Shown: piece after piece, positions 1 through 64,000 of the stretch
Position numbering within the stretch: the stretch's first letter is position 1
How the letters are laid out: each line of letters opens with the position of its first letter
Assembly (NCBI GenBank): GCA_021826965.1
Contig: JAKAYA010000001.1
Coordinates: forward strand, 1 to 64,000
DNA: 64,000 nucleotides
Reading direction: 5' to 3'
Source: Nitrospirota bacterium
GTDB taxonomy: Bacteria > Nitrospirota > Leptospirillia > Leptospirillales > Leptospirillaceae
Translations under genes and position numbers: made by a program
Notes under the pieces: generated by a model
Seen by the model: the letters and a program-made list of their open reading frames with translations, nothing else
Databases searched by the model: none
What the model was told of the DNA's origin: nothing

Positions 1-52
1 CGGGCGGAAACCCCTGACTCTCTGCAGATTCTTTGTTGTTGCGGAGCAACTC

Positions 53-2986
53 GTGAAAAGACGAACGAAAGGATGCGGAATGGAATCCCCTTTTCCGAAA
101 TGGATCGCCGGAATTGCGCTCGCTGGCATGCTCTTCTGCCCATTCAACCCGACCGTCTTCGCGGCCACTTCCCCGGGAGGACCACCTGTACCGACTGTCA
201 AAACCACACCGGTCACCCCGTCCTCCGTCCTGTACGGGACGGTGCGCTCGGTCGGGACCGGGACGCCCCTTGCACACGTCCCGATCGTTCTGACCAATAG
301 CAAGACCGGAGAAACCTTTACCGGAACGACCACCTCCCAGGGATCCTACATCTTTTCCGGGCTTTCCCCGGGCGATTACAAGATCCGGGTGGGGGGCGGC
401 AACTTCTCCCTCCAGCGGAAAGAGGGGTTACTGAAGAGCGGCATCGTCGGCGAGATCGACTTCACCGTGAACCCGCTGTCGACCGGCTCCTCCGAACTTC
501 TCGGGCGAACCTATGAAGGACACGGCGATCACAAGATTCCTGTCCCGGCCCGACTGGCCATCAAGAACAACAAGACGGGCGAGATCTACAGCGTGACGTC
601 CGACAGCCAGGGCACCTTCGACCTCAAGAACATCCCGTCGGGCGACTACGTCGTCCAGGCCGTCAAGCGGGGATATGTCCCCTATGTCGCCCAGGTGGCG
701 GTCAACGGAAAAGTGCAATCGGACATCCGCCTGCGCATCAACCGTCTGGCCCGGGCCAATATCAATACCTCCAGCAGCAAGAAGATCCGGGACACAACCG
801 GAGCCATTTCCATCGTCGGTCGACAGAAATTCGTCCAGAACCTCACGACCGGTGCCACATATGCTCTCATGCTCAACAGCCCGTCCATCGAATACTTCTC
901 CCGAAGCGGAAGCCAGGGAATCTCTGGCGGAATGAACTATTTCTCCTGTCGCGGCTATACCGTCGGGGCCGCCAATACCGTCAATACGGGAACCTCCGGG
1001 ATCGAGATTTCCATCGATGGCGTTCCCATGAATATCGAGGCTGACGGAGGGGAAATCTACGATCTGGGGGTCATGAACACGGACATCGCCTCCGCCACCA
1101 TCCAGCGGGGCGTGACCACTTCAAGGCAGATGGGAAACTATGCGGCGGGATGCGCGATCGATTTCCATCTGGTCGAACCGATGAAAGCCGCCTACAACAC
1201 CTTGACGTCGGGAGGGGGCTCCTACGGGCTTTTCTATACGAGCTTCGTGAACAATTCGGGCATCAATGACACCACCAACACCGGCATGTACAACGACTTC
1301 ACGGTCATGACCCAGAACGGATTCCGGGAATTCATGGGAGATTTCACGGAATATCAGTATTACGGGAACGTGACGAAATACCTGGAGAACGGAGGCAAGC
1401 TTTTTGCCCTGCTCACGGCAAACTACAAGAACTACGACCGCGGCGGGTCCATCTCCCTTCCGGACTACAACCAGTTCGGATACAGCTACAACGGACTGCC
1501 GAACGGCGAAAACACGACGTATCCGAACGGCGTGAATCAGCCGGACTCCCCTTTCTACAAGAACTGGAACTACGCCCGGTTCATGTTCGACATCGGCTAC
1601 GACGACCAGATCACTCCGACTGTCAGGCTGAAAAACACTCTTTTCGGCGAGTTCACCCCGAATGGATCGGTCAGCCTTCCGACAGCCACGACGGCCACCA
1701 CGCCCGGAACCGGGGCGGCCACAGGACTCACCTTCAATTCCCAGACGGCCGATTACAACAACCAGTACGGATCGCCTTACATGTTTAATTACTTTCAGGC
1801 CGAAGGCATGAAACTCGGGGACATTCCCGAGGTCCGCTTCAAGGTTTCCTCCAACGACAACCTGTATCTCGGCATGAGAGGCTCCTATGCCGACTATCGG
1901 TATTTCATCAATCCGCTCTTCAACAATATTACGGGAGGAAGCGGAAACGCCCTCTATTCCCAGGTCACGATCGGAGGCTATCTCGAAGACCATTTCCGGC
2001 CGACCGACTGGACCCTGATCAACGCGGGATTTCGCGTGATGTCCGTCCAGCAGTATTATAACGACCTGGCAAGTGCTCCCCAGCAAGCTCTGCTCTCCCA
2101 GAACGGAGCCGGCGGCGAGGCAGGAGTCAGCAACGGTTCTTCGATGCTGATTCCGATGCCCCACCTGGGTATCAACCTCTATCCGACAAACCACTGGAAG
2201 CTCTACGCCAATGCGGGAGAATCCTTCGCGCCGCCCGCAATCTTCGCCTTCAAGGGTCTGAGCCAAAACCAGATCCCGTTCAACATCTCCCCCGAAACGA
2301 TCTGGGACTTCGAACTCGGGGCACGGTACGCCACGAAGAGGGGGTATGCCGATGTGGACGTTTTCAGCGACTACCTGAGCAACATGTACAACACCGTCCT
2401 TCTGCCGTCCACCGTCAACGGCGTCACCTCCCTGATTCCCCAACCGTCAACAACGGGTTCGGCGCGCGAGCAGGGCGTCGAATTCGAAGGAAAGATTGCC
2501 CTCGGGGCCGGATTCGGGCTCCAGGCCAATTACTCCTATATCCAGGGGGTCCTGACGAGCGACGTACAGGGTCTCGGTCTTCCGGCGGCGCAACAGATCA
2601 ATGTCAGCGGAGACCTCATGCCGTTCGTTCCGCAAGGCATGGGAAACCTCGCCCTCACTTATGACCATGGTCCATTCCATCTCACGATCGACGAGCGGTA
2701 TACGGGCGTCATGAACGTCATCGACTTCGGTGGAGGCCCCCCCGGAAACGGGAACTTTCAGGCGAATTCTCCCGCCTACTTCGTGACCGACCTCTTTGCG
2801 ACCTACGATCTTCCAAAGTTGTCGTGGTACAAAAAGGCCAACCTCTTCGCGAGCGCCTACAACCTGTTCAACACGAACTACTATAACCCGGCCTTTTTGA
2901 CTCCCGGGGCCAACAGCATCGAAACCCTCTTCGTCTATCCCGGAGAACCGGTCAATGTCTTCGGAGGAGTCAGCATGACTTTCTGA
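53..2986 (+). CDS. TonB-dependent receptor with N-terminal carboxypeptidase-regulatory-like repeats
   Basis: 977 aa ORF; signal-peptide-like N-terminus; two CarboxypepD_reg-like segments (VLYGTVRSVGTGTPLAHVPI..., ELLGRTYEGHGDHKIPVPARLAI...); plug/barrel-like body ending in aromatic F (GGVSMTF). Start may be GTG at 53 or ATG at 80. Confidence 0.85.
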   Translation: MKRRTKGCGMESPFPKWIAGIALAGMLFCPFNPTVFAATSPGGPPVPTVKTTPVTPSSVLYGTVRSVGTGTPLAHVPIVLTNSKTGETFTGTTTSQGSYIFSGLSPGDYKIRVGGGNFSLQRKEGLLKSGIVGEIDFTVNPLSTGSSELLGRTYEGHGDHKIPVPARLAIKNNKTGEIYSVTSDSQGTFDLKNIPSGDYVVQAVKRGYVPYVAQVAVNGKVQSDIRLRINRLARANINTSSSKKIRDTTGAISIVGRQKFVQNLTTGATYALMLNSPSIEYFSRSGSQGISGGMNYFSCRGYTVGAANTVNTGTSGIEISIDGVPMNIEADGGEIYDLGVMNTDIASATIQRGVTTSRQMGNYAAGCAIDFHLVEPMKAAYNTLTSGGGSYGLFYTSFVNNSGINDTTNTGMYNDFTVMTQNGFREFMGDFTEYQYYGNVTKYLENGGKLFALLTANYKNYDRGGSISLPDYNQFGYSYNGLPNGENTTYPNGVNQPDSPFYKNWNYARFMFDIGYDDQITPTVRLKNTLFGEFTPNGSVSLPTATTATTPGTGAATGLTFNSQTADYNNQYGSPYMFNYFQAEGMKLGDIPEVRFKVSSNDNLYLGMRGSYADYRYFINPLFNNITGGSGNALYSQVTIGGYLEDHFRPTDWTLINAGFRVMSVQQYYNDLASAPQQALLSQNGAGGEAGVSNGSSMLIPMPHLGINLYPTNHWKLYANAGESFAPPAIFAFKGLSQNQIPFNISPETIWDFELGARYATKRGYADVDVFSDYLSNMYNTVLLPSTVNGVTSLIPQPSTTGSAREQGVEFEGKIALGAGFGLQANYSYIQGVLTSDVQGLGLPAAQQINVSGDLMPFVPQGMGNLALTYDHGPFHLTIDERYTGVMNVIDFGGGPPGNGNFQANSPAYFVTDLFATYDLPKLSWYKKANLFASAYNLFNTNYYNPAFLTPGANSIETLFVYPGEPVNVFGGVSMTF

Positions 2987-3015
2987 AATTCATGAGAATC
3001 GGATTCAAAAATGTC

Positions 3016-3047
3016 CCGGGCGCTTTTTCAAAAGAGGGAGCGCCCGG
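3016..3047 (-). terminator. Rho-independent terminator-like hairpin closing the minus-strand gene cluster
   Basis: CCGGGCGCT...AGCGCCCGG inverted repeat; on the minus strand it is followed by GGACATTTTTG. Confidence 0.6.
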
Positions 3048-3116
3048 AAAGGGAGGAGGGCTTGTGAAACAATTGCCAAGAAGAATCGTTCCATCCGAAG
3101 CCCTGACCCTCGGAGG

Positions 3117-3770
3117 TCAGGCGGCTCCGGCAAAGACGTTCTGGTAATACTGTTCGGCGGACGTCAACCCTTTTTCGAAGACGGGAACAAGTTCGTATTC
3201 GATCAGATCGGCAAGAAGAATCCAGTCCTGTGCCTCCTGGGCGACCAGCATCGACTTCAGAAGTTCCTCGAACCGGGATTCGTCCTCCACCAGCACAAGG
3301 CCTCCCGAAGACGCCCCGGCCGCTCCCGTCCCCCGGATCTGGCTCACCAGGACCTGGGCGGCGACCATGGATTCGATTCCCTGAACATAGGCTCCTCCCC
3401 GATCCTTGTACGTCCCTTCTCCGCCAAACACTTCGTCGACTTTTCCCTTGCGCAGGAACCGGCCGATTTCCGAAAACAGGCGTGCCACCTGGGAAAGATG
3501 TGAGACCAGTGTCCGGACGGATTCCTTGAGGACGTCCTCCAGAGGAACCGTCACCAGTTCCAGGGATTCGCCCTCTTTTCCGTCGATGTCCCGGACATAT
3601 TCTCCATTTTGCCAGACGATGTCTCCGTCGAGACGAATTTCGTCGACGATCCGGTCCGACGGAAGTTCTCTCTCGATGATTTCCCGTATCTTCCCGCTCA
3701 GGGACTCTTCTCCCGCAATTTCGTCCGCATCCATTTTCTTTCCGTCGATCCACACAGAACATGTTTTCAT
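3117..3770 (-). CDS. Hypothetical protein at the distal end of the flagellar/glycosyltransferase block
   Basis: ORF with likely start MKTCSVWIDGKKMDADEIAG at 3770; acidic, helix-rich; no family recognised. Confidence 0.6.
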   Translation of the reverse strand: MKTCSVWIDGKKMDADEIAGEESLSGKIREIIERELPSDRIVDEIRLDGDIVWQNGEYVRDIDGKEGESLELVTVPLEDVLKESVRTLVSHLSQVARLFSEIGRFLRKGKVDEVFGGEGTYKDRGGAYVQGIESMVAAQVLVSQIRGTGAAGASSGGLVLVEDESRFEELLKSMLVAQEAQDWILLADLIEYELVPVFEKGLTSAEQYYQNVFAGAA

Positions 3771-4120
3771 CCTTTGGCGCGCATTGGAAACCTCGCACTG
3801 CAGGGCGGGGAGGAATGCGCTCTCCTTTCTGTTTGAGTGTTCTGAATCCTGTGGTAAATTTTTCCGTAAACATCCGCAGTTCCCGATAGCGACCAGCAAT
3901 GGACAACGGCGTTTGACTGGCGAAGCCGGATATCGGGAAAAGGTCCAATTCCTTCGGGACAGGTTCGCCACCTGCGTAAACCGACCTAACGTCCTCCGGG
4001 TTTGTGCGGAATGACCCGGCATTGCATGGCTAAGGCGCTCCGTTGATTGGCACCCGCCATCCGTTCCTTTCGGGACGAAACCTGGAAGTGCAAAGCTCCC
4101 GGATTTATCCGGGGGATGGT

Positions 4121-5911
4121 TTACCGTCCTACCCTTTCTCCCAGTTCAAGACCGGACATCCGGTCCATGCAAGGTGGCTCACCACCACTGCCGGTCGTCC
4201 CCGATACCCGGGGGCATTCCCCTTCCCGGACGATCCGGGAAAAAATCACGGCTCTTCTCTCCAGATCCTCATAGGTCTTTTCGGTCCGCTCGACGAGTGT
4301 GAAAAGGTCGCGGGGATTCCAGACGTCGACGCTTTCCTTTTCAAGCTGAAAAAACAGACACAATGGCCCGAGAGGGGGACAGGTCCACGCCATTTCCTCC
4401 ACCCTCCTGTCCACCTCCTCCACGCCGGAAAGAAGGGTTTCCGGCACCGACGGACTTCCCGAACCAAGACAATCCGCGATCTTCCGGACAAGACCTCCTC
4501 CCTCTTCCGCCAGATGGCGAAGCTGTTCCGACCGGGCAAGAACGTCCGGAACGGACCCTTCCGAAGGCCATCCCCCGATCGGCTCTTCCCGGATCCCTTC
4601 AAGATCCTCTTTCCAGACCCGTTCGAAGACCTTTCGAAAGAATTCTTCCCGAGAACCGCTATCGGTTCCCAACGGGCGGTAGCGGATCTCGCCCGAAACA
4701 GTTCTCTCCGAAAAGGCGATTCCCGCTCTTTCACCCCGGATTTCCGATTCCATGGAGATGCGGAGTGTCCGCAGATCCTTTTCCTGTGGCACCCGTGGAA
4801 ACTCGAGGCGTTTTCTTGTGACAGACGCGACCAGACGGGGATCGAGATCCTCCCGGCAAACAGGATTCAGGCATCGGGAATCCGGCGCGCAGGGAGCACA
4901 AGGAGCCCGGGAATACAAGACGATGTTTCCCGCTCCCCACGGGCCTGTTTCCGGATAGAACAGGTTGGCGAAGGACAGACACACGACCGGAAGCCCCAGA
5001 AGGGCCGCAGCGTGCATGGTTCCCGTATCGTTCGACACCAGAATGTTCGCCTGTTCGAGAAGCGCGAAAAGTTCGTCCGGCCCGGTCCCTCCGGTCCAGT
5101 CGTGCACCCGGTCGAAGATATCGGAGCGGGAGGATCGGATCTCCTCACGAATCCGTGCGTTTCGCAAGCGGTCCTCTTCTCCCGATCCCAAAAGGACAGC
5201 GTGCATGCCGGATCGACTTTCCAGGAGGAGTCGGATCGCTTCGGCGAACCGTAAAGTCGGCCATCTTTTCAGTTCCTGGGAGGCTCCGGTGGCAAAGGCA
5301 ACCAACGTATCACCGTCTCTGATCCCCGCGCGTTCCCGCTTTCCGGACACGATCGAACGGGATTCCCGAGGAATGGAGAGGGGGATCGAACTCGGCGGAG
5401 GTACCCCGGCGATCTTCAAAAAAAGGTCGGACAGGTTCAGATTGTTGTAAAGCCGGTTTTTGACGAGCATGCCCAGATAGGGAACGAATTTTCCATAGTG
5501 GGCCCGATATCCGTCCGGCGTCATGTGGAGCCCCCTCTTCTCCCGAGCCCGGATCAGATACCCCAGTACCGCACCGATCCGGTTCGGCGTCAGATTGATC
5601 AGGAGATCCGCGTCGAACCGGTTGATCTCATCGATCCATCCGCGAACGGATCGATAGGCTTCCAGAGGAGAGCCGAAAGACCGGGCGAGAGACAGGATCC
5701 CGGCACCATCCACCGGGTAGACGCTCGCAAGAAGGGAAAGCGGACCGAGAGCCGGCGCGAATTCCCGATAGGCGATCAGCGAGATGACGCTGTCGGGGTA
5801 ACGCTCCCGGAGAGCCGCCACCATCGGATACGTTTCATACAGATCTCCCATACGGGTGAGCGCCAGGATCAGGATACGCACCGGCCAGTTCTTCCGGGCA
5901 TGGTCCTTCAT
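4121..5911 (-). CDS. Glycosyltransferase family 9 (heptosyltransferase-like) protein with C-terminal extension
   Basis: MKDHARKNWPVRILILALTRMGDLYETYPMVAALRERYPDSVISLI; LVSNDTGTMHAAALLGLPVVCLSF is typical of GT9. ATGA overlap with the upstream gene. Confidence 0.8.
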   Translation of the reverse strand: MKDHARKNWPVRILILALTRMGDLYETYPMVAALRERYPDSVISLIAYREFAPALGPLSLLASVYPVDGAGILSLARSFGSPLEAYRSVRGWIDEINRFDADLLINLTPNRIGAVLGYLIRAREKRGLHMTPDGYRAHYGKFVPYLGMLVKNRLYNNLNLSDLFLKIAGVPPPSSIPLSIPRESRSIVSGKRERAGIRDGDTLVAFATGASQELKRWPTLRFAEAIRLLLESRSGMHAVLLGSGEEDRLRNARIREEIRSSRSDIFDRVHDWTGGTGPDELFALLEQANILVSNDTGTMHAAALLGLPVVCLSFANLFYPETGPWGAGNIVLYSRAPCAPCAPDSRCLNPVCREDLDPRLVASVTRKRLEFPRVPQEKDLRTLRISMESEIRGERAGIAFSERTVSGEIRYRPLGTDSGSREEFFRKVFERVWKEDLEGIREEPIGGWPSEGSVPDVLARSEQLRHLAEEGGGLVRKIADCLGSGSPSVPETLLSGVEEVDRRVEEMAWTCPPLGPLCLFFQLEKESVDVWNPRDLFTLVERTEKTYEDLERRAVIFSRIVREGECPRVSGTTGSGGEPPCMDRMSGLELGERVGR

Positions 5912-7710
5912 CCCCCTCCTCCCTGGGATGCGATTTCGGCCAGCAAAAGAAACGTTGCCTCTGTGCCGGATATCTCCCCTTTTCCGGGAGCGACCGAACG
6001 CGCGATCTCTTCCAGACTCATCGGTTCCCTCCCTCGAAACTTTTCCAGAAATTCGACCAGCTCCGGCTCTCCCGAAGCGTCGGATACCAATTTTTCGACC
6101 GGCCATCGGCCGGTGAGGGACGGACGGGCCGGACGGATCCCGCGGTCTTTCAGGACGTCGATCCACTGGGACATGCGTATCTCGTAAGTATGTTCCCGCA
6201 AGACCCTGGCGCGAGAACGGTTCGCCATCTCTTGCCGGGCCCCGGGATCTTTCAGGTAACGGGCCACCAGATTCCGGCACTCGCTCTCGTTCCGGTAAAC
6301 CGCCAGATCTTCATCAACCTCAAAAAGGCCGGAAAGGAGAGATCTTCGGTCGACGACCTGAAAGGCCCCGCAAGCAGCGATCTCAAAAGTCCGGGGGTTG
6401 ACGAAATCCCCTTCGGGGTTCACCCCCCGATGATAAACGGACGAATGCAAATTGATATTGACCGTCGTGGCGTTGAAAACCAGTGCCGTCTCTTCGGAAG
6501 ACAGACGACGGCCACCTTCCCGGACATACCGGTAAAGAGGATCCCGGACGTTCCATTCCGTCCCGAAAATCGACAGATCGAAATCCGCCAGAGATTTCAG
6601 AAAGTGATGGCGGTTGGGGTACCCGGCCCCCATGAACGTGACTGGGCCTCCAAAGCGGCGACGGTCTTCTTCGTCCGGCGTCCGGGGGGAGAATACGGCG
6701 GTGTCCGCTGCCAGCGGGAGGTATGAGACGTGGTTCACTTTTTTGTCAGCAAGGATGGAAAAGAATGGATCTTTCTGAATGACCGCAAAGTCCGTCACCA
6801 GAGGTGCGACCGACTCCCAGTAGGTCGCAAGCCGGAAGTCTTCCACGAACCAGTAGGCAACAGGGATGTTCTCCTTCCGGAATCGTGCGAGAAGAGAAGG
6901 AGAGACCGGGGCCTGGGCAAGAGCCACGATCAAATCCGGCTTTTCGTGCACAACCCGGGCAAAGATCAGTTCGTCGAGAAAACCCTGGAAAATCCCCCGA
7001 AGCTGCATTTTGTGGAGGTCGAAGGAGGTCTGGGCTCCGATCGCCCGAAGGGCTCCTTCGAACGGAGCCATATCCAGGAAGGTTGTTCGGTGACCGAGGT
7101 TTTCCAGTGCGCGGGCCGCGGACCTGGCAACCGGGTAGGATCCGCCGTAAACAGGCGGGATTACCAGAATGCGGTAGCTCAGGACGAATTCCTGGAGACA
7201 GTCCTCCAGAATGCGCCGGATCTCCCGATAGGAATCCGGATCCAGTTTTTCGGACGGAGCATGGACAAGAAGCCGGAACCCGGAGGGCATCTTTCGCACA
7301 TCCGCCGGATCGCAGGAAAATCGGATCCTGTTTCCGAATCGGTACCATTCGAAATGGCCCCACGACAGGGCAATCCGTCGAGGATCCGTTTCCAGTACAT
7401 GGACCGGCAGTTCCGTTCTCGACAGGAGAGCCCAGACATGATGACCAAGCCCCAGTCCAGCGACGATATAACCTTTGATTCCGGATGAGTCTTCCCCGCC
7501 CAGGGCGTCTTCCGCCCAGGTGGATCCTTCTTTCTCCGGATCGTAGAGGCTGTGCAGCGTCAACGGACCGGCTTTCATGCTCGGACTTCCCGACCGGGCC
7601 GGCACGACTTCCAGGGGAACCCCCGGAGACGGTTCGATCACCCGTCGTGCGAGACCTCCCTCCCCGAACATGTCGGCGTTTTTCTGGAACAGGCTTTCCC
7701 GAGACTCCAT
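5908..7710 (-). CDS. Glycosyltransferase, CgeB/DUF3880-like
   Basis: 600 aa; IPVAYWFVEDFRLATYWESVAPLVTDFAVIQKD...SYLPLAADTAVF...EGDFVNPRTFEIAACGAFQVVDRRSLL resembles CgeB-like glycosyltransferases. Confidence 0.7.
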   Translation of the reverse strand: MESRESLFQKNADMFGEGGLARRVIEPSPGVPLEVVPARSGSPSMKAGPLTLHSLYDPEKEGSTWAEDALGGEDSSGIKGYIVAGLGLGHHVWALLSRTELPVHVLETDPRRIALSWGHFEWYRFGNRIRFSCDPADVRKMPSGFRLLVHAPSEKLDPDSYREIRRILEDCLQEFVLSYRILVIPPVYGGSYPVARSAARALENLGHRTTFLDMAPFEGALRAIGAQTSFDLHKMQLRGIFQGFLDELIFARVVHEKPDLIVALAQAPVSPSLLARFRKENIPVAYWFVEDFRLATYWESVAPLVTDFAVIQKDPFFSILADKKVNHVSYLPLAADTAVFSPRTPDEEDRRRFGGPVTFMGAGYPNRHHFLKSLADFDLSIFGTEWNVRDPLYRYVREGGRRLSSEETALVFNATTVNINLHSSVYHRGVNPEGDFVNPRTFEIAACGAFQVVDRRSLLSGLFEVDEDLAVYRNESECRNLVARYLKDPGARQEMANRSRARVLREHTYEIRMSQWIDVLKDRGIRPARPSLTGRWPVEKLVSDASGEPELVEFLEKFRGREPMSLEEIARSVAPGKGEISGTEATFLLLAEIASQGGGG

Positions 7711-7714
7711 GAAC

Positions 7715-9280
7715 CTACCCCCTTTCCGTCCGGATCGCCGATGTCGGCTCCGGTCGGACAGACAGTCGACTGCCTTTCATTCCTCCGAATCGGTAATGAT
7801 GCCGGTTCGTAAGGAGGTTCCCCGACTCCCGAGTCTCTTCCGAAAGATTTTCGAAAGCCCGACGCTGAATCTCGCGATCTCCTGCCCCTCTTTCCGTCTC
7901 TTCCGTAAAGAGAAAAAGGGGCCACAGAAGAGGGATTTCATCGAGAATCCTTCGTTTTGCAGACGGATTGTCCGCCCAGGGTCGGGAGGACAAGGAAGCT
8001 CCCGCCACAAGATGTTCTTCGGACAACAGGGATGGCCACCCCCGACCGGCATAGGGCTGGCATTCTTCTTCCAGAGAAGGAAGAAGGACAGAAGGTTCCA
8101 GCACCCGAAGATAAAATCGTCGGAACAGAAGCCCGAGGAGGTCTTCGCGCGACGCGGGGCGAGAATGCGCCGGACGCAGGCAAAGGAACCCTCCTTGCGT
8201 TCCGGAACGCCAAACGCGAAGTCCGGGAGGAGGCATCGGGAGAGCGCTTCCGGCCAGAAGTCCTGCGACCAGAAGGGCCAGATAATCCGGATTCAGCATT
8301 CCCCGACATTCCATACCGACACAGCCGGAACCTTCTCCCGCACATGGATGACATTCCATGTCCGGACTCACAGAAAGGCTTCCCGATATGTAAGCTCCGG
8401 TTTCGTGAGGCTGGGCATTGGCAAAGAACAGGCCGACAGAAGGGACATTCAAGCTTGCCGCCAAGTGCAGGGTCGCCGTGTCGGGAGACACCAGCAGGGA
8501 GAGGGTTGCCACCTCCTCCCAAAGCCTGGCAAGCGAGGTCTCTCCCACCCTGTTCACGACCGGTCCGGCAACCAGGCGAGTCAGAACGCAAGCCTTGTCC
8601 CGCTCGTCCGGACGTCCCAGAAGAACCACCGGACGACCGGTCAGGGTCCGGACCCTGTCGACCAGAATGGCTGCATCTTCCAGTGCGAGCTCCCGATAGG
8701 AACTGCGTCCCGAAAGAACCACTCCCACGGGACCGGGACGGGCAGGAAGGGGCGGCGAAGGACCGGATATCGATCGGAACGCTCCGGACAACCCGAACCC
8801 CTTCCAGACATCGGACAGATGAATCCGGTTCAAAGCGCGGACGCCACGCGCGGATGCGACGAGATAGGCGGGCCACCCCGAAAGACGTTCGGCACCCTCT
8901 CCCGGAACAGATCGGTCCTGGAGGGCCAGAAACCCTCTTCTCTCAGAGGCCGGGAGAAGTCTTCCCAGAAGAACACCCGTTCCGTCGTGGTTCAACTGGA
9001 GAATCCGGTCATACGACGTATTTCCAAAATCTTTCAGCAATCGGTGAATCTTCCCGGCCGCCTTTAGGGGAGAGGCGGATGCAATCTCGAGCAAGGAACC
9101 TTTCCCGGGGAATCCGGCGACTCTGCCCTCAGGAAAAGCGAGACGGGCTGCTTCCACCATGTCTTGCGAAACCAGACAAGTCACGTCCTCCCCCAAGGCT
9201 TCCAAAGTCCGGATCAGCGGAAGGGTTTGCAGAAGATCGCCGAGTCGAGCCCTCTGGATCACCATCGTTTTCACCGGCAT
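7715..9280 (-). CDS. Glycosyltransferase family 9 protein (second copy)
   Basis: MPVKTMVIQRARLGDLLQTLPLIRTLEALGEDVTCLV; LLVSPDTATLHLAASLNVPSVGLFFANAQPHETG. Confidence 0.8.
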   Translation of the reverse strand: MPVKTMVIQRARLGDLLQTLPLIRTLEALGEDVTCLVSQDMVEAARLAFPEGRVAGFPGKGSLLEIASASPLKAAGKIHRLLKDFGNTSYDRILQLNHDGTGVLLGRLLPASERRGFLALQDRSVPGEGAERLSGWPAYLVASARGVRALNRIHLSDVWKGFGLSGAFRSISGPSPPLPARPGPVGVVLSGRSSYRELALEDAAILVDRVRTLTGRPVVLLGRPDERDKACVLTRLVAGPVVNRVGETSLARLWEEVATLSLLVSPDTATLHLAASLNVPSVGLFFANAQPHETGAYISGSLSVSPDMECHPCAGEGSGCVGMECRGMLNPDYLALLVAGLLAGSALPMPPPGLRVWRSGTQGGFLCLRPAHSRPASREDLLGLLFRRFYLRVLEPSVLLPSLEEECQPYAGRGWPSLLSEEHLVAGASLSSRPWADNPSAKRRILDEIPLLWPLFLFTEETERGAGDREIQRRAFENLSEETRESGNLLTNRHHYRFGGMKGSRLSVRPEPTSAIRTERG

Positions 9281-9284
9281 CCCC

Positions 9285-11627
9285 TTATGAAACCTGTCTT
9301 GCGGAAAAATCCCGAACACCCTCCTTCCGGAAAAATTCCGGCAAGGGATGGTCCGGATGCATCCGGGAAAACAGCCGGATCTCAGCGGAAGCCTCTTCTT
9401 CCCGGCCCAGCTCGAGAAGAATTTCGATCAGCCGGATCCGCTCGAAAACCGCTTCCGGCATTTCTTTCAGGTACATCCGGAACACCGGAACCGTTTCCGA
9501 CAACTGCCCCGCCTCCTCCGAGAGACGAGAAAACAGTTCCAGAACCTCTTCCTGCAACGGCTGCAGAAAAAGCGACTGCGCATAATAAAAAAGAGCTTCA
9601 TCTTTTCGATCAAGTTCCCCGCAAGACATGGCAAAACCGGAAAGCGCCTTCCAGGACCCCGGATTCATGTCGAAGGCCATCTTGAACCACAACAGCGCCT
9701 GGGAAGGGTCTCCGGTCAGAAGATCCAGTACCGCCAGTCCCAGAGCTCCGCGTTCGTCCTGTGCCGAGGACAGGACGTCCAGGGAGCGTTCATAAGCTTC
9801 CCTCGCGGTGTCCCACTGCTGTCCGCGACAGGCGATCTCCCCGATACGAATATCGATTTCCGATTTCTCCTCCCGGGACAAAGTCTTGTCCAGGCGTGCT
9901 TCCTGTAATACATCGATCAGTTCCACTCCGGCACCTTCCCCTTCCAGTCGGTCCACATGATCAAAAATGGCCTGGAGCTTCCGGCGGACAACAAACAGAT
10001 ACTGGACAGTAAACAGGTCTTTCAGATCCTCGGCTCCCTGGTCGCGGATCACGACCGATCCCAGATCGATATCGGTCCGTTTTCCGTCCGAAAGCCCTGT
10101 TCCTTCCTGCACCCATCGGAAACGACTGTCGACGTTGGCGGAAACAGACTCCACCCACAACCCCGCCTCGCCCAGAAGTTCAAGCATCGATTCCCGCGTG
10201 AAAAACCGGAGATGGGAGCGATCCAGAATGCCTGCCTCTTCATACCGGAAATGGCCTTCCGCCAGATCCTTCAGAACTTTGTGATAACGAACGTTCGGAA
10301 CCGACATCAGAACGACCCCGGACGGGGAAAGACAATGGAGATAACGGGAGATGAGCGCTCCCGGATCCTGGACGTGTTCGATCACGTCGGCGAAAACGAT
10401 CACGTCGACCGATTCTCTCGGAATGTCCGGAACCCATTGGGTCGCGTCCTCCAAGATGATCCGATCGTAATGAATCTTGGCCTCGTTCGCCCGCAGGGGA
10501 TCTTTTTCGATTCCGACCAGCTCCACGTCCCCCAGGCGCTCCCGGATTCCCCGTCCCATCCGACCGTAGCCGCATCCCACGTCGAGGACATTCCGGGCAC
10601 CCGACGGGATCCGGTCGATCAGTTCTCCGCGTTCTTCCCGATAGTTCCGGGACACGGCCCAGGCAGAAGCCTTCTTCTGGATAAGCTGCGACCAGTTCTC
10701 GACAAATCGGTCGAGCGGAAATCGTTTCGAAACCTCCAGACGGGCATTTTCCCCCAACTCTCCGGCCCTCTCCCGATCCGACAGAAGAAGACGGAGGCAA
10801 TCTCCCAAGGAAGAAGGATCGCCGGACAGGAACCCCGAACGACCGTCGACGACCGGCGAATCGGGATGCTCCAGTGCCACAACGGGCATTCCCGACGCCA
10901 TAGCTTCGAGAAGGGCAAGATTGTACCCGTCTTCGTGAGGGTGGATCGTGGCATGACAATAGACGCGATGCTCCCGGAACAGAGCGGCAAGGTCGCTCTG
11001 GTTTCGCGACATCCGGGCATCGGGAATGGAAGGATTGATGCCGACGACCGTCCGGGGAAGTCCCTTTACCGCCTCTTCCATGACCCTGTACCCCAACATC
11101 AAGTCCCTTTCCTTCAAGAAGTTTCCGACCTGAAGGACAGCCGAACGGGCGCCCGTCCAGGGGCCCCATTCGGCGAGATCCACACCGGGAAGAATGACCG
11201 GTCCGTCGACTCCCCAGTTTTTCCGCTTGGATTCGGAAATCGAAACGATTTCAAGATCGGGGACCATCCGGACGAGATTTTGGAACCAGTCGAGATACCC
11301 CTGTCTGTCCACGGCGTTTCCTCCGAGGGCGATCATCGTATCCAGACGATTGTGGAGGACCAGGATCTGGGGAACTGGCGAATCCATCGTCGAAAGAAGG
11401 TCGGACGGGTCGTGCGCGATGATCAGATCGAACCGTTCCTTGCGAAGATCTTCCAGGGCATCCTTGAGTGTCACCAGTCGGCTTCCACGAGGACATGGCC
11501 GGAATTCGTGCATCCAGCGGTCATATCCCCCCTTGCTCCTTTCCACGATGGTCAATGCGATCCCCGGAATCTTCCCCAGAAGGGCAATGTACCCCTCATG
11601 CCAGTTAAACGTGAGTATGTTCGTCAT
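9285..11627 (-). CDS. Fused glycosyltransferase family 1, SAM-dependent methyltransferase and TPR protein
   Basis: GT part: HPHEDGYNLALLEAMASGMPVVALEHPDSPVV. Methyltransferase part: NVLDVGCGYGRMGRGIRERLGDVELVGIEKD...VIVFADVIEHVQDPGALI. TPR-like helical C-terminus: AREAYERSLDVL...ALLWFKMAFDMNPGSW. Confidence 0.8.
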   Translation of the reverse strand: MTNILTFNWHEGYIALLGKIPGIALTIVERSKGGYDRWMHEFRPCPRGSRLVTLKDALEDLRKERFDLIIAHDPSDLLSTMDSPVPQILVLHNRLDTMIALGGNAVDRQGYLDWFQNLVRMVPDLEIVSISESKRKNWGVDGPVILPGVDLAEWGPWTGARSAVLQVGNFLKERDLMLGYRVMEEAVKGLPRTVVGINPSIPDARMSRNQSDLAALFREHRVYCHATIHPHEDGYNLALLEAMASGMPVVALEHPDSPVVDGRSGFLSGDPSSLGDCLRLLLSDRERAGELGENARLEVSKRFPLDRFVENWSQLIQKKASAWAVSRNYREERGELIDRIPSGARNVLDVGCGYGRMGRGIRERLGDVELVGIEKDPLRANEAKIHYDRIILEDATQWVPDIPRESVDVIVFADVIEHVQDPGALISRYLHCLSPSGVVLMSVPNVRYHKVLKDLAEGHFRYEEAGILDRSHLRFFTRESMLELLGEAGLWVESVSANVDSRFRWVQEGTGLSDGKRTDIDLGSVVIRDQGAEDLKDLFTVQYLFVVRRKLQAIFDHVDRLEGEGAGVELIDVLQEARLDKTLSREEKSEIDIRIGEIACRGQQWDTAREAYERSLDVLSSAQDERGALGLAVLDLLTGDPSQALLWFKMAFDMNPGSWKALSGFAMSCGELDRKDEALFYYAQSLFLQPLQEEVLELFSRLSEEAGQLSETVPVFRMYLKEMPEAVFERIRLIEILLELGREEEASAEIRLFSRMHPDHPLPEFFRKEGVRDFSARQVS

Positions 11628-12585
11628 GTTCGGCTCCTTCCGGCACACATGAAGAGGATTCAGGTGAGGAACCCAGAACGGACACCATCGTCCGGGCCCG
11701 GTGCAGATAGGTATGGGACGCGAGAACTTTTTGACGCCCGGAGGCAGCAAGCCGCCATCTCCGCTCCGGGTCTTCCAGGAGACTCCGAACAGTTTCGATC
11801 ATAGACCGGTCGTCGTAGATGGCTAAGTCCTCTCCGGGAACAAAAAGTTCCCGAAGTCCCGGAACATCATCTGTCAGCAAACATTTCCCGATGGCGAGGC
11901 TTTCGAATACACGCATATTGAGGTCATTTTTGACGGAGGCGTTGAAAAGGATCCTGCCGCTCGAAAGGAACCGGGCCATTTCCGAGAGGAACACCCGGTC
12001 CGTCCGGACGGAAAATCGGGTCGAGAGTCTTTTCAGCCGCCGGGTGCGTTCCTGCAAGGGGCTCTGGATACTTCCGGCAAAGGTCACATCGACGTCTTCT
12101 TCCACGGGATATGGACAATGGATGTCGGGGTCACATGCCAGAGGCAACCAGACCACCGGTCTGTCCAGAACCGTCTGAAACAGGGGAACAAAGGCTTTTT
12201 GCGCCAGAAACACCACATCGAATTCCCGGGCCATCGCCAGATGGGAATCGGCATGCAGATGGGTGTCAATCAGATAACAGGCCTTCAGGCATTCGATCTG
12301 CTTCAGGAAAGCAAACCTGTAAAGGATCCCGGATTCGACAAACAGGAAGACATCGGGACTCCAGAAGGCGGGCAGGCCATCCTGCAATTCCCCGATACTT
12401 CCTTCTTCCAGAACGATGTCGTGCGGTTTCCGGGCAGAAAGAAGCGGCAGGAGATTCCAGGATCGAAAAACATCCTCTCCTGCCGTCGGACCGTATGTGA
12501 CGACGGACGCCACGCGCCGGAGAGCTTTTTCCAGAAAGACTCCGGTCGTATGAGGAATGGACGTGTAACTGAGCAAGAGGTTCAT
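11605..12585 (-). CDS. CgeB-like glycosyltransferase
   Basis: MNLLLSYTSIPHTTGVFLEKALRRV...VDVTFAGSIQSPLQERTRRLKRL...NMRVFESLAIGKCLLTDDVPGLRELFVPGEDLAIYDD. Confidence 0.75.
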   Translation of the reverse strand: MNLLLSYTSIPHTTGVFLEKALRRVASVVTYGPTAGEDVFRSWNLLPLLSARKPHDIVLEEGSIGELQDGLPAFWSPDVFLFVESGILYRFAFLKQIECLKACYLIDTHLHADSHLAMAREFDVVFLAQKAFVPLFQTVLDRPVVWLPLACDPDIHCPYPVEEDVDVTFAGSIQSPLQERTRRLKRLSTRFSVRTDRVFLSEMARFLSSGRILFNASVKNDLNMRVFESLAIGKCLLTDDVPGLRELFVPGEDLAIYDDRSMIETVRSLLEDPERRWRLAASGRQKVLASHTYLHRARTMVSVLGSSPESSSCVPEGAEHDEHTHV

Positions 12586-12629
12586 GAGGTCTCCTCCGTG
12601 GATGACTCTCCCGAATTTTCTCTTCAATA

Positions 12630-12645
12630 AGCAATGTTTATGCCA
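12630..12645 (-). promoter_or_regulatory. Putative sigma-54 (-24/-12) promoter of the glycosyltransferase block
   Basis: Minus strand reads TGGCATAAACATTGCT, matching TGGCAYRNNNNTTGCW with correct spacing; 45 bp upstream of the start at 12585. Confidence 0.7.
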
Positions 12646-12709
12646 AATAAAAAATACATGTTTTTAAACAGGATAGTAAAAACGGGAAAGACAGGCAGGA
12701 AGTCTCTGG

Positions 12710-12744
12710 AAAAAATTTCCCGGAAAGACGGAAAGTTTTTCCGG
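12710..12744 (-). terminator. Rho-independent terminator after the fliS-adjacent gene
   Basis: Minus strand CCGGAAAAACTTTCCGTCTTTCCGG followed by GAAATTTTTT. Confidence 0.6.
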
Positions 12745-12758
12745 TCAACGCTGAAGGT

Positions 12759-13103
12759 TCAGGCGGAAGAGGAAAGGCCAGCGGAGTCTGAAACCGGTTT
12801 GTTCTTTCGATAAGGGTGGGCAGCGATCCGGGAAACCCGGGCGATTTCCCGGGCGAGTGGACCGTCCTTGGCCGAAAAGGGAAGGAGAAGTTGCTTGAGT
12901 TTTTCCATCCGGTGGTAGCGGACGAGATTGACGGAGAGGTCGGTGGAAACAGGAGAGCAATCCCGGGACAAGAGATGCTCCAGGGGACGAAAATCGAATT
13001 CCAGAATCCGCTCGAACGACGTTCGTCCGAGGTCTTCCGGATCGAGGAAATTCAGAGCCGATTCCAACAGATTGTCATATTCTTGACATTCCTCGTCTTC
13101 CAT
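12759..13103 (-). CDS. Small hypothetical protein directly downstream of fliS
   Basis: 114 aa ORF, MEDEECQEYDNLLESALNFLDPEDLGRTSFERILEFDFRPLEHLL; 6 bp after the fliS stop. Confidence 0.6.
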   Translation of the reverse strand: MEDEECQEYDNLLESALNFLDPEDLGRTSFERILEFDFRPLEHLLSRDCSPVSTDLSVNLVRYHRMEKLKQLLLPFSAKDGPLAREIARVSRIAAHPYRKNKPVSDSAGLSSSA

Positions 13104-13109
13104 ACGCTT

Positions 13110-13568
13110 TTATCCCTTCATCGAAAGGCGCTGACCCACGGTACGCCCGGCCGGTGCGGACGACGGGGAAAAAGAAGGAACAGATGCGGACGACGGAACC
13201 ATCCCGGAAGCTTGTTTCCAGGTTTCGAGAAGGTCTTCCAGGATCTTTCGGACCGGCTGGAGGCGCTCCGGTTCGTCCTTGAGGTTCGCAACGGTGATTT
13301 CTTCGATCAGGAACATGTAAAGCGCAAGAAGCCGGGGAACCCAGTCGAGCTGCTCCTGTCCCTCCAGCGCGACCGCCAGTTCTCCCAGAATCGCCGTTGC
13401 GCGCATGACGGCGTCACTCCTTTTGGGAATATTCTTCTCGCGAATGCCTTCTTCAAGAATCTGGATTGCCCGGATGGCGCCTTCGTAAAGACGGATCAGC
13501 AGTTCGGCCGGCGTAATGGTATGCTCGACGGCGCTCTGGTAAGCAAGAATTGGCATCCCTTTGGACAT
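13110..13568 (-). CDS. fliS: Flagellar secretion chaperone FliS
   Basis: YQSAVEHTITPAELLIRLYEGAIRAIQILEEGI...AVMRATAILGELAVAL; directly downstream of fliD. Confidence 0.9.
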   Translation of the reverse strand: MSKGMPILAYQSAVEHTITPAELLIRLYEGAIRAIQILEEGIREKNIPKRSDAVMRATAILGELAVALEGQEQLDWVPRLLALYMFLIEEITVANLKDEPERLQPVRKILEDLLETWKQASGMVPSSASVPSFSPSSAPAGRTVGQRLSMKG

Positions 13569-13593
13569 GAACGACTCTCCTGGTCAGAAGCCT

Positions 13594-15033
13594 TCAGAGA
13601 CTGCCCTGGGCAATCTGTTGGCGGACATAGTTCTGGCGGGCGTTCAGTCCGCCCAGCACTCCCTGCAGGTTTGCATATTTGTCCTCCAGACGCTCCCGAA
13701 GATCGGCAATCTCGTCCTGTTTTCTCTCGACTTGCTTTTCCATGGCCCGGGACTGGGAACCGATGGCCTGCTGCTCTCCATAGATCGGTCCGTTTGCCGG
13801 ATTGGTCAACTCCACCGCGATGTCGTGAAGATGGGTGATCAACCCGGGATGGGCGGACGAACCCGCAAGAAGGTCCGACACGCCCCGATAGTCGGAAGAC
13901 AACGCCCTGTCAAACTTCTGGCTGTCATAAGCCAGACGACCATTCCGCTGGAAGGTAATACCGATGTCCGCCAGCGTACGGTAGCGGCCGTCTCCTCCCC
14001 CGGAAGCCGTCAGCGCGGTCGCGAGACGATTCCGGATGTCGGTGGCGGTAAAGGATCCCAAAAGAGGTCCGGCCTGACCGGTCATCTTGTTGAAACCGGA
14101 AAACTTCTCGATCGAATCAACGAGATCGTTATAGGTCTTCACGAAACGGGTGAGGTTGACCGAAACCTTCTTGCGGTCGTGGACGATTGAGAGACCGACG
14201 GGAACCTGTCCGGTCGGCCTCCGGAGATGGAGAATTGTACCAGGAACGGCATCCTTGACATCGTTCGAAGCGGAAACGACCGGAACCCCGTCCACGGTCA
14301 GATGGGCAAGCGAAGCCTTCTGGACGGTCCGAAACGACAATCCGATCCCTTCCGTGCCTTCGACTGAAAAATTGAGGCCGTTTCGGCTCGACGACAGGGA
14401 AAGGGAGTAGGGAGCGCCGGGTTGTCCTGTCCTCATGACCATCGCATGGACCCCGATATGGGCATTGTTGATAGCTCCTGCAAGATCCTGCAGGGTGAAT
14501 CCCGTGTCCTGGTCGATACGCACTTTTTTGTACTCTCCCCCCACCAGCCGGTCCCCGATCAGGAAGGTCATGATCCCGTGCGACAGGGCCCCGTCGGGAG
14601 GAATATTCAGAACGGACGTACGATCGGCGTCCCGGACCCCGGAGGACACGGCAACGCCCGGACGGGCGAGAGAGTCCACCACAACATCGTGATGGCCGAT
14701 GGCAGCGTTGTCCGTCGCCGTGACGGCAAAACCGGAGTGAGCCGGCACAACCGGCTTGAAGACGTTGAAATTGCCCTCGAGATGGAGACTGGAACTGGCA
14801 TCCCGGAAACCTTCCAGTTTCTTTTCGATCTGCGACCAGATCGCTTGCTGGTTCTCGAGACGGGCCTGGGATTCTTCCATCTGCACCAGGGGAAGACTCG
14901 CCGACTTCACCGACGCTTCCACCAGGGCATCGGTGTCGAGATTCTGGCTGAGAGCCGCCATGTTGGAAATCTTGACCCGACCGTCTCCCTGTCCAGAAGG
15001 CAAAGATCCGAGATTACCCGAAATTCCGCTCAC
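13594..15033 (-). CDS. fliD: Flagellar hook-associated protein 2 / filament cap FliD
   Basis: LSQNLDTDALVEASVKSASLPLVQMEESQARLENQQAIWSQIEKKL...; LAGAINNAHIGVHAMVM. GTG start at 15033 preceded by GGGAGGAACGAG. Confidence 0.9.
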   Translation of the reverse strand: MSGISGNLGSLPSGQGDGRVKISNMAALSQNLDTDALVEASVKSASLPLVQMEESQARLENQQAIWSQIEKKLEGFRDASSSLHLEGNFNVFKPVVPAHSGFAVTATDNAAIGHHDVVVDSLARPGVAVSSGVRDADRTSVLNIPPDGALSHGIMTFLIGDRLVGGEYKKVRIDQDTGFTLQDLAGAINNAHIGVHAMVMRTGQPGAPYSLSLSSSRNGLNFSVEGTEGIGLSFRTVQKASLAHLTVDGVPVVSASNDVKDAVPGTILHLRRPTGQVPVGLSIVHDRKKVSVNLTRFVKTYNDLVDSIEKFSGFNKMTGQAGPLLGSFTATDIRNRLATALTASGGGDGRYRTLADIGITFQRNGRLAYDSQKFDRALSSDYRGVSDLLAGSSAHPGLITHLHDIAVELTNPANGPIYGEQQAIGSQSRAMEKQVERKQDEIADLRERLEDKYANLQGVLGGLNARQNYVRQQIAQGSL

Positions 15034-15076
15034 ACCTCGTTCCTCCCGGAGGGGGTTACATCCGTTCCAAGCCCTG

Positions 15077-15113
15077 GAGGCCAGCCTTTCCATAGACCGA
15101 TATGGCTGGCCTC
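15077..15113 (-). terminator. Strong hairpin between flagellin 1 and fliD
   Basis: 10-bp perfect stem GAGGCCAGCC...GGCTGGCCTC starting 22 bp after the flagellin stop; no clear U-tract, so it may be a 3' stabiliser or attenuator. Confidence 0.5.
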
Positions 15114-15134
15114 ATTTGGGTTTGGGCACTTTCC

Positions 15135-15962
15135 TTAAGGGAGCAGCTTTATAGCAGCCTGAGGAACAAGATTCGCCTGGGCCAAGACCGCTGCTCCGGA
15201 TTGCGACAGAATCTGTCTTTTGGTAAAGGCTGCTGTCTCGGATGCAAAGTTGACATCCTTGATTCCCGCCCGGGACGCCTGAACGTTCGTTGTCGCGTTC
15301 GTCAGATTCCGGATCGTCCATTCCATCCGGTTCTGGATCGCGCCGATACCACCCTGGACGGCGTTGATCCGGTCCAGAGCCTTATCAAGATTGTCGACCG
15401 CATTTTTGGCGTTTTGCCGGTTCAAAATGTTCGTTGAACGGATTCCCAGCGTACCGGAATCCATTTTTCCGATGTTGACCGTCAACCGATCGTTGATGGT
15501 GGTGTAGATACCGACATGGAACTTGAAGGCACCGTGGGAACCGTCCATGAGCCTCATTCCGTTGAAGTCGGTGACCTTTGCGATACGGGTGACTTCGGAA
15601 TTGAGATGCTGGTACTCCTGGTTCAACACCTTCAGATCCTTTTCGGAGTAGGTGCTGTTGGCCGCCTGGATGGCCAGCTGGCGCATCTTGAGGAGAATTG
15701 TGTTGTCGGTCTGCAGAGCTCCGTTGGCCGTCTGAAGAAGATGGGCACCGTCGTTGGCGTTCCGGATGGCGGCGTTGTAGCTCATCATTTGAGCTCCCAT
15801 CCGCTGGGAAATGGCATATCCGGCCGGATCGTCTGCCGGCGAATTGACCCTGTACCCGGAAGAAAGCCGACCGATATGCTTGTTCAGGGCTTCCTGCGTC
15901 CGGTTCAGGTTGTACTGGGCGTTCATCGACGCAATATTGTCATTGATGATCAAACCACTCAT
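15135..15962 (-). CDS. fliC: Flagellin 1
   Basis: MSGLIINDNIASMNAQYNLNRTQEALNKHIGRLSSGYRVNSPADDPAGYAISQRM...VNFASETAAFTKRQILSQSGAAVLAQANLVPQAAIKLLP; 275 aa. SD AAGGAGGG. Confidence 0.95.
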   Translation of the reverse strand: MSGLIINDNIASMNAQYNLNRTQEALNKHIGRLSSGYRVNSPADDPAGYAISQRMGAQMMSYNAAIRNANDGAHLLQTANGALQTDNTILLKMRQLAIQAANSTYSEKDLKVLNQEYQHLNSEVTRIAKVTDFNGMRLMDGSHGAFKFHVGIYTTINDRLTVNIGKMDSGTLGIRSTNILNRQNAKNAVDNLDKALDRINAVQGGIGAIQNRMEWTIRNLTNATTNVQASRAGIKDVNFASETAAFTKRQILSQSGAAVLAQANLVPQAAIKLLP

Positions 15963-15986
15963 GATTCCCTCCTTGGTGTTGGTACC

Positions 15987-16003
15987 GGTCCAATCCGTGG
16001 ACC
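15987..16003 (-). promoter_or_regulatory. Candidate CsrA-binding hairpin in the flagellin leader
   Basis: Minus strand GGTCCA-CGGAT-TGGACC: perfect 6-bp stem with GGA in the loop, about 13 nt upstream of the AAGGAGGG SD. Confidence 0.55.
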
Positions 16004-16107
16004 GATAATGCAATCTGTTTCGGGGAGCGCTCCGAACCCTCCTTTCCTGGCGCCCGGTTGGCTTCACGGGGGGGTGACTCTCGGGGTCAGGCCCTCCGTC
16101 AGGTTCC

Positions 16108-16135
16108 TTATCGGAACCCGTGTCTAAAAACTTTA
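16108..16135 (-). promoter_or_regulatory. Putative sigma-28 (FliA) promoter of flagellin 1
   Basis: Minus strand TAAAGTTT-N12-TCCGATAA (consensus TAAAGTTT-N11-GCCGATAA); overlaps the end of fliW. Confidence 0.6.
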
Positions 16136-16564
16136 ACGGTTTTCCTGCTCTTCCAGCAGAGGGAACCGCAACCAGTCTTCTTCTTCGAAAAGAACCATCT
16201 GACGCCCGGACCTGTCCGGCATCCGGACAACAAGCGGCCCTTGAAGGTTGGCCGTCATCGAGTCGGCCGAAAGCATCGTCACGATCACGAGAGAGAGAAT
16301 GTCCCGCCCCTGGAAAAACGGATCGTTGAGAGAAGCCTTCACCCTCTCCCGGTATCCGGTGACCAGATTGTCGGGATCCATGACCACAAAGGCGAGAGAC
16401 GGGTCGTCCAGAGACTGCAGCCAGTAAAAAATGTTCGGGTCTCCGGTTTCCAAAAGATAGAAGCGGCAGGCCTGGGGAAAGCCCGGAAGACCCTCGGGAA
16501 AATGGAGGATCTTTTCGGGATCGACGGGGATCCGCCCAAATCGGGTCGTCTGAAAGTCGTTCAC
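16133..16564 (-). CDS. fliW: Flagellar assembly factor FliW
   Basis: RFGRIPVDPEKILHFPEGLPGFPQACRFYLLE...FYWLQSLDDPSLAFVVMDP. Confidence 0.95.
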   Translation of the reverse strand: MNDFQTTRFGRIPVDPEKILHFPEGLPGFPQACRFYLLETGDPNIFYWLQSLDDPSLAFVVMDPDNLVTGYRERVKASLNDPFFQGRDILSLVIVTMLSADSMTANLQGPLVVRMPDRSGRQMVLFEEEDWLRFPLLEEQENR

Positions 16565-16842
16565 TTTTTCGTCCCCCCGTTTCCGGATTCGTCCTTCTGT
16601 CGGGGAAGTGTCCCCGAAGAAGAAAATTTCCGGACAAGGATTTCCATCTGATCCGGCGTCACCGTTGTCGCTTTTCTGTTCTCTTCCATGATTTTCTCCC
16701 AGACCTCATCCCGGTGGATGGACAGGTCGGCAGGGGCTTCGATCCCTAGCCGCACCTGGGACCCCTTGACCTCGAGCACGACGATCCGGATATTGTCGCC
16801 CACCTTGATGCCTTCTCCGGTTTTTCTCGTCAGGATTAAAAT
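16561..16842 (-). CDS. csrA: Carbon storage regulator CsrA, apparently with an ATT start codon
   Basis: Minus strand AAGGAGGTCTGAC-ATT-TTA-ATC-CTG-ACG-AGA-AAA-ACC-GGA-GAA-GGC-ATC-AAG-GTG-GGC-GAC encodes (M)LILTRKTGEGIKVGDNIRIVVLEVKGSQVRLGIEAP, the canonical CsrA N-terminus. The ORF track begins at the internal GTG (16803) and truncates strand beta-1. Confidence 0.9.
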   Translation of the reverse strand: MLILTRKTGEGIKVGDNIRIVVLEVKGSQVRLGIEAPADLSIHRDEVWEKIMEENRKATTVTPDQMEILVRKFSSSGTLPRQKDESGNGGTKK

Positions 16843-16867
16843 GTCAGACCTCCTTGTCCACTGCGTG

Positions 16868-17806
16868 TCAGGAAAAAAGAACGTTCTGCGTGTTCCGGAG
16901 GATGTCCCGGGAAGCCTTCGTCGACAGGGCGAGAAAGTTCTGGTTCAGCGCCAGCTTGGATACAGCTTTCGGAATATCGACATCTTCGTTCTGGCTTTTC
17001 AGGGTTTTCTGGCTGATGGTGTATTTTTCGAGACGGTTGACTGTCGTTCGGATGGCGCGCTCACGGGTACCAAGAACAGCCGCCCGCTCCGTCACAAAAT
17101 GGATCGCCCTGTCCAGTTCGTCGATGGAACGTGAGATTTCAGGCTGGTTGTTCGCCAGAAGGCCCACCAGGAATCGACGCATGACCGGAAAGGGCTTGTC
17201 TCCGAAAGGATCCGACGCGCTGTCTCCCAAGATCCGGTCTCCGGCTTCTGTCACCGGCATCAGACCCGCTTCGCGCTGTCTCGGGGAAAATCCCTGCTGG
17301 ACCGTCTCTTCCCGATGATTGCCTTCATAGACGACAGAGCCGGGATTCAGTCGGGGATCCGTGAAATGGAACGGAGGACGGGTCACGTTCGTCCCGGAAA
17401 ACAGGTACTGCTCTCCGGCCTTCGTATTGGCCAGAGAGACCATCTGTTCAAGTGTCCGTTTCATTTCCTGGGCACCGACCCGACGGTCCTCCGACGTCAT
17501 CGTGTCGTTGGCCATGCGGATCGCCATCCCTTTCGCGCGGATCAGGAGCGTTCCCACCTGATCCAGGATGCTTTCCATCAGCTTCAGCCGATTCGCCCCT
17601 TCCCGGGCGTTTTCAATGATCCTGCGGGTAACCGACAGGTTGCGGTTGATCCTTAAAGATTCTCCCATCCTTCCGGGGGCATCGCCCGGAGTTTCAAACT
17701 GTTTTCCGGAAGAAATCTGCCGATCGACGTCGTAGAGGTTGTCGACAGCATTGTCATGCGAGGCGATCACCTCCCGGTTGGTCATGAGACCTGTCACGCG
17801 GATCAT
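16868..17806 (-). CDS. flgL: Flagellar hook-associated protein 3 FlgL
   Basis: MIRVTGLMTNREVIASHDNAVDNLYDVDRQISSGKQFETPGDAPGRM; flagellin-like ends; position after flgK. Confidence 0.9.
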   Translation of the reverse strand: MIRVTGLMTNREVIASHDNAVDNLYDVDRQISSGKQFETPGDAPGRMGESLRINRNLSVTRRIIENAREGANRLKLMESILDQVGTLLIRAKGMAIRMANDTMTSEDRRVGAQEMKRTLEQMVSLANTKAGEQYLFSGTNVTRPPFHFTDPRLNPGSVVYEGNHREETVQQGFSPRQREAGLMPVTEAGDRILGDSASDPFGDKPFPVMRRFLVGLLANNQPEISRSIDELDRAIHFVTERAAVLGTRERAIRTTVNRLEKYTISQKTLKSQNEDVDIPKAVSKLALNQNFLALSTKASRDILRNTQNVLFS

Positions 17807-17834
17807 GGGTTATCCCTCCGGAGGATCCGATTCA

Positions 17835-19523
17835 TCAGGACGATTCGTTCGGCAACCGTACCAGCGTGTCCAGAAGACGGTTGGTCATATGGATGAGATT
17901 GGCCGAAGCCTGGTAAGCCTTTTCGTACTGGATGATGCGAGCGGACTCTCCCGCGATGGAGACACCCGAGACGGCCATCCGCTGATTCTCCAGACCCTTC
18001 TGGATCATCGTCTGTGCGACATAGTGATCCCGGGCATTCCTGGCCCAGGCTCCCACCGTGGAGACACTGGTGGCAAAAAAATCGTGCAGGCTGACCGGCT
18101 GCTCGCCTCCGGCAAAATTGAGACGGTCCTGTAAAAGGCCAAAAAGGAGATGCGCGTTCTTGTTGTCTCCCTGATTTCGGCCTTCCCGGACCGGCGCTTG
18201 TCCGGCAGCCAGATCTTCGGGGTCGAGAGCGCCCACCTCCATTGACAGGGCGGCTCCCCGGGTGTCATTGCCTCCAGTCACCTGAAAACGGGCCACGTCG
18301 TTTTTGCCGGCTCCGCTCACCCGAATCACATAACCGGACACATGGATTGTCCCCGTCCCGCCGGACAAGGTCTCTTTCCGAAGGGTTTTTCCCGTAGAAG
18401 CGTCCGTGACAACGACCGTGTCCTGCGAAACCGAGACACTGAGTGAACCCTTTGCCGCATCGGGGTCTACTGCGTTTGCTGTCAAAGACAATCCGGAAGG
18501 GATATTTCCCTCAGGCTGAACCTTGATAGTGGGAAGAAAAAAATTCTGGTTTGTCCGCCCGTTCAGTCCGAAACCCTGAACATGCAGGGCGTTGACATGA
18601 TTGACGATGCCGTGAGCCAGAGAATTCAGATGGTCCTCCAGAAGCGGTACCTTCTTGTCCCGGACATCGAGATACCCTCCGATCTTCCCGCCGTGGATAC
18701 GATCGGTAATATCGATCGGAGGGCCCGAGTGGCCAGGAGGATGGATCAAAATGCGGTAACCGTCGCGGGACGGATCAAAAACCGCTTCAAGCCGTCCGCT
18801 GTCAATATCGGTCACGGCGGCCTGCCCTCCCAGATGAAGCGTGATGGCCCCGTTTTTGTCCGAAAAGAAATGCGCGTTCGTCAAAGTCGAAATCTGAACC
18901 ATCAGCTGCTGACGCTGATCGATCAGCGTATTGGGCGATTCCCCTCCCGCTTCGGCCCGAAGAATTTCCCTGTTCAGACGGGCGATTTTCGAAAGATCGC
19001 CATTGATCGTTCCGACGGAAGAGGTGAGCAGCTCTCCCAGCCGATTGCGGGTCTGACTGTAAAGACTCGCCATCTGGTGAAAGTCTTCTGTCAGGTTTTT
19101 TCCGTATGTGATCAGGGTCGCCCGAGCCGACCGGTCGAGCGGATGATTTGCCACGACCTCCCAGGTCGACAAGAACCGGCTGATGTCTTTCGACAATCCC
19201 TGGTTCTGGGCATGGGTGAAATAGGTATCGAGTTCGGAAAGGGACAACCGGGAAGATTCCCAGTACCCCATACGGGTTTTCTGGCGGATCATCTGGGAAT
19301 CGAGAAAGGAATTGACGACTCGTCGGATGCCCGTCGCACGAACCCCGTTTCCGACCATTCCGGGAGATCCGTGATTGGGCTGGGACTGGTCGAACTGGAC
19401 ATTCTCCACGGTGTATCCGGGCGTATTGACGTTCGAAATATTCTGCCCGGCAGTGGAAAGCCCTGCTTCATTGGCTTCGATGCCTGATTTTCCGATATTC
19501 AGAATTCCCAGCACGCCAGACAT
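17835..19523 (-). CDS. flgK: Flagellar hook-associated protein 1 FlgK
   Basis: MSGVLGILNIGKSGIEANEAGLSTAGQNISNVNTPGYTVENV...; C-terminal YEKAYQASANLIHMTNRLLDTLVRL. Confidence 0.95.
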   Translation of the reverse strand: MSGVLGILNIGKSGIEANEAGLSTAGQNISNVNTPGYTVENVQFDQSQPNHGSPGMVGNGVRATGIRRVVNSFLDSQMIRQKTRMGYWESSRLSLSELDTYFTHAQNQGLSKDISRFLSTWEVVANHPLDRSARATLITYGKNLTEDFHQMASLYSQTRNRLGELLTSSVGTINGDLSKIARLNREILRAEAGGESPNTLIDQRQQLMVQISTLTNAHFFSDKNGAITLHLGGQAAVTDIDSGRLEAVFDPSRDGYRILIHPPGHSGPPIDITDRIHGGKIGGYLDVRDKKVPLLEDHLNSLAHGIVNHVNALHVQGFGLNGRTNQNFFLPTIKVQPEGNIPSGLSLTANAVDPDAAKGSLSVSVSQDTVVVTDASTGKTLRKETLSGGTGTIHVSGYVIRVSGAGKNDVARFQVTGGNDTRGAALSMEVGALDPEDLAAGQAPVREGRNQGDNKNAHLLFGLLQDRLNFAGGEQPVSLHDFFATSVSTVGAWARNARDHYVAQTMIQKGLENQRMAVSGVSIAGESARIIQYEKAYQASANLIHMTNRLLDTLVRLPNESS

Positions 19524-19525
19524 GT

Positions 19526-20017
19526 CTACCTCCGGGTGGAAACGAGCGACGGAGACCCCAGGGTCATCTCCGGAACGCCGCGGGAGCCGTAAGTCTCGAA
19601 GTCCCCTTCGCATTGCCGGAGCGCCTTCAGAAACCCGGCCACCGTCTGGGCGGATTCCCGGGCAATGACAAGGTTGACGCTGGCAATTTCCGAAAGATGG
19701 ACAAGATTTGCTCGCAATTCAGAGAGACAGGAAAACCCTTCCGGCTCGGACAGGAAGGGCTTCTCCGAGCGAGAAAGACATGCCGCCAGGCCGGATCGTT
19801 CGAGCAATTCGGAAAACCGGTCAGACTGCAGGACTTTCCGGGACAGGACTTCTTCAAGCTCTTCCGGACGTCCGGAAAGGAGAAGCTCTTGCTCTTCCAG
19901 CAATATTTCGATCAGGAGACGCACATGCTCGAGCAACAGCGGCAGATCGGAGACGCGAATGGCATCAGGAGGAGGGCAGGATTCCCTTTCAGGCTCGCCG
20001 GACAGGAAGCGGCTCAT
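19526..20017 (-). CDS. flgN: FlgN-like flagellar export chaperone
   Basis: Helical LLLEHVRLLIEILLEEQELLLSGRPEELEEVLSRKVLQSDRFSELLERS; located between flgM and flgK. Confidence 0.75.
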   Translation of the reverse strand: MSRFLSGEPERESCPPPDAIRVSDLPLLLEHVRLLIEILLEEQELLLSGRPEELEEVLSRKVLQSDRFSELLERSGLAACLSRSEKPFLSEPEGFSCLSELRANLVHLSEIASVNLVIARESAQTVAGFLKALRQCEGDFETYGSRGVPEMTLGSPSLVSTRR

Positions 20018-20056
20018 ATCGGGATCTCCCGAAAACGCGAAAGAGCTGTCCGAAGG

Positions 20057-20416
20057 TCAAGGCTCTCCTTTTCTGTTTCGGGCTTCGGCGACGGCCGTTT
20101 CGACCATTTTTCGAAGGATGTCTCTGGCTGGAACATGATATTCACCCCGATCGACCCGGTTTTTGATTTCCATCACTTTTGCGGACCGGACGTCCGGCAC
20201 TTCACGGATCAGGTCCCGCAGATGGGCGATCTGCTTCGCCGGACCGGAAATCACCATCAGATCCGTCTTCTCCGTCCCTGCCGGCGTCGTCGTCTCCGGG
20301 ATCTTCCCGGCAGACTCCGGCTTTCGCGCACGATCCTTGCGACCGACCTCTTCCGGACGGATGTTGCCTGGCTGGCTTGAGCCTGTCGGCCCGATTCCGG
20401 TGCCCTGATCCCCCAT
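20057..20416 (-). CDS. flgM: Anti-sigma-28 factor FlgM
   Basis: C-terminal VRSAKVMEIKNRVDRGEYHVPARDILRKMVETAVAEARNRKGEP matches the FlgM pattern; N-terminus low complexity. Confidence 0.85.
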   Translation of the reverse strand: MGDQGTGIGPTGSSQPGNIRPEEVGRKDRARKPESAGKIPETTTPAGTEKTDLMVISGPAKQIAHLRDLIREVPDVRSAKVMEIKNRVDRGEYHVPARDILRKMVETAVAEARNRKGEP

Positions 20417-20454
20417 GATCCTCTCCTTCTGTTCCCGAACTTGTCTGATCCACT

Positions 20455-20481
20455 TTATCGGTGGATCTTCCGAAAACTTTA
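20455..20481 (-). promoter_or_regulatory. Putative sigma-28 (FliA) promoter of flgM
   Basis: Minus strand TAAAGTTT-N11-ACCGATAA, one mismatch from consensus with ideal spacing. Confidence 0.75.
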
Positions 20482-20534
20482 GAACAGGAAAAGAGCCGGA
20501 TCAATGAAAAAGAGTCAAGGATTGCCGTCCGACC

Positions 20535-21395
20535 CTACGGAATAAGCTTGATGGCGGCCTGCGGAATCTGGTTGGCCTGAGACAATACCGCCGTACTCGA
20601 CTGCTGCAGAATCCTGTTTTTGACGAAGTTCGCCGTTTCGCTCGCGAAGTTCACGTCCTTGATCTGGCTCTTGGATGCCTGGACGTTGACCAGGGCCGTA
20701 TTCAGATTCCGGATCGTCCAGGTCATTCTCTCCTGGAACGCGCCCAGGGTTCCCTGGATGTTGTTGAGTTCAGCCATGGCCCCGTCGATGGCAGAAATCG
20801 CAGAAATCGCCATGGTCTCGTTCATGATGGAAGTCGCTCCGAGACTCATGACAAGAACCGAGTTCTGGTAGATACCCAGTACGTCTGTACTGATGGATGG
20901 AATGCTGACCACCAGCCGGTTGGTATCATCCGTTCCGGAATCGATCTGGAAAACCATGCCGTTCATCATGCTTCCGTCCAGCACCTTTCGCCCGTTGAAG
21001 TTCGTCACCAGGGCAATTCGGTTGATTTCGCTCATGAGGTGCTGGTATTCGTTCTGCAACACGGAAAGATCTTCGGGAGCATACGTCGAGTTCGCAGCCT
21101 GAATGGCCAGCTGGCGCATCTTGACCAGAATGTCGTTGTCCGTCAGAAGAGCCCCGTTGGTCGTCTGGATGAGCCCGGCACCGTCGTGCGCATTCCGGAT
21201 TGCCTGCTGAACCGACTTGACGTACGAATTCATCACCTGTCCGATCGCATATCCCGCCGGATCGTCTGCCGGGGTATTGACCCTGTATCCGCTGGACAGT
21301 CTGTTGATGGAACGGTTCAATCGGTCCTGGGTGGCGTTCAGATTGTATTGAGCGCCCAGACTGGCCGTATTCGTATTGATTACCAATCCGCTCAT
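20535..21395 (-). CDS. Flagellin 2
   Basis: MSGLVINTNTASLGAQYNLNATQDRLNRSINRLSSGYRVNTPADDPAGYAIGQVMNSYVKS...KNRILQQSSTAVLSQANQIPQAAIKLIP; 286 aa. Confidence 0.95.
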   Translation of the reverse strand: MSGLVINTNTASLGAQYNLNATQDRLNRSINRLSSGYRVNTPADDPAGYAIGQVMNSYVKSVQQAIRNAHDGAGLIQTTNGALLTDNDILVKMRQLAIQAANSTYAPEDLSVLQNEYQHLMSEINRIALVTNFNGRKVLDGSMMNGMVFQIDSGTDDTNRLVVSIPSISTDVLGIYQNSVLVMSLGATSIMNETMAISAISAIDGAMAELNNIQGTLGAFQERMTWTIRNLNTALVNVQASKSQIKDVNFASETANFVKNRILQQSSTAVLSQANQIPQAAIKLIP

Positions 21396-21425
21396 TTTTC
21401 TTCCTCCATGGTTGTGCCTTCTGTA

Positions 21426-21794
21426 TCAGGCTTCGATGTCCAGGCCTCCAGGGCCGGAGACCCGGGGGTGTTCGTCCGGACGGATAGCATCCCCGCGAAA
21501 ATCTTGCCGGAACTGTTCTGTGATCTCCCGGGAGAGTCCCATGCCTCCGGCCCGGGACATCTCTTTCGCCAACTCTTTCTGATACATCTCCTGAGCCACG
21601 TCCATTCCGGTTGACGACGGCATCATCCCCCCCTTCGGAACGGTTTTCCACATTTCCCGGACAAGAATCCCGATCATCATTTCCTCGAACATACGGGAGG
21701 CTTTTTCAAACTTTCCTGTCGGATGCCCCGATCTCACGGAGGACCCTTTGGAGGAATCAGCCTCCTCCTTCCCCACCCCCCGAGGAATGATCAT
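21426..21794 (-). CDS. flgJ: FlgJ-like rod-binding protein (no muramidase domain)
   Basis: FEKASRMFEEMMIGILVREMWKTVPKGGMMPSSTGMDVAQEMYQKELAKEMSRAGGMGLSREITEQF; ATGA overlap with flgI. Confidence 0.85.
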   Translation of the reverse strand: MIIPRGVGKEEADSSKGSSVRSGHPTGKFEKASRMFEEMMIGILVREMWKTVPKGGMMPSSTGMDVAQEMYQKELAKEMSRAGGMGLSREITEQFRQDFRGDAIRPDEHPRVSGPGGLDIEA

Positions 21795-22855
21795 CCCGCC
21801 ACCCGGATCCGGGCCTTCAACGCCCCGGATTCCTTCAACGCTTCCAGTATCGCAATCAGATCCGGCGTCCGGGTTCCCAAAAGATTCAAGGCCCGGACAA
21901 GCTGACGGAGGGAGACCGCACGCTCGACGATCCGGAACGGTTCGCCCGGAGACTTTCCCAGCGACGGGGTTCCGACTTGTACGGTCAGGTCTTTTTGTGA
22001 AACCGCACACGGTAGCACCGTAACGTCCCGGCTGATCACGATTGTGCCGCTCTGCTGGTTGATGACCACCAGTGGCTCCGAGTCCGGGGTGACTCTCAAA
22101 TTCAAAACATGCGCCATGAATCCGACCACGTCGTCCTGGTCTGTCGATGGAATCGTGACTGTGATGGTTCCTGCATCCGATGCCTGCGCCACGCGGGACT
22201 GGAAATGCGCATTGATCGCCCGGACGACGCGGGAAGCGGTGGTAAACGAAGAGTGGTTCAGGTTGATCCAGAGATGTTTTCTGCCGTTAAAGACGATCGG
22301 AACACTCCGGACGACCAGCCCCCCGTCTTCCACACGTCCAATGGTTCGTCTTCCTCCCAACGGCTCCTTCTTGTCTTTGGGAAAACCGATGCGCTCGGCT
22401 CGTGTCGTGTCGACCGGTCCCTGGGCGGTCGCATAGACGTTCCCGTCCGGGCCCTTGAGGGCTCCCAGAAGAAGAGTTCCTCCCGACAACGACGTGGCAT
22501 CGCCCACGGACGCGACACGAACGCTCATCCGGCTGCCGACCCTCATGAAAGGGATCAGGCGGCCCGTGATCACCACAGCGGCCACGTTGCGTCCGCGAAT
22601 TTTTTGATCCAGGTCCCGGACATTGACCCCCAGACGGGAAAGCGCCGATTCCAGCGTTCGCCGGGCAAAGGGTGTCATTCGGGTGTCTCCTGTCCCCGGA
22701 AGACCGACCACCAGACCATATCCGACGAGCGGATTGTCCGTCACTCCTTCCACATGCGCGATATCTTCGATCCGTTCTGCCCGGGAAGAATCCGGTACCG
22801 TCAGGAAGAATTCCGAAAGGACAACCAGGATCAAGATCCAAGGATACGGCTTCAT
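21791..22855 (-). CDS. flgI: Flagellar P-ring protein FlgI
   Basis: RIEDIAHVEGVTDNPLVGYGLVVGLPGTGDTRMTPFARRTLESALSRLGVNV. Confidence 0.97.
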   Translation of the reverse strand: MKPYPWILILVVLSEFFLTVPDSSRAERIEDIAHVEGVTDNPLVGYGLVVGLPGTGDTRMTPFARRTLESALSRLGVNVRDLDQKIRGRNVAAVVITGRLIPFMRVGSRMSVRVASVGDATSLSGGTLLLGALKGPDGNVYATAQGPVDTTRAERIGFPKDKKEPLGGRRTIGRVEDGGLVVRSVPIVFNGRKHLWINLNHSSFTTASRVVRAINAHFQSRVAQASDAGTITVTIPSTDQDDVVGFMAHVLNLRVTPDSEPLVVINQQSGTIVISRDVTVLPCAVSQKDLTVQVGTPSLGKSPGEPFRIVERAVSLRQLVRALNLLGTRTPDLIAILEALKESGALKARIRVAG

Positions 22856-23478
22856 GAACCTCCTCCTCCCTGAATCGGCGGAGGACCCGATTTTGTCTTC
22901 GGAGGATTCCCGCCGGACTTGCCGTTCGAACGCCCGTTAGATACAACCGCGGGCACACTTGCAGGAAGGGGACTCCGGTTCTTCTGAAAACGTCTTTTCT
23001 GTCCCATCTGCCGGTGGTCGTAGCGGTAACGCGCCATCGAAAGCTTCCGGACGGGAATCGTGTTGTCGTACCCGATGTCCTCTCGCCGGATCCTCCCTTC
23101 GAGGATCCAGCGCCGGACTTCGTTCTTTCTGCGGACCGTCCGGTGAGCAAAGACGACCAGTTCGTCGGGCGGCGCTTCGCGGACCACGACCGCTCCCATC
23201 AAACTTTCCCGATCCTGGGGAAATCCCGGAAGACCATTTTTGACCGGAATACGAATCCAGACTGTTTCCCCCCTAAACCGGGCGTTCTGGTCGGATGCAA
23301 GGTCAGCTATCCCGTCCGGGCGATAAAGAGAGCCGTCGAAATACTGCTGGACCGGATGGGGTGGAAGCCGTCTGGGGGCCCGGTCGGTGACGACGGGATA
23401 GTGGATTTTTATAGCAGGAGCGCATCCGGATAAAAAAACGAAGACCAGAAGAAGGCCCAGAGGACTATTCTGCCGCAT
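22852..23478 (-). CDS. flgH: Flagellar L-ring protein FlgH
   Basis: Lipoprotein signal LLLVFVFLSGCAPAIK; GSLYRPDGIADLASDQNARFRGETVWIRI; IRREDIGYDNTIPVRKLSMARYRY. Confidence 0.9.
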   Translation of the reverse strand: MRQNSPLGLLLVFVFLSGCAPAIKIHYPVVTDRAPRRLPPHPVQQYFDGSLYRPDGIADLASDQNARFRGETVWIRIPVKNGLPGFPQDRESLMGAVVVREAPPDELVVFAHRTVRRKNEVRRWILEGRIRREDIGYDNTIPVRKLSMARYRYDHRQMGQKRRFQKNRSPLPASVPAVVSNGRSNGKSGGNPPKTKSGPPPIQGGGGS

Positions 23479-24103
23479 GGACAGTCCCTTTCAAGCGAAT
23501 CCGGACGCGATCCGGACCGGTTACCGTCGCCTGGACCCGTGCACCGGACATCGGGTTGAAAACAGCGATCTGATCTCCCGTATGACCGTTTTCCTGGGCG
23601 ATGCCCGACAGGAAAATCATAAAACCACGCCCCACGGCCTGGATCCGAACCGTATCACCCGACCGGACGCCCCCTCCCTCCCGGGAATGTCCGCCTCCGA
23701 CATTCCCGGGACCACTCCCGGAAATTCGTTTCGCACGGGAGGTCATCCGGACGGAAAAATAAAACATTTCCTCCACAACGTCCCCTTTTTTCACCAGGAG
23801 GGCCAGATGGGAGTCGAACCTGTCTCTTCCTTCCATCTCCACCTCTCCCTTCACTCCTCTGGCATCTGACACCGGGAACCCCTCCGGAAGATGAACATAA
23901 GACAGGGATCCCGGAGGAACGTCCAGCAGTCCGGAAACCAGACGGTCCAGCGCTCTCTTGTCGACCCGGACAGAGGCGTCGCCTTTCGGAATCAGAATGG
24001 ATTCCTTTTCTCCCCTCGGCGTTCCGGAGAAAGCGCTCCCGGAGAAAAAGAAGAAAATCCCGATCACCCCGGCGAACCGGACCAGAATGCTGGCGGAGAG
24101 CAT
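23465..24103 (-). CDS. flgA: Flagellar basal-body P-ring formation protein FlgA
   Basis: Signal peptide; VRSGDTVRIQAVGRGFMIFLSGIAQENGHTGDQIAVFNPMSGARVQATVTGPDRVRI (SAF-like). Confidence 0.85.
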   Translation of the reverse strand: MLSASILVRFAGVIGIFFFFSGSAFSGTPRGEKESILIPKGDASVRVDKRALDRLVSGLLDVPPGSLSYVHLPEGFPVSDARGVKGEVEMEGRDRFDSHLALLVKKGDVVEEMFYFSVRMTSRAKRISGSGPGNVGGGHSREGGGVRSGDTVRIQAVGRGFMIFLSGIAQENGHTGDQIAVFNPMSGARVQATVTGPDRVRIRLKGTVHAAE

Positions 24104-24114
24104 GAAACGTCCTC

Positions 24115-24900
24115 CTACAGCGTCGCTGTGTAGCCGAGCATGCGGTTGACGGTGCGAATGCCCGTGGCATCCATCTGGTAAGCTCTTTGACCGATTACCA
24201 TGTTGACAAGCTCTTCGGCGACATTGACGTTGGACGCTTCCAGAAACCCTGACTGGAGACGCCCGGCCCCGTTCGTCCCCGGGTTGGAAAGCTGAGGTTG
24301 CCCGGACGCGGCCGTTTCCATATAAAGGTTGTCTCCCCGACTTTCCAGACCCGCCGGATTGACGAACTGGGAAACGACCAGCTGCCCGACCCGGACAGGA
24401 CGGACCTGTCCCGGCAACATGACCGAAACTTCTCCGGCAGGAGAAACGTGGACGGACTTCGCATTGGGAGGAACGTTGATCGGAGGATTGGTCGGCAATC
24501 CATCCTGAGTGACAAGTCGCCCTTGTCCATCGATGCTGAAGGTCCCGTCCCGCGTATAGGCAACCCGTCCGTCCGGCAGAGAAACCTGGAAGAACCCGTT
24601 TCCCTGGATGGCGAGATCCAGCGGATTGTTCGTCTGTCTGAACGATCCTTGCAGAAAGATTTTCTGTACGCTCCCGGACCGCACCCCCAGACCGACCTGC
24701 ATTCCGGACGGACTCTGGTTGCCCAGAAGGGACTGGGCCTCTCCCGGTGGAACCAGAGTCTGGTACATCAGGTCCTGAAAGTTCGCCCTTTGACGCTTGA
24801 ATCCTGTCGTATTGACATTCGCCAGATTGTTGGTGATGACGTCAAGGCTGGTTTGCTGGGCTTCCATACCCGATGCCGCATTCCAGAGAGATCTGAACAT
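24115..24900 (-). CDS. flgG: Flagellar distal rod protein FlgG
   Basis: MFRSLWNAASGMEAQQTSLDVITNNLANVNTTGFKRQRANFQDLMYQTL...GFLEASNVNVAEELVNMVIGQRAYQMDATGIRTVNRML. Confidence 0.97.
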   Translation of the reverse strand: MFRSLWNAASGMEAQQTSLDVITNNLANVNTTGFKRQRANFQDLMYQTLVPPGEAQSLLGNQSPSGMQVGLGVRSGSVQKIFLQGSFRQTNNPLDLAIQGNGFFQVSLPDGRVAYTRDGTFSIDGQGRLVTQDGLPTNPPINVPPNAKSVHVSPAGEVSVMLPGQVRPVRVGQLVVSQFVNPAGLESRGDNLYMETAASGQPQLSNPGTNGAGRLQSGFLEASNVNVAEELVNMVIGQRAYQMDATGIRTVNRMLGYTATL

Positions 24901-24923
24901 CGTCCGTCCTTTCCTGCAAAAAA

Positions 24924-25727
24924 TCAGGCAATGACCGAAATATCATTCACGGTTCGCCGGGTCAGCTCGTTGAGTGTCTGAAGGGCCTTGAGATGGGTTT
25001 CGAACGAACGCATAGCTTCGATCATCCGGACCATCTCGAACGTTCCATTGACGTTTGAGCTCTCAAATCCACCCGCAAGGATGTCCGGCTTGTCGACGGG
25101 GCGCGTCTTGCCATCCGGCAGAAAAAGACCGTCTCCGATTTTGGAGAGGTGATCCGTTCCGTTTTCGGGCATGACAACAGCCAGTCGTCCCATGACACGG
25201 GTCCCTTTCAACAGGGTTCCGTCCGCCTTCACGCGGATGGTGCCAGGAACGGATTCGGGAAGCCGGATATTTTTTCCGTCTTCGCCAAGAACTCCGTATC
25301 CTTCGTGCGTGACGAGACGTCCGCCCCGATCCAGCGTAAATCGCCCGTTCCGACTCAAAAGTTCACCTCTGGGCGTCTGGATCCGAAAGAATCCCGGCCC
25401 GTTGACAGCCACATCAAGGGGATTTCCTGTCGTACGGAAACTGCCCTGGGCATACCCCACATGAATGGCGTCCACACCGGCGTGGGGAACATCCTTGCCC
25501 GCCATCCCCCAGGGTGTCGGAAATTCTCCCCAGGGTGTCATCCGGACCCCGGGCTGATCGGAAGGTGTCTTGTGCAGCCATTCGCGATGAGGGAGGTAAG
25601 TCCGGAACGTGACGCGATCCCGCTTGAAGCCGGGGGTGTTCACGTTGGCCAGATTGTTTGTGAGCACGTCCATGAGCTGTTCCTGGGCCTGCGCCCCCGA
25701 TACCAGTGAGAATTCCGCCTGACGCAT
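24924..25727 (-). CDS. flgF: Flagellar proximal rod protein FlgF
   Basis: LVSGAQAQEQLMDVLTNNLANVNTPGFKRDRVTF...GGFESSNVNGTFEMVRMIEAMRSFETHLKALQ. Confidence 0.93.
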   Translation of the reverse strand: MRQAEFSLVSGAQAQEQLMDVLTNNLANVNTPGFKRDRVTFRTYLPHREWLHKTPSDQPGVRMTPWGEFPTPWGMAGKDVPHAGVDAIHVGYAQGSFRTTGNPLDVAVNGPGFFRIQTPRGELLSRNGRFTLDRGGRLVTHEGYGVLGEDGKNIRLPESVPGTIRVKADGTLLKGTRVMGRLAVVMPENGTDHLSKIGDGLFLPDGKTRPVDKPDILAGGFESSNVNGTFEMVRMIEAMRSFETHLKALQTLNELTRRTVNDISVIA

Positions 25728-25759
25728 CTCTTCCTCCCGTTAAACTTCCATGGGCGAAA

Positions 25760-25775
25760 AGCAAGCGTCATGCCA
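25760..25775 (-). promoter_or_regulatory. Putative sigma-54 (-24/-12) promoter of the flgF operon
   Basis: Minus strand TGGCATGACGCTTGCT matches TGGCAYRNNNNTTGCW; flgF start at 25727 with GGGAGG SD. Confidence 0.75.
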
Positions 25776-25911
25776 TTTTCAAAAAATCTTATAATACATA
25801 AATTTAATAGTTAGTTAATAAAACGGAGGGCGAAACGGAGAACATCCTGATTGGCACTTTTTTCCGGACCGGAGGGAAATATTTTCCGTGCGGGAAGAGC
25901 CTTTCTGTTTC

Positions 25912-25937
25912 CCGCTCGTCATTTTAATGACGAGCGG
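25912..25937. repeat. Perfect inverted repeat / hairpin between the dapB-FAH operon end and flgF
   Basis: CCGCTCGTCATTTTAATGACGAGCGG. Confidence 0.6.
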
Positions 25938-26009
25938 AAAATCCACGTCTGTCAAGTGATCGACAGTCGTTCGACGGGCTGGTGGGTAGGGAACGGAGAC
26001 GAGGACCGA

Positions 26010-26810
26010 TTAGACGGGAAGGTCAGGGGAAAAGTCCGGATCGGCCGTCACCGTATTCACGAGAGAACCGACTCCCTCCAGCGTAACAGAGACCCTGTCT
26101 CCCGGAGACAAAGGGCCGACACCGGCGGGGGTTCCGGTCAGGATAACATCACCGGGTTCGAGCGTCATGATCTGGCTGATAAAGGAAACGAGGGTCAGCG
26201 GGTCGAAAATCATATCCGAAGCTCGTGCGTCCTGACGGACAACACCGTTCACTTCCGTGACAAGTTTCCGGTCGTCCGGAAGCGCTCCGGTCAGAATGAC
26301 CGGGCCCAGAGGACAAAACGTGTCGAAGCTTTTGGCACGGGTGTATTGTACATCTTTTTTCTGCAAGTCCCGCGCCGTTACGTCGTTGGCGCACGTTATC
26401 CCGTACAAGCAGAGAGGAACCTCTTCCGGAGAAATCCGGGAAACCCTCCGGCCGATGACAATCGCGATTTCTCCCTCGTAATCCACTCTCCTGGACATCC
26501 GGGGAAGATGGATATGACCGTTCGGAGCCAACAGGGCCGAAGGGGCCTTCATGAACAGGAGGGGCTCCTCAGGAAGGGATTTGCCCATTTCTTTCCCATG
26601 GGCCCTGTAGTTGAGACCAACGGCAATAATCTTTCCCGGTGTCACCGGAGGATGAAAGCGGACATCTTCCACCCGATGCGCGCCATGCCCCGGACCTGAA
26701 AGCGGATAGACATGACGACTGTCTCCGGACAGGACCCCCCAGAAGAGACATCCGTCCTTTTCCACGCGGACGAGCCGGAAATCCGGAGGCATTTCAGGAA
26801 GTGCGATCAT
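26010..26810 (-). CDS. Fumarylacetoacetate hydrolase family protein
   Basis: KIIAVGLNYRAHGKEMG...FMKAPSALLAPNGHIHLPRMSRRVDYEGEIAIVIGRR...GDVILTGTPAGVGPLSPGD. Confidence 0.93.
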   Translation of the reverse strand: MIALPEMPPDFRLVRVEKDGCLFWGVLSGDSRHVYPLSGPGHGAHRVEDVRFHPPVTPGKIIAVGLNYRAHGKEMGKSLPEEPLLFMKAPSALLAPNGHIHLPRMSRRVDYEGEIAIVIGRRVSRISPEEVPLCLYGITCANDVTARDLQKKDVQYTRAKSFDTFCPLGPVILTGALPDDRKLVTEVNGVVRQDARASDMIFDPLTLVSFISQIMTLEPGDVILTGTPAGVGPLSPGDRVSVTLEGVGSLVNTVTADPDFSPDLPV

Positions 26811-27613
26811 CTCCTGTCGTGCTCCAGTCCCAGAACATCGTCCATCGTATACAGGCCGGGTGCCCTCTTTCCTGCCAAAAAAACCGCCGCTTCCACCGCC
26901 CCGCGCGCAAAAGTTTCCCGGGAGGTCGCCCGGTGGGTCAATTCGATCCTCTCACCGTCTCCAAGGAAAAACACCGTATGATCGCCAATCACATCGCCAC
27001 CCCGTAAGGACATGACACCGACAGAATCTTTCGGGCGAACCCCCGTCATCCCTTCACGGTGAAATATCCCGACCTCTTCCAGCATTTTACTACGGGCAGC
27101 GGCCAGGGACTCTCCCAGAAAAAGCGCCGTTCCACTTGGTGCGTCCTTTTTCATCCGATGATGTGTTTCAACGATTTCCGCATCGAAATGGGGAAGCTTC
27201 TTCGCCGCAATTTTCACCAGATAAGAAAGAAGGTGAATTCCCATGCTCATGTTGGGAGAAAGAATCAAAGGAATATGCGCTCCGGCTTTACGAATTTCTT
27301 CCTTCTCCGCAGGAGAAAACCCGGTCGTTCCGATCACCAGGGGGAGACCGGATCGGGAGAATGACTGTATAGTCGCAAGTGCAGAGGAAACTTCGGAAAA
27401 ATCGATGCCGACATCCGACTTTCCGGCTGCCTCTTCCAGAGAATCGATATACATTCCCTCCCCGAAGGCGACCGGTTTTCCCTTCATCGGATCGCTTCTT
27501 TCGACAACCGCGGCGGAAAGAGTCGCGCCGGAATTCTTCAGCAGGACTTCCTGTATGGCCGTCCCCATGCGTCCTGCGGCTCCGATCAGCGCCACGCGAA
27601 CCGGAGAACTCAC
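26807..27613 (-). CDS. dapB: 4-hydroxy-tetrahydrodipicolinate reductase
   Basis: VRVALIGAAGRMGTAIQEVL...ETHHRMKKDAPSGTALFLGE; GTG start overlapping the dapA stop. Confidence 0.96.
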   Translation of the reverse strand: MSSPVRVALIGAAGRMGTAIQEVLLKNSGATLSAAVVERSDPMKGKPVAFGEGMYIDSLEEAAGKSDVGIDFSEVSSALATIQSFSRSGLPLVIGTTGFSPAEKEEIRKAGAHIPLILSPNMSMGIHLLSYLVKIAAKKLPHFDAEIVETHHRMKKDAPSGTALFLGESLAAARSKMLEEVGIFHREGMTGVRPKDSVGVMSLRGGDVIGDHTVFFLGDGERIELTHRATSRETFARGAVEAAVFLAGKRAPGLYTMDDVLGLEHDRR

Positions 27614-28497
27614 GAAAGTCCCTTTCCAAGAAGCCCCATGTTTTTCAAGACCTCTTCCAGTCTGCGCCGCGGCCCCTCGGACATGGGAACGAGAGGAAGA
27701 CGCATGTCGGGATCGATCATACCGGCCAGACCCATGGCGGCCTTGATAGGTATCGGATTGGTTTCGAGACCAAGCACCCGGTGCAGGGGAACGAGCTCCA
27801 AATGTTTGCGAAAGGCCTTTTCCCAATTTCCTGCGAGCGCTTCGTTAACCATCTCGGCCATAAGGCTTGGCACGATATTCGCCGAAACGGAAATCGCTCC
27901 CTTTCCACCAATGGACATGATGGGGTGCGTCAGGAGATCATCTCCGGAGTAGATTGCCATACGGTCTCCGACACGATCGAAAAGTTCGATGATCTGGGAA
28001 AGGGAACCGGATGCTTCCTTGACGCCGACGAACAACTCGACGGAAGCCAGACGCTCGATGGTTTCCGGCAGAATATTGACGCCCGTCCGGACCGGAACGT
28101 TATAGATGACCAGTGGAATATCGACACTTCTCGCCATCGCTTCATAATGACGCACGAGACCTTCCTGTGTCGGTCGATTGTAGTAGGGCGTGATGACCAG
28201 AGCTCCATCGGCCCCCATCGCGCTTGCCGCGCGTGTCAGACGAATGGCTTCGTCGGTACTGTTCGACCCTGTCCCGGCCAAAACCTGGATACGCCGGGCG
28301 GCCTGTTCAATAACAACTTCCAGGACGCGCTCGTGCTCCCGGTGGTCAAGCGTTGCGGACTCACCCGTCGTTCCGACAGGAACCAGAGCCTGGGTTCCCT
28401 CCCTGACATGAAAGTCAACCAGTTCCCGGAGCTTTTTTTCATCGACCCTCCCACCTGAAAACGGGGTGACCAGGGCCACCATCGATCCTTTGAACAC
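27610..28497 (-). CDS. dapA: 4-hydroxy-tetrahydrodipicolinate synthase
   Basis: MFKGSMVALVTPFSGGRVDEKKLRELVDFHV...VPVGTTGESATLDHREH...PYYNRPTQEGLVRHY. Confidence 0.97.
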   Translation of the reverse strand: MFKGSMVALVTPFSGGRVDEKKLRELVDFHVREGTQALVPVGTTGESATLDHREHERVLEVVIEQAARRIQVLAGTGSNSTDEAIRLTRAASAMGADGALVITPYYNRPTQEGLVRHYEAMARSVDIPLVIYNVPVRTGVNILPETIERLASVELFVGVKEASGSLSQIIELFDRVGDRMAIYSGDDLLTHPIMSIGGKGAISVSANIVPSLMAEMVNEALAGNWEKAFRKHLELVPLHRVLGLETNPIPIKAAMGLAGMIDPDMRLPLVPMSEGPRRRLEEVLKNMGLLGKGLS

Positions 28498-28539
28498 GGC
28501 ATTCGCTCCATGGGCCGAACGGATCGGCCCTTTCAGATT

Positions 28540-29037
28540 TTATGGGACACTTTCCGGACGGCCCGTGCTGTCTGGTCCCAGCTCGAGAACGGCCGGGGGA
28601 CTCCCTTGGGGAACCGCATGGAATTTTTCCAGATCGGCCCATGCATGACGCAAGAGGGCCACCAGGCTCTCCTGATGCACATCTCCCGGATAGGACATCA
28701 TTTCCCGAAACTCGGAACTGAGTGCGATAACTTCCGGAGAAGGCACCTTCCGGGCGCGCCCCGCATCATAAAACTGATCCAGGATCTTCCGCGCCTCGAC
28801 TTTTCTTTCGGAGGACCAGGTGACGGGCATCCGGTTCATCAGGGCGTGGTCGGTCACCCAGTTTCTCATGTAAATGTAAGTCAGGGTATCCCCCCCCGTA
28901 AAGGTGAGGAGAAAAAACACCACCGGGACAGCCGACAGGATGATCAGGACCAGAAAGCATCCTCGTCCTTCTTTCCGGTGCGGTGCGAGCGGAACGTCAT
29001 CGTCGTCGTGATCCGCCGGACGGGAGTCCTCAGACAA
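28540..29037 (-). CDS. Hypothetical single-TM protein between lysA and dapA
   Basis: MSEDSRPADHDDDDVPLAPHRKEGRGCFLVLIILSAVPVVFFLLTF...; overlaps the lysA 3' end by 8 bp. Confidence 0.6.
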   Translation of the reverse strand: MSEDSRPADHDDDDVPLAPHRKEGRGCFLVLIILSAVPVVFFLLTFTGGDTLTYIYMRNWVTDHALMNRMPVTWSSERKVEARKILDQFYDAGRARKVPSPEVIALSSEFREMMSYPGDVHQESLVALLRHAWADLEKFHAVPQGSPPAVLELGPDSTGRPESVP

Positions 29038-30274
29038 TCCCCTCTCCCCGGATCAGATCATCGTACGTTTCGCGGGCACGGATCACCGAAAAACGGTCTC
29101 CCGAAACCAGAACCTCCGGCGGACGGGGACGCGCGTTGTAATTGGAGGCCATGGCAAACCCGTAGGCTCCTGCCGACATGACCGCCAGAAGATCTCCCGG
29201 AACAACTTCGGGCAGTTCCCGATCCTGAACAAGAAAGTCTCCCGTCTCGCACACCGGACCCACAAGATCCCCTTTTTTCCCGATTCCTGACCGCTTCACC
29301 ACTGGCCACAGGTCATGAAACGCCCCGTAAAGAGAGGGCCGGATCAGGTCGTTCATACCCGCGTCCGCGATGTAGAACATCTTGACGGACGTTTCCTTGA
29401 GATACTGGACCTCTGTAACGAGAATCCCTGCATTTCCGACGATGGAGCGCCCCGGCTCAAGAATGATCCCCACGTCCAGCCCTTCCAGTCGGGACAGGAT
29501 TTCGTGGGCAACTTCCCGGGGGGTCGGCGGTTTTTCGTTTCCGTAACGAATCCCCAGTCCTCCGCCAACATCCAGCCAGGACACAGAAATACCGTTGTCT
29601 TTCAGCAGACGGGCAAAAGCAACCATCCGGTCAAACGCATCACGGAAAGGAGAAATTTCGGTCAGCTGTGATCCGATATGCTGGTGGATTCCGACGATCC
29701 GGATGCCGGGCAGGCGAGCAGCCCGCTGATATTCCGCCAGGGCCTGATCCACCGGTATCCCGAATTTGCTTTTTTTCATACCGGTCGAGATGTAGGGATG
29801 GGTTTTCGGATCAACGTCCGGATTGACGCGAAGAGCGACCGGAGCGATTTTTCCCGACGAAACCGCCACACGGGAAAGCCGGTCGAGTTCCATCGCCGAT
29901 TCGACATTGAACATCAGGATCCCCGCGTCGAGGGCTTCCCGCATCTCCGTTTCCGTTTTCCCCACACCGGCAAAGACGATACGTTCAGAAGGGATCCCGG
30001 CCTTCCGGGCCCGAAAGAGCTCTCCGCCGGAAACGACGTCAGCCCCCGCACCCATCTTTTCCAGGAGGGAAAGAACCTGGAGGTTTCCGTTGGCTTTCAT
30101 CGCATATGCGATAATGGTCCGGTGTCCCTTAAAAGCCTCCTGATAGGAGGTATACGTCTCCCTCAGCGCTTTTTCGCTGTATATATAGACAGGAGAATCC
30201 ACCGAAGCGACGATTTTGCTGACCGGCACATCTTCCACAAAAAGCTCGTGACCCCTGTATTCAAATCCGTTCAA
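29030..30274 (-). CDS. lysA: Diaminopimelate decarboxylase
   Basis: YAMKANGNLQVLSLLEKMGAGADVVSGGELFRA...LDVGGGLGIRYGNE...VGPVCETGDFLVQDRELP. Confidence 0.97.
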   Translation of the reverse strand: MNGFEYRGHELFVEDVPVSKIVASVDSPVYIYSEKALRETYTSYQEAFKGHRTIIAYAMKANGNLQVLSLLEKMGAGADVVSGGELFRARKAGIPSERIVFAGVGKTETEMREALDAGILMFNVESAMELDRLSRVAVSSGKIAPVALRVNPDVDPKTHPYISTGMKKSKFGIPVDQALAEYQRAARLPGIRIVGIHQHIGSQLTEISPFRDAFDRMVAFARLLKDNGISVSWLDVGGGLGIRYGNEKPPTPREVAHEILSRLEGLDVGIILEPGRSIVGNAGILVTEVQYLKETSVKMFYIADAGMNDLIRPSLYGAFHDLWPVVKRSGIGKKGDLVGPVCETGDFLVQDRELPEVVPGDLLAVMSAGAYGFAMASNYNARPRPPEVLVSGDRFSVIRARETYDDLIRGEGIV

Positions 30275-30330
30275 ATTCCGTTCCTTTCAATCGGCCTTCC
30301 ATGAGTTGAATTTTCTTCGTCATCTCTCCA

Positions 30331-30474
30331 TCAGTGCGAAGACGATTGCCTCTGCTTTTTCACTTCCTCCGGCGGGATCGGCGTTCCCTGAACTCCACAG
30401 GCCGCAAGGGAAAGAAGCCAGCTGAAAAGGATTCCCGAAGCCACCCAGCGACGGATCACCGGAGTGCGAATCAT
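30331..30474 (-). CDS. Small lipoprotein, LptM-like (not in supplied ORF track)
   Basis: Translated by eye: MIRTPVIRRWVASGILFSWLLSLAACGVQGTPIPPEEVKKQRQSSSH*; lipobox LAAC; ATGA overlap with the argH stop; located upstream of lysA, as LptM/YifL-type genes often are. Confidence 0.75.
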   Translation of the reverse strand: MIRTPVIRRWVASGILFSWLLSLAACGVQGTPIPPEEVKKQRQSSSH

Positions 30475-31874
30475 CGGCCATCCAGCTCCCGTTCGATTTC
30501 CCGGATCCGTTCTTCGACGCGCTCCGGTGCTGGACCTCCGGGGAGATCGCGTCTTCGGACGGAGTTTTCCGGGGTCAGGGCGCTCGCATACCCTTTGGGG
30601 AACGCCGGCGAGAATTCATGCAGTTCTTCGTCTGTCAGACTCGCCAGTTTCCGGCGATCCCGTTCACATCGGGCGACGATGCGACCGACAATCGCATGGG
30701 CTTCTCGAAACGGAATGCCTCCCCGAACCAGATCTTCCGCCATATCCGTCGCCAGAAGCTCGTCCCCGGAAAGTGCTTGCCGGAGCCGATCTTCGTCCAG
30801 AACCGACTCACCCGCGATCCGCATGAAGAGCGTCACCGACTGACGGATTGTTTCCGCTGCATCGAAAAGATGCTCCTTGTCCTCCTGCAGATCCCGGTTG
30901 TAGGAGAGAGGCAGTCCTTTCAGAATGGTTGCAAGACCCATATAGTGCCCGATGACCCGACCGGTCTTCCCCCGGATCAGTTCCAGAACATCGGGATTCC
31001 TTTTCTGGGGCATCATGCTCGATCCTGTCATATAGCGGTCCGGGATGCGGACGAAACCGAATTCCCGGGTGGACCAGAGAATCCATTCTTCTGCCCACCC
31101 CGAAAGGTGTAATGACAACATGACGGCCGCATGCAGAAAATCGGCGACAAAATCACGATCGGACACGGCGTCAAGACCATTGCCTGTAACGCCTGAAAAG
31201 CCCAGCTGACGGGCGACGCTTTCCCTGTCGATAGGTAATGTTGTGCCTGCCAGGGCTCCTGAGCCCAACGGAGAAAGGGTCAGTCCACGATCGACCTCCA
31301 GAAACCGACGACGGTCACGAAGAAGACGTTCGGCGTGCGCCATGAAATAGTACCCTGCTGAAATGGGTTGTGCCTGCTGAAGATGCGTATATCCAGGGAG
31401 GAGAATCTCCCTCATCCGTCTCGACTGACCGATCAGGACGCGGACAAATTCGGCGAGTAACCCTGCCATTTCGCGCGAACGATCGATCACATAAAGTCGA
31501 AGGTCCAAAGCCACCTGATCGTTCCGGCTTCGTGCCGTATGAATCTTCTGGGCGGGCGTGCCGACGAGTTCGAACAGGCGCTTTTCGATATTCATATGAA
31601 TATCTTCATATTCGTCCCGAAAAGGAAAAATTTCGTCTTTTATCTCCTTTTCGATGCGGGAGAGACCTTCCTGAATAAGGTGCTCCTCCTCTTCCGTCAG
31701 AAGATGGACTTTCAGGAGCATCGCCGCATGAGCCCTCGATCCCTTTATGTCCTGCTGCCAGAGGGCCCGGTCAAACGAAATGGACTGCGTAAACATTTCG
31801 ACTTCCCGGTCTGTCGATTCGGAAAACCGTCCGCCCCACAGTTTCTCCGGATTTCCACCGCTCTTTTCCGGCAT
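30471..31874 (-). CDS. argH: Argininosuccinate lyase
   Basis: LWGGRFSESTDREVEMFTQSISFDRALWQQDI...TGSSMMPQKRNPDVLELIRGKTGR. Confidence 0.97.
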   Translation of the reverse strand: MPEKSGGNPEKLWGGRFSESTDREVEMFTQSISFDRALWQQDIKGSRAHAAMLLKVHLLTEEEEHLIQEGLSRIEKEIKDEIFPFRDEYEDIHMNIEKRLFELVGTPAQKIHTARSRNDQVALDLRLYVIDRSREMAGLLAEFVRVLIGQSRRMREILLPGYTHLQQAQPISAGYYFMAHAERLLRDRRRFLEVDRGLTLSPLGSGALAGTTLPIDRESVARQLGFSGVTGNGLDAVSDRDFVADFLHAAVMLSLHLSGWAEEWILWSTREFGFVRIPDRYMTGSSMMPQKRNPDVLELIRGKTGRVIGHYMGLATILKGLPLSYNRDLQEDKEHLFDAAETIRQSVTLFMRIAGESVLDEDRLRQALSGDELLATDMAEDLVRGGIPFREAHAIVGRIVARCERDRRKLASLTDEELHEFSPAFPKGYASALTPENSVRRRDLPGGPAPERVEERIREIERELDGR

Positions 31875-33100
31875 CAGAATTCTCCGCCTCCAACCTGATC
31901 CGAATACAGTTTGAGGCGCAAGGACTGTATCCGGATAAATCCGGTCGCATCGGCCTGGTTGTAGAAACCGCCTGCCTCGAACGTTGCCAGGTCTTTCCGA
32001 TAAAGAGAATAAGGAGAACGCCTTCCCATCACACGCAGCGCACCTTTGTAGAGCTGAAGGCGCACATCGCCCGTCACGCGCTCCTGCGTCTTCCGGATCA
32101 TCGTCCACAGGGTTTCCCGTTCCGGGGAATACCAGAAACCGTTATAGACAAGAGACGCGAACTGCGGGACCAGCGTTTGCTTCAGCTTCAAAAGCTCCCT
32201 GTCCAAAGTCAGTGTTTCCAGTGCCCGATGAGCAGCGTACAACAACGTTCCACCCGGAGTCTCATAGACTCCCCGGGATTTCATTCCGACAAACCGGCTT
32301 TCGACAAGATCGATCCGTCCAATGCCGTACTCTCCTCCAATCTGATTCGCTCTTTCCATCAGTGGCACCGGGTCCAGAAGATCCCCGTTGATGGCAATGG
32401 GAACACCTTTCTCGAACGATACCGTCACTTCTGCCGGGATGTCCGGAGAGTCGACAGGATCTTTCGTCAGGGTAAAGATTTCGCGCGGTGGTGCAACCCA
32501 TGGGTCTTCCAGAACTCCTCCCTCATAACTGGTATGAAAAAGGTTGCGGTCGATCGAATAGGGTTTTTCAAGAGTCGCATGGATCGGAATCGCATGCTTT
32601 TTGGCATAGTTGATCAATTCACTCCTGGACGACATGTCCCATTCACGCCATGGGGCGATGACCTGAATTCGAGGGTCAAAATACGCATAGGCCATTTCGA
32701 AACGAACCTGGTCGTTCCCTTTTCCGGTGGCTCCATGGGCCACGGCATCTGCTCCTTCCAGACGTGCGATCTCCATCTGAGCTTTGGCGATCAACGGACG
32801 GGCAATGGATGTTCCCAGAAGATAACCGTCCTCATAAACGGCTCCGCTCTGAATCATCGGAAACAGAAAATCCTTCACGAATTCTTCCCGGAGATCGCGG
32901 ACATAGACTTTCGAAGCCCCCGTCCGGAAAGCTTTCCGGGAAATCTCTTCGAGATCTTCTCCCTGTCCCAGATCTGCGCAATAGGCCACGACCTGACAAC
33001 CATATTTTTCCTTGAGCCACGTCATGATGACCGAGGTGTCCAGTCCACCCGAATAGGCCAGGACGACCTTTCCGGGGACCACTCCTTTTTCCTGGGACAT
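31874..33100 (-). CDS. argG: Argininosuccinate synthase
   Basis: KVVLAYSGGLDTSVIMTWLKEKYGCQVVAYCADLGQGEDLEEI. Confidence 0.97.
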   Translation of the reverse strand: MSQEKGVVPGKVVLAYSGGLDTSVIMTWLKEKYGCQVVAYCADLGQGEDLEEISRKAFRTGASKVYVRDLREEFVKDFLFPMIQSGAVYEDGYLLGTSIARPLIAKAQMEIARLEGADAVAHGATGKGNDQVRFEMAYAYFDPRIQVIAPWREWDMSSRSELINYAKKHAIPIHATLEKPYSIDRNLFHTSYEGGVLEDPWVAPPREIFTLTKDPVDSPDIPAEVTVSFEKGVPIAINGDLLDPVPLMERANQIGGEYGIGRIDLVESRFVGMKSRGVYETPGGTLLYAAHRALETLTLDRELLKLKQTLVPQFASLVYNGFWYSPERETLWTMIRKTQERVTGDVRLQLYKGALRVMGRRSPYSLYRKDLATFEAGGFYNQADATGFIRIQSLRLKLYSDQVGGGEF

Positions 33101-33102
33101 GA

Positions 33103-34035
33103 TTATCCTTTCCCCGTGCAAAAAAGCATAAGAGCCTTCTGTAAATGCAGTCGATTTTCCGCCTGCGCAAAAACCTTCGAACGGGGCCCATCGAGAACCT
33201 CTTCCGTCACTTCCTTCCCGCGATAGGCCGGAAGACAATGGAGCACAATGACATCGGGGGCCGCCACAGACAACATTTCCCTATTGATCTGGAAACCGGA
33301 AAAGGCCTGTTCCCGGATAGTCGACTCGGCTTCCTGTCCCATGCTCGTCCAGACATCGGTGTACAGAACACGGGCTTCTTTGGCGGCCTCCATCGGGTTC
33401 TCCATCCATGTGACGGATCCTCCGGTCTTCTTTGCCATTTCCGACGACCATCGGAGAATTTCAGCATCCGGCGCATATCCCGGAGGCGTCGAGACAACGA
33501 GATCCACTCCCAGGAGGGCCCCTGCCTCCATCAGGGAATGGGCCATGTTGTTTCCGTCTCCGACATACGCCATCCGTATTCCCTGAATGGACCCGAATTC
33601 CTTTCCGATGAAAGAGAAATCCGAAAGCGCCTGACAAGGATGATGTCCGTCCGTAAGACCGTTGATGACCGGGACCGTGGAATGGCCGGCAAATCGGTCA
33701 ATCCGATCGTGACCGAACGTCCGTATGATGACCATATCCAGATAGCCGGACATGACCCGTGCCGTGTCTTCAATGGTTTCACCCCGGGCCAGCTGTGAGT
33801 CTCCTCCCAGAAAAACAGTGTCCCCTCCCATCTGATGAACGCCTGCCTCAAAAGACAGCCGCGTCCGGGTAGACGACTTTTCGAACAGGAGACCAACGGT
33901 TTTTCGAGAAAAGCAATTCTCGTAATCTTCCGGATTGTTCCGGATCCGTTCCGTCAGGTCCAGAATGTCCCGAATTCCTGAAGAATCGAGATCACTGACC
34001 TTCAAAAAGTGACGAAATGCTTTTTTTTCCGTCAA
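33103..34035 (-). CDS. argF: Ornithine carbamoyltransferase
   Basis: FEKSSTRTRLSFEAGVHQMGGDTVFLGGDSQLARGET...VLHCLPAYRGKEVTEEVLDG. Confidence 0.97.
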   Translation of the reverse strand: MTEKKAFRHFLKVSDLDSSGIRDILDLTERIRNNPEDYENCFSRKTVGLLFEKSSTRTRLSFEAGVHQMGGDTVFLGGDSQLARGETIEDTARVMSGYLDMVIIRTFGHDRIDRFAGHSTVPVINGLTDGHHPCQALSDFSFIGKEFGSIQGIRMAYVGDGNNMAHSLMEAGALLGVDLVVSTPPGYAPDAEILRWSSEMAKKTGGSVTWMENPMEAAKEARVLYTDVWTSMGQEAESTIREQAFSGFQINREMLSVAAPDVIVLHCLPAYRGKEVTEEVLDGPRSKVFAQAENRLHLQKALMLFCTGKG

Positions 34036-35288
34036 GACTTCTCTCCCGAAAGGCCGGAAAAAATCTTGTCCGCCACCGACAGGAAATCATCCGTTTCATC
34101 ATAGGTGATCGAAAGTGGAGGAAGAAGCCGGATCACATCGTCAGCAGGACCGGTAGCGTTCACCAGGACCCTGTCTTCGCGGAATAGGTCCTTGATTTTC
34201 TTCGCACTCCCCGAGACGACAAGTCCGACCATGAACCCCTTCCCCCGAACCTCCCGGATCAGGGAGGGATACCTCCCCTTCAGGGCCATCAACCCGTCCC
34301 ACAAATAGGCGCTCATCGTCCGAGCCCTTTCCGGAAGGAAATCCTCCGCAAAAAGAGCGCGCAGCAGTGCAGCTCCGGCCGCACAGGCGACAGGGTTCCC
34401 GCCGAAAGTCGAACCGTGCGTCCCCGACGGCAAAAACTTTGACAATTTCTCGTTGGTCAGAAGGGCTCCCAGCGGAAGCCCCCCGCCCAGTGCCTTCGAG
34501 GATACAAGGATATCCGGAACAAGCTCGTATTGCTCGTAGGCAAAAAGGGAGCCCGTTCGCCCCATTCCTGTCTGGATCTCGTCGAGGATCAGGAGAATGT
34601 CTTCTTCCTGCGTCCATCGACGGAGTTTTTGCAAAAAGTCTCTTTCCGCCGGGATGACCCCGATTTCGCCCTGGATTGGTTCGACGATGACGGCAACCGT
34701 TTCCGGTGTCCGCGTGGCCCGGACTTTTTCAAAATCATTGAACGGCGCATAGAGAAACCCCGAAGGCAAAGGCCCAAATCCTTCCCGAATCTTGGCCTGA
34801 CCCGTCAGAGTCATCGCCCCCATGGTTCTTCCATGAAAACTGCCTTCCATCGAAATCATCGTGTATCGACCGGTGGAGGCCCCATAACGTCTGGAGAGCT
34901 TGATCGCTGCCTCGATGGCTTCGGTTCCCGAATTTGAAAAATAAACCCTGTCGGCAAACGTCCTTTCCACCAGAAGCTCTGCCAGATCCACAACGGCCGG
35001 ATTATAATAAAGATTGGAAAGATGCACCATTCTCTGGGCCTGTTTCTGGATGGCATGGGTAATCCCGGGATGGCAATGCCCGAGCACGTGGATTGCGATG
35101 CCTCCCAGAAAATCGAGATAAGCTACCCCCGACGGGTCGAAAAGATAGCTCCCGCGTCCCTTTTCGAAAACCAAAGGTTCCCGGCTATAGTTTTCCAGCA
35201 ACACCCTCGCCCCCCTTTCGCTCCACCCTTCCCTTATCGCCGATTTGGAAGTCGTCGGTGATTTCTTCAGAAATTCAGGCGGTTTCAA
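34032..35288 (-). CDS. argD: Acetylornithine aminotransferase
   Basis: YLDFLGGIAIHVLGHCHPGI...SFHGRTMGAMTLTGQAKIREGFGPLPSGF...LILDEIQTGMGRTGSLFAYEQY. Confidence 0.93.
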   Translation of the reverse strand: MKPPEFLKKSPTTSKSAIREGWSERGARVLLENYSREPLVFEKGRGSYLFDPSGVAYLDFLGGIAIHVLGHCHPGITHAIQKQAQRMVHLSNLYYNPAVVDLAELLVERTFADRVYFSNSGTEAIEAAIKLSRRYGASTGRYTMISMEGSFHGRTMGAMTLTGQAKIREGFGPLPSGFLYAPFNDFEKVRATRTPETVAVIVEPIQGEIGVIPAERDFLQKLRRWTQEEDILLILDEIQTGMGRTGSLFAYEQYELVPDILVSSKALGGGLPLGALLTNEKLSKFLPSGTHGSTFGGNPVACAAGAALLRALFAEDFLPERARTMSAYLWDGLMALKGRYPSLIREVRGKGFMVGLVVSGSAKKIKDLFREDRVLVNATGPADDVIRLLPPLSITYDETDDFLSVADKIFSGLSGEKS

Positions 35289-36318
35289 AAGACTGTCCTC
35301 TCTCGTAGAGATCGGATGACAAACCCAGGTTCTCTTTCACACTGGAAATATCTTCCCGGGTTCCGATCACGACCATCTGGTCCTGAGAACAGATCCGGGT
35401 TTCGGCCGTCGGGAGCACGAGGCGGGACGATCCTCTGGACTGAATGGCGATAATGTGGAATTTGATTCCGAGGACCTGTGAAAAGTCCGATACTGTTTTG
35501 CCATCAAATCGCGACCCCTCCGGGATCGTAATTTCGTCAAAAACGAATCCTCCGCCTTCGGGAGAAACAACCCGGTCGAGAACGTCCAGGATCGTCGGTT
35601 GTGTCAGGGCCAGAAGCATTCTGTGGCTTCCCAGGACGAAGGGGGAAACAACACGGGTTGCTCCCGCCTTGAGAAGCTTGGACTCTGTCTTGGGGTCGCT
35701 TGCGAGAGCAATAATGGATAGTCCCGGGTTGTCCAGACGTGAACTCATTGTTATGTAAACGGAGTCTGCGGCCCGGGAAGACGGTGTGACCAACAGGGAA
35801 CGGGCTCGACCAATACCGGCTTTTTTCAGAACATCTTCTTCGGAGGCGTTTCCTTCCACCGTCAAATACCCTTTTTCCATGGCTTCCCGGGCAATTTGGG
35901 GGTTTTCTTCGATCAGGACGAAAGGAATCGACCGATCGACCAGACCGGCGATCACCAGGGCCCCAATCTTTCCGTACCCGCAAACGATAACATGATCTTT
36001 GAGAGAACCGATTTTACGATCCATTTTCCGAATTCCCAAGAGCTTGTAAACATGCCCCTCGAGGATCAGCTCGCTCAAGGTGGCGATTGCATAGCCGACC
36101 GTCCCCACTCCCCCGACAATCAGCAAAATCGTAAAATATTTACCGGATTGATCAAGAGGATGAACAGTTTGATACCCCACCGTTGACAGCGTGATAACCG
36201 TCATGAACAGGGAGTCTATGAAGTTCCAGTGCTCGATTTCCATATACCCGAAAGTCCCAACCCCCAGCAGACCCAATAGGACCAGCATGGCGACGAGAAG
36301 TCGTTGGGAGGAAGGCAT
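35275..36318 (-). CDS. TrkA-N domain potassium channel-like protein
   Basis: Pore helix/filter FMTVITLSTVGYQTVHPLDQSGKYFTILLI; RCK domain DHVIVCGYGKIGALVIAGLVDRSIPFVLIEEN. Confidence 0.88.
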   Translation of the reverse strand: MPSSQRLLVAMLVLLGLLGVGTFGYMEIEHWNFIDSLFMTVITLSTVGYQTVHPLDQSGKYFTILLIVGGVGTVGYAIATLSELILEGHVYKLLGIRKMDRKIGSLKDHVIVCGYGKIGALVIAGLVDRSIPFVLIEENPQIAREAMEKGYLTVEGNASEEDVLKKAGIGRARSLLVTPSSRAADSVYITMSSRLDNPGLSIIALASDPKTESKLLKAGATRVVSPFVLGSHRMLLALTQPTILDVLDRVVSPEGGGFVFDEITIPEGSRFDGKTVSDFSQVLGIKFHIIAIQSRGSSRLVLPTAETRICSQDQMVVIGTREDISSVKENLGLSSDLYERGQSFETA

Positions 36319-36330
36319 CGGGAACCGAAC

Positions 36331-37710
36331 CTATTGGGCCGGACTGTTGGCGATCAGGCTTTCCAGTTTCCGGTTCAGGTCTTCGGAAGAGAGGTCCGTT
36401 TTCAGGTACTTGACCCAGAGGGTTTTTGTATGTTCCAGATACCGGCAGTCGATGACCCCGGTCATTGCTCCGACCTGACGGCAGATCGGAGAAGGATCGT
36501 TCACGTCATGACCCAGTTCGCGCTCGAAGATCTGGAGATGGTTGGGATCGGTCAATCCCAGACACACAAGAAACCAGACGACAGACAGGATCAGAAGCCC
36601 CCCGAACAGGACCTTGTCCGAAATCGACACAAGATAGCCGCCGGCACTCCCTCCGACAAAAGCCCCCAGGAACTGGCTCATGTTGAAAACGCCGGACGAA
36701 GTTCCCCGGGTTTTCGTCCGAGCAAAGCGGGTCATGATCGAAGGCATAAGCGGTTCGAGGAGATTGAACCCGATGAAGTAGATCGTCAGTCCGGCAATGA
36801 GACCCGTCTTGTTCGTGTATCCCAACAGAAAGACAAGAAAACTCACAACAATCAGAAGAATGGAAAAAAGGAACGTCTGTTTCAGCTTCTTCTTTTTTTC
36901 CGCATAGATCATCCCCGGAACCATCAGGACAAGGCCGGAAAAAATAACGGGAAGGTAAACATGCCACATGGTTTTTTCCGGCATGTACGAGGACAGGAGG
37001 ATCGGAAAACTGACAAAAACGGCTGTGAGGGACGCATGCGTGAAAAACACAGACAGATCCATCCGCAGGAGAGACGGGACCCGAAGAACATACCCCAGCT
37101 GATCCACCGAAAGTTCCATCTCGTTCTTCTGGACTGCACCATGCGGATTGGGGACAACGACAAAAAGAATCACGATTGACAGAACCGCAAGAAAAGCTGT
37201 CACCCAGAACAGAACCGAAACGTCCCAATGGGCTCCGACAATCGGGCCTACAACCATGCCGATGGCAAACGCGAGACCGATCGACATTCCGATTCCCGCC
37301 ATGGCCCGGGTACGGACTTCTTCCCGGGTCAGATCCGCCATCAATGCGATGATGACCGAAGCGATCGCTCCCGCTCCCTGAAGAAGTCTTCCCAGAAAAA
37401 GAGTCTCCACCGATTGGGCTTCTGCGGCAACGACCGACCCCAGCGCAAAAATGACAAGCCCCATCGCGATGACGGGCTTTCTTCCGAGCTTGTCAGACAA
37501 CATGCCGAACGGAACCTGAAAAAGAGCCTGGGTCAATCCATATCCACCCAGAGCAAGCCCAAGCCAGAATGGATCGGCCCCCGGCATTTTCCGCGCATAA
37601 AGACTGATCACAGGCAAAACGATGAAGAGACCAAACATCCGGATCGAAAATATGAGACTAAGACTCATTAATGTCTTCTTCTCAAGGGGAGTCAAATCTT
37701 CCTTTTCCAT
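36331..37710 (-). CDS. MFS transporter
   Basis: 12-TM-like; GLALGGYGLTQALFQVPFGMLSDKLGRKPVIAMG is the MFS A-motif. Confidence 0.9.
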   Translation of the reverse strand: MEKEDLTPLEKKTLMSLSLIFSIRMFGLFIVLPVISLYARKMPGADPFWLGLALGGYGLTQALFQVPFGMLSDKLGRKPVIAMGLVIFALGSVVAAEAQSVETLFLGRLLQGAGAIASVIIALMADLTREEVRTRAMAGIGMSIGLAFAIGMVVGPIVGAHWDVSVLFWVTAFLAVLSIVILFVVVPNPHGAVQKNEMELSVDQLGYVLRVPSLLRMDLSVFFTHASLTAVFVSFPILLSSYMPEKTMWHVYLPVIFSGLVLMVPGMIYAEKKKKLKQTFLFSILLIVVSFLVFLLGYTNKTGLIAGLTIYFIGFNLLEPLMPSIMTRFARTKTRGTSSGVFNMSQFLGAFVGGSAGGYLVSISDKVLFGGLLILSVVWFLVCLGLTDPNHLQIFERELGHDVNDPSPICRQVGAMTGVIDCRYLEHTKTLWVKYLKTDLSSEDLNRKLESLIANSPAQ

Positions 37711-37840
37711 TTGCTTCCTTCCAGAGACAGCACTGACTTTGTTCTTGATCACCTTAGACGCAGGAAAGGACTATCGGAAATTTCATTCCGAAGGCGGGAA
37801 CGCTTGTTCACTGAGGAACAGAGCGCCGAAAAACCAAGCC

Positions 37841-38032
37841 CTAGGGGCTCTGATCCTTGTCTTGTTGATGGACAGAGGGAAGAACCGTATGAGCCTTGAA
37901 AGTGTCTTGGCCAAACACACCCCACAACATGGAGAACAAGAGAAGAACAAAGAGAAAAACCGCTCCTGACAATATAAAAAAAACCGCCTTGGAGTCGGCC
38001 CACATCTTCCGGATCTCCCCGGTGAAAGACAT
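37841..38032 (-). CDS. Small single-TM protein
   Basis: MSFTGEIRKMWADSKAVFFILSGAVFLFVLLLFSMLWGVFGQDTFKAHTVLPSVHQQDKDQSP; AAGGAGG SD. Confidence 0.6.
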   Translation of the reverse strand: MSFTGEIRKMWADSKAVFFILSGAVFLFVLLLFSMLWGVFGQDTFKAHTVLPSVHQQDKDQSP

Positions 38033-38065
38033 ATTCCTCCTTGCCCTTCTCCCTGAATCTCCGTC

Positions 38066-38182
38066 TTACTTGTTGTGGTAAATGGCGTTGATCACCATAA
38101 ACCAACCGGAAACAATCAACGTACCAACGCCCAACAAAAGAGCCCATTGAAAGAATCCCCAGTTACCGACTGTCAAGATCAT
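38066..38182 (-). CDS. 38-aa single-TM peptide (not in supplied ORF track)
   Basis: Translated by eye: MILTVGNWGFFQWALLLGVGTLIVSGWFMVINAIYHNK*; ACAGGAGG SD; 33 bp upstream of the next small TM ORF. Confidence 0.6.
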   Translation of the reverse strand: MILTVGNWGFFQWALLLGVGTLIVSGWFMVINAIYHNK

Positions 38183-38368
38183 CTCAGCCTCCTGTCATTT
38201 CCTGTTCCCATCCCATCAACCGTTACTCCCTCCAGTCCGGACACTGGAACAGAGAATTTATAATACCATCATGTCACCCGGACGGGATCAAACGGTTGCC
38301 AAAAGTTCCTGAAAAGAATTTCCAGCCCTGACTATAACCTTTCACTTCCCCGATCTCAAGAGAGAAAC

Positions 38369-38386
38369 CTCGTCTTTAAAGACGAG
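38369..38386 (-). terminator. Hairpin downstream of ubiA
   Basis: CTCGTCTTTAAAGACGAG; on the minus strand it is followed by GTTTCTCTCTTG. Confidence 0.5.
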
Positions 38387-38445
38387 TCTCCGCTCATGTT
38401 TCCCGATTCTACCACAGTGGCAGGCCTTTGGAAATCCGGAATCCG

Positions 38446-39309
38446 TCAGACCATCAGAGGAGATTCAAACCAGATACCGACTGCCACAATCAATCCTATC
38501 CAGACATGCGACTTGAAACAGGACAAAGCTCCCCGGGGAGAAATTCCATTGCGAACCATCAGGGACTGCCATACCATAAACGCCAGGAATATTCCGACAG
38601 ACCAAGGATAGTAGCGGTTCATTCCAAGATCGAAGCCGGCCGCCCAAAGAAACCAGGAGGCTGCCAGTCCAAAGAGCAGGATTGCTAGCCATAAACGATC
38701 CCCGAAGGTCACAGCTCCGGAACGGATTCCGGCCTGGACGTCATCCTCCCTGTCCGCAATCGCGTAAACCAGATCGTAGGCCGTTGACCAAAAGAGTCCT
38801 CCGAGCGCAATCATGAAAGCGGGCCAGGCCAACGTTCCCCGGCCTTCGGCCCATGCCATCAAAGGTGCAGTCATCCCGAATGGGACGCCCATAAAAATTT
38901 GCGGGAGAGGCATGAACCTTTTCATCAGGGGATACACCATTGTTGCCCCGAATCCGGCCAGAGCAACCCAACGGGTCAGCGGATGAAGGAACAAAAGGAG
39001 CGAAGCGGCTACCAGAGAAAATACGACAAACACGGCCCATGCACTCATGAGCCCAAGTCGTCCGGAAGGGAGTGGTCGATCCCGCGTCCGGGACACCTTT
39101 CCGTCGACGTTCCTGTCCAAAATATCGTTGATGGCACAGCCGGCCGATCGCATCACAAACGCTCCGACCGCAAACAACAGGATCATGAAAAAAGGGGGTC
39201 TTCCCTTCCATGCTGCCAGAAGTCCCCACAGGGCGGGCATGAAGAGCAGAAAAGTTCCGACAGGACGGCGAAACCGGATCAGGTCAAGAACGGCCAGGAA
39301 AGTTCTCAC
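38446..39309 (-). CDS. ubiA: 4-hydroxybenzoate polyprenyltransferase
   Basis: RFRRPVGTFLLFMPALWGLLAAWKG...GCAINDILDRNVDGKVSRTRDRPLPSGRL; GTGA overlap with the upstream gene. Confidence 0.95.
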   Translation of the reverse strand: MRTFLAVLDLIRFRRPVGTFLLFMPALWGLLAAWKGRPPFFMILLFAVGAFVMRSAGCAINDILDRNVDGKVSRTRDRPLPSGRLGLMSAWAVFVVFSLVAASLLLFLHPLTRWVALAGFGATMVYPLMKRFMPLPQIFMGVPFGMTAPLMAWAEGRGTLAWPAFMIALGGLFWSTAYDLVYAIADREDDVQAGIRSGAVTFGDRLWLAILLFGLAASWFLWAAGFDLGMNRYYPWSVGIFLAFMVWQSLMVRNGISPRGALSCFKSHVWIGLIVAVGIWFESPLMV

Positions 39310-39818
39310 GGAAGTCGGACTCCTTCCAGAACGTCCTCCAGCGGAGGAAGAAACCATTCCCGGATCGTCAGTCGGGGACCTGGGCTGACGACAAGGTCAT
39401 AAATCCTGTTCCAGAGAAGGGTCCTCTCCCATCGAAAATCCGGAACGCCCTGCCCCGTCCCCGGAGACCGGAGGATCGTCAGCCCTTCCCTTCGCAAGGG
39501 CCCCCTGTTTTTCGACAGAGCAGGACCGATCGGACGGGTATCCATCAAAATTTCGCGATCTTCCGGGGAAACCGGAGAGGGAATTTGGGTCAACGCCTGG
39601 ACGACTGGACCCAGCCCTGACAGACACAAATAAACAAGGCGCGTTTCAGAAGAAGGGGGCGAAAGGATCTCGACAGAAACTGGCCCACAGCCAAGAAATT
39701 CCAGCGCACGCGTCAGGGAACCATCAATGCCCAGAAGAAGCCGGATACCCGGTGGAACACCTTTCAGAGATTCCCAACCGGAGACCCCTTCCTGGTAAAC
39801 AACCGTTTCCCTGTTCAC
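39306..39818 (-). CDS. Chorismate lyase-like (UbiC/DUF98 type) protein
   Basis: 170 aa; LLGIDGSLTRALEFLGCGPVSVEIL...MDTRPIGPALSKN; position next to ubiA. Confidence 0.65.
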   Translation of the reverse strand: MNRETVVYQEGVSGWESLKGVPPGIRLLLGIDGSLTRALEFLGCGPVSVEILSPPSSETRLVYLCLSGLGPVVQALTQIPSPVSPEDREILMDTRPIGPALSKNRGPLRREGLTILRSPGTGQGVPDFRWERTLLWNRIYDLVVSPGPRLTIREWFLPPLEDVLEGVRLP

Positions 39819-41411
39819 CTATGAAGGACTCGGGACTTCGAGCGAGGAAGAACGCGGCGTGGAGGGGCGACCCAAGACCGAAGCAAGTTCCCGCATGACT
39901 GCCCTCCCGATTTTCATCGGCTCTTCGTCCCAAGCCAAAAGACATGCCCTGGCAATCATCTTTCCCAGATGGCCCGGATTATAGAGCAGCTTTCGGATGG
40001 TCACCGGATTCAGGGTGATCGGATTGTAGTCTTCCTCGAGGTACCCTTCCCTCATCAGTCTTTTTTCAAATCCTGTATGTGGCTGGACTGCCAGGAAAAA
40101 CACCATCGGATAAACCCGATCTTCCCCGAAGATCGAACAGATCGCCTCATAGGACCGGATGGATTCCCTGAGCGTTTCTTCCGTCTCCCCCGGTGCATTC
40201 AGAGAGTAGTTGAGAATGATGTTCCCCTTGTAGCCCGCGTCCCGGAGATTCCGGCAGCCTTCGACCAGCTGGTCGAGACGGAACCCCATGCGTAACGAGT
40301 CCAGAATTTCCTGAGAGCCGGAAGTCACCGAAACCTCGAGGTCCCCCATACCGGACTCCACCATCAGCCGGGCCATCTCCGGCGAAATGAGGCTCGTGCG
40401 GATGTACCCGCTCCAACTGATCTTCATTCCGCTGTCCCGCAGGGCTTTCAAGAGATCCATTGCCTCCGGGATGGCCTTGACTCCTGGAATGAACTGCGCG
40501 TCGGCAAACCAGAAATTCCGTATGCCCCACCGGTCGTAATACTGGCGCATTTCATTGACGATATCTTCCGGATCCCGATAGTAGACGCGCTTTCCCTCGA
40601 TATAGGTATAGAGGCAAAAGGAGCAGCCATAGGGACATCCGCGCTTGGTCTGAATCCCGACCATCGTCCGGTGGTAAAAAGCATGGCCTTCAAATACGCT
40701 TTCGAGATAGGGGAGATCATACGGAGCACTGCGAATGGCAACGCCTCCCTCTTTTTTCCCCCGAAAAGTCTTGCCGTTCTTGCGGTATATGACCCGGTCA
40801 TCATCGACAGGACGCCCTTCGACAACCTTGATGATCGCATCCTCTCCTTCGCCGACAACCCCGATAACACCTTCAGGCAAAAGTTTGATGATCTGGTCGG
40901 CAAACACGGAAAAAGCACCGCCGCCCACCATAACCCGGGACTGAGGAGCCAGCCGGATCCCTTCCTTGATCAAGCGCAGCTTTTTATTGAATTCGTTCTT
41001 GTATTTCCAGACCATCCGGATACCGTCCAGCGCCGCTCTCGCACGGACAAGAGGATTGGGCGAATAGTAGAATTCGAAAGCCCTCCGAAGGGAATTGTCA
41101 CCCTCGTGCGGGGCAAAGATCTGGACATCCCTCCAGGAAAATGCGAGAAGGTCCGGCTGAAAGTCCCCGATCTTTCTCGCCAGTTCCCGTTTGACATCTT
41201 TTTCCGGAACCTGGGTGAGGTCCAGGACAGAAATCGTCACTTCCGGATGATGACGGTGAAGCCAGTTGACAAGATAACCGATACCGACCGGAAAGATGGG
41301 ACTGACCGGGAGCCAGACAAAAAGAACTTTTTTCAAGACGGAAGGAGGCGAAGCGGTCGAAATCGTGACAGGAGAAATGTGTTCTGTCGACAACGGGGAA
41401 AACGTAGCCAT
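39819..41411 (-). CDS. Radical SAM protein with B12-binding-like N-terminal domain
   Basis: GIQTKRGCPYGCSFCLYTYIEGKRVYYRDPEDIVNEM (CxxxCxxC); FVWLPVSPIFPVGIGYLVNWLHRHHPEVTISVLDL. Confidence 0.88.
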   Translation of the reverse strand: MATFSPLSTEHISPVTISTASPPSVLKKVLFVWLPVSPIFPVGIGYLVNWLHRHHPEVTISVLDLTQVPEKDVKRELARKIGDFQPDLLAFSWRDVQIFAPHEGDNSLRRAFEFYYSPNPLVRARAALDGIRMVWKYKNEFNKKLRLIKEGIRLAPQSRVMVGGGAFSVFADQIIKLLPEGVIGVVGEGEDAIIKVVEGRPVDDDRVIYRKNGKTFRGKKEGGVAIRSAPYDLPYLESVFEGHAFYHRTMVGIQTKRGCPYGCSFCLYTYIEGKRVYYRDPEDIVNEMRQYYDRWGIRNFWFADAQFIPGVKAIPEAMDLLKALRDSGMKISWSGYIRTSLISPEMARLMVESGMGDLEVSVTSGSQEILDSLRMGFRLDQLVEGCRNLRDAGYKGNIILNYSLNAPGETEETLRESIRSYEAICSIFGEDRVYPMVFFLAVQPHTGFEKRLMREGYLEEDYNPITLNPVTIRKLLYNPGHLGKMIARACLLAWDEEPMKIGRAVMRELASVLGRPSTPRSSSLEVPSPS

Positions 41412-41412
41412 T

Positions 41413-42153
41413 TCACCGGACCCCCATATGAATTGCAACGATACCCCCGGACAGATTCCGGTAAGTCACGTCCCGGAATCCCGCATCACGGATCATGGAA
41501 CAGAAAGATTCCTGATCCGGAAAACGAGCGATCGATGCCGGGAGATATTCGTAGATGCCGGTCCGGTCGCCGGATATGACTTTCCCGATCGACGGGAGCA
41601 AGGCAAAAGAATAAAACCGATACAATTGACGCCAGACGCCGTTCACGGGTGTCGAGAACTCAAGACAGGCAAACCGTCCTCCCGGTTTCAGGACTCGAAA
41701 GATCTCCGACAAGGCCAAATCCAGGTGGGACACGTTTCTCAGACCGAAACCCACCACGAGCCGATCGACGGACGAATCCTTCAGGGACAGGAATTCGGCG
41801 TTCGACTGAACAACCACGACCGGACTCTGTCCCTGTCGGGGAGCCTGTTTGGATCGGACCTTATCCAGGCCGATCCGTAGCATTGCAAAATTCAGGTCCA
41901 TCGTCAGAACATGCCCGGTCGTTCCGGACTTCGCCGCCGCAAGGAGAGAAAGATCCGCCGTCCCCCCGCAAAGGTCGATGACGGTATGGCCCTCTCGAAT
42001 CTCCAACAGGGAAATCGTGAGTTTCTTCCAGAGATGATGGAGACCGAAGCTCAGGACGGTATTGTTGATGTCGTAAGCCCTGGCGGCAGACGTAAACATG
42101 TTCTGCACGACAGTCTCTTTTTCGGTCACACTGGGCAAGGGAAAGGTTTCCAT
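41413..42153 (-). CDS. ubiE: UbiE/MenG-type quinone C-methyltransferase
   Basis: VQNMFTSAARAYDINNTVLSFGLHHLWKKLTISLLEI...VIDLCGGTADLSLLAA...VVGFGLRNVSHLDLALSEIFRVLKPGGRFACLEFS. Confidence 0.93.
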   Translation of the reverse strand: METFPLPSVTEKETVVQNMFTSAARAYDINNTVLSFGLHHLWKKLTISLLEIREGHTVIDLCGGTADLSLLAAAKSGTTGHVLTMDLNFAMLRIGLDKVRSKQAPRQGQSPVVVVQSNAEFLSLKDSSVDRLVVGFGLRNVSHLDLALSEIFRVLKPGGRFACLEFSTPVNGVWRQLYRFYSFALLPSIGKVISGDRTGIYEYLPASIARFPDQESFCSMIRDAGFRDVTYRNLSGGIVAIHMGVR

Positions 42154-42239
42154 AGTTCTCCGATTATATGTAATCCGGCCCCGGATACGCAAAGGGCCCC
42201 TTCCGGGAGTCGTCCGGCGACCTCTGGTCCGGTCCCGGA

Positions 42240-43520
42240 TTATCGTGGCATCAGCTTTCCATCGACCGCTCCCCAGTAATACCACATGGAGAAGTTGGGG
42301 ATCACGGCCATATATTCGTTGTTCCCGAATACCGGCAGCAAAACTCCCGCCGAGAACATCAGCCTCTCGGTCAAATTGTATTCGATTGTCGGTTGAAGGC
42401 CCATCAAATTAAAGTTTGTCGGCTTGAGCGAAGGCCCGATCCCATCGATGCTGAATGGGAGGCCTGACAGTCCGACAAACTCCAGAATTCCGCCAAATCC
42501 GGTCCTGTCGTTGAAAACTTCTTCCACACCGAGCCGATATTGGGCCAGATCCCCATACTGGATCTGCTGCTGCACTGTTCCGCCAGGGGGGATTCCATTG
42601 GTTGGAAAGTTGAACGTATAAAAGAAATCCGCAATATAGCGGAATGGTTTTTCGTTTTTCCGAATAAAGAGGCCCGTTGTGAGGGCGAGGGAACCGAAAT
42701 GCGTCGAAGGGACGACGGATAAGGGGGGAAGTCCTCCCTTGGGAACCGGAGTCCCCAGCCATGTCGAAGTGGGCAAAGTGATCAGGAAGGGAGTCGCGAT
42801 GGAAGGACGCCAACTGTTCGGATCCTGGACAACCCAACGATGCTTGATCCCGAATGTAAAGTCATTGAACCCTGTTCCATAAAGATTCTGCCCGTCGCTT
42901 GAGGAAAATGTCGATATCATGGATGGGAGCAACACCAGTTCATCGTTGCTCGTCAGACCGTAATAGATGGCCCCCAGGAGGAGAAGCTGGGTTTCATAAT
43001 ATCCATTCGGCAAACTCTGGATGCCACCGGAGTCTGTGTACTGAGCTTCCGTAAAACGGGAATAGAAAAACATCCTGCCGTTCAGCTCTCCCTCCGGCAG
43101 GGTATCCGCCAGAGGCAGGAATTCGGGTCCACCCGTAATGGGATTCCAAGTATGCCGGTACGCTGCCAGAGCATCGGGTCCATTTCGTGTCAGGGCCGGC
43201 GGAGAGAGATTTTTTTTCTTCTTGTGCGACAGGGTCTGCAAAGACGGCTTCGAAGCTGCGGGAAGTTTTTTCGCAGAATTGGATGGGGCAGGTCGAACCG
43301 GCAAATTCTTCTTTTTCCCTTTGTCCTTCTCCGAACCGGAGGCTCCGGACGGATTCCCCGATGGGGTGGAGGTAGCCCCGGCCCCATTCGGCACGACTGC
43401 CGTTGGAGATGGCGACAATGGATCCGCCGAAGCCGGACTGACCGTCGGCAGAAGAAATACAATCCCCAAAAGGATGAGCCAGCATCTCCCATCGTTTCCG
43501 CAGGATCTTCCCATGTTCAT
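42240..43520 (-). CDS. Predicted outer-membrane/secreted protein of unknown function
   Basis: Signal peptide LILLGIVFLLPTVSPASA; Pro/Ser/Lys-rich linker; beta-rich C-terminal half with transporter/MetA-pathway-like flavour. Confidence 0.6.
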   Translation of the reverse strand: MNMGRSCGNDGRCWLILLGIVFLLPTVSPASADPLSPSPTAVVPNGAGATSTPSGNPSGASGSEKDKGKKKNLPVRPAPSNSAKKLPAASKPSLQTLSHKKKKNLSPPALTRNGPDALAAYRHTWNPITGGPEFLPLADTLPEGELNGRMFFYSRFTEAQYTDSGGIQSLPNGYYETQLLLLGAIYYGLTSNDELVLLPSMISTFSSSDGQNLYGTGFNDFTFGIKHRWVVQDPNSWRPSIATPFLITLPTSTWLGTPVPKGGLPPLSVVPSTHFGSLALTTGLFIRKNEKPFRYIADFFYTFNFPTNGIPPGGTVQQQIQYGDLAQYRLGVEEVFNDRTGFGGILEFVGLSGLPFSIDGIGPSLKPTNFNLMGLQPTIEYNLTERLMFSAGVLLPVFGNNEYMAVIPNFSMWYYWGAVDGKLMPR

Positions 43521-43625
43521 CTGTTTGCTCTCCCAATCTTAAGTGGAGGCCGTATTGTTCGCACCCCAAAATGCTCTATACTCACAAAAAGTCCGGCACA
43601 CGCCAATGGACCAGGGAGGCTGGAT

Positions 43626-45182
43626 ATGGGTCTTGAAAAAATCGCGATCATCGATATCGGATCAAATTCGATGCGTCTGGAAATCCTTGCGCGCAGGGGT
43701 TCGGACTACTGGCTTGTGGAAAAGCAGAAAGAAACCGCACGGATTTCATCCGGAATGTACAACGAGACAACCATCACCCGAGAATCCCTCGATCGCGCAA
43801 AATTGGCTCTCTCGAAATTTTCCTCCCTGATCGCCTTCCACAGGGCAGACTATATTCGTTGCGTAGCCACAAGCGCTGTCCGGGACGCCAAAAACCAGTC
43901 GGATGTCCTGGAAGCACTCGAAGCTGACCTTCCTTACAAAATCGAAGTTTTGTCCGGTGAAGAAGAAGCATTTTACAGTTACTTTGGCGTCAAGAACAGT
44001 CTTGACCTCGATGACGGGGTTGTGTTTGATGTCGGAGGGGGCAGTACGGAATGCATCAGTGTCCGGAAAGGTCAAATGGAAACCGTCTGCACACTTCCCC
44101 TGGGAGCCGTCCGTCTGACCGAACTCTTCTTCCGGAAAAACGGCACTCCCAATGCGCGCGAATGGAAAAAGCTGGAAAAATTCATCGACCGGACCCTTTC
44201 CGAAGCTCCTTCATCCCTCGTCTCTTCGGTCTCCCGTCTGGTCGGTGTTGGGGGAACGGTCCGCCAATTGGCACGGATATCCCAGCGCATCCGGAAATAC
44301 CCACTTTATCCGATCGTTCATCAATACACCCTTGAAAAACAAGAAATGGAACGGATCATGTCCTCCGTCCGGGAAATGTCCCTCTCCCAGAGAAGCGACG
44401 TTCTGGGAGTTCCGAAAGACCGGGCTGATATTTTGCCGGCAGGAATCTTTCTGATTTCGCGGATTATGGACCTGTTCCGGAGTGACACCCTGACCGTTTC
44501 CCAACAAGGTCTCCGGTACGGGCTCTTCATGGAATATTACCGGGGGAGCCGGGATATTCCTTCGGAGAGTCCCGCCCGGCTTACGTTGCGACGAATGTCG
44601 AGAAAATACGGAAGCTACAGGGATTCACGCTACCAGCGCAAACTGACACTGGCCCTGGGCAGGACACTCTTTCCGGATATTTTTTCCGATCTCCGCGAAC
44701 GGGTCATCATCTCCGCCATCAGCACACTTTCGATGACCCCTCTCTATTTCCATCCTGTCACGGATACATCGAATATCGGGTCCCTTTTTCTGGAAGAGGA
44801 CCTGCAGGGTTTCAGCCATCCCGAACGTGTGATGGTGACACTGTCACTCATCCGAAGCCGGAGCCCGCAGGAACAGGACTTCCGAAAAAACATGAAACCC
44901 TATTCAGACATGTTGACCGCAGACCAGCTGAACCGGGTGAACCTGTATTCCCGCCTGACGGCCCTGGCACGGGAAGCTCTTCTCTTTGCCGGAGGGAGAA
45001 TGCCTGTTCTCTCCTTTGCCGATCCCTACCTGATGATTGCTGACCCCGGTGATGTGGACGATACCAGAAACCACGAATCCAAGCTGATCCAGACTATGGA
45101 AAAAGATCTGGGAAAAGGAAGGAATGTGATTGTCCAGTGGATGAGGTACGGAAAGTCTCCAGAAGGCGGTTCCTTTTACTGA
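43626..45182 (+). CDS. Ppx/GppA family phosphatase
   Basis: IAIIDIGSNSMRLEILARRGSDYWLVEKQKETARISSGM...DDGVVFDVGGGSTECISV; HD-like C-terminal half. Confidence 0.93.
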   Translation: MGLEKIAIIDIGSNSMRLEILARRGSDYWLVEKQKETARISSGMYNETTITRESLDRAKLALSKFSSLIAFHRADYIRCVATSAVRDAKNQSDVLEALEADLPYKIEVLSGEEEAFYSYFGVKNSLDLDDGVVFDVGGGSTECISVRKGQMETVCTLPLGAVRLTELFFRKNGTPNAREWKKLEKFIDRTLSEAPSSLVSSVSRLVGVGGTVRQLARISQRIRKYPLYPIVHQYTLEKQEMERIMSSVREMSLSQRSDVLGVPKDRADILPAGIFLISRIMDLFRSDTLTVSQQGLRYGLFMEYYRGSRDIPSESPARLTLRRMSRKYGSYRDSRYQRKLTLALGRTLFPDIFSDLRERVIISAISTLSMTPLYFHPVTDTSNIGSLFLEEDLQGFSHPERVMVTLSLIRSRSPQEQDFRKNMKPYSDMLTADQLNRVNLYSRLTALAREALLFAGGRMPVLSFADPYLMIADPGDVDDTRNHESKLIQTMEKDLGKGRNVIVQWMRYGKSPEGGSFY

Positions 45183-45832
45183 AGAAGGGACTGGATCAGG
45201 GGATTGACTAGACGCCGGACGAACCGCTGGGTCTCTTCGACAGGCTTCGCACCGTCAAGAACAGAAAATCCATGCTCCTTTGCCAACGCCTCATATCCTT
45301 CCAGTACCCGGGACTGAAAAAGAATATAGGATTCCCGTGGACTCATCGACAATTCCATGTCCAGTCCCGCTTCATAATATTTGATATCCCGGACCTGGGT
45401 GATCCGGTCATAGGCCTTGGCCGGATCCATCCGGAAAAAAAACGTAAGATCCGGACGAATGGCAAATCGGAAATTGTTCACGAGCCATTCCCGTGGAATT
45501 CCCCGGGCGGCGTCACGGGCGATGGCCGTATAGATATATCTGTCAGACAACACTATTTTGCCGGCATTCAGGGCGGGGAGGATTTCGTGCGTATAGCGGT
45601 AACTGAAATCCGCGGCATGCAGCAGACTGAATCCATAGGGGGTCAGAAGCTGTTTTTTCTTGGCCTTCTTGATGATCGGAGAAATCTCCTGACTCGAGTT
45701 CCAGGCGTTGCGAAGGACTCCGAACCCCTTGATCCGGAGATAGTTTTCCAGAAGTTCGATCTGTGTGGACTTTCCTGAACCGTCAATACCTTCCACAACG
45801 ACCAGGCGCCCCGGAAAAGAATGGCTTGTCAT
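45176..45832 (-). CDS. Thymidylate kinase-like protein (copy 1)
   Basis: LVVVEGIDGSGKSTQIELLENYL...KIVLSDRYIYTAIARDAARG. Confidence 0.8.
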   Translation of the reverse strand: MTSHSFPGRLVVVEGIDGSGKSTQIELLENYLRIKGFGVLRNAWNSSQEISPIIKKAKKKQLLTPYGFSLLHAADFSYRYTHEILPALNAGKIVLSDRYIYTAIARDAARGIPREWLVNNFRFAIRPDLTFFFRMDPAKAYDRITQVRDIKYYEAGLDMELSMSPRESYILFQSRVLEGYEALAKEHGFSVLDGAKPVEETQRFVRRLVNPLIQSLLQ

Positions 45833-46605
45833 GACCGTCTACCTTTGCGGCGACTCCGATTTCGGAGGATCTGCGAGATGGCATGCCGCAACTCCTGTTG
45901 CTGAAGCTGGATCGGCTTCATCGCGTCAATGGTTTCAAACTCGTTTTCCAAGGCCATTTCCCGGTAAATTTCGATCAGTCTTTTCTGATAGATGACAAAA
46001 GAATCCTTTTTCCTGTTTGCAAGATTCAGGTCCATTCCGGCTTCATAATAGTCGAAATACCTTTCATCTCGAGATTTCCACTGAATCCGGTTCAGGAGAT
46101 CTTCAAAACGGACATCCAGATAGAATGTCCTCGCCGGAGTCAGGGCAAAGTCAAACATTTTCCGGATCCATTCGCTATCGATTCCGCGGATCATCGCCCG
46201 TGCAAAAACGGTATAGACATATTGCTCGGCAATAACGACCTTGCCGGAGGCCAGTGCCGGGATGATCACATGTTCGAACCTGTCGACGAAATCGGCCGCG
46301 TAAAGAAAGCAGAATGTCACCGGGTCAAGGGTGTTGCGTTCCTTGAGCTTCGAGATCGCTCCCCGGATCAACTCCGCCGTGTTGCAAGGGGACAGGACGA
46401 CCCCTTGGCCGCGAGACTCGAAGAAATGCTTGAGAAGTTCGGCCTGAGTGCTTTTTCCGGATCCATCCGTTCCTTCGATCGCGATCAGGGTCCCCGGATA
46501 TTGAGAAGTTTTTTCCACGCCTCTGCTCTCCCTGCACACACGACAAACCGTGGCATGAAAATTTTCCAAGGACTTAGATATGGTCGATTTTCCGATTGTT
46601 GTCAA
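45829..46605 (-). CDS. Thymidylate kinase-like protein (copy 2, altered motifs)
   Basis: LIAIEGTDGSGKSTQAELLKHFF...KVVIAEQYVYTVFARAMIRG. Confidence 0.75.
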   Translation of the reverse strand: MTTIGKSTISKSLENFHATVCRVCRESRGVEKTSQYPGTLIAIEGTDGSGKSTQAELLKHFFESRGQGVVLSPCNTAELIRGAISKLKERNTLDPVTFCFLYAADFVDRFEHVIIPALASGKVVIAEQYVYTVFARAMIRGIDSEWIRKMFDFALTPARTFYLDVRFEDLLNRIQWKSRDERYFDYYEAGMDLNLANRKKDSFVIYQKRLIEIYREMALENEFETIDAMKPIQLQQQELRHAISQILRNRSRRKGRRS

Positions 46606-46623
46606 TCAACAGCGCCCAGAACC

Positions 46624-47166
46624 TCAGCGCGTCCGGAGACAACCGAGAGTTCGCGCGTGGACTTTCAGAGGTTTTTTCGACAAGACGGCACCGTTCGAAC
46701 TCCAGATAAAAAATCGGTAGGAGCGGCAAGGAAGAAGACCATGCATCTCGTAGACGTTTTGTGGGACGTCCGCCACAAGAGCTCCGTGGCGAAAAAGCAG
46801 ATAATCTGTCGCACCGGCGACTCGCGTCCATTGGAGATAGAAACCATCTCCCTCTTCGAACGGAACGATGTGAATGAATTTCGGCGGAGAAATACTCGAA
46901 AATCCGTTTCCGGGACGGTCGGGTGGCGTCGAAGAAGACGCAGTGGAAGCCCTTGTGTAAGAAGTTGAATTTTGTTGTCCTGTCCGGGCTTCGGAGGATC
47001 CCCCAAAAAGCCCTCCCAAAAGACCATGTGGATTGTTCCAGATGGAAGAGGAACAACCCATCAAGATCAACGGGAAGTTCCAGACAAAGAAAAGGACGAC
47101 TGATCTCTTTATTTTATCCAATTTTAACCTACATTTAAGAATAACAACAATTGACATTTCGATCAA
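46624..47166 (-). CDS. Putative lipoprotein with fibronectin-III-like domain
   Basis: FPLILMGCSSS lipobox-like; C-terminal FYLQWTRVAGATDYLLFRHGALVADVPQNVYEMHGLLPCRSYRFFIWSSNG resembles FnIII. Confidence 0.55.
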   Translation of the reverse strand: MIEMSIVVILKCRLKLDKIKRSVVLFFVWNFPLILMGCSSSIWNNPHGLLGGLFGGSSEARTGQQNSTSYTRASTASSSTPPDRPGNGFSSISPPKFIHIVPFEEGDGFYLQWTRVAGATDYLLFRHGALVADVPQNVYEMHGLLPCRSYRFFIWSSNGAVLSKKPLKVHARTLGCLRTR

Positions 47167-47243
47167 AGCATGCGATCATTTTTCGTCCGGCTGACAGGAG
47201 TTCTGCCGCTTTCTGGAACAATTTCATCCCAAGGGTGAGAGTC

Positions 47244-47720
47244 ATGAAGGAGTCCCCACAAATCCGTATCGTCATCGGCTCTGATCACGCCGGTTTTTCT
47301 CTGAAGGAATCCCTCAAACATCACCTCGAAAAAGATGGTCTGTCTTTACTGGATGTCGGAACCTTCAACGAAGATTCGGTCGACTATCCGGATTTCGCTG
47401 AAAAAGTCGCCCGCGCAATTTGCTCCGGCGAAGGGAATCTCGGTATTGTCCTTTGTGGCACCGGCATCGGAGTCTCCATCGCCGCCAACAAGATTAAGGG
47501 AATCCGGGCGGCCGTCGTCTACAACGATGAAACCGCCAGTCTTGCCCGCCGCCACAACAACGCCAATGTCATCTGTTTTGGTGGTCGGGAAGCCTCTGCG
47601 GAGCAGGCCCATGCCTGGACCCGCATCTTTCTCGATGCCACGTTCGAAGGAGGACGCCACCAGCGCAGGATCGATAAAATATCCGCCCTCGAATCGCCCG
47701 GAACCTCCGGGAAATCCTAA
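47244..47720 (+). CDS. rpiB: Ribose-5-phosphate isomerase B
   Basis: [22 protein letters not shown]...[28 protein letters not shown]. Confidence 0.95.
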
Positions 47721-47746
47721 CAGTCTTTCCGAAAGGATCAAAGTCA

Positions 47747-48991
47747 ATGTCCTGGCTCATACAATCGGACCCCGAAGTCTATGGAGCAATCTCAGACGAG
47801 ATTCGGAGAGAACAGGAAAAACTCATTCTGATCGCCTCGGAAAATTATGTGAGTCGATCCATTCTCGAAGCCGTCGGTTCCGTTATGACAAACAAATATG
47901 CCGAGGGGTACCCGGGCCGACGTTATTACGCCGGATGCGAAGCGGTCGACGAGGTGGAAACACTCGCCATCGAACGCGCCAAATCTCTCTTCGGCGCGGA
48001 ACACGCAAACGTTCAGCCCCATTCCGGATCGCAGGCAAACATGGCGGTCTACCTTGCTTCGATAAACCCGGGCGATACCATCCTCGGAATGAATCTCGCG
48101 CACGGTGGACATCTGACTCACGGAAGTCCTGTGTCTTTTTCCGGCCATTACTACAAGGCTGTTTTTTATGGAGTACGAAAGGATACCGGTCTGATCGACT
48201 ACGATCAGGTCGAAAGCTTGGCTCGGCAGCACAAACCCCGGCTCATCATCGCCGGAGCCAGTGCTTATCCCAGAACCATCGATTTCTCTTTTTTCCGGAA
48301 AGTCGCCGATGAAACCGGCGCCCACCTGCTCGTTGACATGGCCCACTTTGCCGGACTTGTGGCAGCCGGCATGCATCCGTCTCCATTTCCCTACGCCGAC
48401 TTCGTCACCACCTCCACACACAAAACCCTTCGTGGACCGCGGGGGGGAATGGCCTTCTGCAAGGAGCAGTGGGCCAAACCCCTGGACAAGGGCGTTTTCC
48501 CAATGATGCAGGGGGGGCCTCTGATGCATGTCGTTGCAGGCAAAGCCGTCATGCTGAGGGAAGCTTCGATGCCTTCCTTCAAGAACTACATCGCCCGTGT
48601 TCTGGAAAACGCCCGCACGCTTTCGGAAACACTCGCCGCACACGGTTATGATATTCTCACAGGCGGTACGGACAACCACCTGATGCTGATCGACCTTCGG
48701 TCGAAAGGACTGACAGGGAAGGACGCAGAAAAACGTCTTTCGGATGCGGGAATCTACTGCAATAAAAACGCCGTTCCGTTCGATGACAAACCTCCGACCG
48801 TCACCAGCGGTATTCGACTGGGAACCCCTGCGATCACGACCAGAGGCTTCACATCTGATGAAATCCGAGAGGTCGGAGAAATCATCCACCGCGTCCTGTC
48901 GGGTCAAGGCAAGGATTCCGTGATGAAAGAAACACAGGAAGCCGTGACAGCCCTCTTAAAAAAACATCCTATCTACACGGATCTGGTCTGA
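47747..48991 (+). CDS. glyA: Serine hydroxymethyltransferase
   Basis: [44 protein letters not shown]...[16 protein letters not shown]. Confidence 0.98.
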
Positions 48992-49016
48992 TTCCCGACA
49001 CGGGAAGGACGGCATC

Positions 49017-49484
49017 TTGAAATGTCCCTATTGCAGCACACCGGACTCCAAAGTGACCGATTCCCGGTTGACCGGGGACGGGTTTGGAATTCGCAGACGC
49101 CGGTACTGTGAAAAATGCGGACGTCGTTTTACCACCTACGAATGGGTCCAGGAAACGCTTCCAGCTGTCAAGAAAAAAGACGGGAGACGCGAGCCGTTTG
49201 ATCGACAAAAGCTGCTTCGGGGATTGATTCTGGCTTCTCAGAAAAGGCCTGTGTCCCGAGGTCAACTCGAAGAGGTCGCATTGAATATCGAACGGTCTTT
49301 TCTGGAGCGGGGAGATGCGGAGATCGATGGTCGTGAAATTGGAGAAAAAGTCATGGAGTCACTCGAAAAACTCGACCGGGTGGCTTATGTTCGTTTTGCT
49401 TCCGTCTATCGAAACTTTCAGGACCCGCATCAATTCATCGAAGAGTTGAAACGACTGATCGAGTCCGATCCCCCTCAACCATGA
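49017..49484 (+). CDS. nrdR: Transcriptional repressor NrdR (TTG start)
   Basis: KCPYCSTPDSKVTDSRLTGDGFGIRRRRYCEKCGRRFTTYEWVQ; the start codon at 49017 is TTG. Confidence 0.96.
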   Translation: MKCPYCSTPDSKVTDSRLTGDGFGIRRRRYCEKCGRRFTTYEWVQETLPAVKKKDGRREPFDRQKLLRGLILASQKRPVSRGQLEEVALNIERSFLERGDAEIDGREIGEKVMESLEKLDRVAYVRFASVYRNFQDPHQFIEELKRLIESDPPQP

Positions 49485-51469
49485 AGTCCGTCACCATCGT
49501 TCCATTGACAGCTCTTCGGGACCCTTTTCTGACATACGCCTGGCCGGAGAAAGAACCCGATCCCCTCCCGGGAACGCGCGTCCGGATTCCCCTGGGAAAA
49601 AGAGAACTTGTTGGTCTTGTCTGGGACGGTCTTCCTTCCCCATCGAAGAAAAATTTTACCCTTAAACCGGTCCTCGAGATTCTGGATACGGACCCTGTTC
49701 TTCCTGTCTGCCTTCATTCCATCTACCAGTTTTCTTCCTGGTTTTATCGCTTACCTCTCGGACTTCTTCTCCGAAATACTCTCCCCCAGCACTTCTCCAA
49801 AGCCCTGCCCTTTTCCGAAAAACGCCGGAGACGCACTCCCCCCTCTTCGGATAAACGAGAGCACACAGATCTTCCCCCGATGACCGATGATCAAAAATCG
49901 GTCTTCCTGGAGTGGGAAACCCGACATGCGAATTTGTTTTCCGTTACCGTCCTTCGCGGGGTTACTGGTTCCGGGAAAACACGCCTTTATCAGGAAATGG
50001 TCCAGAGGACTCTTTCCCGGGGCCAACAGGCTCTTCTCCTGACACCGGAAATTGGCCTCGTTCCCCAGCTTGAAGAAGCATTCTCCGGTCTTGTCCCCCA
50101 GCTGTCAGTCCTTCACAGCCAGATTTCTCCCTTAAAGAGACTTTCTTCCTGGATATCCATCCTGAAAGGGGAGGTCCCCTTGGTTATCGGTCCACGTTCT
50201 GCCTTCTTTTCCCCTCTGGAAAAGTTGGGGCTGATCATCGTGGATGAAGAACATGACTCCGCTTACCAGGCATGGGAAGGACTTTCTTTCAACGTCCGAA
50301 ATCTTGCCCTGAAATATGCGCAACTCCGGCAAATTCCTGTTGTCCTCGGTTCAGCGACCCCTTTGGCCGAATCCATTTATTACGCGGACTCCGGCCGTTA
50401 CAATCTCCTGAATCTTCCTCGACGGATCCACGGCCGACCTCTTCCAACGATCGCACTGACCCCTCCCGCCCGCCAGGACAAAATATTGCCTCCTCCCCTT
50501 CTCGCGGAAATTAGCGAAACATTGAAGAGGGAAGAACAAACGCTGATATTGTTGAACAGACGGGGATACGCTCCGATTCTTCGCTGTCTGTCCTGCAAAA
50601 GTTCCCCCACCTGCAAGAAATGTTCTGTACGTCTTGTTCTCCACAAAAAACCTTTCCGGCAACTCGTATGTCATCTTTGCGCATCTCGCTTTGTCCCCCC
50701 TGACCATTGCACCGAATGTGGCGGTAACTTGTTGTCGGAAGAAGGTCTGGCAACCCAAAAGGCGGAAGAATCACTCGCATTACTTTTCCCGCAGGCCCGT
50801 GTCATCCGTCTGGATCAGGACAGCCGGACCGGCAGTCAGAAATCCTCGACACCTTTTTCCGAAACCGACGGAAATATCCTGGTTGGCACACAAATGATTG
50901 CAAAGGGTCATGACTTCCGGAATGTCACATTAGGGATTGTTCTTGAGACAGATCAGGCCATGTCCCTGCCCGATTATCGCAGTGAAGAACGGGTCTTTCA
51001 GCTGGTTTTGCAACTGGCCGGGAGAGTCGGTCGACATAAGGAAGGAGGGCGCGTTTACCTTGTCACCGCGTCCCAAGGGTTACCACTCTATCAGTATTTG
51101 AAGAATTATGACCAGGATGGTTTTATCCGGCATGTTCTGAAAGAGAGACAATCGTTCGGATATCCACCTTTCGGACGGATTGCCCTTTTAACAATTGCAT
51201 CACGCGACGAAAAAAGACTTCTCGAAACCATAGCCTCGCTTGATCCGTTCCAAAAACCGGGAGGCAGTATGGAGGGTGTCCTCCTGATGGGACCCGTTCC
51301 AGCCCCCGTTTACAAAGCAAAGATGTATTACCGTTACCAATACCTCATCAAAAGCTCGGCGATCGAAAAAATTCACTCGACCATCGATACCTTTCAAAAA
51401 CATTTATCCTTGATCAGGGGGATTCATGTGGGATGGGCAGTGGATCCTCCGGACCTTCTCTCCTTTTGA
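49481..51469 (+). CDS. priA: Primosomal protein N' (replication restart helicase PriA)
   Basis: TVLRGVTGSGKTRLYQEMV...IIVDEEHDSAYQ...zinc-binding CLSCKSSPTCKKCSVRLVLHKKPFRQLVCHLCASRFVPPDHCTECGG. Confidence 0.96.
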   Translation: MKSVTIVPLTALRDPFLTYAWPEKEPDPLPGTRVRIPLGKRELVGLVWDGLPSPSKKNFTLKPVLEILDTDPVLPVCLHSIYQFSSWFYRLPLGLLLRNTLPQHFSKALPFSEKRRRRTPPSSDKREHTDLPPMTDDQKSVFLEWETRHANLFSVTVLRGVTGSGKTRLYQEMVQRTLSRGQQALLLTPEIGLVPQLEEAFSGLVPQLSVLHSQISPLKRLSSWISILKGEVPLVIGPRSAFFSPLEKLGLIIVDEEHDSAYQAWEGLSFNVRNLALKYAQLRQIPVVLGSATPLAESIYYADSGRYNLLNLPRRIHGRPLPTIALTPPARQDKILPPPLLAEISETLKREEQTLILLNRRGYAPILRCLSCKSSPTCKKCSVRLVLHKKPFRQLVCHLCASRFVPPDHCTECGGNLLSEEGLATQKAEESLALLFPQARVIRLDQDSRTGSQKSSTPFSETDGNILVGTQMIAKGHDFRNVTLGIVLETDQAMSLPDYRSEERVFQLVLQLAGRVGRHKEGGRVYLVTASQGLPLYQYLKNYDQDGFIRHVLKERQSFGYPPFGRIALLTIASRDEKRLLETIASLDPFQKPGGSMEGVLLMGPVPAPVYKAKMYYRYQYLIKSSAIEKIHSTIDTFQKHLSLIRGIHVGWAVDPPDLLSF

Positions 51470-52616
51470 AGTCGGACGGACCTTCAGGCGGAACCCCCAT
51501 TTCCGTCTTCATCCGGAATTGTTCCAGAATCTTCTCCGGATGAAGCAGTCCCAAGAACTTATGATCTTCGATGGCATACAACGGCCGGATATCCTTTCCG
51601 ATCGCATCATAGACCTGCCTCCAGTCCTCCTCTCCCAGAACGATTATTTTTCCGGGAAATACAGAAAGTTCAAGAGATCCAACTGTCCGGTCCTCCCATA
51701 AAAAGACGGGAACCTTTTTTAATTCTCTCCATTCGACGAAACCCAAGTACACCCCGTCTGAATCACATACGGGCAAGGTTTTCTCTCCGGACGGAAAAAA
51801 GTCCTCCCGGAAAGCCTGACCGACAGACCGGTCCGAAACAAGTGAACAGGATTTGACCTCGACATATTCCCGAAGATTGAGTTGGCGGAGGTATAGAACC
51901 AACCCCATCCTTCCTTTCCATACCAGTGTGGCTCGGGCAAGATGGATTCCCCAGAACAAAAGACCAAACCCGGACAGGAGGAGTCCCCGGGAGGCCAGAA
52001 TCAGTCCAGACAAAATGATTACCCAAGACAAGATCAGGCCCGCCTGGAAAGGCCAGGAAGGAGGAGATCCGTCCATGCTTTTCCGGACACGTTCCTGCAG
52101 AATCAGGGCACCCATGTCCATCGGAACAACCGGAATCAGATTCACGAGAACAAGGAAAAAATTGGCCTGCATCCCGAAAAAGAGAAATGGCGCAAAGCCT
52201 CCGATAACCCCTTCCGGATGTCCGGAGAGTCGACTATAAACGACATGAAAAAGCAACGCCGCCAGGAGATTGGAAAGCGGACCTCCCATTCGCAGGATCA
52301 TGTCACTCGACTGTGTTGGGAGAAAACTTTCCGCTTCTCTGGGAACTCCCCCCCAGATTGTCAGCTGATGTCCGTCATAAAAACGCCCCAAGAGACGGGA
52401 CGCCAGCTTGTGTCCTCCTTCATGAAGAAGGACGCTGAAAAAATAGAGCAGGATAATGACGATGCCGATCAGTCCATCGAAAAATATTCCCTGACCGGGG
52501 TACTGGGTGGGGCCGAGTTCGAATGCCCCTGCCCAAAACAAAAACAATGCAAGAAACACCCATGAGCCATCAAATTGGAATCCGGAAACTTTTCGTTTCG
52601 TATTGGGGGTCATCAT
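51414..52616 (-). CDS. M50 (site-2 protease-like) membrane metalloprotease with C-terminal CBS-like region
   Basis: VLLHEGGHKLASRLLGRFYDGH (HExxH) and NLIPVVPMDMGALI; soluble C-terminal region. Confidence 0.82.
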   Translation of the reverse strand: MMTPNTKRKVSGFQFDGSWVFLALFLFWAGAFELGPTQYPGQGIFFDGLIGIVIILLYFFSVLLHEGGHKLASRLLGRFYDGHQLTIWGGVPREAESFLPTQSSDMILRMGGPLSNLLAALLFHVVYSRLSGHPEGVIGGFAPFLFFGMQANFFLVLVNLIPVVPMDMGALILQERVRKSMDGSPPSWPFQAGLILSWVIILSGLILASRGLLLSGFGLLFWGIHLARATLVWKGRMGLVLYLRQLNLREYVEVKSCSLVSDRSVGQAFREDFFPSGEKTLPVCDSDGVYLGFVEWRELKKVPVFLWEDRTVGSLELSVFPGKIIVLGEEDWRQVYDAIGKDIRPLYAIEDHKFLGLLHPEKILEQFRMKTEMGVPPEGPSDFKRREGPEDPLPIPHESP

Positions 52617-52623
52617 TTTCTCA

Positions 52624-53877
52624 TCATATCAGCTTGTCGGGACGAAGTTTCTTAAATACTCCACGAAATGGCAGCTTGAGAAGATTCTTCCCTATGACCC
52701 GCGAAAAAGACCGATAATCCCTTTTTCCCGTCATGACAGATGCATAAATGGACAGAACCTGGGGGTATTTTTGCACCAGCCGAAAATAAACCCCGGGGAA
52801 ACGGTATATGACCGAGGCGAGCTTTTGCGCATAAGAAAATTCCCGGAAAATCGAACGATAAACCCATCGGGAATAAGACTGACTTGCCTCTTCCGGGGAC
52901 TGGGTGTGCTGAAGAATTTCCGAAACAGCGCGAGAGGCACTCAACATGGCGTAATAGATTCCTTCTCCAAGAAAGGGATCAACCATGGCTCCGGCATCGC
53001 CGATCAAAAAAAGTCCGGGGATTTTCCCATGTCCCTTGAAGCGCGAATAATTTGGTATCAACCATGTTGCTGGACCGAAAGCCGGTTCATACCGGTTCCC
53101 GTCCTTTTCCGGAAATGTATCAAGGAAAGAACGCAATGTTTCCAGAGGACGTTTAAGGGGTTTCAAGAACCCGACAACGCCTATATTTTTTTTTCCGTCT
53201 CTCTTGGCAAATGACCAGGCATATCCGCCAGGAACGGCAGAAAGATCGATCAGGACATCCGATGTCCGGGGGGGAGTCTGGCTTTGAATTTCCATTTCGG
53301 AGGCCGGATACATCCAAAGTGGCCTTTTTCTTTCTCGCGCAATCTCCTTGAGACCATCCGATTCCGTGTTGACAAGAAACCGGAGCACAGAGCTGGTCAC
53401 GCCATCGGCGGCAATCAGAAACCGGGACTCGTAGGATCGTTGTGGATCACATGTCAGACGGAATTTTCCCTCTTTCCATTCCAGTAAACGGACGTTCGTT
53501 CCCAGCAGGATTTCCCCTCCCGTCGACTTGGCGCTTTCTACGAGAAAAGCATCCAGGTCCCTTCGATCGAACTGATAAGCGATCGGGATTCCCATATCGA
53601 AAAGGACCGGAGGCTGGATATCATAAACAAGATGAACACCTGTTGATACCGTGTGAGGAATCCTGTCCCACCCCTTCGGCAAGAATGATGTGGCACGCGA
53701 TGACAAGCCTCCCCCGCATGCCTTCGTACGGGGAAAATTGGCCCGGTCCAGACCCACAACGCGAAGTCCGGCCTCACCCAAGAGTCGCAGGGCTGTCGCT
53801 CCCGCGGGACCCAACCCGACAATAATCGCATCGACTCTTTCCGTTTCTTGATTGCAGACGCGCGGGACAGACGACAT
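52624..53877 (-). CDS. Geranylgeranyl reductase family FAD-dependent oxidoreductase
   Basis: VDAIIVGLGPAGATALRLLGEAGLRVVGLDRANFPRTKACGGGLSSRA...GLFLIGDAGAMVDPFLGEGIYYAM. Confidence 0.9.
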   Translation of the reverse strand: MSSVPRVCNQETERVDAIIVGLGPAGATALRLLGEAGLRVVGLDRANFPRTKACGGGLSSRATSFLPKGWDRIPHTVSTGVHLVYDIQPPVLFDMGIPIAYQFDRRDLDAFLVESAKSTGGEILLGTNVRLLEWKEGKFRLTCDPQRSYESRFLIAADGVTSSVLRFLVNTESDGLKEIARERKRPLWMYPASEMEIQSQTPPRTSDVLIDLSAVPGGYAWSFAKRDGKKNIGVVGFLKPLKRPLETLRSFLDTFPEKDGNRYEPAFGPATWLIPNYSRFKGHGKIPGLFLIGDAGAMVDPFLGEGIYYAMLSASRAVSEILQHTQSPEEASQSYSRWVYRSIFREFSYAQKLASVIYRFPGVYFRLVQKYPQVLSIYASVMTGKRDYRSFSRVIGKNLLKLPFRGVFKKLRPDKLI

Positions 53878-53912
53878 TCCGACCTTTCCGGAAATCCAGC
53901 GTAATCATGGAA

Positions 53913-54662
53913 CTACAAGGTGGAAGTCCATCCGATGTGATGCTGGGTCAAAAAAGCAGAAAGAATGGAAAACGCATTCGTAAAAATCAGTACACCCATA
54001 ACAATCAAAAAAACACCGGAGGATTTTGTAATAAGGGGAATCCATCGGGAAATCTGTCGGAAGCTTCCAAGAAACGAATTAAACAGGATTGCGGAAAGGA
54101 GAAAAGGCACTGCTAGACCCATCGAATAGGCGGTCAACAGCTCGATTCCCCGGATGACTTCTCCTTGTGTCCCGGCGAAAAAAAGGATGCTGCCAAGAAT
54201 AGGGCCAACGCAAGGAGTCCATCCGGCAGCAAATCCGACACCGATGAGAAACGTCCCTATGACGGTCGATTTCCGTTTCCCCACTGGAAGTTTGAATTCC
54301 TGGTTCAAAAATGGGATGCGTATCCAACCGGCGATGAACAGACCGAAGAAGACAATCAGGATCCCCCCCACCTTCCGGATCACTTCCTGATAGGTAAGCA
54401 AAATCTGTCCAACAAAAGACGCAGAGGCCCCAAATCCGATAAACAGAGCCGAAAACCCCGCTACGAAAATCAGGGAATGCCATACTGTCGTTCGCGTTAC
54501 TTCCTGCCGGGTCATTTCGGAGTTCTTTCCCGTCAGGTCATCGAAGGACAACCCCGTTACAAACGAGATATAGGATGGAACAATCGGGAGAACACAAGGC
54601 GAAACAAAAGAGACAAGCCCTGCCAGAAAGGATAAGGGTAACGTGACAGAGGAATGATCCAT
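53913..54662 (-). CDS. ccdA: Cytochrome c biogenesis protein CcdA
   Basis: LPLSFLAGLVSFVSPCVLPIVPSYISFVTGLSF...GFAAGWTPCVGPILGSILFFAG. Confidence 0.95.
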   Translation of the reverse strand: MDHSSVTLPLSFLAGLVSFVSPCVLPIVPSYISFVTGLSFDDLTGKNSEMTRQEVTRTTVWHSLIFVAGFSALFIGFGASASFVGQILLTYQEVIRKVGGILIVFFGLFIAGWIRIPFLNQEFKLPVGKRKSTVIGTFLIGVGFAAGWTPCVGPILGSILFFAGTQGEVIRGIELLTAYSMGLAVPFLLSAILFNSFLGSFRQISRWIPLITKSSGVFLIVMGVLIFTNAFSILSAFLTQHHIGWTSTL

Positions 54663-54699
54663 ATTTATTTGAGCGTGAAAATTCTTGAGGAAAAAATTT

Positions 54700-55212
54700 T
54701 CACGAATGTCCTTTCAATGGTCCGGAGAGAAATTTTTGCTGAAATGACGGATCTGTCCAGTTGACAGCACCTTCGACAGTCCAGGTCACCTTTCCCTGAG
54801 GATCGATCAGCACCGAATCCGGCAAACCGTGCACCCTGTAAGCATCTGCCACACGCCCCAGTCCGTCTATGAGAACCGGATAAGTCATCTGATGATCCTG
54901 GACAAATTTCAACAATTTCTTTTTTCCATCCAGGCTTTCTGAAATACCAAGAATCACCAGACGCGCCTGGACCTGTTTGCCGAGTCTTTCCAGAGAAGGA
55001 ATTTCCTTCAGGCAAGGACCGCACCAGGTCGCCCAAAAATTCAACAGGACCCACTTTCCCCTGAAATCCTCCAATCCAATCACACGTCCGGTCACATCGT
55101 GCAGACGAAAATCGGTGGCACTCGCTGCAATCGCCCGTCCTGCCTGAACGCTCGAGAAAAACGGGAGGAGAAATCCTACGAGGAAAGTCAGAACAAAAAG
55201 AATCCTTTTCAT
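54700..55212 (-). CDS. TlpA/ResA-type thioredoxin
   Basis: GKWVLLNFWATWCGPCLKEIPSLERLGKQV. Confidence 0.92.
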   Translation of the reverse strand: MKRILFVLTFLVGFLLPFFSSVQAGRAIAASATDFRLHDVTGRVIGLEDFRGKWVLLNFWATWCGPCLKEIPSLERLGKQVQARLVILGISESLDGKKKLLKFVQDHQMTYPVLIDGLGRVADAYRVHGLPDSVLIDPQGKVTWTVEGAVNWTDPSFQQKFLSGPLKGHS

Positions 55213-55218
55213 GACCTC

Positions 55219-55818
55219 TCAATATCCGGAGCTGGCTTCCTTGGCCTTGATTGCCTGATAGGCCTTTGGCGTCTGCGGACCCTTGGCGAGAAGGGCGAGA
55301 ACCTCCTCCAGGTTTTGCCGGACAATCCAGTTTCTCGGACCTATGACATGCTGTGCGACAACACCGTTCTGATCAAGAATAAACGTTTCCGGAACACCGG
55401 TAATCTTGTAGAGGTGATCGAGCTTGCTGAACGGATCCAGCGGGATCAGAAAATGGATGTTGTGGGACTTCAAAAACGGCGCAACTTTTCCCGAATAGAA
55501 CATGTTGTTTTCATTGACAGCAATCAGGGCAAATTTATCTCCGACCTTCTGCCTCATCCCCTCATACATGATTTCCATGGAAGGCATTTCCTGCTTGCAG
55601 GGTTTGCACCAGGTTGCCCAAAAATTGAGCATGACGACTTTTCCCCGGTAATCGGAGAGATGGATGGGGGTCCCGTCCACTGTTTTCAAGGAAAAATCTG
55701 GTGCAACCATTCCAACTTTTACCGGAGCAAAACGGTACGTCACTACGAGGTAGGCAAGAATCCCCAGAAAAACCGCCCCTCCGGCCAGATAAGGCCAAAA
55801 CTTGCGAATACCGGTCAT
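55219..55818 (-). CDS. TlpA/ResA-type thioredoxin (second copy)
   Basis: GKVVMLNFWATWCKPCKQEMPSMEIMYEGM; N-terminal TM anchor. Confidence 0.92.
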   Translation of the reverse strand: MTGIRKFWPYLAGGAVFLGILAYLVVTYRFAPVKVGMVAPDFSLKTVDGTPIHLSDYRGKVVMLNFWATWCKPCKQEMPSMEIMYEGMRQKVGDKFALIAVNENNMFYSGKVAPFLKSHNIHFLIPLDPFSKLDHLYKITGVPETFILDQNGVVAQHVIGPRNWIVRQNLEEVLALLAKGPQTPKAYQAIKAKEASSGY

Positions 55819-55827
55819 CAGTCTCCC

Positions 55828-56679
55828 CTATGCCGCGTAAGCATGCAGTCCAGGAATAATAAAACTTACGCCCCAATAAAGAAAAACGACTGAAACGAAA
55901 CCGCCGATGGAGAACCAGGCACTGGGAGCGCCTCTCAGACCTCTCGTCATCCGCGCATGAAGATAGGCGGCATAGACAAACCAGGTAATGAGAGACCATG
56001 TTTCCTTGGGATCCCAGGACCAATATCCTCCCCAAGCCTCATACGCCCACATCGCACCGAAAATGACACCCAGGGTTAGGAGTGGGAACCCGACCATGAC
56101 AGCCTTGTAAGTCATGTCATCCAGGGCTTCCGTATTGGGGAACTCTTTCAGGATCCACCCTGTTGTTCCCCGTGATTCCGACCGCTTTTTCAAAAGGTAG
56201 ATCAGTGCAAGGGAGGCGGATATTCCAAAAGCGGCATAAGACATGAACATTGTGAAAACGTGAATTTTCAGCCAATACGAATTGAGCGCCGGATTCAAAG
56301 GCTCCACCATCTGGTAACGGTATGGAAGAAGCTTTGCCGCACCAACGGCAAACAACACGAGTGTCAGAACAAATGCTCCCGCCACGCGAACCTTGTATTT
56401 CATCTCCATGATCATGTAGCCAAGAATCGATGCCCAGGAAAAAAGGAAAAGAGTTTCATACAGATTCGACCAGGGTGCGTGGTGGTCGGCGATCCCTCTT
56501 CCGACAAGAGCGGCCGTATTGACTACCCAGCCGGAAAACGTCACGGTCGAAGCCATTTGTCCCATTTCCTTCTTGTGGGAGATCAGGAAGAGAAAGTACA
56601 GGATTCCAGCGACAAGATAGAGTGCTACAACAGTATTATAGAGAAGAAATGAAGAGCCGATCGAATTGATGAGCGACAT
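55828..56679 (-). CDS. System II cytochrome c maturation protein CcsA/ResC-type
   Basis: WAYEAWGGYWSWDPKETWSLITWFVYAAYLHARM is the WWD domain. Confidence 0.95.
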   Translation of the reverse strand: MSLINSIGSSFLLYNTVVALYLVAGILYFLFLISHKKEMGQMASTVTFSGWVVNTAALVGRGIADHHAPWSNLYETLFLFSWASILGYMIMEMKYKVRVAGAFVLTLVLFAVGAAKLLPYRYQMVEPLNPALNSYWLKIHVFTMFMSYAAFGISASLALIYLLKKRSESRGTTGWILKEFPNTEALDDMTYKAVMVGFPLLTLGVIFGAMWAYEAWGGYWSWDPKETWSLITWFVYAAYLHARMTRGLRGAPSAWFSIGGFVSVVFLYWGVSFIIPGLHAYAA

Positions 56680-56832
56680 TTTTACCCCTTTCACTCAGGC
56701 CGGAAATGATTTCGCTATACGGGGAAAGTGTTTGACAGTTCCGCATCCCGCTTGTACCGGAAACAATCTTCTCTCCAAACATTAAGCTGTCATCAATCTC
56801 GAATATGATATCAGTAAGCCACATGCAATCAA

Positions 56833-58371
56833 CTAGCCCGCTGCAACTGCCGTCGCCGAGCCCTTAGCGCCCAGGAAATCCTGCTTTCGGGAAGATACAA
56901 TCTCCTGGACCACTTCCTGAAACTCTTTTTCAAAACCCAACTTGTCCTTGTGTCCGAATCCTCCGATAACGATCTGGACATTGCCGCCTGTATGCCGGAT
57001 CCGTGCCCATATTTTTCGATGATAGACATAAGACGACAGAAACAATCCACCCACCAGCAGAAAGGACCCTGCCCACACGACTTTTACTCCGGGATCCTTC
57101 GCCACTTCCAGACCCGTATAGAGGGGGGCATTGTATCCGGCAAAAACGATGAAGTACGGAAGATTTTTCATCACCTGAATCTGCGGAAAGTTATAAAAAA
57201 ACCAGGGGCGTCCGATTTCCTTCCCGTTCTGAATGACAGCCACCTGAATCGCAGGGTTTCCTTCCTTTTCGGATTTACTGTAAACCGAATTTGTTTTCGG
57301 ATCGAACGCAAAATCCGAAACATATCGGAGGACTTTCAGCGAAAGATCCGTTTTGGCAACCGGCTCGACAGTATTCCACGGGAGCATGACCTGTCCAAGG
57401 AACTGTTTCTTGACCCGGTTGACGATCAGAACCTTGGCGCTTGTCAACCGGTCAAAAGCATTTCCGAAACTCGCCTGATAAAATCGGAGACCGTCATATT
57501 CGAGGGGATGATTGACGCTGATGACTTTATGCTTCACGACCTTTCCCTGTTTCAGGACATCCAGGTCACTGAAATACGATTTGATCATTCCATTCGGGTA
57601 GTGATCGATCCAGAACTTGTTCACCCGAAGACTGAAATCTCCCTGCGGTACAAACGTTGTCGAGTGCACATAGAAGGTCCCGAAAAGACGGAAGCCCAAA
57701 AGGCTTCCGAGCAGCCCTCCTCCCAAAATTACAATCACCGACAAATGGGCCGTATGGGAACCGATACGTCCCAAAACTCCTTTTTGGCCGAAGACAATGG
57801 TTTCCTGTCCATCCTGCAGAGTCTGGACCTTGTATCTCTTGCGAGTCAGAACAGATTTGACATGGCCTTCGGCTCCCTCCGCCGGAAGGGAGGCTTCCGA
57901 CAAAGACACATCCCGGTATTCCCGCTGCTTTTTCAGAAACTCCCGACTGACATTGACCCGTTCACGAAACATGGACTTGAAGGTGATCGGAAATCTGTTA
58001 TAGACACAGGAAAGGGCATTGATACAGAGAAGGGAAAGGAGGGAAACGTAATACCAGCTGTGATAAATATCATCAACTTTCAGACGGACAATCCATTTTC
58101 CCCAATTGTCTCCGTATTGGCTGATATAGAAGGAGGACTCGCGGCCCTGGTCGATGAACGTTCCGAAGATGGTCAGAAACGCCAGAATCAAAAAGAGAGA
58201 GATGGCAAGTCTCAGGGAGGACAGAACTGCCAGAACCCGGGTCCCTCGCAAGGACCAACCCTGCTTTGGCTCATTCTTGGCCCCGGCTGGAGGTTTCTTA
58301 CCTTCGTAATAACCGACAGCTCCGGAAAGTTCAACGGTCTGCTGCTCGTCTGGAGTCAAACCATCCGGCAT
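56833..58371 (-). CDS. resB: Cytochrome c biogenesis protein ResB
   Basis: VLAVLSSLRLAISLFLILAFLTIFGTFIDQG...GRIGSHTAHLSVIVILGGGLLGSLLGFRLFGTFY; ATG at 58371 with GGAGG SD. Confidence 0.93.
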   Translation of the reverse strand: MPDGLTPDEQQTVELSGAVGYYEGKKPPAGAKNEPKQGWSLRGTRVLAVLSSLRLAISLFLILAFLTIFGTFIDQGRESSFYISQYGDNWGKWIVRLKVDDIYHSWYYVSLLSLLCINALSCVYNRFPITFKSMFRERVNVSREFLKKQREYRDVSLSEASLPAEGAEGHVKSVLTRKRYKVQTLQDGQETIVFGQKGVLGRIGSHTAHLSVIVILGGGLLGSLLGFRLFGTFYVHSTTFVPQGDFSLRVNKFWIDHYPNGMIKSYFSDLDVLKQGKVVKHKVISVNHPLEYDGLRFYQASFGNAFDRLTSAKVLIVNRVKKQFLGQVMLPWNTVEPVAKTDLSLKVLRYVSDFAFDPKTNSVYSKSEKEGNPAIQVAVIQNGKEIGRPWFFYNFPQIQVMKNLPYFIVFAGYNAPLYTGLEVAKDPGVKVVWAGSFLLVGGLFLSSYVYHRKIWARIRHTGGNVQIVIGGFGHKDKLGFEKEFQEVVQEIVSSRKQDFLGAKGSATAVAAG

Positions 58372-58449
58372 CAATAAGCCTCCATATCCATCGATAACAA
58401 TGGCTTTTTGTCTAAGTCCAACATGAATTCGGGATTGCGCTGTCTTATT

Positions 58450-58478
58450 ACTCTAGAACATCCCCCTTTCTGGGTCAA
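58450..58478 (-). promoter_or_regulatory. Putative sigma-70 promoter of the resB-ccs-tlpA-ccdA operon
   Basis: Minus strand TTGACC-N17-TAGAGT upstream of resB. Confidence 0.55.
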
Positions 58479-58542
58479 GAAATAGAGTGTCCGGATGACC
58501 AACCAGCGCACTTGAAAGAGATTCGACACGGATGTTTTCATT

Positions 58543-60129
58543 TCATGGGAGATGTCCGGCGATAAGAGTCTTGAGCGTATTGTCGGAGAAAACGATTCCT
58601 CCTCCGACAAGCGGTGAGGAGAGGTTCTGGTTAAAGGCGTTATACCAACCGGCCGTCAACCAGATGTGGTTCAGGATCGTATAGTTGAGATACATCCTGG
58701 TGAAGGGATTGGGCGCGATCGGATCATATGACCCGATGTTGTAGAGAACAAAGGTAAATGTCAGGTTGTCTGTCAGAAAAACATCCGTTCCCACTCCAAA
58801 ACTGTTTTCAATCATGCCGGCCCGGACATCGAAGTTGTTGAATCGTTGCCCGAATTCGACACTGAATTTGATCGCATAGTTGTTTTGGGTCACCTGGGAG
58901 GGTCCAGCGATAAAGTTTCCGTTGACCTGTGTATAGGGCACGGTCTGATTATAATTTCCCAGCTGGGACGAAACAACCTGAATTTCATAAAACTTGTCCG
59001 AGCGCGGGAATATCTGCAATGTCAGAAAGCCGTCTGCGGCCGCATCCCGAGGAAAGTAATACCCCTTCATCGATACGTCGAGAACCATCTGATCAGATTT
59101 GTGGCTCAAGTCCGAGAATTTTTTCAGCGTGGCGTTCAGATTGTTGTACAAGTCGGGATTGTTCACCAACTGTCCGACAGTCCCCTGACCGCTGTCAATT
59201 TTGGCCAGAATGCTATCCAGGTGTCCGGCGGCCGAATCGACCTTGTTATAAAGGTCCCTGTTATTGACCAATTGGCCAACAGTTCCAACGCCCTTGTCTA
59301 TCTTGGTCGCAATCGAATCGACCTTGTTCAGGATCGCAGGAGACTTGTCCTTCAAGTTTTTCGTAAACTCCCTCAAATTGTCTGTCAGAGCCTTGAGATT
59401 GTCCAGAGTCTTCTTCAGATCCTCCGTCCCTTTCTTGTTCCCCATCGCCCTGCGCAATGCCCCCGATATGGCTTTGATATCGTCTGCGATCCGGTTCAGC
59501 TTTCGGACAAGACGATTGACACTGACAGTTTCCCCGGGCGAAGACAGGGTCGTACCCGGCTGAACATAACCCGGGTCTCCCGGCTGGGAAGAACTCTGCG
59601 ATGTTTTCGGCAGCGTCGGCCCCACCTGAGGCTGAACCGGATCTCCCCAGGCATAAGAAGGCAAAATCCAGGAAGAAAAGGCTGCCCATCGCCGCATGGA
59701 TGGAGGGGAATTCCTCCGATCACGAAATAACCGTTCTTTCTTGATGATAGGCCTCGCGGATTTTCCGGGAACAAGTTCGATGTAGAGTTTTCCCAAAAAA
59801 CCGTTCGAAAAGATAACCGGATGGATGTCGTCAGGAAGCTTGAGTCCGTTAAAGATCATCATTTCCACATGGGCCATCCCCGAGGACCGGAGAGTTATGT
59901 CCGTGACCTCGCCAACCCTGACTCCGGCGATTCGAACAGCAGTCCCTTTTTCCAGCCCGTCTACCGACCGGAAGTCGGCATAAATCCGATAGCTGCCCCT
60001 GGGAGTAAAATGGAAATGACCAAATCGCAATGTCAGCCCAATAGCGACCAAAATAGCCACCACAATGAAAAATCCCAGCTTTGCCTCGGTCGTCCAGTTC
60101 ATCAAGACTCCAGAAAAATTATCGATCAT
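58543..60129 (-). CDS. MlaD/MCE-domain protein with C-terminal barrel-like domain
   Basis: GFFIVVAILVAIGLTLRFGHFHFTPRGSYRIYADFRSVDGLEKGTAVRIAGVRVGEV (MCE); helical repeats; beta-rich, asparagine/aromatic-rich C-terminus. Confidence 0.85.
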   Translation of the reverse strand: MIDNFSGVLMNWTTEAKLGFFIVVAILVAIGLTLRFGHFHFTPRGSYRIYADFRSVDGLEKGTAVRIAGVRVGEVTDITLRSSGMAHVEMMIFNGLKLPDDIHPVIFSNGFLGKLYIELVPGKSARPIIKKERLFRDRRNSPPSMRRWAAFSSWILPSYAWGDPVQPQVGPTLPKTSQSSSQPGDPGYVQPGTTLSSPGETVSVNRLVRKLNRIADDIKAISGALRRAMGNKKGTEDLKKTLDNLKALTDNLREFTKNLKDKSPAILNKVDSIATKIDKGVGTVGQLVNNRDLYNKVDSAAGHLDSILAKIDSGQGTVGQLVNNPDLYNNLNATLKKFSDLSHKSDQMVLDVSMKGYYFPRDAAADGFLTLQIFPRSDKFYEIQVVSSQLGNYNQTVPYTQVNGNFIAGPSQVTQNNYAIKFSVEFGQRFNNFDVRAGMIENSFGVGTDVFLTDNLTFTFVLYNIGSYDPIAPNPFTRMYLNYTILNHIWLTAGWYNAFNQNLSSPLVGGGIVFSDNTLKTLIAGHLP

Positions 60130-60168
60130 GACGGTTACCGGGAAATGAAAATCGATTGATGCGCTGTG

Positions 60169-60963
60169 TCAGAGCGTTCCGATGGGGCCCTGTGTTTCAC
60201 CTTTGACAAACTGGGACAGGACCGGGTCATCGGAAATAGTCAGATCCTGGGGGGTTCCAAGAAACCGGATCGTTCCCTGAAACAGAAAGAGGACCCGGTT
60301 GGCGATTTTTAGAGCGCTCTTCATATCATGGGTAATCACAATGCTCGTGACGGCAAGATCCGATTGCATTTTCAGAATCAATTCGTCGATAGCCGAAGAG
60401 AGGACCGGGTCCAGACCGGTCGTGGGCTCATCGTAAAGCAGGATTTCCGGGGCAAGCGCGATCGCCCGGGCGATCGCGACCCGTTTTTTCATCCCGCCCG
60501 AAATCTGGGATGGAAATTTCTTTTCGACATCCCGAAGCCCAACTTTCGAGAGTTTTTCCAGTGCTTGCGAGACAATATCCTTCTCCGGGAGGGACGTATG
60601 CATGCGCAGAGCGAAAGCGACATTGTCCAGGACCGTCATGGAGTCAAAAAGAGCGGATTCCTGAAAAACCATTCCCATTTTTCTCCGGAGGGCGTAGAGC
60701 TCTTTTTGTTCCAGAGCCATGATCGGATTTCCTTCCACATAAATCTCCCCCCGATCCGCCTTCATGAGCCGCATAATATGTTTAAGAAGAACCGATTTCC
60801 CTTGGCCTGATCCTCCAATAACCACGAACGTCTCTCCCGGATATACAGCGAAGGAGAGTCCTTTCAGGACATTTTGTGAACCGAATGATTTCCACAGGTT
60901 TTCCACACGGATAGGGGGAATACCCTGTTCACCTGAAGACACGGAACCTTTCAGAACAGCCAT
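60169..60963 (-). CDS. mlaF: ABC transporter ATP-binding protein MlaF-like
   Basis: VYPGETFVVIGGSGQGKSVLLKHIMRLMKADRGEI...LYDEPTTGLDPVLSSAIDELI. Confidence 0.93.
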   Translation of the reverse strand: MAVLKGSVSSGEQGIPPIRVENLWKSFGSQNVLKGLSFAVYPGETFVVIGGSGQGKSVLLKHIMRLMKADRGEIYVEGNPIMALEQKELYALRRKMGMVFQESALFDSMTVLDNVAFALRMHTSLPEKDIVSQALEKLSKVGLRDVEKKFPSQISGGMKKRVAIARAIALAPEILLYDEPTTGLDPVLSSAIDELILKMQSDLAVTSIVITHDMKSALKIANRVLFLFQGTIRFLGTPQDLTISDDPVLSQFVKGETQGPIGTL

Positions 60964-61718
60964 GCTGTGAGAAAATAATCAAGCACAAGAATGGCCATAG
61001 ACGAGCTGACAACCGCTTTTGTCACGCTCTGCCCGACACCTGCCGCACCTCCCCGCGCGTGATATCCCATGTAACAGGAAAAAATCGAGAGTACGGCACC
61101 AAAAACACAAGATTTGACTAACCCCGAATAAAAGTCGTGGAGATTCACGTATCGGGCGATACCTTTCACATAAACGTTAGAGGGAAGTCCGAGCAAGTCG
61201 ACGGCGACGAAATATCCGCCAATGATACCGACAAAGTCTGCCATCACCGTCAAAAGAGGCAAAGCGATCAGACCGGCATAAAAACGGGGTGTTATGAGGT
61301 AGACCAGAGGACTTACCGCCAGGGATTCGAGCGCGTCAATCTGTTCCGTCACACGCATTGTTCCCAGTTCGGCAGCCATCGAGGACCCGGATCGACCACT
61401 GACCATCAGACCGGTAATGACGGGCCCCAGCTCACGCGTCAGAGAGAGGGAAACAACCGCCCCCACCATGCCTTCGGCATTAAATTTCTGAAATCCGATC
61501 CAGGCTTGCAGGGCCAGAACCATCCCGGTAAACAGGGCGGTGACCAAAACAACCGGTGTGGAATCTGCCCCTACCCGAACGAGTTGCACGAGCAAATTCC
61601 ACCAGAGAAATGCCGGACGCACAAGTCCCGTAAAGGCGGTGACCATTGTTATCAGCAATGATCCGGACAACGAAAAAAGTGTGATACACTTTCTTCCGAT
61701 CCAGGCAAAGAGCTTCAT
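60951..61718 (-). CDS. mlaE: ABC transporter permease MlaE-like
   Basis: ALFTGMVLALQAWIGFQKFNAEGMVGAVVSLSLTRELGPVITGLMVSGRSGSSMAAELGTMRVTEQIDALE. Confidence 0.95.
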   Translation of the reverse strand: MKLFAWIGRKCITLFSLSGSLLITMVTAFTGLVRPAFLWWNLLVQLVRVGADSTPVVLVTALFTGMVLALQAWIGFQKFNAEGMVGAVVSLSLTRELGPVITGLMVSGRSGSSMAAELGTMRVTEQIDALESLAVSPLVYLITPRFYAGLIALPLLTVMADFVGIIGGYFVAVDLLGLPSNVYVKGIARYVNLHDFYSGLVKSCVFGAVLSIFSCYMGYHARGGAAGVGQSVTKAVVSSSMAILVLDYFLTAWLF

Positions 61719-62941
61719 CAACGGGAATTCCCGGAAAAACTCGCCTTTCTCGAATAGAACCGGGGCGAACGATTTCCCATCCTGCAGACAATTTCGTACG
61801 GAATCGACCGTATGCGATCGGCGATTTCCCATGCGGACATGCTTGCGTCGTTCCCGTTACCCATAAGTGTCATCCAGTCTCCCAATTTCGGGGGAATGCT
61901 GGCATCCGTCACGTCGACCATCACCATATCCATACACACTCTTCCGAGAAAGGGGAATTTCTCACCAGAACGTGTAGCCCATCCCCAGTTGGAAAGTTCC
62001 CGGGGCAATCCATCCGCATATCCCATTCCCAGTACACCTACCCGGGACTTTCGGGTCAGGGACAAGGTCCCCCCATAGGAAATCCGGCTTCCTCCCGGAA
62101 GTGTTTTCAAGGAAATCAGACGAGCCTGAACTTCCATCACCGGCTTCAGGCCTGAAAAGGGAATAAGGGGATCCACCGGTATACCGTACAGAAGAATTCC
62201 CGGCCGAATCCAGTAACGGGCATGTTTTTCCCAGGGTCTGTCTTTCTCGTCGATGATGTATGTCCCGGAAAGAAAGGCAGCGCTGTTCGCCAGATGGATG
62301 ACAAAGGGCCGGGGTCGAATGACCCCCCTCCCCCAAAGCTCATCGAGCATGCTTCCAAAAAGGTCAATCTGTCGACAGGTTTCAGGGGCGTTCTCACCTT
62401 CTGGAAAGTGAGTCATGATCCCTTCAATATGGACCAACGGTTCCGATTCGAGTCTATCGCAGACCCAGGCAATCTCGTCGGGCAGAAATCCTAACCTGCC
62501 CATTCCGACATCCAGTTTCAGATGGATGCGAACTTCCACCTTCTTCCTGGCAAGGGCAACCGCCTCTTCCAGCAATTCCCGGTTGTGAATAACAGGAAGA
62601 AGGTCACAAGACAGGCATTCTTCCAGCTCCGCAGGAAGAATCCCGCCCATGATGAGGACATCCGTCGTGATGCCTGCATACCGTAACCGGATACCCTCTT
62701 CAAGTCCCATGACTCCCAATGCCGGAACTCCCAGTTCCATAAGCGATTTCGCAACCGGAACCATACCATGCCCATAGGCATCTGCCTTGACAACCGGAAG
62801 AATTTCAACATTGCCAAGCAGACGAGTCCGAATCAGTCCAAAGTTGTGCGAAAGGGCATCCAGATCGACAATAAGACGGCTCCGGGAAAGATCTCTTCCC
62901 GCACTTCTCGGAATCTCGACAAGGGAGGACTCGCTATCCAT
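61718..62941 (-). CDS. alr: Alanine racemase
   Basis: SRLIVDLDALSHNFGLIRTRLLGNVEILPVVKADAYGHGMVPVAKSL...ISYGGTLSLTRKSRVGVLGMGYADGLPRELSNWG. Confidence 0.95.
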   Translation of the reverse strand: MDSESSLVEIPRSAGRDLSRSRLIVDLDALSHNFGLIRTRLLGNVEILPVVKADAYGHGMVPVAKSLMELGVPALGVMGLEEGIRLRYAGITTDVLIMGGILPAELEECLSCDLLPVIHNRELLEEAVALARKKVEVRIHLKLDVGMGRLGFLPDEIAWVCDRLESEPLVHIEGIMTHFPEGENAPETCRQIDLFGSMLDELWGRGVIRPRPFVIHLANSAAFLSGTYIIDEKDRPWEKHARYWIRPGILLYGIPVDPLIPFSGLKPVMEVQARLISLKTLPGGSRISYGGTLSLTRKSRVGVLGMGYADGLPRELSNWGWATRSGEKFPFLGRVCMDMVMVDVTDASIPPKLGDWMTLMGNGNDASMSAWEIADRIRSIPYEIVCRMGNRSPRFYSRKASFSGNSR

Positions 62942-62957
62942 GGGTCTTGACCGGCCA

Positions 62958-63512
62958 TCAGGTGGTCATGATCTCCTGTTCTTTTTTCTGGGTCAGATCG
63001 TCGATCTTCTGGACCGTCAGATCGGTCATCTTTTGCAACTCCTCCTGAAGTTTCTTCAAACGGTCTTCCTGAATCAATCCGTCCGATTTTTTTTTCTTCA
63101 AGTCGTCGTTACCGTCCCGACGAATATTTCGAATGGCGATCTTTGCCTCTTCCGCCATTTTTTTCAGGAGTTTGACCATCTGTTTCCGACGTTCCTCTGT
63201 CATCGGAGGAACCGCTATCCGGATGACTTTCCCGTCATTTTGCGGTGTCAGCCCGATATTCGCAGCCATGATAGCCTTCTCGATTTCCGGAATCATCTTC
63301 ATATCCCATGGGGAAATGACAATAATCCGATTATCCATGATGTTCAGGGAAGCCACTTTGTCGACGGAGGATGGGTTACCATAGTAAGAAACTTTTACAT
63401 TCTCAAGAAGGGACAAGGAGGGTCGGCCTGTTCGCAGGGTCTGAATCTCCTTTTTATAAAAGTCGACGGCACTGTCCAGTTTTTTTTGTAACTCTTTCAG
63501 GTCCGCATCCAT
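62958..63512 (-). CDS. frr: Ribosome recycling factor
   Basis: SAVDFYKKEIQTLRTGRPSLSLLENVKVSYYGNPSSVDKVASLNIMDNRIIVISPWDMKMIPEIEKAI. Confidence 0.97.
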   Translation of the reverse strand: MDADLKELQKKLDSAVDFYKKEIQTLRTGRPSLSLLENVKVSYYGNPSSVDKVASLNIMDNRIIVISPWDMKMIPEIEKAIMAANIGLTPQNDGKVIRIAVPPMTEERRKQMVKLLKKMAEEAKIAIRNIRRDGNDDLKKKKSDGLIQEDRLKKLQEELQKMTDLTVQKIDDLTQKKEQEIMTT

Positions 63513-63549
63513 ATTGTTTTTCCCCTCCGGTCATCAATCGGCCTGCCTG

Positions 63550-64000
<451 letters not shown>

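Follow-up and report, generated by a model that had tools for sequence, protein, structure and literature searches.

A conserved ATT start codon of csrA in the Leptospirillaceae and its probable role as a translational brake

The csrA gene of the Leptospirillaceae, which encodes a regulator of flagella and carbon storage, begins with ATT, a very rare start, and comparison of its start codons across the family indicates that this start is real and conserved. The gene was studied in a 64,000-nt stretch of a Nitrospirota genome (the window; contig JAKAYA010000001.1, positions 1 to 64,000), for which the original prediction had placed the csrA start at an ATT. Alignment of the starts in relatives bears this out, with ATT in 16 of 19 family genomes, ATA in one (G008), ATG in two (G010 and G017) and ATC in none. 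AUU is a weak start codon against which IF3 discriminates in E. coli. Why would a family keep such a codon at the head of a regulator? Probably because the AUU acts as a putatively IF3-sensitive brake that holds CsrA at or below the level of FliW.

The csrA start in the window

The gene and the signals around its start are as follows.

16561 to 16842, minus strand: csrA, 93 codons, start ATT at 16842-16840, stop TGA at 16563-16561
16849 to 16855, minus strand: Shine-Dalgarno sequence (SD) AAGGAGG of csrA, 6-nt spacer to the ATT
16801 to 16803, minus strand: in-frame GTG, codon 14 of csrA, picked by a mechanical ORF caller and rejected here as the start

At the csrA start the minus strand reads ...CAAGGAGGTCTGAC-ATT-TTA-ATC-CTG-ACG-AGA-AAA.... 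Numbered from the ATT, residues 2-52 match the CsrA family PF02599 with 79 bits (E 2e-22, cut-off 27 bits), and this CsrA domain has an intact first strand, β1 (x-L-I-L-T-R), as in the CsrA/RsmA family. The near-perfect SD that had been noted 6 nt before the ATT is confirmed and extends to an eight-base match, AAGGAGGT (AAGGAGG and the next T). How unusual is such a match? A 464-kb sample of the window genome, taken in stretches and holding 324 gene 5' ends, has an eight-base match near a canonical start in only five of the 324 genes. No ATG, GTG or TTG occurs in frame in the 34 open codons upstream of the ATT, which extends the earlier observation on this point. Single-sequence folds of the start region gave no obvious shared hairpin over the csrA SD or start.

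Start codons across the family and beyond

The family set consisted of 21 Leptospirillaceae genomes in five genera, 19 of them with csrA. An isoleucine codon, ATT or ATA, is kept as the start at SD spacing in 17 of the 19; the spacing between SD and start is 5-9 within the family. All 19 genomes keep the xLILTRKxGE N-terminus of CsrA. Across codons 2-12 the encoded protein is nearly constant and the codons vary synonymously (four codons for Leu-2, five for Arg-6, four each for Gly-9 and Gly-11), which indicates that this stretch is translated and that initiation precedes codon 2. The nearby isoleucine codons are mostly ATC (codon 3 in 16/19 and codon 12 in 17/19), a codon never found at position 1. 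The ATT of G009 and G003 is preceded, one codon ahead, by an in-frame stop, leaving almost no space for another start; G003 is a single-contig assembly. The two species with ATG, G010 and G017, are sisters inside genus g3 (tree support 98/97), and their ATG is most simply explained as a single regain.

Could the ATT be an ATG misread in sequencing or assembly, or could the true start be the downstream GTG at 16803? The mechanical ORF caller chooses this GTG, from the view of a single genome alone, and the relatives leave both readings with practically no probability. An ATT found in sixteen family genomes rules out a sequencing error. The GTG is unique to the window genome, its relatives carrying ATC or ATT there, and a start at this position would delete β1, as had been pointed out, a strand that is conserved in protein sequence. 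Where the csrA of relatives has a canonical codon, the first one is at position 18-25. Upstream, no canonical start exists in 18 of the 19 genomes, and the ATG found five codons upstream in G002 is absent from its relatives.

Initiation at a different non-canonical codon, for example the CTG at codon 4, is very improbable. Codon 4 is indeed CTG in 18 of the 19 genomes, but CTG is the most used leucine codon here, and one relative has CTC instead. About 15 nt separate the SD from this CTG, with no SD properly placed for it, and the ATG of G010 and G017 sits exactly at position 1. The ATT thus stands as the start.

The assembly of the window is a draft (107 contigs, 89% complete). On a separate contig it carries a second csrA, which encodes a 94% identical protein, also begins with ATT and lies in the same flgL-csrA-fliW-flagellin order; this second cluster is either a duplicate or belongs to a related strain that was co-binned.

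How far does the ATT start reach beyond the family? In other families of the phylum (n=40) csrA starts with ATG in 30 cases, TTG in six and GTG in four. A degenerate pattern for csrA starting with ATT, ATC or ATA, applied to 396 genomes of the phylum, matched csrA only in the Leptospirillaceae, and its nine further matches are not CsrA. The narrower pattern x-L-[IVM]-L-T-R-K-x-G-E, applied to 84,980 species, gave csrA matches only from the Leptospirillaceae lineage; outside the phylum it covers this N-terminus and not csrA genes with others (SRK, TRR). In the literature searched, no report on the csrA start in Leptospirillum was found.

The flagellar cluster and a translational brake

Three neighbours of csrA matter for its possible role.

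16868 to 17806, minus strand: flgL-like gene (hook-filament junction protein), with Flagellin_N and Flagellin_C domains
16133 to 16564, minus strand: fliW, GTG start, 4-nt overlap with the csrA stop (GTGA), Pfam FliW match of 95 bits
15135 to 15962, minus strand: flagellin gene downstream of fliW, ATG start, SD AAGGAGGG

The flgL-like gene lies directly upstream on the same strand, 25 nt from the ATT, and csrA adjoins the fliW and flagellin genes in the order flgL-csrA-fliW-flagellin, as in a FliW-CsrA module. From this location, the brake would most likely serve the balance between CsrA and FliW, holding down CsrA relative to FliW and flagellin within a FliW-CsrA homeostasis module. The AUU would be read as fMet by the ordinary initiator tRNA, with the upstream SD positioning initiation there. 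Discrimination by IF3 would then impose a fixed brake on CsrA synthesis, so that CsrA would rise no higher than its antagonist FliW and the flagellin mRNA would not be over-repressed. The genome encodes an initiator tRNA-Met(CAU) with the GGG/CCC anticodon stem, and a search for the anticodon arm GGG-CT-NNN-AA-CCC found only this normal CAT initiator, leaving no candidate for an unusual one. It also has an intact infC, whose product IF3 retains R99, R131 and K110 (E. coli numbering). The low yield of CsrA, its sensitivity to IF3 and the purpose of the ATT are inferred; for low CsrA and an IF3 response, both part of the original prediction, analogy with E. coli infC and pcnB and S. aureus cvfC1 and ccpN makes the inference a reasonable one.

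Is a brake needed to explain the codon? The ATT could be real yet functionally near neutral, fixed in the family's ancestor, with the SD already yielding enough CsrA. In the non-fused clade each of the seven loci has an SD of 7-8 bases ahead of the ATT, and ATT or ATC starts in other family genes suggest that such starts are tolerated. In genus g3, however, the csrA SD drops to 4-5 bases and the ATT is still kept, so a strong SD offsetting the ATT is not universal. Moreover, codon 1 is a single mutation away from ATG and stays non-ATG while nearby synonymous sites vary widely, with one ATG regain in 19 genomes, a pattern that points to selection for weak initiation. A near-neutral ATT is therefore unlikely, and the brake is the better reading. 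The use of ATG in two species indicates that the brake is not essential. Because the window fliW overlaps csrA, it may be coupled to csrA translation, in which case the ATT could lower FliW too and leave the ratio unchanged.

Genus g3 presents a different arrangement. Here csrA and fliW are joined in one reading frame of ~230 codons in every genome with a long enough locus (L014, L016, L022-L027, L029, L030, L032 and L033, with the csrA start near locus position 1501), and one 233-residue g3 protein contains both the CsrA and the FliW Pfam domains. Inside the fusion the ATG or GTG start of FliW is retained together with an SD-like sequence. Weak initiation of the fusion, combined with stronger internal initiation of FliW, could hold FliW in excess. 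A CsrA-FliW fusion was not found in the literature searched.

Other isoleucine-codon starts and known systems

csrA is not the only family gene with such a start. infC begins with ATT in the window genome and in genus g3, and with ATC in G001, G003, G004, G005 and G009 (L035-L055), so isoleucine-codon starts are in use in the family; for infC this is expected from its known biology. A strict scan of the window genome for an SD followed by ATT gave 20 sites versus 23 for a reversed-pattern control, which means that ATT starts are not common. Two further SD-ATT sites look like real starts. In nearly all family genomes a yggT-like gene (G000:C51:53547-53780, minus strand, L107; family loci L108-L126) has an SD followed by ATT or ATC, and in genus g4 it has ATG; the copy in the window genome overlaps the end of a proC-like frame located upstream. 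An outer-membrane-like protein of 174 residues with a signal-peptide-like N-terminus is encoded at G000:C51:100177-100698, plus strand (L127; L128-L139 in relatives), and its gene has AAGGAG at constant spacing ahead of ATC or ATT in thirteen genomes. Both names come from inspection of the sequences, not from a family search. A further candidate, a PBP-like gene lacking a canonical start close to its SD, was dropped, as the coding sequence of a relative continues upstream. Might infC, csrA, the yggT-like and outer-membrane-like genes, and perhaps more, form an IF3-dependent translational regulon? The idea is tentative, with the odds against it; if true, it would link the level of an initiation factor to motility and envelope genes.

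Very few bacterial genes are known to carry a conserved AUU start. Its presence throughout a family on a global post-transcriptional regulator, with infC alike, gives a natural example in which the use of start-codon identity as an evolved brake, by a plausible mechanism, can easily be tested. There is a practical side as well: gene callers restricted to ATG, GTG and TTG would shorten CsrA throughout the family and lose its RNA-binding strand.

How does csrA compare with known systems? E. coli infC and pcnB initiate at AUU (Butler 1986; Binns and Masters 2002, as cited in PMC13009471). They resemble csrA in having an AUU after an SD and a product held low, and the infC of the Leptospirillaceae likewise starts with ATT or ATC. 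In contrast, the AUU-start genes named in the literature searched do not include csrA, which would add a further gene to the infC/pcnB class, whose members are limited in translation, if its putative limitation holds. In S. aureus, conserved starts are found at cvfC1 (AUU), ccpN (AUA) and infC (AUA), and AUU/AUA reporters reach ~10% of the AUG output, a share that for ccpN rises to as much as 30% in rich medium (PMC13009471). Conserved AUU/AUA starts with an extended SD are common to both cases, and ccpN, like csrA, is a regulator. The differences are the genes and phylum concerned, the weak SD of genus g3 and a csrA start assigned by sequence comparison. For the cluster, the closest likeness is the FliW-CsrA-flagellin module of B. 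subtilis, where csrA and fliW likewise overlap as neighbours near flagellin. In that module stoichiometry is important: FliW and the CsrA dimer are present at near 1:1, and motility responds to small changes in CsrA (PMC6529632). In B. subtilis, fliW lies upstream, with csrA translation coupled to fliW (PMC6529632), whereas in the Leptospirillaceae csrA comes first and starts with ATT, and in genus g3 the two genes share one reading frame.
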